From a virus, in IMG/VR virus record IMGVR_UViG_3300042516_000418, positions 1 to 28,783 of that record: a DNA stretch of 28,783 nucleotides; one strand, 5' to 3'. Under the pieces are notes generated by a model that was given only the letters and a program-made list of their open reading frames with translations, ran no database searches and was not told where the DNA came from. Positions within the stretch are counted from its first letter, which is position 1. Each line of letters begins with the position of its first letter. Below are positions 1 through 28,783 of the stretch, piece after piece. Both the position numbers and the translations under genes were made by a program.

Positions 1-17
1 GAAATCAGTATTTGTTA

Positions 18-524
18 ATGGCAAGGCAGGAGTTGGTCGAGGCGGTTCTTAATAAGTTCGCAAAGCGTGTAATTCAACAGGCGAAGCAAAATCTTACAAA
101 GAAGAAAAAGAACGCATCCAAGGAACTTTACAACTCATTGGACTACGACCTATCCGTAGGCCCTAATTCGTTCTCCTTGACCTTTGAAATGGAGGACTAC
201 GGGGAATTTCAAGACAAGGGCGTAAGCGGTGTCAAGCGTAAGTACAACACACCGTACAAATACACCAACAAGATGCCTCCGCCCAAGGCGTTCGCTCAAT
301 GGGTAGTCCGCAAGGGCCTTCAAGGCATCCGAGACAAGCAGGGGCGTTTTGTCCCACGGAAGTCGATGCAATACTTGATAGCAAGAAGCGTGTACAACAA
401 CGGCATAAAGCCGAGTTACTTTTTTAGCAACCCCTTCAAGGTGAACTTTAATAAACTACCAAAGGAATTAATCGAAGCGTTTGGCCTTGGCCCAGACGAC
501 TTCCAAGCATTTACACGTAAATAA
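18..524 (+). CDS. gp10-like tail completion / neck protein
   Basis: This 168-residue basic protein resembles the HK97 gp10-like tail-completion family, which caps the tail tube at the head-tail joint. Visible features are a Lys-rich N-terminal helix, a central Y-G-x-F-x-D-x-G-V-x-G segment (around residues 60-70), a PPP-x-K-A-F-x-x-W segment (around 86-95) and a late Y-L-I-A-R-S-V-Y helix before an aromatic S-Y-F-F stretch, the usual order in the family. A TTG six bases upstream in frame is possible, but the ATG at 18 is a better start. It overlaps the next gene by one base (TAATG), so it belongs to the virion operon. The family assignment is by pattern only. Confidence 0.6.
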   Translation: MARQELVEAVLNKFAKRVIQQAKQNLTKKKKNASKELYNSLDYDLSVGPNSFSLTFEMEDYGEFQDKGVSGVKRKYNTPYKYTNKMPPPKAFAQWVVRKGLQGIRDKQGRFVPRKSMQYLIARSVYNNGIKPSYFFSNPFKVNFNKLPKELIEAFGLGPDDFQAFTRK

Positions 525-1774
525 TGTCAGCACCAGTAGCCACCTTTCCCGCCTCGTTACAGTTAACAAGGTCGCCTATCTTCATAACGCTAACCAAGGG
601 GAGTGCCGTTAACGACGGCCTAGTTGACGCTACGCTTGTTCTGCGGGTGTTTACTGGCAGCAGCGCAACAAGCCCAACGGCTGACTACACGTTATTCAAG
701 ACAAGTATAGACGATGCGCCTATTACGTTTGAAATTAGCGACCTTATCCGTGAGGAAATTGCCTCGGTGTTAAAGAACGGAGCGATTAGCGACTGGGAGA
801 CAGCAACAACCGAGGTGGTGTGGTGCAAGTTTACTCTTTCGTCTAACTACGTGGATGCAGGCACGCCTGCGTCTGGTGTAATCCAAAGCAATCAGTCGTT
901 CTTATGCTCCGATGGGTGGCTACCATTTACGCAGCAGTCGGGTGGTATTGTTGCTGGCGCTGGTCTGTTGACCAACCGCACTATGCAAGTTTACAGCGGA
1001 TATGAGCAATCGCTTCCCGCTTTGTACGATACCAACACCGACCTTAACGGGGTTCTGTACAGTGTAAACGGAACGGACTATTTTTACGTTCTATCTGACG
1101 AGCTTGGCTTTGCCAACACCAGCACAGAATCCACGCAAAAGGTAATCTACATTCCCGCAGGCCCAGCAAGTATAGATTCATTCTTGGGTGTTGTACCAAC
1201 CGAGGACTACACTATTTCCCTTATTAGCGATAGCGCAGCAGTCAACTACAAAGCACGGGTAGAAGCCGATGGCGGAACGTGCGAAGGATTCGCCTGCCTA
1301 CGTGAGGCACTTGCCGAATTGGGTTACGAGGAAAACGCTACCGACTACAATTACGAGCTGGTCTGCGAACCAAAGTACACGCCAGTACGACTTACGTTTA
1401 TTAACCGCTTTGGCGTTAGCGACTTTGTTACGTTCTTCAAGGTCTCAACAAGAAGCGGAGCCGTAACACGGGAAAGCTATATGCCGCAATTAAGCCAGCC
1501 CTTCAACGTGGCTCAACAAGTACAATATCGTAACTTTGACGTAAACAGCCGTGAAACGATTGTACTAAACACGGGATGGGTGGACGAGAACTACGACGAC
1601 GTTATTCGTGAAATCCTTATGAGCGAAAAATGCTCTATAAATTACGAGGGCGTAGAGTTCACCGTTAACCCACAAGATACTGGAATCCAATACCTTAAGG
1701 AGGTTAACGACCGAAACATTAATTACACCTTGACGTTTGATATTGCTTGGGACATCCGAAATAACGCACGATGA
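524..1774 (+). CDS. beta-rich tail structural protein
   Basis: This 416-residue protein has no signal peptide or membrane segment and is rich in Thr, Ser, Val and Tyr, as beta-structured virion proteins are. It sits in the tail gene group and overlaps both neighbours by 1-4 bases, which suggests co-translation. Residues 243-266 carry a motif of the form Y-x-x-R-V-x-A-D-G-G-x-x-E-G-F-x-C-L, which recurs in the 72-residue protein at 11846-12064. After it comes an R-L-T-F-I-N-R-F-G-V segment that I have seen in Bacteroidota phage tail proteins. I cannot name a precise role; distal tail or baseplate component is an inference from position next to the very large 1771-3792 gene. Confidence 0.55.
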   Translation: MSAPVATFPASLQLTRSPIFITLTKGSAVNDGLVDATLVLRVFTGSSATSPTADYTLFKTSIDDAPITFEISDLIREEIASVLKNGAISDWETATTEVVWCKFTLSSNYVDAGTPASGVIQSNQSFLCSDGWLPFTQQSGGIVAGAGLLTNRTMQVYSGYEQSLPALYDTNTDLNGVLYSVNGTDYFYVLSDELGFANTSTESTQKVIYIPAGPASIDSFLGVVPTEDYTISLISDSAAVNYKARVEADGGTCEGFACLREALAELGYEENATDYNYELVCEPKYTPVRLTFINRFGVSDFVTFFKVSTRSGAVTRESYMPQLSQPFNVAQQVQYRNFDVNSRETIVLNTGWVDENYDDVIREILMSEKCSINYEGVEFTVNPQDTGIQYLKEVNDRNINYTLTFDIAWDIRNNAR

Positions 1775-3792
1775 GAAACAAGGTTACCATTTTTGTAGGC
1801 GAGCAAGAGCTTGACGTATTCCAAGACGAGGACATTACGATTAACCTATCGGTTCAAAACATTCAAGACATAAGCAAGGTCTTTACTGACTTTACGCAGG
1901 GGTTTAGCGTTCCCGCTTCGCCTCGTAACAATGCAATCTTTGAACACTACTACCGCACGGATATTGTTGGTGGTGCTGACTACCGATTAAGAGCCGATGG
2001 GCGCATTGAAATCAACGGGTTGGTATTTCGGTATGGCTCTATTGAATTGGAGGGCGTACAGATGCGCAAGAACGCTCCTTACGCTTATGATATTACGTTT
2101 TACGGATTGCTGGTTAACCTAACCGACATTTTCGGGGAGGACTACTTGTACGACCTTGAAGGGTTGTCGGCTTACAATTTAGATTATACACCAAACATTG
2201 TTTACGCTGGTTTGGTATCGCTCACGCTGGCTCCTATTGTATTCCCATTAATTACGGCAAAGGACGTTTGGTTTTACGATTCGAGCAATAACCACGACTC
2301 GAATAACATTCACTACCATAACCAAAACGAAACGCACGGGGTTCAATACTACGACCTAAAACCCGCTATTGAAATTAATAAAGTAGTCGAAGCCATAGAA
2401 GACAAATATGGAATTACTATTAACATAAGCGGGATTAACGACTACGACAAGTTGCATATATGGTGTCACCGAAACGCTGGGTATATGTACAAGGATTTGC
2501 CTACCTCAATGCCGTGGACGAAGGTGCTTGCGCCTGACCCATTTGCTCCCGTAACTACTGACTATTGGGATTATTCGGATAGTACGTTTAACCCAGTTGG
2601 CCCAACGGGTTCGGGTATAGTGTGGCAGTTCGTTATTGATATTGACGTAAACGGGTATGCAAGCGACTACATTATTGGGATATTTGTAGACGAGGTGCTT
2701 GTTGCTCAACAAACCCGAAACGGAGACGGGCAATGGACTTTTAACGATATAAACATAACAAACGGAAGCAAGGCGTATTTCGCTATTAAGCCCAGCACAA
2801 ACGAATTAGTCACGCTTGACGTAGTAGAAGTGTTGGTTTCCGAAATGTATGGAGTTGACGTTTATGCAAATGCGTACAATTCCGCAAGTCAACAGATTTT
2901 CGGAAGTATTGACATTCCTTCTTTAATGCCAGAGCAAAAGGTTACTGACTTTTTGGCTTCGCTTTGCAAAATGTTTAATCTGGTAATTATTGCAGTAAGC
3001 GATACCGAGTTTGACCTTTTGCCTCTTGACGAATGGTATGGTGACGGCACGGACGTTGACTTGTCGCAATACTTTGACATAACAGAAAGCCAAGTAGAAC
3101 GCCCGCAGTTGTACAAGCAAATAAATTTCAAGTATAACGAAACGGGGGCGATTACAGGCGAAGAATACCGCCTTACAAATGACGTGGGTTACGGTGACCT
3201 TCGTTCTAATTTCGTTTTTGACACGGACGAAGAATTGGCGGTAGAGCCGCAGTTCGACCAGATGCTCTTTACACGGCTTACCGACCAAGATACGGGCGAC
3301 CTAACAAAATTGCTGGCGGGATATGCAGTAACACGTGAACTGGAAACTTATTTAGGGCAGCCGTTTATATTTTATGTAGATAGTCCAATAACCATTAACC
3401 CTGCGGTCTTGGCGTTTGTTGACCCTACGGAAACAATTATTAGCGGGCATAAGTCGGTGTCAATTACGCAAGTAGTTTACGCTAACGCATCGAATCAAAA
3501 TTTTAATGCTGCGTCTACCTACTCCTTGAACTACGGGGCAGACATCGACCCGTACCTATTGCAGTCGGTAAACAACTCGCTTTACAACACCTACTGGAGC
3601 GACTATATTACGGACTTGTACAACCCAAGCCGTAGATTAGTGCGGGTTCCTGCGATTTTGCCACTTGGCAAGATTCTAAACTTCGACCTAAAAAATAAGT
3701 TAATCTGGAACGGCCAGAGGTGGTTGGTTAACAACGTAACGATAAACCTTACGACAGGACGAGCCGAGTTTGAGTTATTAAACAATGTATGA
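1771..3792 (+). CDS. large tail / baseplate-hub-like protein
   Basis: At 673 residues this is the longest protein in the window. It is acidic and aromatic-rich (many Asp, Tyr, Asn), typical of extended beta-structured tail-tip proteins. The N-terminal about 130 residues (V-F-x-D-F-T-Q-G-F-S-V-P-A-S followed by a Y-G-S-I-E-L-E-G-V stretch) resemble a conserved start of Bacteroidota phage tail proteins that I know from memory. It overlaps the upstream gene by 4 bases and the following 51-residue ORF by 4 bases. The role as tail-tip or hub protein is inferred from size, composition and position just upstream of the tape-measure-like gene. No catalytic motif is visible. Confidence 0.55.
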   Translation: MRNKVTIFVGEQELDVFQDEDITINLSVQNIQDISKVFTDFTQGFSVPASPRNNAIFEHYYRTDIVGGADYRLRADGRIEINGLVFRYGSIELEGVQMRKNAPYAYDITFYGLLVNLTDIFGEDYLYDLEGLSAYNLDYTPNIVYAGLVSLTLAPIVFPLITAKDVWFYDSSNNHDSNNIHYHNQNETHGVQYYDLKPAIEINKVVEAIEDKYGITINISGINDYDKLHIWCHRNAGYMYKDLPTSMPWTKVLAPDPFAPVTTDYWDYSDSTFNPVGPTGSGIVWQFVIDIDVNGYASDYIIGIFVDEVLVAQQTRNGDGQWTFNDINITNGSKAYFAIKPSTNELVTLDVVEVLVSEMYGVDVYANAYNSASQQIFGSIDIPSLMPEQKVTDFLASLCKMFNLVIIAVSDTEFDLLPLDEWYGDGTDVDLSQYFDITESQVERPQLYKQINFKYNETGAITGEEYRLTNDVGYGDLRSNFVFDTDEELAVEPQFDQMLFTRLTDQDTGDLTKLLAGYAVTRELETYLGQPFIFYVDSPITINPAVLAFVDPTETIISGHKSVSITQVVYANASNQNFNAASTYSLNYGADIDPYLLQSVNNSLYNTYWSDYITDLYNPSRRLVRVPAILPLGKILNFDLKNKLIWNGQRWLVNNVTINLTTGRAEFELLNNV

Positions 3793-3944
3793 GGGATAGC
3801 TATTTAGGTTACTTGGTAGAGGTGCTTAACAACGAACCACTACTGGGCGTATCGCACGAAGTGGAAATTGCAAAAGGCACTTACAAGCTCACGGAAGACA
3901 AAATAGAGGAAAAACTGAAGATATGGCGGTTGTCGAAACTGTAA
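3789..3944 (+). CDS. small protein between tail genes (51 aa)
   Basis: This 51-residue ORF starts in an ATGA overlap with the stop of the preceding large tail gene and ends 22 bases inside the tape-measure-like gene in another frame. It begins M-R-D-S-Y-L-G-Y-L-V-E-V-L and ends in a Lys-rich helix. It fills what would otherwise be a 130-base gap in an otherwise gapless operon, which is the main reason to call it. The function is unknown. Confidence 0.55.
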   Translation: MRDSYLGYLVEVLNNEPLLGVSHEVEIAKGTYKLTEDKIEEKLKIWRLSKL

Positions 3945-5491
3945 AGATTGAGGGCGATGGTTCTGGCTTGGAGGATAGCATTAAAGGGCTAAACAAAGAG
4001 GCGGGCAAACTCCGAGACACCATCGAGGAAGTAGGCAAGACCACCAAAACCGCCTTTGACAAAGCCGAGAAGTCCGTTGAGGGCGTTCAAAGGGAGGTTG
4101 AGAAGACCAACAGCTCTTTCAAGGAATTAGCCAATAGCGCAAAGAGTATCGCCCTTGTTTCAGTTGCCCTTGATGCGGCTACCGAGGCATTTGCTGCCAA
4201 CCAAGCCGTAGTCGATATTTTTAACACCGCACTCGGAGCAGTTCAATTAACCGTATCTAGGATTATTGATAGTTTCACCAAAGGCACGGCCTTAAACTTG
4301 GGTACAGTTATTTCGGACGCTTCCGAGGTTGTGCAACTGGAGAAAGAAGCAGCACGAGCAGCGGCTCAACGAACAGCGGTACAATTAGAATACCAGTTGT
4401 TGGCCGAGCAGGCAAGGCAGGTTCGTGACGACGAGCAAAAGAGCATTGAGGATAGAATAGAGGCCAATTCACTAGTTAGCGACATCCTAACCGAACAACT
4501 TGCAAAAGAGAAGGAATTGGTACAGGCATCTGTTGCTGCGGCAGAAGCACAATTTTCCAAGTTGCCAAGCATTGAGAACGAGGTTGCCTTGATTCAGGCA
4601 CGAACCGAATTAGTGGACATCGAGGAACGAGTTGCAGGGCAGCGGTCGGAGTTCCTTATGAACCAGATGGCATTAAACCGAGAGCAACAGACGTACAACG
4701 AATTGCTCTTGAAGAATGGCGAAATAATCGAAGGTGAGCAATCTGTAATTATTCAATTTAGCGAGAATCGCAGAACGGCACTCGAAGACGAATACAATGC
4801 CCAAACAAAAATCCTCGATATTGAAATAGCAATAGCAAAGGCACGTCTTGATGCAGCAGCAGAGGGAACCGTTGCCCAGCAAGAGGCGTACGAAGCATAT
4901 TTACAACTAACAAGGGATAAGGGAGTATTAGACGCAGAGTACGCAAGGAATAGCAAGGAACTCGACAAGGAGGTTGCTTCCGCTCGCTTCCAAATGGCAA
5001 AGGATGGTTTGTCGGCCATTAGTCAACTATCTGCGGCATTTGCTGGTGAGGACGAGGAATCCAAAAAGAAGCAGTTTGAGTTCCAAAAAAAGCTATCCCT
5101 TGCTTCTGCGGTCGTTAGTGGTATTGAAGCCGTACAGAACGCATACAAGACCGCACAAGCGTCTCCGTACACTATTGCCTTTCCTGCGTACCCATTTGTA
5201 CAAGCAGGCCTTGCGGCAGCATTTAGCGGAGCGCAAATTGCAGCAATCGCACGAAGCCAATTTGAATCGCCAGAAACAGGCAGTACCGACTACGGAGGTG
5301 GCTCGTCTGCTGCTCCTTCAGCACCAAGCGCACCGCAGTTTAACGTCGTTGGTCGTAGCGGTATAAACCAGTTAGCAGAATCGGTTAACGCAGTAAACAA
5401 TCGCCCCGTCCGTGCCTACGTCGTGGCGGGTGAGGTTACTTCACAACAGAACTTAAATAGACGCAGAGCAAGAACCGCAACTTTTGGATAA
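3923..5491 (+). CDS. tape measure-like protein
   Basis: This 522-residue protein is mostly helical. The first about 70 residues are coiled-coil-like, an Ala-rich hydrophobic segment lies around 75-130, a long Glu/Gln/Ala-rich coiled coil runs from about 135 to 370, an Ala/Gly hydrophobic stretch lies near 385-445, and an Arg-rich tail follows. The ending with R-A-Y-V-V-x-G-E-V-T-S-Q-Q is one I recognise from Bacteroidota phage tail-length proteins. Tape measures set tail length at about 1.5 angstrom per residue, so this size would give a short tail of roughly 75-80 nm if the whole protein is used. No lytic domain is visible. An internal structural protein of a non-siphovirus is the main alternative. 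Confidence 0.6.
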   Translation: MAVVETVKIEGDGSGLEDSIKGLNKEAGKLRDTIEEVGKTTKTAFDKAEKSVEGVQREVEKTNSSFKELANSAKSIALVSVALDAATEAFAANQAVVDIFNTALGAVQLTVSRIIDSFTKGTALNLGTVISDASEVVQLEKEAARAAAQRTAVQLEYQLLAEQARQVRDDEQKSIEDRIEANSLVSDILTEQLAKEKELVQASVAAAEAQFSKLPSIENEVALIQARTELVDIEERVAGQRSEFLMNQMALNREQQTYNELLLKNGEIIEGEQSVIIQFSENRRTALEDEYNAQTKILDIEIAIAKARLDAAAEGTVAQQEAYEAYLQLTRDKGVLDAEYARNSKELDKEVASARFQMAKDGLSAISQLSAAFAGEDEESKKKQFEFQKKLSLASAVVSGIEAVQNAYKTAQASPYTIAFPAYPFVQAGLAAAFSGAQIAAIARSQFESPETGSTDYGGGSSAAPSAPSAPQFNVVGRSGINQLAESVNAVNNRPVRAYVVAGEVTSQQNLNRRRARTATFG

Positions 5492-5492
5492 G

Positions 5493-6425
5493 ATGAAAGT
5501 AATTGAGCTGGTATTGGAAGATACCGAAGGACTAAACGGCATTAATGCCATAAGCATCGTTGAGCATCCCGCTATTGAGGAAAACTTTATCACGTTGTCG
5601 AAAGAACACGAAGTACAGTTCGCCAAACAAGACGAGGAGAAGCGAATCCTTATGGGCGCAGCTTTGATTCCCAACAAGACCATCTACCGCAACCAAGGCG
5701 GGGAGGAGTTTTACGTTTACTTCTCAAAGGAGACGGTACGCAAGGCATCCGAACTATTCTTGATGCGTGGCTATCAAGGTAACACAACGCTCGAACACGC
5801 AGCGGAGCTTAATGGCTTGTCGGTGGTTGAGTCGTGGATTATTGAAGACCCCAAAAAGGACAAGACGGCCATTTACGGAATGGAGTTGCCCGAAGGAACT
5901 TGGATGGTCTCAATGAAGGTAAATAACGACGACGTTTGGGAAAACTACGTTAAAACAGGCCGTGTAAAGGGCTTCTCAATAGAGGGCTACTTTGTTGATA
6001 AGTTGCAAATGGAATCCCACTTGGAACGCATCGAGGAAGAAGAAGCCGAGTTCCTGCTTTCTAACATTATTGCCAAAATCAAAAAGGACGGCCGCCTAAA
6101 AAGCAAGAAGCGAATCGAAATGGAATCGTATAGCGACTATCCAGAGGCAGTTCGCAACAACGCAAAGCGGGGCATCGAACTAAACGAGAAAGGCGGTAAC
6201 AAGTGCGCCACACAAGTCGGCAAGATACGAGCGCAACAACTCGCAGACGGTAAGCCCATAAGCGTTGAAACAATTAGCCGTATGTACTCGTACCTATCAA
6301 GAGCCGAAACATACTACGACGAAGGCGATACCGAAGCGTGTGGTACTATTAGCTACTTGCTATGGGGCGGACTTGCCGCCAAGCGTTGGTCTGAATCTAA
6401 ATTAAAAGAACTCGGTAAATTATGA
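5493..6425 (+). CDS. XkdF-like prohead protease with extra C-terminal module
   Basis: The 310-residue product starts M-K-V-I-E-L-V-L; a TTG nine bases earlier is less likely. Residues about 10-190 match the XkdF-type phage serine protease pattern: an early I-S-I-V-E-H-P-A-I-E element, then L-M-G-A-A-L-I-P-N-K-x-I-Y-R, F-S-K-E-T-V, an N-T-T-L-E-H-A segment holding the likely catalytic His, and G-F-S-I-E-G-Y-F holding the likely Ser. This protease would mature the capsid next to the scaffold and capsid genes. From about residue 212 a separate module follows (Y-S-D-Y-P-E-A-V-R-N-N-A-K-R, then V-G-K-I-R-A-Q-Q-L and a Ser/Arg-rich helix), which I remember as a recurrent add-on in phage head proteins without known function. 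Confidence 0.75.
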   Translation: MKVIELVLEDTEGLNGINAISIVEHPAIEENFITLSKEHEVQFAKQDEEKRILMGAALIPNKTIYRNQGGEEFYVYFSKETVRKASELFLMRGYQGNTTLEHAAELNGLSVVESWIIEDPKKDKTAIYGMELPEGTWMVSMKVNNDDVWENYVKTGRVKGFSIEGYFVDKLQMESHLERIEEEEAEFLLSNIIAKIKKDGRLKSKKRIEMESYSDYPEAVRNNAKRGIELNEKGGNKCATQVGKIRAQQLADGKPISVETISRMYSYLSRAETYYDEGDTEACGTISYLLWGGLAAKRWSESKLKELGKL

Positions 6426-6565
6426 AAGAGACACCATCCCGCACCTCACCCAAGAACGGCAAGCGTGGCTGCCTATGCAAAAACAACACCTATTCCTCCA
6501 AATGCTGCGATGGTTCACTCCGAGCGCAAGGAGTAGGGCCAGTGAACAAAGCCCCGAATTTGTAA
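6422..6565 (+). CDS. small Cys-rich protein (47 aa)
   Basis: This ORF begins in an ATGA overlap with the protease stop. It encodes 47 residues with a basic N-terminus and a G-C-L-C-x8-C-C-D-G-S-L-x-A-Q-G pattern. The two C-x-C / C-C pairs could bind zinc. I recognise very similar short proteins in the head-gene region of other Bacteroidota phages and prophages, which supports a real gene; no role is known to me. Confidence 0.65.
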   Translation: MKETPSRTSPKNGKRGCLCKNNTYSSKCCDGSLRAQGVGPVNKAPNL

Positions 6566-6594
6566 CAATCCAATAACCATTTAATTAATTGCGT

Positions 6595-7140
6595 ATGAAG
6601 GCAAGTGAAATTTTCACCAAGTTCTTTGCGGAGCTATCCGCAGTAGAAGAAGAAGTTAAGTTGGCGCAAGCCAAACTTGACAACGGCACTGTCCTTGAGG
6701 CCGAAGCATTTGAAGCTGGCCAACCCATCTTTATCGTTAGCGAAGAAGACCGCATTGCTGTTCCAGTAGGTGAGTACCGAATGGAAGATGGACGTGTCCT
6801 CGTTGTTACCGAAGAAGGCGTTGTTGGCGAAATCAAAGAAGCAGCAGCCGAAGAGGAAACACCAGAGGTAGAAATAGAGGTAGAAGCCGCTATGGAGCCG
6901 TCTGTTGAAGACAAAATCAAAGAGGTGGTTATGCCCCTCATTGAGGAAATGAAGGCGGAGTTGTCCGCTATGCGTGAGGAAATGGGTGCATACAAGAAGA
7001 AGCAAGAAATGTCTTCTGACGTACCAGCCGCTTCCCCTATTAAACATAACCCAGAAGGAAAGACCAAGGAAGTTGTAAACCTGTCGCAGAACGCAACAGA
7101 GTCAGCCCTTGACCGTGTCCTTGCACGACTAAACAAATAA
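6595..7140 (+). CDS. capsid scaffold-like protein
   Basis: This 181-residue, strongly acidic protein sits directly upstream of the major capsid gene and just after the protease, the usual place for a scaffold. A central beta-like part (residues about 28-80, with G-Q-P-I-F-I-V and V-P-V-G-E-Y-R-M-E-D-G-R) is followed by a Glu-rich linker and a coiled-coil C-terminal half, then a polar tail ending in R-V-L-A-R-L-N-K. The ATG at 6595 follows a TTG two codons earlier and is preferred. Assignment as scaffold is by composition and position. Confidence 0.6.
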   Translation: MKASEIFTKFFAELSAVEEEVKLAQAKLDNGTVLEAEAFEAGQPIFIVSEEDRIAVPVGEYRMEDGRVLVVTEEGVVGEIKEAAAEEETPEVEIEVEAAMEPSVEDKIKEVVMPLIEEMKAELSAMREEMGAYKKKQEMSSDVPAASPIKHNPEGKTKEVVNLSQNATESALDRVLARLNK

Positions 7141-7153
7141 ACCAAAATAACAA

Positions 7154-8080
7154 ATGCCTACTAACACTTCTATCACCACGACGTATGCTGGCGAATTTGC
7201 TGGTAAATACGTTGCTGCCGCTCTGTTGAGCGCACCTACCTTGGACAAAGGCCTCATCGAGGTTATGCCCAACGTATTGTACAAATCCGTTATCCAAAAG
7301 GTTAACACGGACGACATTTTGAAGGACGCTACTTGCGACTTCGACCCTACGTCTACCGTTACCTTGACCGAGCGTGTTTTGACCTTGGAAGAGTTCCAAG
7401 TTAACTTGCAAATGTGCAAAAAGGACTTCGAGCAAACTTGGCAAGCCGTTGAGATGGGCTATTCTGCATTCAAGAATATCCCCGCTTCTTTCACCGACTT
7501 TTTGATTGCCTATGCTGCCGAGCGTGTTTCTGCCCGTATCGAACAGAACATCTGGGCTGGTGTTAATGCATCTTCTGGCCAGTTCGCAGGTTTCCAAACT
7601 TTGTTCGCTGCTGATTCTGACGTTATCGACGTAACTGGTACTACCGTTACCGCTTCTAACGTAATCGCTGAATTGGGTAAGGTAGTTGACGCTATCCCTG
7701 CCGCTTTGTACGGTAAGCCAGACGTTTACTTGTACGTTTCTCAAAACGTAGCCAAGGCCTATGTACGTGCTTTGGGTGGCTTCGCCGCTTCTGGAGTAGG
7801 TGCTAACGGTTTGGACAACAAGGGTACTATGTGGTACGGCGACCAGCCCCTGTTCTTCGACGGAATCCCCGTCGTGTTGGCAGAAGGTTTGTCTTCTAAC
7901 CGCATCGTTGCTGCTCAAAAGAGCAACTTGTTCTTTGGAACTGGTTTGTTGAGCGACAAGAACGAGGTTCGTTTGATTGATATGGCCGACATCGACGGTT
8001 CACAGAACTTCCGCTTGGTAATGCGTATGAGCGCAGGCATCCAGTACGGTATCGGTTCCGACATCGTTTACTACGCCTAA
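7154..8080 (+). CDS. major capsid protein
   Basis: This 308-residue protein is the expected size for an HK97-fold capsid subunit. It lies downstream of the protease and scaffold genes and is followed by a strong terminator. It starts M-P-T-N-T-S-I-T-T-T-Y-A-G-E-F-A-G-K and contains C-K-K-D-F-E-Q-T-W and P-D-V-Y-L-Y-V-S-Q-N-V segments typical of Bacteroidota phage capsid proteins as I remember them. Codon choice is markedly uniform (Leu mostly TTG, Ala mostly GCT or GCC), consistent with very high expression. The leader is A-rich (accaaaataacaa) with no Shine-Dalgarno, as usual in this host group. Confidence 0.8.
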   Translation: MPTNTSITTTYAGEFAGKYVAAALLSAPTLDKGLIEVMPNVLYKSVIQKVNTDDILKDATCDFDPTSTVTLTERVLTLEEFQVNLQMCKKDFEQTWQAVEMGYSAFKNIPASFTDFLIAYAAERVSARIEQNIWAGVNASSGQFAGFQTLFAADSDVIDVTGTTVTASNVIAELGKVVDAIPAALYGKPDVYLYVSQNVAKAYVRALGGFAASGVGANGLDNKGTMWYGDQPLFFDGIPVVLAEGLSSNRIVAAQKSNLFFGTGLLSDKNEVRLIDMADIDGSQNFRLVMRMSAGIQYGIGSDIVYYA

Positions 8081-8100
8081 TCGTTTCTAAATTTCCTTGA

Positions 8101-8141
8101 AGGGGGTGGTGGTGTAATAACGCCCCACCCCTTTCTTTTTT
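8101..8141 (+). terminator. rho-independent terminator after capsid gene
   Basis: GGGGTGG at 8103-8109 pairs with CCACCCC at 8125-8131. The stem continues as GGTG (8111-8114) with CGCC (8121-8124) around a TAATAA loop, with one bulged T. A run of ten bases that is all T except one C follows. It lies between the capsid and tail-tube genes, so it probably trims or partly ends the capsid transcript. Confidence 0.85.
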
Positions 8142-8162
8142 AACTTACTAAATAAAAACAAA

Positions 8163-8696
8163 ATGGCTTGTGCTTTATCCCTTGGCCGTATTGAACCCTG
8201 CAAGGACGTTGTAGGTGGTTTGAATGCGGTTTACTTTTTGAACTATGCAAACCTTACGGTGACTTACGATGCTACCAATACGGATGCTATTGACGTTCTC
8301 GGAAGCGGATTGACCGCTTACAAATACGAATTGAAAGGAACCTCGTCTTTCGAGCAGGCAATCACTTCAAGCCGTGACAACGGAACCACGTTCTTTGACC
8401 AGACCTTGAATTTGACCTTGCACAAGTTGAGCAAGCAGTCACACAAGGAAATCAAGCTGATGGCTTACGGCCGTCCGATTGTAATCGTTGAAGACCGCAA
8501 CAACAACTTCTTCGTTGCTGGTTTGGAACACGGTTGCGAGGTTACTGGTGGTACTATCGTTACTGGTGCTGCTATGGGCGATATGAGCGGTTATACTTTG
8601 GTATTGAACGGCCAAGAGCCAGTTCCTGCGAACTTCTTGGACGGCACTTTGTCTGCTGCTGGTATTTCAACTATCGTTGTTGGTTCTGACTTTTAA
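8163..8696 (+). CDS. major tail tube-like protein
   Basis: This 177-residue protein is beta-rich and of typical tail-tube size. It shares the high-expression codon style of the capsid gene just upstream. A G-C-E-V-T-G-G-T-I-V-T-G segment followed by G-D-M-S-G-Y-T-L-V-L-N-G-Q-E resembles tail-tube proteins of Bacteroidota siphoviruses that I recall. The start ATG has an A-rich leader (aaataaaaacaaa). A minor capsid or decoration protein is the alternative. Confidence 0.6.
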   Translation: MACALSLGRIEPCKDVVGGLNAVYFLNYANLTVTYDATNTDAIDVLGSGLTAYKYELKGTSSFEQAITSSRDNGTTFFDQTLNLTLHKLSKQSHKEIKLMAYGRPIVIVEDRNNNFFVAGLEHGCEVTGGTIVTGAAMGDMSGYTLVLNGQEPVPANFLDGTLSAAGISTIVVGSDF

Positions 8697-8709
8697 TTAT
8701 CTTTGACGT

Positions 8710-9114
8710 ATGAATAAGCCGTTAGAGATTATTAACCGAATGAAGAAGGTCGAGTTGTCTGTCATAGATGACCTCAATTCTGCTATTGCATCCATCGGGC
8801 CTTTAAATTCAGATTACGAAGTTGTTATTCGCAACACAGATAGTTTTTTGAAACAGGCTCGTACTCTAACTGGGGCTTATGAACTGGTTACGACGCAAGC
8901 GGCGAAGGCCTTAAAGGGATATCAGAATGTCTTATCTGAAATCACCAAGGCGCAGCGGCAGTATGTAGCACAGGCAAAAGAGTTGGGTATTGACGCAAAA
9001 AAAACGCCAGACTACAACAAGTCGCAGCAACAAGCGTTGATTCTTGAATCCCGAATTGCGTTTTTGAAAAACCAATTAGATAGCGAGTTAAAGTCCGCAA
9101 TTCCTAATTTGTAA
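8710..9114 (+). CDS. coiled-coil protein of unknown function
   Basis: This 134-residue, Gln/Lys/Leu-rich protein is predicted to be almost all helix. It lies 13 bases after the tail-tube candidate and before a strong terminator. Its place suggests a tail-assembly helper, but no chaperone motif is visible. An A8 run at 8997-9004 could allow frameshifting, but the shifted frame ends after 14 codons and gives a shorter product, unlike the usual tail-chaperone extension. Confidence 0.6.
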   Translation: MNKPLEIINRMKKVELSVIDDLNSAIASIGPLNSDYEVVIRNTDSFLKQARTLTGAYELVTTQAAKALKGYQNVLSEITKAQRQYVAQAKELGIDAKKTPDYNKSQQQALILESRIAFLKNQLDSELKSAIPNL

Positions 9115-9130
9115 CTTTAAACAACCTCAG

Positions 9131-9157
9131 AAAGGCCACCTTCGGGTGGCTTTTTTG
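9131..9157 (+). terminator. rho-independent terminator with UUCG loop
   Basis: GCCACC (9135-9140), TTCG loop (9141-9144), GGTGGC (9145-9150), then six T. AAA at 9131-9133 can extend pairing with the T tract. It closes the capsid / tail-tube block. Confidence 0.9.
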
Positions 9158-9199
9158 TTTGTAAGAAAAACAAAACGACTGCTTTGGGTTAATTAAAAG

Positions 9200-9535
9200 A
9201 TGAATATCTTAACAACAAGCGCATCGTCTCAAAACCTCGTTATCATTCCGAGGTCGTTTCCTGCTTCGGTGGTTGTCAAGTTAACCAACGAGTCAACTAA
9301 CACCACGCAGCAACAGACGATAACTCCAACGTCCGCAAATGGCTATATGACCATTGCAGCGGCTTGGGTATTGGAAGAGGCCAACTTCTACTTGTTTGAA
9401 GTATTTAGCGGCTCTAACTTAATCTACCGTGGGCGTGTATTTTGCACCAACCAAACGAACTTCGAGAAGTACACTGTTAACTCTGGCGTGTACACGCAGG
9501 AGACCGCTGGGGATAATACATTTGTAATTATATGA
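9200..9535 (+). CDS. small beta-rich virion-region protein (111 aa)
   Basis: This 111-residue protein opens the portal gene group and overlaps the portal start by 4 bases (ATGA). It looks like a single beta domain: N-I-L-T-T-S-A-S-S-Q-N-L at the start and L-I-Y-R-G-R-V-F-C-T-N near residue 75-85, with a G-D-N-T-F-V-I-I end. I recognise this ending from other Bacteroidota phages next to portal genes. A minor virion or head-tail component is likely, but the exact role is unknown. Confidence 0.6.
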   Translation: MNILTTSASSQNLVIIPRSFPASVVVKLTNESTNTTQQQTITPTSANGYMTIAAAWVLEEANFYLFEVFSGSNLIYRGRVFCTNQTNFEKYTVNSGVYTQETAGDNTFVII

Positions 9536-11298
9536 GCAACGTAAGATTTGTAGCAATGAACTCCTACGTTCGCCCCGAAATTAAAGAGGTGGCGAATAAG
9601 GGATGGGTAGAGTATGGAGACGACAACAACTACTTCCAGTATTTGATTGACCGCTATAACGGAAGCCCGACCAATAACGCTATTATTAATGGCATTATTG
9701 ATATGGTGTACGGAAAGGGCCTTGGCGCAACAGACGCATCCAGAAAGCCCGACGAGTACGCAATGATGATGGCCTTGTTTAGCAAGGAATGCGTTAAGCG
9801 TGTTTGCTCCGATTTTAAGATGATGGGTAACGCAGCTATGCAGGTTATCTACAACCAAGACCATTCCAAGATTGTAAAGGTCGAGCATATCCCCGTTGAG
9901 ACGCTACGAGCCGAACGTGCCAATGAGAAGGGCGATATTCCCGCTTACTACTACGCAAAGAGCTGGGATGCTGTAAAGGCACGCAAAGAGGAACCAGTAC
10001 GCATTGATGCGTTTGGTATGTCCAATAACGGAATTGAAATCCTTTACATTAAGCCCTACAAAGCAGGATATTACTACTACGCACCAACAGACTACCAAGG
10101 TTCACTTCCGTATGCCGAGTTGGAAGAAGAAGTTGCCAATTACCATATTAACAATATCAAGAACGGCCTTGCGCCTTCGATGCTGGTTAACTTCAATAAC
10201 GGAATCCCAACCGAAGAAGACCAGACGCTAATCGAGCGCAGGATTGCAGACAAGTTTTCTGGTAGCTCGAATGCTGGTCGGTTTATCTTGGCGTTCAACG
10301 ACAACAAGGAACTCGCAGCAACAATCGAACCCGTACAACTGTCCGATGCAAGCGACCAGTACCAGTTCTTGTCTACGGAATGCACCCAAAAGATTATGGT
10401 AGGCCACAGGGTGACTTCTCCTATGCTTTTAGGCATCAAAGACCAGTCAGGGTTAGGCAACAACGCAGACGAGCTTAAAACGGCTTCTATTCTGTTTGAT
10501 AATATCGTTATCCGCCCTTTGCAGGAAATAATCTTGGATGCTATTGAGCAAGTGTTGGCATTTAACCAAGCAACTCTAAATATCTATTTCAAGACCCTTC
10601 AACCGTTGGAGTTCAAGGAGGAAATTGTTGCTCCTACGGACATTGTAGAGGAATCGACAGGAATCGAGGATAGCAGCTTTAGTTTATCTTCTGACGCTAC
10701 CGATGCCCAATTAGACGAGGTATTCGACCGCCTTGCTGAATTTGGCGAGGACGAGGACTTGGAGAACTGGGATTTGGTAGACGAGCGGCCCGTTGACTAC
10801 GAGCAAGAGGCGTATTTAGATTCACTTCTAAAACTTGCTAAAACAGGAGACGCATTCCCAAACGCTAAAAGCGAGCAAGACGGGGTAAGCAAGGATGGAC
10901 GCAAGTATAAGATTCGTTATGCTTACGCTCCCAATTCCGCAAAGAGCAACAGCCGAGACTTCTGCAAAAAGATGGTAAACGCAAAGAAGGTATACCGCAA
11001 GGAGGACATTGAGCGGATGGGCAAACAAGAGGTTAACGCTGGCTTCGGGCCACGTGGTGCGGCTAACTACGACATCTGGTTGTACAAAGGTGGCGCACGT
11101 TGCCACCACTTCTGGATGCGTAAGACCTACTTGGCAAAGGCCGAAGGCGTAACGCCAGATGCTAAAAACCCGAATGCTGACATTTCGGTTAACCAAGCCC
11201 GCAAAGCAGGAGTTGATTTGCCAAAGAACGACAAGAAGGTTGCTACCCGCCCTGTCGATATGCCAAACGAAGGATTTTTACCTAAAAGCAAGAAATAA
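9532..11298 (+). CDS. portal protein with fused C-terminal Cys/His module
   Basis: The 588-residue product carries a portal domain in residues about 1-370: N-N-Y-F-Q-Y-L-I-D-R-Y-N-G-S-P-T-N-N-A-I, then I-I-D-M-V-Y-G-K-G-L, and a late S-G-L-G-N-N-A-D-E-L segment in which the clip/crown helix begins. The portal forms the dodecameric DNA gate at the capsid vertex. An acidic linker (about 370-440) leads to a basic module (about 445-588) with R-D-F-C-K-K-M, V-Y-R-K-E-D-I, G-F-G-P-R-G-A, Y-D-I-W-L-Y-K-G-G-A-R-C-H-H and a Lys-rich tail; Cys488, Cys534, His535 and His536 stand out. This module is not part of canonical portals. The gene overlaps the next by one base. Confidence 0.8.
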   Translation: MSNVRFVAMNSYVRPEIKEVANKGWVEYGDDNNYFQYLIDRYNGSPTNNAIINGIIDMVYGKGLGATDASRKPDEYAMMMALFSKECVKRVCSDFKMMGNAAMQVIYNQDHSKIVKVEHIPVETLRAERANEKGDIPAYYYAKSWDAVKARKEEPVRIDAFGMSNNGIEILYIKPYKAGYYYYAPTDYQGSLPYAELEEEVANYHINNIKNGLAPSMLVNFNNGIPTEEDQTLIERRIADKFSGSSNAGRFILAFNDNKELAATIEPVQLSDASDQYQFLSTECTQKIMVGHRVTSPMLLGIKDQSGLGNNADELKTASILFDNIVIRPLQEIILDAIEQVLAFNQATLNIYFKTLQPLEFKEEIVAPTDIVEESTGIEDSSFSLSSDATDAQLDEVFDRLAEFGEDEDLENWDLVDERPVDYEQEAYLDSLLKLAKTGDAFPNAKSEQDGVSKDGRKYKIRYAYAPNSAKSNSRDFCKKMVNAKKVYRKEDIERMGKQEVNAGFGPRGAANYDIWLYKGGARCHHFWMRKTYLAKAEGVTPDAKNPNADISVNQARKAGVDLPKNDKKVATRPVDMPNEGFLPKSKK

Positions 11299-11798
11299 TG
11301 CCCAAGGCCCTGTTTATTAAAAGAGAAGACCTTGTTCGTAACACGGTTATAGGCGGCAACGTGGACACTGACCGCTTTATACAATTCATCTCTATCGCCC
11401 AAGATATTCACGTCCAGAACTACACTGGAACGAAACTCTATGAGCGTATTTCAAACGAAATCCTAAACGACACCTTGGCAGGCGACTACTTGGCTTTGGT
11501 GGTGGACTACATACAGCCGATGCTTATTCACTTCGCAATGACCGAGTACCTGCCTTTTGCAGCGTACACCGTTGCCAACGGAGGCGTGTTTAAGCATATA
11601 AGCGAGAACTCAACAAACGCAGAAAAAATTGAAATTGACTATTTAGTTGAGAAGGAGCGAACGATTGCACAATACTACGCACAACGCTTCATTGACTATA
11701 TGGCCTTCCATTCAACCGAATTTCCCGAATACAATGAAAACGTCAACGAGGACATCTACCCAGACCGAGACAACCGAGCGTCTTCGTGGGTGCTATAA
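11298..11798 (+). CDS. head-tail connector-like protein
   Basis: This 166-residue protein follows the portal with a TAATG overlap. It is mainly helical: F-I-K-R-E-D-L near the start, D-T-D-R-F-I-Q-F-I-x-x-A-Q-D-I-H-V, then Y-I-Q-P-M-L-I-H-F-A-M-T-E-Y-L-P-F and a Y-A-Q-R-F-I-D-Y-M segment. Size, helical layout and position match adaptor / connector proteins that sit under the portal. The family is familiar from Bacteroidota phages, but I cannot name it with certainty. Confidence 0.6.
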   Translation: MPKALFIKREDLVRNTVIGGNVDTDRFIQFISIAQDIHVQNYTGTKLYERISNEILNDTLAGDYLALVVDYIQPMLIHFAMTEYLPFAAYTVANGGVFKHISENSTNAEKIEIDYLVEKERTIAQYYAQRFIDYMAFHSTEFPEYNENVNEDIYPDRDNRASSWVL

Positions 11799-11845
11799 AC
11801 CCAAGCAAGAGAATATAAATAAACTACGCAGTTACTTAAGCAAAG

Positions 11846-12064
11846 ATGGCAAATAATATCGGATGGGGGCAGGTCTACTGCTCAACTGAATGGGGAGACG
11901 AGGACTACAACACCCGCAGCTTGGGCTTCGATGGTGTGCCTGCGTGCTTTAATAACGCCTATACATACGCAGAGGCATACGAGGTTCGTGTCCTTGCGGA
12001 TAGCGGTAGAGTTGAGGGCTTCGAGTGTTTGGAGGTTGCTATTGACAAATTAAACTTTAACTAA
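11846..12064 (+). CDS. small protein sharing a tail-protein motif (72 aa)
   Basis: This 72-residue protein overlaps the tail-fibre start by one base (TAATG). Residues 45-69 read Y-x-x-R-V-x-A-D-x-G-x-x-E-G-F-x-C-L-x-x-A-x-x-x-L and match residues 243-266 of the tail protein at 524-1774 at about half the positions. It is probably a small tail-associated protein, perhaps linked to fibre attachment. That is inferred from the shared motif and position only. Confidence 0.6.
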   Translation: MANNIGWGQVYCSTEWGDEDYNTRSLGFDGVPACFNNAYTYAEAYEVRVLADSGRVEGFECLEVAIDKLNFN

Positions 12065-13815
12065 TGGCCAGTTTTTACGAAGATGCTTCGCTTGTTGTTA
12101 TACCAAGCGGCTACAAGACAAGCAAGATTTACGCAGAGAAGCCGACTGATGGGTCGGGAGATTTGACTTTTACCCGTGCTTCGGGTGCTACCCGTGTTGG
12201 GGCAAATGGCCTAATTGAGGAGGTGCGTACTAACTTGGTTTTGCAAAGCAATACGTTTAGCACTACTTGGGTTAACTCCGACTCAAATGAGACAAGTGGA
12301 CAAGCGGGCTACGATGGAACAAACAATGCGTGGCGATTAACAACAACACTTTCTGGAGGATTTATATTTCAAGGTGTTGCCATAAGCGGAATTACCACTT
12401 TTTCGATTTACGCAAAGGCGGGAACTCAAAACGGGATTATTCTTTATTCCGTACACGTGGCGCAGGGTATCAATTTTAATTTATCAACTGGAGTAGTAGG
12501 GGCTGCGTTTGTTGCTGCACCTTTAGGTTCACGAATTGAATCAATAGGGAATGGATGGTATCGTTGTAGCATTACGGTTTCTTCTTCGTCTACAAATAAT
12601 TTTCGGATTTATGTATCGGATGGTACAAATCCTTCACTTGGAAACGTTTTAATTCAAAACTCACAAGTTGAGGCAGGCGACATCGCAACAAACTACATAC
12701 CCACCACCACCGCAGCCGTATCAGTTGGGCCAGTGAGCAACGTACCCCGTCTTGACTATACAAATAGCAGTTGTCCTCGCCTGTTGCTGGAACCGCAGCG
12801 GACTAATTTGTTTACGTTCTCGGAATCTTTTGACGATTCCAGTTGGACTAAAGCTGGTTCAACTATTACGGCTAACAATGCCACCTCACCAGATGGATAT
12901 AGTAGTGCGGATAGGATTGTTGAAACCGCAACAACCGCCACGCATTTGATTTTGCGGTCTGTTGCTTTAACGGCAGCGAGCCATACATTTAGCTGCTTTA
13001 TCAAAGCGGTTTCTGGCAGCACCCGAAACGTAGGACTTTTGTTTAATACAACTGGAAAAGGTGTAATTGTAAATCCCTCAAATGGTGCCGTAGTTCTTTA
13101 TTCTGGAACTACTGCAGCGGACGTTAAAATTGAAACCTACTCAAACGGGTGGTATCGTGTGGCGGTTACCGCTACAACGGCAGCAATTACCGAAAGTTTG
13201 CGAATTTACTTGGCTAACGGAACAACTTGGACGGCTCCTTATGCTGGCGATGGAACAAGCAGCGCACTAATCTGGGGCGCACAAGTGGAAGCAGGAGCCT
13301 ACGCCACCTCTTACATTCCAACGCTGGGCGCAACTGTTACCCGTGTGGCCGATGCTGCCTCAAAGACGGGCATAAGCTCGCTTTTAAGCGCTTCGGAATA
13401 CACGCTATTTTGGGAAGGTACGCACATCCCGACTGGGCAGTTCAATAGTTTTATGACTATTTACAACGCTGCGAACAATGCTTTCAGCGCTCGTTTCTAT
13501 CGAAATAATACAAACAACGAAGTAAGAGCTACTATGTTTAACCCTTCGACAAGCTTCTCTTTAGATATGGGGTCGGGAATAACTGCTTCATACATTAAAT
13601 GCGCTTTACGTGTAAAGGCTGGAAATTACGCATTTTATGTGAATGGAAGCCTTGTCAATTCAAGCACAAACGCACTTGCGCCATCGAATATACTTGATTC
13701 TGTAAACTTACAATTCTATGGGAGTTCGCAATCTTTTGACCAAAATACCGCCCAAGCTTTGTTCTTTAAAACTGGATTAACCAACGCCCAACTGGCAGAA
13801 CTTACCACGCTATGA
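12064..13815 (+). CDS. tail fibre / receptor-binding protein with two jelly-roll-like repeats
   Basis: This 583-residue, Ser/Thr/Asn-rich protein starts with a short attachment region (S-F-Y-E-D-A-S-L-V-V-I-P-S-G-Y-K) and an F-T-R-A-S-G-A-T-R-V strand pair known from Bacteroidota phage fibres. Two related beta modules follow: each begins R-T-N-L-(V/F)-x-x-S-x-x-F, continues with F-S-(I/C)-(Y/F)-x-K-A and G-W-Y-R-(C/V), and ends I-x-x-(S/A)-Q-V-E-A-G-x-x-A-T-x-Y-I-P-T. They cover residues about 56-220 and 241-435. The last about 145 residues resemble a LamG / concanavalin-type sugar-binding fold. It most likely binds a host surface glycan. Confidence 0.75.
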   Translation: MASFYEDASLVVIPSGYKTSKIYAEKPTDGSGDLTFTRASGATRVGANGLIEEVRTNLVLQSNTFSTTWVNSDSNETSGQAGYDGTNNAWRLTTTLSGGFIFQGVAISGITTFSIYAKAGTQNGIILYSVHVAQGINFNLSTGVVGAAFVAAPLGSRIESIGNGWYRCSITVSSSSTNNFRIYVSDGTNPSLGNVLIQNSQVEAGDIATNYIPTTTAAVSVGPVSNVPRLDYTNSSCPRLLLEPQRTNLFTFSESFDDSSWTKAGSTITANNATSPDGYSSADRIVETATTATHLILRSVALTAASHTFSCFIKAVSGSTRNVGLLFNTTGKGVIVNPSNGAVVLYSGTTAADVKIETYSNGWYRVAVTATTAAITESLRIYLANGTTWTAPYAGDGTSSALIWGAQVEAGAYATSYIPTLGATVTRVADAASKTGISSLLSASEYTLFWEGTHIPTGQFNSFMTIYNAANNAFSARFYRNNTNNEVRATMFNPSTSFSLDMGSGITASYIKCALRVKAGNYAFYVNGSLVNSSTNALAPSNILDSVNLQFYGSSQSFDQNTAQALFFKTGLTNAQLAELTTL

Positions 13816-13828
13816 TGACTGCATCGAG

Positions 13829-13860
13829 TTTGTATAGTACGAACTCTTTTGTATATTTAC
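13829..13860 (+). promoter_or_regulatory. Bacteroidota-type promoter for the HNH gene
   Basis: TTTG at 13829-13832, 19-base spacer, then TATATTTAC at 13852-13860, one base off the TAnnTTTG -7 consensus. It lies 14 bases before the ATG at 13875, in the short segment between the tail-fibre stop and the endonuclease. Confidence 0.5.
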
Positions 13861-13874
13861 AAAAAGAATCTGCT

Positions 13875-14390
13875 ATGGAAATTTGGAAAGACATCAAAGG
13901 GTACGAAGGATTGTATCAGGTTTCAAACGAAGGTCGTGTGAAAGCGTTGAGCCGAGTTGTCAAATCACGTTGGGGGACACCCAAGCTGTTGAAGGAAAAA
14001 GAGATTCGTGAGATAGTTGACTCGCTCGGCTACTCACGTTTGTCTTTGTCTAAAGATGGTATGGTTAAGGCACACAAGATTCACCGCTTGGTTGCTGAAG
14101 CGTTTTTGGTTGGAGAAGGTCACATCAATCATATTGACGGCAACAAGCAAAACAACCACGTTTCAAATCTTGAGTTCTGCACCCAGCGAGAAAACAACAT
14201 TCACGCTCAAGAAACAGGACTGAAGCCAAGAAAATACTACATTCCGATTGTATGCAATGAAACTGGTGAGATGTTTGAGTCAAAGTCCGCCCTTGCTCGT
14301 TCGCTTGGAGTTTCGGCAGTTATGGTTTCCTCTTACATTCGTGGCAATATGAAACATATCAAAGGAAAAACTTACATACAATTACAATGA
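13875..14390 (+). CDS. NUMOD4-HNH homing-type endonuclease
   Basis: Residues about 1-50 form a NUMOD4 DNA-binding motif (M-E-I-W-K-D-I-K-G-Y-E-G-L-Y-Q-V-S). Residues about 75-115 are an HNH_3 nuclease core (H-R-L-V-A-E-A-F, then H-I-N-H-I-D-G-N-K-Q-N-N, N-L-E-F-C-T). The C-terminal S-K-S-A-L-A-R-S-L-G-V-S helix-turn-helix fits NUMOD1. Such enzymes cut DNA and spread themselves. The reading frame is open back to 13812, where an ATG overlaps the tail-fibre stop, but the ATG at 13875 gives the standard NUMOD4 start and lies after a promoter. It overlaps the next gene by 4 bases. It has probably inserted within the tail operon. Confidence 0.85.
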   Translation: MEIWKDIKGYEGLYQVSNEGRVKALSRVVKSRWGTPKLLKEKEIREIVDSLGYSRLSLSKDGMVKAHKIHRLVAEAFLVGEGHINHIDGNKQNNHVSNLEFCTQRENNIHAQETGLKPRKYYIPIVCNETGEMFESKSALARSLGVSAVMVSSYIRGNMKHIKGKTYIQLQ

Positions 14391-14767
14391 AAACACTTAA
14401 ATACGAGTTTGCGGATTGGGCAACAGCCAAAAAAGCAATAGAAAAGACCACCACCTCGTTGGATGGCATTACAGAAACAACGTGGAATACGGAGCTCGTA
14501 GTGGCCGTTGTAGAACTTGGGCATATCTGCACCCAATGGGAAACAAACGAGCAAGGAGAGCAGGTCTGCGTAAGCGAGAATCCAAACTATGCCGTTGACA
14601 TCCTTTGGCAGAATGAGCCGCTTGCCGCCTATGCTGAATCGGTTGTGTGGCCTGCGCCTTGTGGCATTCACATCTTTGCGGGATGGGAAGAAATCTACGC
14701 CCAAGAATACTGCGCAGCCAACCCAGATGCCGCCTATTGCCAACCCCCAGCCCCGATTGACGAATGA
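14387..14767 (+). CDS. tail-region protein of unknown function (126 aa)
   Basis: This 126-residue acidic protein overlaps both neighbours by 4 bases. It has a helical start (L-K-Y-E-F-A-D-W-A-T-A) and then Y-A-V-D-I-L-W-Q-N-E-P-L and V-V-W-P-A-P-C-G-I-H-x-F-A-G segments, with a Pro-rich end. I recall the W-P-x-P-C-G-x-H-x-F-A-G pattern from proteins encoded between tail fibre and lysis genes in Bacteroidota phages. The role is unknown. Confidence 0.6.
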   Translation: MKTLKYEFADWATAKKAIEKTTTSLDGITETTWNTELVVAVVELGHICTQWETNEQGEQVCVSENPNYAVDILWQNEPLAAYAESVVWPAPCGIHIFAGWEEIYAQEYCAANPDAAYCQPPAPIDE

Positions 14768-14925
14768 AACACGATAGTACAAGCGCAGTAGCAACAAGTT
14801 GGTCTTTGGCCGTTGGTGGACTTACGATTGCCGAGGTACACCAGATTGCAGGAATGATCGTAATGCTAACATCATTCATTTACACCTTGTGGCGTTGGAG
14901 TCGGGATATTAAGAATGATAGATAG
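14764..14925 (+). CDS. holin candidate, one membrane helix (53 aa)
   Basis: This 53-residue ORF starts in an ATGA overlap and ends 11 bases inside the next gene. A hydrophobic stretch (residues about 21-43, I-A-G-M-I-V-M-L-T-S-F-I-Y-T-L-W) is followed by a basic tail R-W-S-R-D-I-K. Small size, one membrane span with charged C-terminus, and position just before a second membrane protein and an endolysin fit a holin or a partner of one. It is shorter than most ORF cut-offs and easy to miss. Confidence 0.6.
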   Translation: MKHDSTSAVATSWSLAVGGLTIAEVHQIAGMIVMLTSFIYTLWRWSRDIKNDR

Positions 14926-15151
14926 AATTTTTAGAAACCCAAAGACAACCGTAATAGGACTTATCTTAATTTCGTTCGGAGGTATTCTCGTTTGGTACGA
15001 GAAAGCGTCTCTAACGGAGTTTAGTGCGTTCCTAATGGGTGGATTTGCTTTAATAATGAGCAGAGATGGCGAAGGAGCAACAAGCCAAGAAAAAGGCAAA
15101 ACCAAAACTCGGAAGGCACACCAAAAGCCCGAACAAAGGGGTGACGAGTAA
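14915..15151 (+). CDS. small membrane protein, holin-like (78 aa)
   Basis: The 78-residue product has two hydrophobic segments (about 12-27, T-V-I-G-L-I-L-I-S-F-G-G-I-L-V; about 35-47, S-A-F-L-M-G-G-F-A-L-I-M) joined by a short charged turn, and a highly charged Lys/Arg/Glu tail. This two-span hairpin plan is typical of class II holins. Together with the preceding 53-residue protein it may form a holin pair. A third small ORF (15066-15176) overlaps its 3' end in another frame. Confidence 0.6.
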   Translation: MIDRIFRNPKTTVIGLILISFGGILVWYEKASLTEFSAFLMGGFALIMSRDGEGATSQEKGKTKTRKAHQKPEQRGDE

Positions 15152-15176
15152 GAAGTACAGGGGGCAGGGAAGATAA
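15066..15176 (+). CDS. tiny basic protein (36 aa)
   Basis: This 36-residue ORF lies partly inside the end of the upstream membrane-protein gene in another frame. It is almost all Lys, Arg, Gln and Gly, and its second half reads L-G-R-H-T-K-S-P-N-K-G-x-x-S-K-K-Y-R-G-Q-G-R. I recall this R-H-T-K...K-K-Y-R-G-Q-G-R ending from tiny proteins in other Bacteroidota phages near lysis genes, so I call it despite its size. Function unknown; its charge suggests nucleic-acid binding. Confidence 0.55.
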   Translation: MAKEQQAKKKAKPKLGRHTKSPNKGVTSKKYRGQGR

Positions 15177-15270
15177 AATCCCGCATAAGGGATAACTTGC
15201 TACCAAAAAGTGCGATATAAGACACGTTAACTCGGAACCAGTTAGAGTTACTGCATAAAATTTATCAAAA

Positions 15271-15702
15271 ATGAAGCTATCTGAAAATTTCAGTTTGAGC
15301 GAGTTCACCGAGACCTCAACTGGTCTACCGAACAAGCCAAGCCAAGAGGCGATAACCAATTTGAAATACTTGGCGCAATACGTCCTGCAACCAGCACGAG
15401 ACAAGTTCGGGCCTATTGAAGTCACCAGCGGCTATCGCTCGCCTGCGGTTAATGCAGCAGTTGGGGGCGTGGGAGCAACAAGCGACCACCTATTCGGACG
15501 AGCAGCAGACATTAAGCATAAGGACTTGGCTTCTGTATTTGCGTTTATACGCAAGCAGACGCATTTTAAGCAACTTATCTGGGAGTTTGGTACAGACAAG
15601 CAACCAGCGTGGATTCACGTAAGCTACGACGTTAACAACAATAAAGGAGAAGTATTAAAAGCAATTAAGAAAAATGGGAAAACCAAATACATCCAATTTT
15701 GA
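15271..15702 (+). CDS. M15-family peptidase endolysin
   Basis: This 143-residue protein is a compact peptidase M15 domain, the L,D / D,D-carboxypeptidase-like zinc enzyme that cuts cross-linking peptides of peptidoglycan. S-G-Y-R-S-P at 53-58, S-D-H-L-F-G-R-A-A-D at 71-80 (ligands His73 and Asp80) and W-I-H-V-S at 114-118 (third ligand His116) are all present; Glu105 in W-E-F-G is a likely catalytic residue. There is no signal peptide, so export must rely on a holin, in line with the small membrane proteins just upstream. A 94-base gap precedes it. Confidence 0.9.
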   Translation: MKLSENFSLSEFTETSTGLPNKPSQEAITNLKYLAQYVLQPARDKFGPIEVTSGYRSPAVNAAVGGVGATSDHLFGRAADIKHKDLASVFAFIRKQTHFKQLIWEFGTDKQPAWIHVSYDVNNNKGEVLKAIKKNGKTKYIQF

Positions 15703-15713
15703 AAGCTGGCTTA

Positions 15714-16124
15714 ATGAACTCGAAGACGTACCCACACCCCCTGCTTGCTCTATTGATAGTCCTAATTGTGAGTCTTGTTCTGGGTAGTTGTTCCGCTGAA
15801 TGGCATTTGCGCCAAGCCGTAAAGAAAGGAGCAAACGTCTGGCAAACGAAGTTTGATACCACTATTGTAACCAAAGAAAGAAACCTTTGGGATACGATCA
15901 CGCTAAAAGATATTGATACGGTAGTTGTCCAAAAGGATAACATACGCCTAAAAATTGTTAGGAACTTTGATACGGTGCGTGTTAAAGCGACTTGCCTACC
16001 CGACACCGTACAGGTGACTAAATACATAAAGACCTCTGTAACGGCTCCTGAAAGCCGCAATTACGAAAAGTACCTGATGCTGTTTGCAGTTGGTATGCTG
16101 ATAATAGTGTTATTAAGGCGATAG
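15714..16124 (+). CDS. candidate unimolecular spanin (lipoprotein with C-terminal membrane helix)
   Basis: The 136-residue product starts M-N-S-K-T-Y and has a hydrophobic signal (about 10-23) ending in a lipobox L-G-S-C with Cys26. A Thr/Val/Asp-rich, beta-like middle follows (repeated D-T-(I/V)-x-V patterns), and the last about 16 residues form a second membrane helix (Y-L-M-L-F-A-V-G-M-L-I-I-V-L-L) ending R-R. A lipoprotein anchor at one end and an inner-membrane helix at the other is the plan of a u-spanin, which joins outer and inner membranes and fuses them at lysis. It is placed right after the endolysin. The in-frame TTG at 15699 would add five residues. Confidence 0.65.
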   Translation: MNSKTYPHPLLALLIVLIVSLVLGSCSAEWHLRQAVKKGANVWQTKFDTTIVTKERNLWDTITLKDIDTVVVQKDNIRLKIVRNFDTVRVKATCLPDTVQVTKYIKTSVTAPESRNYEKYLMLFAVGMLIIVLLRR

Positions 16125-16136
16125 AGGTGCTTTATT

Positions 16137-16208
16137 TGCGTTCTAACGCACTTTCTACCAAAATTGGTACATTGATATACCTTGACTAATAAAATGCGTC
16201 TAAACGCA
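16137..16208 (+). promoter_or_regulatory. paired palindromes after the lysis genes
   Basis: TGCGTTctAACGCA (16137-16150) and TGCGTctaaACGCA (16195-16208) are two related 14-base palindromes set as an inverted pair with flanking TTT / AAA. Between them lies TACCAAaaTTGGTA (16156-16169). TTGACTA (16182-16188) faces TAGTCAA (16231-16237). They could be operators or origin sites. The second, followed by a T-rich tract, could also act as a weak terminator of the lysis operon. Confidence 0.45.
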
Positions 16209-16230
16209 AATTTTCTTTTATTTTTAATTT

Positions 16231-16311
16231 TAGTCAAGTTATAGATTTACTAACTAGTTAAGTTAATTATTAGTTGATTAGTTAAGTAAGTTAACTAACT
16301 AAGTTGTAAAA
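16231..16311. repeat. AT-rich repeat tract, candidate origin or control region
   Basis: This roughly 80-base tract is about four-fifths A+T and made of short repeats around TAGTTAA: TAGTTAAGT occurs at 16255-16263 and 16279-16287, with AACTAGTT (16252-16259) and AGTTAACT (16289-16296) palindromes and further CTAACTAAG copies. It lies in the only long gene-free stretch (16125-16405), between late and early genes. Iteron-like origin DNA is the leading idea; a regulator-binding array is the other. Confidence 0.45.
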
Positions 16312-16374
16312 AATAAGCATTAGGAGCATACCTCCGACAAGTGTTAATAACTTTTTTGTTTTCAACACTGCAAC

Positions 16375-16399
16375 AACCTAAACAATCCTGCATTAGGTT
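16375..16399 (+). promoter_or_regulatory. leader hairpin before 16406 gene
   Basis: AACCTAA (16375-16381) and TTAGGTT (16393-16399) form a perfect 7-base stem with an 11-base loop, ending six bases before the ATG at 16406. A second weak stem (AGTGTT 16340-16345 with AACACT 16364-16369) precedes it. Position suggests a translation-control or protein-binding element. Confidence 0.35.
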
Positions 16400-16405
16400 T
16401 GCAAT

Positions 16406-16594
16406 ATGGGAACAGATAGAAACACCAAGCGAATGAAATACTTTGCTATCGAGGAAGGTCGTTTGAAGAACGACTACACCAACGCCTTCTTGAATCATTT
16501 TGGCTTTTGCGACTACAACTTGTCTATTGACGAAGCAAGAGACATACGCAAATACAACACGTTCGAGAACGGCACAAAGCACTTCGACCAGTGA
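16406..16594 (+). CDS. first early-region protein, unknown (62 aa)
   Basis: This 62-residue, polar protein has D-R-N-T-K-R-M-K-Y-F at the start and a helical D-E-A-R-D-I-R-K-Y middle. Its stop overlaps the GTG of the DUF3310 gene by 4 bases. It is the first gene after the non-coding control region. I do not recognise the family. Confidence 0.5.
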   Translation: MGTDRNTKRMKYFAIEEGRLKNDYTNAFLNHFGFCDYNLSIDEARDIRKYNTFENGTKHFDQ

Positions 16595-16833
16595 GCGCAC
16601 CTAAATACTACATTGGCAAGTACAAGGGCATCGAAGCGATGGACGTGGTACTCGACTTCCAAGAGGATAACTACAACCTCGGAGTAGCAATCGCTTACTT
16701 GCTCCGTGCTGGCAAGAAGCAAGACAACCCGTTAGAGCAAGATATTGAAAAAGCAATAATCCACCTACAACGTGAATTAAAGCACCAGCGGAATAAAAAA
16801 GCGGAGGGTGGCTACGGCGAGGGTGGTTTGTGA
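16591..16833 (+). CDS. DUF3310-like protein
   Basis: The 80-residue product matches the DUF3310 pattern: H/Y-Y-x-x-G-K-Y-x-G-I-E-A-M-D-V-V near the start, N-L-G-V-A-I-A-Y-L-L-R-A-G-K-K and D-I-E-K-A-I-I-H-L-Q-R-E-L in the helical second half. The family is common in phage nucleotide-metabolism and replication regions; its reaction is not firmly known. The GTG start lies in a GTGA overlap with the previous stop, which decides the start. The last residues are Gly-rich and overlap the next gene. Confidence 0.75.
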   Translation: MSAPKYYIGKYKGIEAMDVVLDFQEDNYNLGVAIAYLLRAGKKQDNPLEQDIEKAIIHLQRELKHQRNKKAEGGYGEGGL

Positions 16834-17191
16834 CACACGCATAGAAGTCACCTTGGGCAAGGTTCCTTCGCTTAACCAGTTCTACTCGTCAAAGCATTGG
16901 ATAGTACGCAAGAAGGCCAAGGACAAGTTTGTTGCCGAGGTTCTTGATCAATTAGCAGGGTACGATAAATTCAAATTCAGTTCACTGGTGGTAAACCTTG
17001 AACATAACTACGGCTACGATAACGATAATTGTATAATGGCCATCAAGTTTGCCTTGGATGGCTTGCGTAAGCACGGAGGCGTGCAGGACGACACGGCTCG
17101 GTTTGTTACAAAAGTTTCCATATTTAGAAACTCCGAAATAGAAAAGAATACTGGCAAAGTAATTTTTTTTGGTGAATGTTTGTGGTATTGA
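16808..17191 (+). CDS. RusA-like Holliday junction resolvase
   Basis: This roughly 127-residue protein resembles RusA-family endonucleases that resolve four-way DNA junctions. The key segment D-N-D-N-C-I-M-A-I-K-F-A-L-D-G-L (about 72-87), followed by G-G-V-Q-D-D-T (about 90-96), holds the acidic residues that bind metal in this family. The N-terminal L-N-Q-F-Y-S-S-K-H-W is also typical. Both possible starts are GTG (16808 or 16823), so five residues are uncertain. A T8 run near the 3' end is worth checking for errors. It lies with replication genes. Confidence 0.7.
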   Translation: MATARVVCDTRIEVTLGKVPSLNQFYSSKHWIVRKKAKDKFVAEVLDQLAGYDKFKFSSLVVNLEHNYGYDNDNCIMAIKFALDGLRKHGGVQDDTARFVTKVSIFRNSEIEKNTGKVIFFGECLWY

Positions 17192-17208
17192 TTTTTTACA
17201 TATCTTTG
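17179..17208 (+). promoter_or_regulatory. promoter P1 with ACACAC leader
   Basis: TTTG at 17179-17182, 18-base spacer, TATCTTTG at 17201-17208, an exact TAnnTTTG. The -33 element lies within the end of the RusA-like gene. The leader contains AACACACTCAC (17220-17230) just before the ATG at 17234. It drives the small coiled-coil and SSB-like genes. Confidence 0.7.
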
Positions 17209-17233
17209 AACCATTAACCAACACACTCACTTT

Positions 17234-17395
17234 ATGGAATACACCTTCCGAACGAATTGGTCTCAAGATGGGGCCGCACAAATGGTGGAGTTTCTGCAAC
17301 ACCGCATCGAGGCACTTGCCTCACGCAACGAGTTCCTCGAAGCAGAAAACGAAGTATTAAAAAGAACCTTAATTAACGAATTGCAAAATGGCTAA
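17234..17395 (+). CDS. small coiled-coil protein (53 aa)
   Basis: This 53-residue ORF is the first after promoter P1. It is Glu/Leu/Asn-rich with a heptad-like second half (H-R-I-E-A-L-A-S-R-N-E-F-L-E-A-E-N-E-V-L). It overlaps the SSB-like gene by 8 bases. A DNA-binding partner role is possible from position alone; the function is unknown. Confidence 0.6.
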   Translation: MEYTFRTNWSQDGAAQMVEFLQHRIEALASRNEFLEAENEVLKRTLINELQNG

Positions 17396-17831
17396 AATCA
17401 CCAGCATCACCCCCACTGGACAGTGGAACGAGTTTTTCAAGTTTGAAGTACGCTTTGACGATGGAGACTTCGGAACGACTTTCGCAAAGTCCACAACTCC
17501 CCCTTACGCAGTAGGTGACGACGTTACTTACACGAAGAACGAGAAGGGAACTATCAAGATTCAAAAAGCAGGATTCCAAAACAACTACACCGCTCCGTTT
17601 GCCAAAAGCTCGGCTGGTGGTGACGACCGTGGTAAGTCCATTATCCGTCAGGTTGCTTTGAAGTCGGCTGTTGAAATGTCTGCGGCTTACGTTTCACAAG
17701 GAGCAACGATTCCAGTAGATAAGATTTTTGAGCTTGCCGATAAGTTTAACGCTTGGATGCTCAACGAGCAGAAGGGCGCAAGTCACGAGGAACACTTCGC
17801 TCCACGTGTAGAAGAAAGCAGTCCTTTTTAG
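17388..17831 (+). CDS. SSB-like single-stranded DNA-binding protein
   Basis: The 147-residue product has a beta-rich N-terminal half (residues about 3-60, with F-F-K-F-E-V-R-F-D-D-G-D-F-G) that fits an OB fold, a helical middle (I-I-R-Q-V-A-L-K-S-A-V-E-M), and an acidic-hydrophobic end E-E-S-S-P-F. The ending is like the SSB C-terminal tip (acidic residues then P-F) that recruits replication proteins. It has the strong start context of promoter P1 and is closed by its own terminator, as expected for an abundant protein. No sequence match to Ssb itself is evident, so this is a structural guess. Confidence 0.55.
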   Translation: MAKITSITPTGQWNEFFKFEVRFDDGDFGTTFAKSTTPPYAVGDDVTYTKNEKGTIKIQKAGFQNNYTAPFAKSSAGGDDRGKSIIRQVALKSAVEMSAAYVSQGATIPVDKIFELADKFNAWMLNEQKGASHEEHFAPRVEESSPF

Positions 17832-17854
17832 TGTGTGTGTTTTTTAGGACTGCT
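17817..17854 (+). ncRNA. stem-loop with (GU)5 loop at 3' end of SSB-like mRNA
   Basis: AGCAGTCCT (17817-17825) pairs perfectly with AGGACTGCT (17846-17854), nine base pairs, around a 20-base loop that holds the stop codon and GTGTGTGTGT (17831-17840) followed by T5. It abuts the terminator hairpin, giving a two-hairpin 3' end like many small RNAs. The loop is complementary to the ACACAC leaders after promoters P1, P2 and P3. Regulatory RNA function is inferred. Confidence 0.4.
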
Positions 17855-17881
17855 GGCCCCTCTTCGGAGGGGCTTTTTTTT
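17855..17881 (+). terminator. rho-independent terminator with UUCG loop
   Basis: GCCCCTC (17856-17862), TTCG (17863-17866), GAGGGGC (17867-17873), then eight T. It ends the P1 transcript immediately before promoter P2. Confidence 0.93.
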
Positions 17882-17893
17882 GCTTTGAGTTTT

Positions 17894-17919
17894 TTGTATT
17901 GATATTTTGTTTACTTTTG
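17894..17919 (+). promoter_or_regulatory. promoter P2 with ACACAC leader
   Basis: TACTTTTG (17912-17919) matches the -7 TAnnTTTG. The -33 is less clear: TTG at 17894-17896 gives a short 15-base spacer. The leader reads ccaaACACACaga before the ATG at 17934. Position right after a terminator supports it. Confidence 0.55.
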
Positions 17920-17933
17920 ACCAAACACACAGA

Positions 17934-18875
17934 ATGAGACATCCAGACATCCTAACCAACGAAGCGGTACTTCCGTTTCTAGAACGAGCAAGAGCGGGCA
18001 AGTATTTCGATACTGGCAAGCTCGGCAATCCCAAGATAGACGAGTACCTCCGTTTCAAAGACGGGGAGTTTATCGTTGTAACTGGCCACGCCAACGTGGG
18101 TAAGACGCACACGCTTATTTACCTTATGCTTATGCAGAGCCAGAACTACGAGAAGAAGTGGTTGGTCTATTCAGCAGAAAACGAGGTACACTCACTCAAA
18201 AGAAAAATGATTGAGTTTCTGGCCTGCGCTCCGATTCAGCAGATACCAGAACACGTAATGTATCGGCATCTGGACTTTGTAAACGAATACTTTACGTTTA
18301 TTGACGGCAATAAGCTATACGATGCCTTCGGCCTGTTGCGGGTTATGGAGGAAATCAAAGAGGAATGGGAATACACTGGTGCGCTTATTGACCCGTACAA
18401 CTCACTATCTACCGACCAAAAGAAACTTGGGAAGACAGGGATGCACGAATACCACTACGAGGTGGCCTCGGCTATTCGGGTTTTTGCCCACAAGAACAAC
18501 GTAACAACAATCGTAAACACACACCCAGTAACCGAAGCAATGCGTAGAACGTTTCCGCAAGGCCATCAATACGCAGGTCTACCAATGCCCCCAATGACTT
18601 CCGATATTGAAGGAGGGGGCAAATGGGGCAACCGTGCCGATTGCGTTCTTGTGGTTCACCGTATGGCCCAACACCCGACCGACTGGTTATTTACCGAGCT
18701 GCACGTGAGAAAAACAAAGGAAATGGAAACAGGCGGACGACCTACTCCGCTGGGTGACCCTATCCGTATGGAATCAATTAGAGGTAACGTTGGATTTAAG
18801 ATAGATGGCTATAACTTGCTCGACCAACAGACACCAGTACAAATTACCTTAAATGACACCGATGCACCATTCTGA
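17934..18875 (+). CDS. DnaB-like (RecA-fold) replicative helicase
   Basis: This 313-residue protein has a single RecA/DnaB-type ATPase core: Walker A G-H-A-N-V-G-K-T-H near residues 51-59, Walker B-like A-L-I-D-P-Y-N-S-L near 150, a V-N-T-H-P sensor near 200, and D-I-E-G-G-G-K-W-G-N-R-A-D near 225-240, which corresponds to the DnaB motif before the Arg finger. It lacks the N-terminal domain of full DnaB. It likely unwinds DNA at the phage fork. The frame is open to 17907, but that would begin within promoter P2, so the ATG at 17934 is the start. Confidence 0.8.
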   Translation: MRHPDILTNEAVLPFLERARAGKYFDTGKLGNPKIDEYLRFKDGEFIVVTGHANVGKTHTLIYLMLMQSQNYEKKWLVYSAENEVHSLKRKMIEFLACAPIQQIPEHVMYRHLDFVNEYFTFIDGNKLYDAFGLLRVMEEIKEEWEYTGALIDPYNSLSTDQKKLGKTGMHEYHYEVASAIRVFAHKNNVTTIVNTHPVTEAMRRTFPQGHQYAGLPMPPMTSDIEGGGKWGNRADCVLVVHRMAQHPTDWLFTELHVRKTKEMETGGRPTPLGDPIRMESIRGNVGFKIDGYNLLDQQTPVQITLNDTDAPF

Positions 18876-19173
18876 AGACGCTTGGGAGATTCACGTCAGA
18901 GACAAGATTCTACGAGTTAATGATGCTATCCTTTGGATAAACCAAATAGCGGTAGACAACCCGACCGAGACCGTAATTGTTGATCATTTACTTTCGCTAT
19001 GGAAGGCAACGCAAATGCTGGAGGATATGGTTGACCTTAAAAGGACGTTAGACGTGAAGGTACTTGAAGCCCGTTTGGATAACTCTAAATTGCGATATGA
19101 CCTAAACCAGTCACTTATACAACTTGACCAAGCAAAAGCCGAAATCCTAAAACTTCAAGAGCAACTAATATGA
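18853..19173 (+). CDS. coiled-coil protein in replication operon (106 aa)
   Basis: The 106-residue product overlaps the helicase end by 23 bases and the next gene by 4. It is helical throughout, with a Leu/Lys/Gln heptad pattern in the last 40 residues (L-D-N-S-K-L-R-Y-D-L-N-Q-S-L-I-Q-L-D-Q-A). It could be a helicase partner, but no family is recognised. Confidence 0.6.
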   Translation: MTPMHHSEDAWEIHVRDKILRVNDAILWINQIAVDNPTETVIVDHLLSLWKATQMLEDMVDLKRTLDVKVLEARLDNSKLRYDLNQSLIQLDQAKAEILKLQEQLI

Positions 19174-19391
19174 GAGGCGATTTTATCCCCCTGCCGTTTG
19201 ACATTGACGAAATTTTTGAAATAGACCAAAAGCGTTATGTCGTCCTTGACTACCGCAGAGCAAGCAACTGGAAGGACTGGGGAGCGTGGATGCTTATACA
19301 AGACGAGCAAGGCAAGACCTACAACGTTCCACTCTTACACGTACTAACGCAGCGCCAGATGGGCAAGGCACAATACCGAGGTAAGCGGTGA
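19170..19391 (+). CDS. small unknown protein (73 aa)
   Basis: This 73-residue protein overlaps both neighbours by 4 bases. It looks like a small beta-barrel: F-E-I-D-Q-K-R-Y-V-V-L-D-Y-R and W-M-L-I-Q-D-E-Q-G-K-T-Y-N-V-P strands before a basic end. No function assigned. Confidence 0.6.
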   Translation: MRGDFIPLPFDIDEIFEIDQKRYVVLDYRRASNWKDWGAWMLIQDEQGKTYNVPLLHVLTQRQMGKAQYRGKR

Positions 19392-19777
19392 ACTACAAAA
19401 CATTCTGCGACTACATCCAGTACGAAGACGATGGAACCCGCAAGGCAAGAAACGTGGTTGTTCGCTCGGCTTATTGCAAGGCGTTCCGACCTATGTACAC
19501 GCTAACGGAGCTTGGGTTCCAATTAGGTAAAGACCATTCGACCGTAATTCACTATGAGAAGTTGCAATACAGACGCAACGCTTTTTATGAATCGGCATTA
19601 AAGTCGGCCTTGCATATCCGAGGTGAATTGCCAAAGCAAGAAACGCCCGAAGAAAAAACGGTAACCAATGTGCTTAATTATGATTATTTGGTTAAAGAGA
19701 ATGCAGAATTGAAGCAACAGATAACGTATCTAAAAGCCAAGCTGCAACAAATAAACCAGATAACCAATGAATTTTAA
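19388..19777 (+). CDS. DnaA domain IV-like DNA-binding protein
   Basis: This 129-residue protein starts with GTG in a GTGA overlap. Residues 37-59 (Y-T-L-T-E-L-G-F-Q-L-G-K-D-H-S-T-V-I-H-Y) match the DnaA domain IV signature, whose G-x-x-D-H-S-T-V turn reads the DnaA box. No AAA+ domain is present. A Gln/Lys coiled coil fills residues about 98-126, probably for dimerisation. It could bind the phage origin, load the helicase encoded two genes upstream, or displace host DnaA. The motif is clear; the role is inferred. Confidence 0.75.
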   Translation: MNYKTFCDYIQYEDDGTRKARNVVVRSAYCKAFRPMYTLTELGFQLGKDHSTVIHYEKLQYRRNAFYESALKSALHIRGELPKQETPEEKTVTNVLNYDYLVKENAELKQQITYLKAKLQQINQITNEF

Positions 19778-19922
19778 TATCGGATTTTACCCTATTTACG
19801 GAGTTTTACTTGGATTCAACTGGTCGAAAGTAGAACTTGACGACATCGAAGTTCAACAGATACAGATACCCTTACTTATCTTTATCCTCGAAATCGAATG
19901 GGAGAACTACTTGAACGATTAG
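19767..19922 (+). CDS. small acidic protein (51 aa)
   Basis: The 51-residue ORF overlaps the DnaA-like gene by 11 bases and the sigma-factor gene by 25 bases. It starts M-N-F-N-I-G-F-Y-P-I-Y-G-V-L-L-G-F and is acidic later (V-E-L-D-D-I-E-V). It bridges a 120-base interval that would otherwise be empty; the L-G-F-x-W-x-K opening is familiar from small phage proteins. No function known. Confidence 0.5.
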   Translation: MNFNIGFYPIYGVLLGFNWSKVELDDIEVQQIQIPLLIFILEIEWENYLND

Positions 19923-20425
19923 CAGAACGCCACTCCGACTGGATTCGGATGGCTAAAAGTTTTGGTGCGGACTACGATACCGCCCAAGACCTCGTTCAAG
20001 ATATGTACATAAGATTGTACACGTATGTAAAGGACTTTGAGAAGATTCGCTATGGCGAAGAACCCAACACGTTCTTTGTTTATATTACATTACGGAACCT
20101 TTACTTGCGCCAGCAGCAACAGGCGGCTAAATTCGTATCTATTGAAGAGTTCGACGATATAGACGAAATGCACGACCTCGATTCTGACTTGGCCTTTACG
20201 GAACTTGCCGAAGCAGTAAAGGGCGAAATTTCTAGATGGGATTGGTACGATAACAAGCTATTCACCCTGTACCACGATTCAAACGTTTCAATGCGTAAGT
20301 TATCTAACGACACCAAAATAAGTTTGCGTTCAATTTATCACACTTTGAAAAATGGCAGAGAACGAATTAAAAGCAACTGCGAAGCCGAGTACCAAACGTG
20401 GTCGAAAGCCAAAAGGTCTCGGTGA
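19898..20425 (+). CDS. sigma-70 family (ECF-like) RNA polymerase sigma factor
   Basis: The 175-residue protein has the two-domain plan of an ECF sigma factor. Region 2 spans about 10-75 (A-Q-D-L-V-Q-D-M-Y-I-R-L-Y at 29-41, then F-F-V-Y-I-T-L-R-N-L), and an acidic linker follows (about 81-100). Region 4 spans about 115-160, with a helix-turn-helix M-R-K-L-S-N-D-T-K-I-S-L-R-S-I-Y and R-E-R-I-K. It would direct host RNA polymerase to phage promoters, most likely those of the late genes. It overlaps its upstream neighbour by 25 bases and the following gene by 74 bases. Confidence 0.8.
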   Translation: MGELLERLAERHSDWIRMAKSFGADYDTAQDLVQDMYIRLYTYVKDFEKIRYGEEPNTFFVYITLRNLYLRQQQQAAKFVSIEEFDDIDEMHDLDSDLAFTELAEAVKGEISRWDWYDNKLFTLYHDSNVSMRKLSNDTKISLRSIYHTLKNGRERIKSNCEAEYQTWSKAKRSR

Positions 20426-20768
20426 TCGCATCGAGCAGTTTACCGAAGCCACTGGCATCAAGGCAGTAGTCGATTGGTTTAGCGATACTACTGGCGTGGA
20501 CTGCGGATGCGAAGCCCGCAAGGAGAAGCTCAACAGATTATTCCCAAGCAAGAATCCAAAATGCTTGGAACAGAACGAATACGAATGGCTTACCGAGTTC
20601 TATGCACGGTACAAGTCCTCAATGAGTTCCGCAGACCAAAAGCAAATAGCCAAGATTCACGCTCGTATTTTTAACCACGCCTACCATATCCCCTGCGGTT
20701 GCAATCCTAAACTTTGGAAGCAGTGGATTGAGGAATTGCGTAGCGTTTACTCCGAGTATGAAGTATAG
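20352..20768 (+). CDS. conserved CGC-motif phage protein (138 aa)
   Basis: This 138-residue protein begins with a basic, flexible part containing T-K-R-G-R-K-P-K-G-L-G-D, which resembles an AT-hook. A-T-G-I-K-A-V-V-D-W then leads to a first C-G-C (51-53) with R-K-E-K-L-N-R-L-F-P, and a second C-G-C lies at 115-117. Four cysteines in two C-G-C pairs could hold a metal. I have seen this G-L-G-D...C-G-C...L-N-x-L-F-P protein repeatedly in Bacteroidota phages; its function is not known to me. The 74-base overlap with the sigma factor encodes the basic start in one frame and the sigma C-terminus in the other. Confidence 0.7.
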   Translation: MAENELKATAKPSTKRGRKPKGLGDRIEQFTEATGIKAVVDWFSDTTGVDCGCEARKEKLNRLFPSKNPKCLEQNEYEWLTEFYARYKSSMSSADQKQIAKIHARIFNHAYHIPCGCNPKLWKQWIEELRSVYSEYEV

Positions 20769-21219
20769 TGCTGGTAAATTTGTTCAGTCGGCATACGATA
20801 GGGACGACAGGTGGGGTATTTTAATCGTAACCGAGTGGCTGAAATCATTTGGCAGCAGGTTTGAAATCATTGAAAAAGAAAAAGAGGACTATAAGGTTGA
20901 CCTTGTTGCATTTGATAACGAGAAAGGAAAAACAATTTCATTCGAGGTAGAGGTTAAACACAAATATCCTTTCACGAGTGAGGAATCTTTCAGGTTTGAC
21001 ACGGTTAGCTTTTTGGGTCGCAAAAAAAAGTATGGCGACTTCTATTATGTTATTGTGTGCGGAGAAACAAAGTCGCTCCTTATGGCTCATTCGAGCGTTA
21101 TTTACCAAGAGGACTATCGTGAGTTGAATAAGGTATCAACAAACGAAAGAAGCGGATTAGACGAATTTTACAGAGTCCCAAAATCTAAATGTAAATTTTA
21201 TGCCACTACCAACCCCTAA
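20758..21219 (+). CDS. PD-(D/E)XK nuclease-like protein
   Basis: This 153-residue protein starts M-K-Y-S-A-G-K-F-V-Q in an 11-base overlap with the previous gene. Its centre gives a PD-(D/E)XK core: Asp48 in Y-K-V-D-L-V-A-F, then F-E-V-E-V-K-H with Glu63/Glu65 and Lys67 on the following strand. This is the metal-dependent cutting site of many phage nucleases and restriction-type enzymes. An A8 run lies in R-K-K-K-Y. The gene is more AT-rich than those before it, possibly a later gain. Substrate unknown. Confidence 0.65.
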   Translation: MKYSAGKFVQSAYDRDDRWGILIVTEWLKSFGSRFEIIEKEKEDYKVDLVAFDNEKGKTISFEVEVKHKYPFTSEESFRFDTVSFLGRKKKYGDFYYVIVCGETKSLLMAHSSVIYQEDYRELNKVSTNERSGLDEFYRVPKSKCKFYATTNP

Positions 21220-21340
21220 AGCCAAAGAAGACCAAAAGGAGTTTATCAATCGTTGCGTAACAGACGACACAATGATAACTGAATACCCTCGGAAAGACCA
21301 GCGATTAGCGGTATGCTACACGCAATGGAAAAATAAATAG
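21200..21340 (+). CDS. short conserved phage protein (46 aa)
   Basis: The 46-residue ORF reads M-P-L-P-T-P-K-A-K-E-D-Q-K-E-F-I-N-R-C and ends R-L-A-V-C-Y-T-Q-W-K-N-K. This M-P-x-P...F-I-x-R-C...R-L-A-V-C-Y-x-Q-W pattern is a very common small phage module, also found fused to head proteins; its function is unsettled. It overlaps the nuclease gene by 20 bases, and its stop codon lies within the terminator stem. Confidence 0.75.
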   Translation: MPLPTPKAKEDQKEFINRCVTDDTMITEYPRKDQRLAVCYTQWKNK

Positions 21341-21361
21341 TCCTTCGGGGCTATTTTTTTT
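21335..21361 (+). terminator. rho-independent terminator overlapping a stop codon
   Basis: AATAGTCC (21336-21343), TTCG (21344-21347), GGGCTATT (21348-21355) with one T-G wobble, then T's to 21361. The upstream arm contains the TAG stop of the 46-residue gene. It closes the P2 operon just before P3. Confidence 0.9.
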
Positions 21362-21370
21362 ACCTCAATG

Positions 21371-21399
21371 TTGTATGTATTAAAAATTTTATATCTTTG
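21371..21399 (+). promoter_or_regulatory. promoter P3 with ACACACAC leader
   Basis: TTG at 21371-21373, 18-base spacer, TATCTTTG at 21392-21399, an exact -7. The leader carries AAACACACACAC just before the ATG at 21422. No terminator is seen downstream before the window ends, so it may drive a transcript reaching the terminase genes. Confidence 0.7.
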
Positions 21400-21421
21400 G
21401 TGAACATTAAACACACACACA

Positions 21422-21550
21422 ATGAAAAACAAACTGATTGACCTATTCCAAGACGTGACCGTTTGGCTCGCTTGGTACTTGATTGTAAGCACAGCGTTGC
21501 TTGCTATTTTTATTGTTCCATCCTACATCGCACAAGTGCTATGCAAGTAA
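21422..21550 (+). CDS. small membrane protein (42 aa)
   Basis: This 42-residue ORF directly follows promoter P3 with the ACACAC leader. After a short polar start (M-K-N-K-L-I-D-L-F-Q-D-V) there is one hydrophobic helix (about 13-36: V-T-V-W-L-A-W-Y-L-I-V-S-T-A-L-L-A-I-F-I). It overlaps the next gene by 10 bases. First place in an early operon suggests a host-takeover or exclusion role, but only the membrane span is visible. Confidence 0.6.
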   Translation: MKNKLIDLFQDVTVWLAWYLIVSTALLAIFIVPSYIAQVLCK

Positions 21551-21813
21551 CCTACACCGACCTTATGTACGAGGCCGAGAACCAAGGTCTTGCACCCGAA
21601 GACATCACAGGCGACTACTTCGAGGTATTTGCCTCTTGGGCAGGATTCAAAACCGTACAAGATATGTTTAGCTGGCGGTTGGACGTTGTCGATGCTTACG
21701 GCATTGGTGACGTTGACCAGCACCCATATCAACCAGCAATGGTTGAGGGCTTCAACTGGGAGCCGTTGTACGAGCGAGCAATGGAGCAGGATTTTAACTA
21801 CTTACACTTTTAA
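21541..21813 (+). CDS. small acidic protein (90 aa)
   Basis: The 90-residue, acidic and aromatic protein starts with the ATG at 21541, overlapping the membrane-protein stop. The frame is open farther upstream, but only through that gene. It has Y-T-D-L-M-Y-E-A-E-N-Q-G and W-A-G-F-K-T-V-Q-D-M-F segments. Strong negative charge would fit a DNA mimic or inhibitor, but this is speculation; the family is not recognised. Confidence 0.6.
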   Translation: MQVTYTDLMYEAENQGLAPEDITGDYFEVFASWAGFKTVQDMFSWRLDVVDAYGIGDVDQHPYQPAMVEGFNWEPLYERAMEQDFNYLHF

Positions 21814-21815
21814 TT

Positions 21816-21977
21816 ATGACACTTACCGACCTATTTGTAAAGATTGCATCCGAACACGGAGCAAGAATCGACCAAAAAGATATTGACTTCTTGAAGCGAA
21901 TTGAAGAATCCGACAAGGAAATAAACTACCAGCGTGGATTTAACGAGGCATTGCAACTGGCCATAAACGCTAAATAA
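21816..21977 (+). CDS. small helical protein (53 aa)
   Basis: This 53-residue ORF lies between the acidic protein and the methyltransferase and ends in a TAATG overlap with the latter. It is charged and helical (D-I-D-F-L-K-R-I-E-E-S-D-K-E-I, then R-G-F-N-E-A-L-Q-L-A-I). Function unknown. Confidence 0.55.
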   Translation: MTLTDLFVKIASEHGARIDQKDIDFLKRIEESDKEINYQRGFNEALQLAINAK

Positions 21978-22819
21978 TGAAAATAAATCACCTTGACCTT
22001 TTTAGTGGAATAGGCGGGTTCCACTTGGGATTCGAGCGAGCAGGATTCAAAATCAAATCCTACTTCTCGGAGATTGACAAACACGCCATCGCAGTTTACA
22101 AACACAAATTCAAAGACGCAACTTATGTCGGTTCAGTCACAGATGTTCACGGAGGAGACCTTCCACGAATTGACCTTATCACCTTTGGAAGTCCTTGCCA
22201 AGATTTCTCACTTGCTGGAAAGCGTGCGGGTATGGGAGGAGATAGAAGCTCCCTTATCCTTGAGGCCATTCGACTTGTGCGGGAATGCAGACCAAGAGTT
22301 TTTATCTGGGAAAATGTTAAAGGGGCATTCAGTTCAAACGCTGGCGAAGACTTTGCGGCAATCCTCCAAGAGTTTGCCGACATTGGGGGCTATCGACTTG
22401 AATGGCAACTGCTTAATACATCGTGGTTTCTGCCCCAAAATAGAGAGCGGATATACCTTGTCGGATATTCTACAACCCCAAAGCGAGGTTGGCGAGGAGT
22501 ATTTCCTATCGCAACAAACAATCAAAAGGCTGATGGTAATACAAAATGCGGCCATCAGTCCGCTCAAACCCTCACGGCACGATATTTTGCAAGCACCTCT
22601 CAAGGAACTTACATTGGTGAGCGTGACAAAGTTCGCAGGCTAACCACTATTGAATGCGAACGCTTACAGGGTTTCCCCGACCAACACACCGCCTTCGGTA
22701 ATTACGATGGAGAAGTAAAGCCAGTAAGCAATACCCACCGATACAAACAATGCGGAAACGCAGTAACTGTTGACGTAGTGTCGGCCGTAGCTAAAAAATG
22801 CATACCTTTATTTAAATGA
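21977..22819 (+). CDS. DNA (cytosine-5) methyltransferase
   Basis: The 280-residue enzyme has the full ordered motif set of C5 methyltransferases: I D-L-F-S-G-I-G-G-F (7-15), IV G-S-P-C-Q-D-F-S with catalytic Cys74, VI E-N-V (112-114), VIII Q-N-R-E-R-I-Y-L-V-G (154-163), IX R-R-L-T-T-I-E-C-E-R-L-Q-G-F-P (220-234) and X G-N-A-V-T-V (260-265). The target-recognition region (about 165-218) is short. It methylates cytosine using S-adenosylmethionine, most likely to protect phage DNA from host restriction. No partner restriction enzyme is adjacent. It looks intact. Confidence 0.95.
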   Translation: MKINHLDLFSGIGGFHLGFERAGFKIKSYFSEIDKHAIAVYKHKFKDATYVGSVTDVHGGDLPRIDLITFGSPCQDFSLAGKRAGMGGDRSSLILEAIRLVRECRPRVFIWENVKGAFSSNAGEDFAAILQEFADIGGYRLEWQLLNTSWFLPQNRERIYLVGYSTTPKRGWRGVFPIATNNQKADGNTKCGHQSAQTLTARYFASTSQGTYIGERDKVRRLTTIECERLQGFPDQHTAFGNYDGEVKPVSNTHRYKQCGNAVTVDVVSAVAKKCIPLFK

Positions 22820-23595
22820 AAATAATTGAACTATTAGACGGCAGCACCTGGGATAGGGCAACCGTTATGGAAAAGATGATGGAGGACTCGTTTTACTACG
22901 GCTACCTTTCAAAGGCCGCACTTTCGTCCTCGGCTTGTAAACTCTTGCTCCAGTCGCCAAAGACGTACCACTACGTCACCAAATACGGCCAAGAAGAATC
23001 CGATGCCTTCTCGGTAGGGCGGTTGGTTCACTTAATGGCCTTGGAACCGCACCGAGTTGAGGAGTACGACATTATCGATGTTCAGTCAAAGAATACGAAT
23101 ATGTGGAAGGAAGCCAAAGCAAGAGGCGGCCAAATAATCACCAAGAAGGAATACAACGAAGCAAGACGCATCGCAGATGCCCTGCTACGCAACGAATCCG
23201 TCCTCGGTTACATTCAAGGTTGCCAATTTGAGGTTCCTGCTATTGGAACGATAGAGGGCGTACCTTTTCGAGCAAAAGCCGACATATTAGGAGACAACTT
23301 TATTGCAGACCTAAAAACCACTACCGACTTACGTGCGTTTCCTTATTCAGCAAAGAAGTACGGTTACGACTTGCAAGCGTATATCTACACTCGGCTCTTT
23401 GGGGTGCCTATTGACAAGTTTATATTTATTGCAATCGACAAGGCGAGTTTAGACGTGGGCATTTACACTATTAGCCCTGCGTTTGTTGAAGAAGGCGAAA
23501 AGAAGTTGCAAGAGGCAATCGCCTTGTACAAGGAGTTTTTTATGGGAGTGGACGAGCCAGAGCTGGATAACTACACAATCGTTGGGCAGTTATGA
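22816..23595 (+). CDS. RecE / Cas4-like PD-(D/E)XK exonuclease
   Basis: This 259-residue protein matches the PDDEXK_3-type phage exonuclease pattern: G-R-L-V-H with His72, P-F-R-A-K-A-D with Asp156, I-A-D-L-K-T-T with Asp165 and Lys167, and Y-D-L-Q-A-Y with Gln187. These form the metal site of RecE / Cas4-like nucleases that resect double-stranded DNA ends. It overlaps the methyltransferase by 4 bases. Such nucleases usually act with an annealing protein; none of RecT type is seen nearby, though the SSB-like protein at 17388-17831 could serve. Confidence 0.85.
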   Translation: MKIIELLDGSTWDRATVMEKMMEDSFYYGYLSKAALSSSACKLLLQSPKTYHYVTKYGQEESDAFSVGRLVHLMALEPHRVEEYDIIDVQSKNTNMWKEAKARGGQIITKKEYNEARRIADALLRNESVLGYIQGCQFEVPAIGTIEGVPFRAKADILGDNFIADLKTTTDLRAFPYSAKKYGYDLQAYIYTRLFGVPIDKFIFIAIDKASLDVGIYTISPAFVEEGEKKLQEAIALYKEFFMGVDEPELDNYTIVGQL

Positions 23596-23747
23596 CCGAT
23601 ATAACCAAATGCACAGGCAGGGGATGCGACCTTCGGGAAACTTGTTACCGATTCACGGCTCCTGCTGGTATGCTTCAATCCTACTTTATGACCTCGCCAA
23701 TTAAAAAGGGTGAATGCGAAATGTATTGGAACACCAAAGAGAAATGA
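23592..23747 (+). CDS. small four-Cys protein (51 aa)
   Basis: This 51-residue ORF sits in ATGA overlaps at both ends. It has C-T-G-R-G-C-D-L-R-E-T-C-Y-R-F-T-A-P with Cys7, Cys12 and Cys18, and Cys42 in K-G-E-C-E-M-Y. The C-x4-C-x5-C-Y-R-(F/Y)-T-A pattern is one I recognise from small proteins of Bacteroidota phages. The cysteines may bind zinc. Function unknown. Confidence 0.7.
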   Translation: MTDITKCTGRGCDLRETCYRFTAPAGMLQSYFMTSPIKKGECEMYWNTKEK

Positions 23748-23983
23748 AACCAGAAACAGCAAACCGAACAGCATTAGAGTGGCTTGAGTACGAGTTCGTA
23801 AAACTTGAAAGCACGATTGGAGTCCATAGCGGTATGTATCATTTAATTGAAAAAGCCAAGGAGATGGAGAGGTGGCAGATTATGAATGCTTACGACATCG
23901 GATGGATTGACTGCAAAAACTCTGGTGGAAAATACCTTAACGACCAATACTATTTTGAAACCTTTAACACCAACGAGAAATGA
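23744..23983 (+). CDS. small protein, paralogue of 23980-24246 (79 aa)
   Basis: The product (79 residues from the ATG at 23744) reads T-A-L-E-W-L-E-Y-E-F near the start and then I-E-K-A-K-E-M-E-R-W-Q-I-M-N-A-Y. The next gene has the same two elements in the same order. The family is a common small helical protein of Bacteroidota phages without known role. The upstream frame extension would run through the four-Cys gene and is rejected. Confidence 0.65.
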   Translation: MKPETANRTALEWLEYEFVKLESTIGVHSGMYHLIEKAKEMERWQIMNAYDIGWIDCKNSGGKYLNDQYYFETFNTNEK

Positions 23984-24246
23984 AACAGACAGCAGTAGAG
24001 TGGTTTTCCAATCAATCATATGAATTATTTGAGCAGTATTCAGAGGGCAAATTTGATAGGATAAAACTTAACAAATTGATGCTTGAAGCGACTGATAAAG
24101 CAAAAGAAATGGAGAGAGAGCAAACAATAAGATTTGCAATGAATAATCTTGAAAATAATTGCTATGCAACATTTGAAGGTAGTGTCGATACGCATATATT
24201 AATCGAGGATTATTACGATGAATTATTTGATTCAAGTAACAAATGA
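23980..24246 (+). CDS. small protein, paralogue of 23744-23983 (88 aa)
   Basis: This 88-residue protein has T-A-V-E-W-F near the start, then T-D-K-A-K-E-M-E-R-E-Q-T-I and an acidic end with E-D-Y-Y-D-E-L-F. It is clearly more AT-rich than the neighbouring paralogue. The pair probably arose by old duplication or by separate gains of one family. Role unknown. Confidence 0.65.
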   Translation: MKQTAVEWFSNQSYELFEQYSEGKFDRIKLNKLMLEATDKAKEMEREQTIRFAMNNLENNCYATFEGSVDTHILIEDYYDELFDSSNK

Positions 24247-24464
24247 AAGCAACGCTCGAATACGAATTGCCAGACGACCAGATAGAGTTCGACTTGGCAA
24301 CGTCCGCTTCTAAAATGCACTCGGTACTTTGGGATTTAGACCAATGGCTGCGTGGCAAAACCAAGTACGCACCCGATGGAACCTCGGAAGGTGAATTGAA
24401 GGCGTACTATGCCTGCCGTGACCAACTGCGGGAGTTAATGAATGACAACAATATAAACTTATGA
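24243..24464 (+). CDS. small phage protein, L-E-Y-E-L-P family (73 aa)
   Basis: This 73-residue protein starts M-K-A-T-L-E-Y-E-L-P-D-D-Q-I-E-F and has V-L-W-D-L-D-Q-W-L-R-G-K-T-K-Y in the centre and R-D-Q-L-R-E-L-M near the end. This layout is widespread in small phage proteins, none with known function as far as I recall. It overlaps both neighbours by 4 bases. Confidence 0.65.
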   Translation: MKATLEYELPDDQIEFDLATSASKMHSVLWDLDQWLRGKTKYAPDGTSEGELKAYYACRDQLRELMNDNNINL

Positions 24465-24601
24465 GCTGCGCTAATTACACCTATGTAGAAGACGAGGAAG
24501 AGAAACGCCTCCGCATTATTATTCGTAACGGAAATTCTGGAGAACATTATGAAGAAGCACACGAAGATTTACTTCCAAGCGATGGGCATAAGCCCAGTTG
24601 A
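24461..24601 (+). CDS. small acidic protein (46 aa)
   Basis: The ORF starts in an ATGA overlap, encodes 46 mostly charged residues (E-D-E-E-E-K-R-L-R-I-I-I-R) and runs 53 bases into the HNH gene in another frame. Coupled start and lack of any other ORF in 24465-24548 support it; the long overlap and lack of family weaken it. Confidence 0.45.
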   Translation: MSCANYTYVEDEEEKRLRIIIRNGNSGEHYEEAHEDLLPSDGHKPS

Positions 24602-24803
24602 GTTTTTGGGCTGCGAAGTGTGCGGCCGAAGGGCCGTAGACATTCACCATATCGAGCCAAGGGGGATGGGTGGGAGCAAGACACGAGACGTAATCGAAAA
24701 CCTAATGGCCTTGTGCCGTGAGTGCCACCACGAAGCCGATTTTGGTGTTGAATTGTCCAAAGACTTTTTGAAGGCCGTACATTTGAAAAAAATATCTCAA
24801 TGA
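24549..24803 (+). CDS. HNH endonuclease, small (84 aa)
   Basis: This 84-residue protein is a minimal HNH nuclease: C-E-V-C (22-25) and C-R-E-C (56-59) form the zinc knuckles, D-I-H-H-I-E-P-R-G-M-G-G carries the catalytic His pair (33-34), and N-L-M-A-L-C-R-E-C-H-H gives the Asn and last His. Similar small HNH proteins next to terminase genes support DNA packaging in several phages; here four genes lie between it and the small terminase. A free-standing mobile nuclease is the other option. Confidence 0.85.
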   Translation: MKKHTKIYFQAMGISPVEFLGCEVCGRRAVDIHHIEPRGMGGSKTRDVIENLMALCRECHHEADFGVELSKDFLKAVHLKKISQ

Positions 24804-25336
24804 TTCATATCGTCACACCTTGCTCCAGACCCGAGAACCTCGAACATTTGCGGGAGACAATCCCCGCTGGCTGCACTTGGACGGTATTTATGGATTACTC
24901 CACTAAGAAGAAAAACGTACCAAAAGGCGTAAAGGTTATCCGCTCAAACATCGGTGGTGCTTGGGGACATCCGCTCCGCAACTTAGCCCTTGACTACTTG
25001 CAGGCATCAGCAAGCGACAAAGACTACGTTTACTTCTTGGATGACGACAACGTAATACACCCGAACTGGTACGAAGCCGTTAAGGATAGCAAAGAGGACT
25101 TTGTAAACTGGGCGCAATGCTTCCGCAACGGAGACCCACGTCTGCACGCTACTGACTCGCCACGAGTTGGAAACATCGACACTGCCTCTTATATGGTTCG
25201 CCTTGGGTTCATTGGCAAAGCAAGATTCGAATACATATACGAAGCAGACGGATTGTTTGCCCAAGCACTAATGGCAGGAAACCCAAAGATTAAGACTCAC
25301 CAAGAGTATCTTTGTTACTACAACTATTTAAGATGA
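24800..25336 (+). CDS. GT-A fold glycosyltransferase
   Basis: The 178-residue product starts I-V-T-P-C-S-R-P-E-N-L, the nucleotide-binding beta strand and loop of GT-A enzymes, and has Y-V-Y-F-L-D-D-D-N at about 76-84, where the DxD-type acidic triplet binds metal and sugar nucleotide. H-P-x-W-Y follows, and a late E-A-D-G-L-F segment may carry the catalytic acid. It is short for a glycosyltransferase but covers the core. It overlaps the next gene, a GT-B enzyme, by 4 bases. Target could be modified DNA bases or virion proteins. Confidence 0.8.
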   Translation: MIHIVTPCSRPENLEHLRETIPAGCTWTVFMDYSTKKKNVPKGVKVIRSNIGGAWGHPLRNLALDYLQASASDKDYVYFLDDDNVIHPNWYEAVKDSKEDFVNWAQCFRNGDPRLHATDSPRVGNIDTASYMVRLGFIGKARFEYIYEADGLFAQALMAGNPKIKTHQEYLCYYNYLR

Positions 25337-26298
25337 AGCCGAATATCCTTTGCATCGGAGACGAGAACTCTGGCGTTGTTTACCACCGCATCTACAAGCC
25401 CCTATCCCTACTAAAGGAGAAGGGGCTTATTGATTTTCAGATTATCAACTACAAGCAGGAAATCCAACCTGACAACTGGGAAGGCATCACACACGTTATC
25501 TTCTCCAGAGCCGTTCCGTTCTCTGGAGAGTCGTTCGCTAACTTCTTTGCCATCTGCAAGCAATCAGGCAAAAAGGTAATTATCGACAACGACGATTGGT
25601 GGCATTTAGCGTTAGACCACCCCTCTAAAATCACATACGACAAAGCAGGACTCGAACACCGTATAAGAAACTCGATGTACTTTGCAGACGAGGTATGGAC
25701 AACCCAAAAGTATTTAGCCGACAAGATTCGGAAGATTAACAAGAACGTCGTAATAATTCCAAACGGCCTTGACCCATCCGACCCGCAATGGCAAATCACA
25801 AGGGAGCCCTCGGAAGAGATGCGCTTCGGTTACGTTGCAGGCATTAGCCACCTGCCAGACCTCATACAAAACAACATAGACCTTTCAACGGTTGAATCTT
25901 ACGTTGCGGACATCGGAGGATACGTTGAGGCCAGCCGAGCAAGATACAAACTCCAAACAATGCCTCCGAATGAATACGGAGCGATGTACCAAGCCTTTGA
26001 CGTTGCGTTGGCTCCGCTTATCCCAAGTGAGTTCAATCGCTGCAAATCAAATTTAAAGATGGTAGAGGCAGGGTTTGCTGGTTGTGCGTTAATTATTAGT
26101 GACGTTGCACCATACGCCAAACACCTAACAGATAAGAACTGCATTAAGGTTGCTCATAAGGGAGACTGGAACAAAGCCATTCGTGAACTAACAGAAGACA
26201 AGGCATTCGATATCGCTTGGCAACTTCACGCAGATATGATAACGAATTTTAACATCCACGACTTCAACGAAATTAGATTAGAACGTTTATGCAAATAG
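25333..26298 (+). CDS. GT-B fold (GT4-like) glycosyltransferase
   Basis: The 321-residue protein has the two-domain GT-B plan. The N-terminal half holds I-L-C-I-G-D-E-N-S-G-V-x-Y-H-R and V-I-I-D-N-D-D; A-D-E-V-W-T-T-Q-K-Y-L and V-V-I-I-P-N-G-L-D mark the domain junction. The C-terminal half has F-G-Y-V-A-G and C-K-S-N-L-K-M-V-E-A-G-F-A-G-C-A-L-I-I, which matches the GT4 donor-binding region with its conserved Glu. The start at 25333 is set by the ATGA overlap. Pairing with the GT-A enzyme suggests two-step addition of sugars. Confidence 0.85.
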   Translation: MKPNILCIGDENSGVVYHRIYKPLSLLKEKGLIDFQIINYKQEIQPDNWEGITHVIFSRAVPFSGESFANFFAICKQSGKKVIIDNDDWWHLALDHPSKITYDKAGLEHRIRNSMYFADEVWTTQKYLADKIRKINKNVVIIPNGLDPSDPQWQITREPSEEMRFGYVAGISHLPDLIQNNIDLSTVESYVADIGGYVEASRARYKLQTMPPNEYGAMYQAFDVALAPLIPSEFNRCKSNLKMVEAGFAGCALIISDVAPYAKHLTDKNCIKVAHKGDWNKAIRELTEDKAFDIAWQLHADMITNFNIHDFNEIRLERLCK

Positions 26299-26807
26299 TA
26301 CCAATTACCCAAGTGGTTCCCAATACGAGCAACCCACGAATTATCAAAGACGATAAATTCAAAAAGCTCGTAAAGTCAATCAAGGAGTTCCCTGAGATGC
26401 TAAACCTGCGTCCTATTGTCGTTGACAAGGATATGGTAGTACTCGGTGGGAATATGCGCTTGAAGGCGTGCAAAGCCGCTGGGCTTACCGAGGTGCCGAT
26501 TATTGTTGCCGACCAACTAACGCCAGAGCAACAGGCGGAGTTCATCATTAAGGACAACGTTGGCTTCGGTGAATGGGACTGGGACATCTTGGCGAATGAA
26601 TGGGATGCTGAGTTATTGCAGGACTGGGGCCTTGAATTGCCATTTGACAATACGCCTGTCTTAGAAGCGGAAGATGAAACTGATTTATCCGATAAAATAA
26701 AATCAGCATTCAGAATAGAAATAGAACTTGAGAACGAAGAAGAGCAAGAGAAGATGTATAATCAGTTAATAACAGACGGGTACAAATGCCGAGTTTTGAC
26801 ATTGTAA
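26289..26807 (+). CDS. ParB-N domain protein (no fused methyltransferase)
   Basis: This 172-residue protein has a ParB/sulfiredoxin-like domain in residues 1-75 with V-V-L-G-G-N-M-R-L-K-A-C (50-61), the nucleotide-binding motif. E-F-I-I-K-D-N-V-G-F-G-E-W-D (84-97) follows, the region usually joining this domain to a DNA methyltransferase. Instead it ends in a short tail with E-E-E-Q-E-K-M-Y-N-Q-L-I. In phages such ParB-N units work with DNA-modifying enzymes; here the neighbours are glycosyltransferases and an ABC-GNAT protein. It overlaps them by 10 and 22 bases. Confidence 0.85.
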   Translation: MQIVPITQVVPNTSNPRIIKDDKFKKLVKSIKEFPEMLNLRPIVVDKDMVVLGGNMRLKACKAAGLTEVPIIVADQLTPEQQAEFIIKDNVGFGEWDWDILANEWDAELLQDWGLELPFDNTPVLEAEDETDLSDKIKSAFRIEIELENEEEQEKMYNQLITDGYKCRVLTL

Positions 26808-27847
26808 GGGAGTCCAAGCCCTCTAAATCTTTCCGTGTTGCTTCTGTAATGGGAAAATTTGACCTTGATTCTAATCACATTAGAGAGCACTTTGTTGGTA
26901 ATATAGACATACCAAAAGAATGGAGTGTTGGTTTAATTGTTGGTTCTTCTGGAACGGGAAAAACAACAATCGCAAGAGAATTATTTGAAAACGCTTACAT
27001 TACTGATTTTCAGTACAATGCAGAATGTATATTGGACGATATGCCAAAATCAAAGAGCGTTGACGAAATAACATCTGTATTTAATTCAGTTGGATTCTCA
27101 TCACCACCATCTTGGCTTAAACCATATTCGGCATTAAGCAATGGTCAAAAGATGCGAGTTGACCTTGCGAATGCATTGTTACAGGATAAAGAGTTAATTG
27201 TTTTTGATGAGTTCACGTCTGTTGTAGACCGGAATGTAGCGCAGATTGGTTCTAATGCAGTCCAGAAGGCGGTTCGCAAATCTGGAAAACAGTTTATTGC
27301 TGTAACTTGTCATTTTGACGTTGAAGATTGGTTGTTGCCAGATTGGGTGTTTGATACTGATTCTATGACCTTTCGTTCTTACGAAGGGCAAAAAAAAAAT
27401 AGACCATCAATTAACTTTGAGATATTCCAAGCAGAAGATAAGTCAATCTGGAAGGTCTTTGCTAAACATCACTATTTGAGTCACAATCACCACAATGCAG
27501 CTCACGTCTTCGTAGGTTATGTTAATGGCCACTTAGCAGCATTCTTGAGCGTTCTTCATTTTCCGCATCCAAAAGTAAAGAATATGAAAAAAGTACATAG
27601 ATTGGTTGTCTTACCCGATTATCAAGGTATAGGTATTGGAATGAAGATGCTTGAAAGTATTGGCGAGATTTACAAAAAGCAAAAAGATAGATATTCAATA
27701 GTCACATCTTCTCCCTCTTTAATTCACGCTTTGAAGAAATCTTCTAAATGGAGATGCTTGAGATTTGGCAGAACAAAAGAATCCACAGGAATATTAAAAG
27801 ACAAAACATCCAAAGAACGTATAACAACATCATTTGAAATTAGATGA
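26786..27847 (+). CDS. ABC ATPase-GNAT acetyltransferase fusion (COG2401-like)
   Basis: The 353-residue protein has an ABC-type ATPase (about 20-200): Walker A G-S-S-G-T-G-K-T-T (53-61), signature L-S-N-G-Q (117-121), Walker B L-I-V-F-D-E (137-142) and His176 as H-loop. A short Lys-rich linker (201-206) is encoded by a run of ten A (27390-27399). Then comes a GNAT acetyltransferase (about 206-353) with a K-H-H-Y-L start and acetyl-CoA motif V-V-L-P-D-Y-Q-G-I-G-I-G (274-285). The arrangement matches COG2401; the GNAT half recalls Mu Mom, which modifies adenine in DNA. The gene is visibly more AT-rich than its neighbours, suggesting recent transfer. DNA modification is an inference. Confidence 0.85.
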   Translation: MPSFDIVRESKPSKSFRVASVMGKFDLDSNHIREHFVGNIDIPKEWSVGLIVGSSGTGKTTIARELFENAYITDFQYNAECILDDMPKSKSVDEITSVFNSVGFSSPPSWLKPYSALSNGQKMRVDLANALLQDKELIVFDEFTSVVDRNVAQIGSNAVQKAVRKSGKQFIAVTCHFDVEDWLLPDWVFDTDSMTFRSYEGQKKNRPSINFEIFQAEDKSIWKVFAKHHYLSHNHHNAAHVFVGYVNGHLAAFLSVLHFPHPKVKNMKKVHRLVVLPDYQGIGIGMKMLESIGEIYKKQKDRYSIVTSSPSLIHALKKSSKWRCLRFGRTKESTGILKDKTSKERITTSFEIR

Positions 27848-28191
27848 CAAAAACTGACATTCATAAAAAGGCAATGATTGAAGCATTGGAGAAATCCTTA
27901 GGGGTTGTTACCTCTGCTTGCAAGAGCGTGGACATCGCAAGGCAGACTCATTATGAGTGGATGAAGGAGGATGAAGAATATAAAGCAGCAGTCGATTCAA
28001 TCGCAGACGTGGCTATTGACTTTGCAGAAAGCCAACTACACAAACAAATCAAAGAGGGTAACTCCACCGCAACCATTTTCTTTTTGAAAACCAAGGGCAA
28101 GAAGCGTGGCTACGTTGAGCGTCAGGAAATTGATGCCGTAGGCGGTAAGTTGTTCCAAATAGAGGTACTTGGAGAAGATACGAACGAATAA
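27844..28191 (+). CDS. terS: small terminase subunit
   Basis: This 115-residue protein begins with a DNA-binding helix-turn-helix (A-L-E-K-S-L-G-V-V-T-S-A-C-K-S-V-D-I-A-R) containing Q-T-H-Y-E-W-M, then a long helix, and ends in the A-T-I-F-F-L-K-T-K-G-K-K-R-G-Y segment that is a hallmark of phage small terminases. It would recognise the packaging site and recruit the large subunit, which follows in a 23-base overlap. Confidence 0.85.
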   Translation: MTKTDIHKKAMIEALEKSLGVVTSACKSVDIARQTHYEWMKEDEEYKAAVDSIADVAIDFAESQLHKQIKEGNSTATIFFLKTKGKKRGYVERQEIDAVGGKLFQIEVLGEDTNE

Positions 28192-28783
28192 GGTATTTAA
28201 CCACCTGAAGCATAGCGACAAGAAGATTGTCGTTGAGCAGGGCGGTACACGGAGTGGGAAAACTTACAATATCCTGCTCTGGATTATCTTTGAGTATACC
28301 TACCGAAATACAGGCAAGACCATCACCATTTGCCGTAAGTCGTTCCCTTCGCTCCGGGCTTCGGTTATGCGGGACTTCTTTGAAATCTTGCGTAACTACG
28401 AATTGTACAACGAGGACTACCACAACAAGTCCAGCAACGAATACCACCTGAACGGGAACCTTATTGAGTTTATTTCGTTAGACCAACCCCAGAAGATACG
28501 AGGACGTAAGCGCAACCTGCTTTACATCAATGAGGGTAACGAGTTGTTTTACGAGGATTGGCAGCAGTTGGTATTCCGTACCGATGGGCGTATTATTATC
28601 GATTACAACCCTTCAGAATCTTTCCATTGGATTTACGATAAGGTTGTACCCCGTGAGGACTGCGACTTTTACCAAACAACGTACAGGGACAACCCGTTTC
28701 TCGATAAGTCGATTGTAGACGAAATCGAACGACTGAGGGATACGGACGAGGACTACTGGCGTATCTACGGCCTTGGTGAACGA
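28169..28783 (+). CDS. terL: large terminase subunit, 3' end outside the window
   Basis: A 205-codon frame runs open to the window end. It carries Walker A G-G-T-R-S-G-K-T (25-32), an I-C-R-K-S-F-P-S-L-R adenine-binding-type segment, Walker B L-L-Y-I-N-E-G-N-E (117-125) and I-I-I-D-Y-N-P-S-E (142-150), the ATPase core of phage packaging motors. The nuclease domain must lie beyond the edge. The only start codon after the upstream TAG at 28160-28162 that precedes the conserved I-R-T-N-K-V-F is a TTG at 28169. No ATG exists near the expected N-terminus. Confidence 0.9.
   Translation, partial: MEKIRTNKVFNHLKHSDKKIVVEQGGTRSGKTYNILLWIIFEYTYRNTGKTITICRKSFPSLRASVMRDFFEILRNYELYNEDYHNKSSNEYHLNGNLIEFISLDQPQKIRGRKRNLLYINEGNELFYEDWQQLVFRTDGRIIIDYNPSESFHWIYDKVVPREDCDFYQTTYRDNPFLDKSIVDEIERLRDTDEDYWRIYGLGER

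Follow-up and report, generated by a model that had tools for sequence, protein, structure and literature searches.

Does the 3′ end of a phage ssb-like gene serve only to end its transcript, or could the hairpin loop found there also address the leaders of other early genes? The DNA analysed here (hereafter the window) is a whole virus record of 28,783 bases, which carries terminase, portal, DnaB-like helicase, RusA-like, exonuclease VIII-like and endolysin genes. Its promoters are of the Bacteroidota type, with the box TANNTTTG, and we assign the phage to an uncultivated group of this type. Bacteroides has promoters of the form TAnnTTTG and is without Shine–Dalgarno sequences and without obvious Hfq or ProQ; in Bacteroidota, ribosomes initiate on short, A-rich leaders and do not rely on Shine–Dalgarno pairing (PMC7366714). 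Two further genes of the window deserve mention: 19898–20425 encodes a sigma-70 region 2-like protein (a borderline Pfam match), which could set the promoter class of the phage, and 26786–27847 encodes a single protein with an ABC/AAA-type ATPase part and a GNAT acetyltransferase part.

The 3′ end of the SSB-like gene and three leaders in the window

The SSB-like reading of the 147-aa protein is based on its PF tip, a low-confidence structure model with an N-terminal beta barrel, and its position. A fold search gave weak OB-fold-type matches, including POT1, all with E > 0.001; there was no Pfam match, and a PDB sequence search returned nothing significant. The coding sequence runs into the hairpin: the last three codons before Phe encode the 5′ arm, and the Phe and stop codons open the loop.

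The first-pass annotation had described a perfect 9-bp stem with the SSB-like stop codon and GTGTGTGTGT in its loop, adjoining a strong terminator, and both the sequence and the RNA fold bear this out. The order is AGCAGTCCT–TTTTAGTGTGTGTGTTTTTT–AGGACTGCT from 17817 to 17854, followed by GGCCCCTC–TTCG–GAGGGGCT and a U8 run to 17881 (Table 1). Within the loop, the stop codon TAG occupies 17829–17831 and (GT)5 occupies 17831–17840. Folding of 17800–17885 gave −34.4 kcal/mol (z = −4.9), with 0 of 200 shuffles as good, and the adjoining terminator ranked highest in the terminator scan. This places the element where 3′-UTR-derived sRNAs are found, at the 3′ end of an mRNA that closes with a Rho-independent terminator. 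An Rfam scan of the window gave 0 matches above the gathering score and hence no described RNA family.

Table 1. Features of the ssb 3′ end and of the leaders P1, P2 and P3 in the window
Feature	Description	Position	Strand	Evidence
P1	−7 box TATCTTTG (17201–17208), leader motif AACACAC (17220–17226)	17201–17226	+	
SSB-like gene	147 aa, C-terminal ...EESSPF	17388–17831	+	PF tip, beta-barrel model, position (SSB-like reading)
Hairpin 5′ arm	AGCAGTCCT	17817–17825	+	Sequence, RNA fold
Apical loop	UUUUAGUGUGUGUGUUUUUU, 20 nt, proposed antisense seed	17826–17845	+	Sequence, RNA fold, duplex tests
Hairpin 3′ arm	AGGACTGCT	17846–17854	+	Sequence, RNA fold
Intrinsic terminator	GGCCCCTC–TTCG–GAGGGGCT and T run	17855–17881	+	Terminator scan, RNA fold
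P2	−7 box TACTTTTG, leader motif AAACACACA (17923–17931)	17912–17931	+	
P3	−7 box TATCTTTG, leader motif AAACACACACACA (21409–21421)	21392–21421	+	

AC-type motifs had also been proposed just before the start codons that follow P1, P2 and P3, and all three are present, each downstream of a TANNTTTG box. After P1, a 53-aa coiled-coil-like ORF has its ATG at 17234, with 7 nt between motif and start codon; after P2, the DnaB-like helicase gene has its ATG at 17934, 2 nt past the motif; and after P3, a 42-aa membrane-protein-like ORF has its ATG at 21422, with 0 nt in between. Their complementarity to the loop, put at 7–12 bases on first reading, amounts to 7 nt for P1, 9 nt for P2 and 12–13 nt for P3, and P1 is weak in the window as it pairs over only 7 nt. 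Since ACACAC is not enriched here (14 sites versus 14.4 expected), an AC/GT match in the window alone could be chance, and the case rests on relatives.

Matched loops and leaders in related phages

About 150 IMG/VR contigs, all of them metagenomic, have the same architecture and among them three loop sequences: GTGTGTGTGT in clade A, to which the window belongs, TTCTGATTGGTT in clades B and C, and GTTTTAGGTGTTTC in clade D. The leaders P1–P3, chosen in clade A on first reading, were transferred to the other clades via gene homology and position. The homologous leaders match the loop of their own clade in every case, with the complementary sequence ACACAC in A, AACCAATCAGAA in B/C and AACACCTAAAAC in D, and every clade has the ssb stop codon within its loop.

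Clade A (L001–L021 and L023) has SSB-like proteins that are 89–100% identical. Wherever the 3′ end is present, stem and loop are unchanged save in L007, whose loop is one T shorter and whose last stem position is changed, and in L023, where the last stem position is changed. The P2 leader is kept even before a different gene; the motif shows no variation within this clade, and its complexity is low. Clades B and C are more distant, with an SSB-like protein ∼55–64% and a helicase ∼70% identical to those of the window. Their loop includes the stop codon UGA, and the helicase leader is its exact reverse complement. In whole B/C records the motif stands directly before about five to nine starts, among them those of the small coiled-coil ORF before ssb, ssb itself, the helicase, the P3-type small membrane ORF and an exonuclease-like gene. 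In clade D, where the SSB-like protein is ∼70% and the helicase 76–77% identical, AACACCTAAAAC occurs in the homologous P1 and P3 leaders, and one record has it before a further gene as a third leader. At the helicase start the sequence is ATGAAACA(C/T)CC, which matches a different part of the loop.

Several of these loci show local rearrangements. Some clade B P3 regions contain extra copies of ACCAATCA (G012 at 13594–13619, G006 and G007), two of them in tandem before one ORF in G012. Four different GIY-YIG-like genes, assigned by eye from their translations, separate the P2 leader from the helicase gene in records of clades A and D (L010:3549, L015:3550, L018:1606 and L236:622); the clade motif precedes the endonuclease in all four and recurs before the helicase in three. 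Part of clade D (L229 and L306) has, just before the helicase promoter, a tRNA-like sequence with an apparent insert between the ssb hairpin and the terminator.

A lack of conserved loop–leader complementarity in relatives had been named beforehand as a refuting result, and covariation as a check; the complementarity proved to be kept through two complete sequence changes. Two independent switches are all that is needed to explain the three loop types, and in none of the clades seen had the leader motif changed without the loop, or the loop without the leader motif. Beyond clade A, an exact DNA scan for CCNTTYTARTGTGTGTGT found chance matches only. Searches of cultured phages returned none by the SSB-like protein and, by the helicase, only distant Cellulophaga, Maribacter and Bradyrhizobium phages; the bacterial genome contigs searched held no useful relative.

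Tests of loop–leader pairing and the readings they allow

Predicted duplex energies separate own from foreign loops. With their own loop, the leaders of clades A, B, C and D reach means of −15.5, −15.2, −15.7 and −16.7 kcal/mol, compared with −5.0 to −10.6 for foreign loops. The cross-clade matrix is diagonal except for the loop common to B and C, with perfect runs of 7–13 nt. The observed mean was reached by 5 of 2000 shuffled loops in clade A and by 0 of 2000 in each of B, C and D. Ranking was also done within genomes, by sampling all plus-strand 20-mers every 2 nt in one record per clade, and in 4/4 clades no site in the whole record paired better with the homologous leaders than the loop, which stood clear of unrelated sites. 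In the window it was the best of 14,383 plus-strand 20-mers for the three leaders jointly (mean −14.9 versus −12.2 kcal/mol for the next unrelated site), and in the clade B record G012 it ranked first of 22,916 16-mers for matching starts, with 8 leaders. An unsupervised k-mer count upstream of starts placed the loop complement among the top words in A, B and C but not in D, and single-genome match counts with short words were not significant for A and D.

Sequence variation agrees with pairing at the level of single bases. Across 31 different P2 leaders of B/C, the 10-nt core ACCAATYAGA is invariant apart from C→U, which keeps a G·U pair. In the stem alignments 100% and 93% of cells are paired, with one two-sided change each in B and C, so that stem covariation on its own lends the stem modest support. 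Taken with the coordinated change of loop and leaders between clades, these results make it very likely that RNA–RNA pairing of the ssb 3′ end with early leaders has been selected.

What would such pairing do? Repression or timing of replication-module translation appears most likely, and we think it probable that the ssb 3′ end serves as an antisense hub that represses or times the initiation of several early phage genes in trans. The hairpin would present a 9–13-nt seed in its open apical loop, with the terminator setting the 3′ end, and the seed would pair with the motif that several early genes have at their start codon or no more than ∼10 nt from it. Predicted targets are the small coiled-coil ORF, the helicase and the small membrane ORF, and in B/C also ssb itself and the exonuclease gene. 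As Bacteroidota ribosomes use short A-rich leaders and not Shine–Dalgarno pairing, a duplex at the start region should block or delay initiation, and the replication module would repress itself once ssb mRNA accumulates. Gene order suggests that P1 transcripts run through ssb; P1 would then drive ssb in the window, giving negative feedback on its own transcript. The match to that transcript is 7 nt at P1 in clade A, 9–12 nt at the P1/ssb starts in B/C and 12 nt in D. The element would presumably be expressed and act by repression rather than activation, and the leaders on separate transcripts argue for action in trans.

The hub may also be gated by translation. The ssb stop codon lies within the seed loop in every clade, which suggests that terminating ribosomes compete with pairing. 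A ribosome completing ssb would unfold the hairpin and cover the seed, such that the RNA reports ssb translation and sets target initiation at the helicase and the small ORFs, and in B/C at the exonuclease and ssb itself, with private, clade-specific seed/leader codes. We regard this extended version as a tentative possibility.

Somewhat unlikely, in our judgement, is that the pairing is real but reversed or mainly in cis, i.e. that the P1, P2 and P3 leaders bind the ssb 3′ end and thereby affect the stability of ssb mRNA or the termination of its translation, or that the loop pairs with its own P1 5′ leader. The same complementarity data fit this reading, the stop codon in the loop and the place of P1 ahead of ssb are in keeping with it, and the 5′–3′ UTR interaction of icaR is a precedent (PMC3868564). 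However, the P3 and exonuclease leaders, which are distant from ssb and belong to other transcripts, have the motif as well, and its position at a start codon in every case fits initiation control of the targets.

A DNA function for the motif is improbable. It could be the initial transcribed region of a phage promoter class, or an operator, and the loop an opposite-strand copy for the same protein, with no RNA pairing involved. The short distance behind the −7 boxes at P1–P3 and the presence of a sigma-70 region 2-like protein would agree with this, yet in B/C the motif also precedes promoterless, operon-internal starts close to the ATG, the copy in the loop is single-stranded throughout while the stem around it remains paired, and the P2 variation from C to U retains the G·U pair. 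We consider it very improbable that the motif is a phage translation enhancer for A-rich leaders without Shine–Dalgarno sequences, its likeness to the loop being a coincidence or a by-product of inverted-repeat homogenisation. A-rich motifs adjoining the ATG are indeed expected of Bacteroidota leaders, and the lack of AC-repeat enrichment in the window is compatible with it; two concerted changes of the loop and several distant leaders, the top rank of the loop as whole-record partner in each of the four records tested (one per clade) and the fact that no clade was seen in which only one side has changed all argue against it. Finally, a plain double hairpin for transcription termination and mRNA 3′-end protection only, as the strong terminator that follows might suggest, is scarcely credible, as it leaves unexplained an invariant loop that is matched by leaders and changes with them.

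Relation to known regulatory RNAs and the candidate active molecule

The antisense hub proposed here would work like the 3′-UTR-derived sRNAs CpxQ, OppZ and CarZ, whose conserved seed, in the final part of an mRNA beside its intrinsic terminator, is complementary to translation starts, with OppZ also giving feedback on its own operon (PMC9438474). The phage element likewise has, beside a terminator at an mRNA 3′ end, a conserved seed complementary to translation-initiation regions. It differs in being phage-encoded, in having its seed in a hairpin loop that holds a stop codon, in having several phage leaders as a matched set and in the hosts of its type, which are without obvious Hfq/ProQ; we treat it as a candidate for that class and do not claim membership. 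In Staphylococcus aureus icaR, initiation is blocked by a short 3′UTR motif that pairs with the ribosome-binding region of its own mRNA, and the paired RNA is cut by RNase III (PMC3868564). In the phage, too, a 3′ motif is complementary to the start region of what is presumably its own transcript, but icaR acts on a single gene in cis, whereas the phage motif has several leaders, most of them on other transcripts and without Shine–Dalgarno sequences.

Phage RNAs such as lambda OOP, P22 sar, lambda PreS and VP882 VpdS base-pair with mRNA and adjust the phage cycle; the reviewed cases comprise antisense RNAs to single phage genes, including OOP and sar, and trans RNAs with host or phage targets, including the Hfq-dependent PreS, which targets host dnaN (PMC12197685). 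In contrast to the opposite-strand, cis-antisense arrangement of OOP and sar, the loop and leaders studied here are in separate places on the same strand. Also unlike OOP, sar and PreS, the element has several of the phage's own early leaders as its proposed targets and the ssb 3′ end as its source. The P4 CI RNA and the P1/P7 c4 RNA are small phage RNAs that pair with short complementary leader sites of the same phage. These are immunity RNAs processed from the leader of the operon that they control, whereas the present element is at the 3′ end of a replication gene. The literature searched contained no phage RNA from the 3′ end of a replication gene with a multi-leader set, and no 3′-end RNA regulon of a Bacteroidota phage, which does not prove absence.

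If the proposal is correct, several early mRNAs would be controlled together by an RNA regulon of the phage's own, with the 3′ end of a replication gene as its source, in bacteria that have neither Shine–Dalgarno initiation nor obvious Hfq/ProQ. Because the clade-specific matching of loop and leaders amounts to natural compensatory evidence, its targets can be read from the sequence. This suggests a search route for such circuits in uncultivated phages, in which terminator-proximal loops are compared with start-codon leaders and joint change is sought.

The active molecule would be either the whole mRNA or a processed RNA of ∼65 nt. An internal promoter scan found no TANNTTTG box inside the ssb gene of the window upstream of the hairpin, which points to the mRNA 3′ end or a processed product as the actor, and a separate short RNA would need processing. 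Among 3′-UTR-derived sRNAs, only the independently transcribed type depends on a promoter within the upstream gene; the processed type, released by RNases, does without one. Among the 320 loci scanned, 40 have a TANNTTTG box ≤380 nt upstream of the hairpin.
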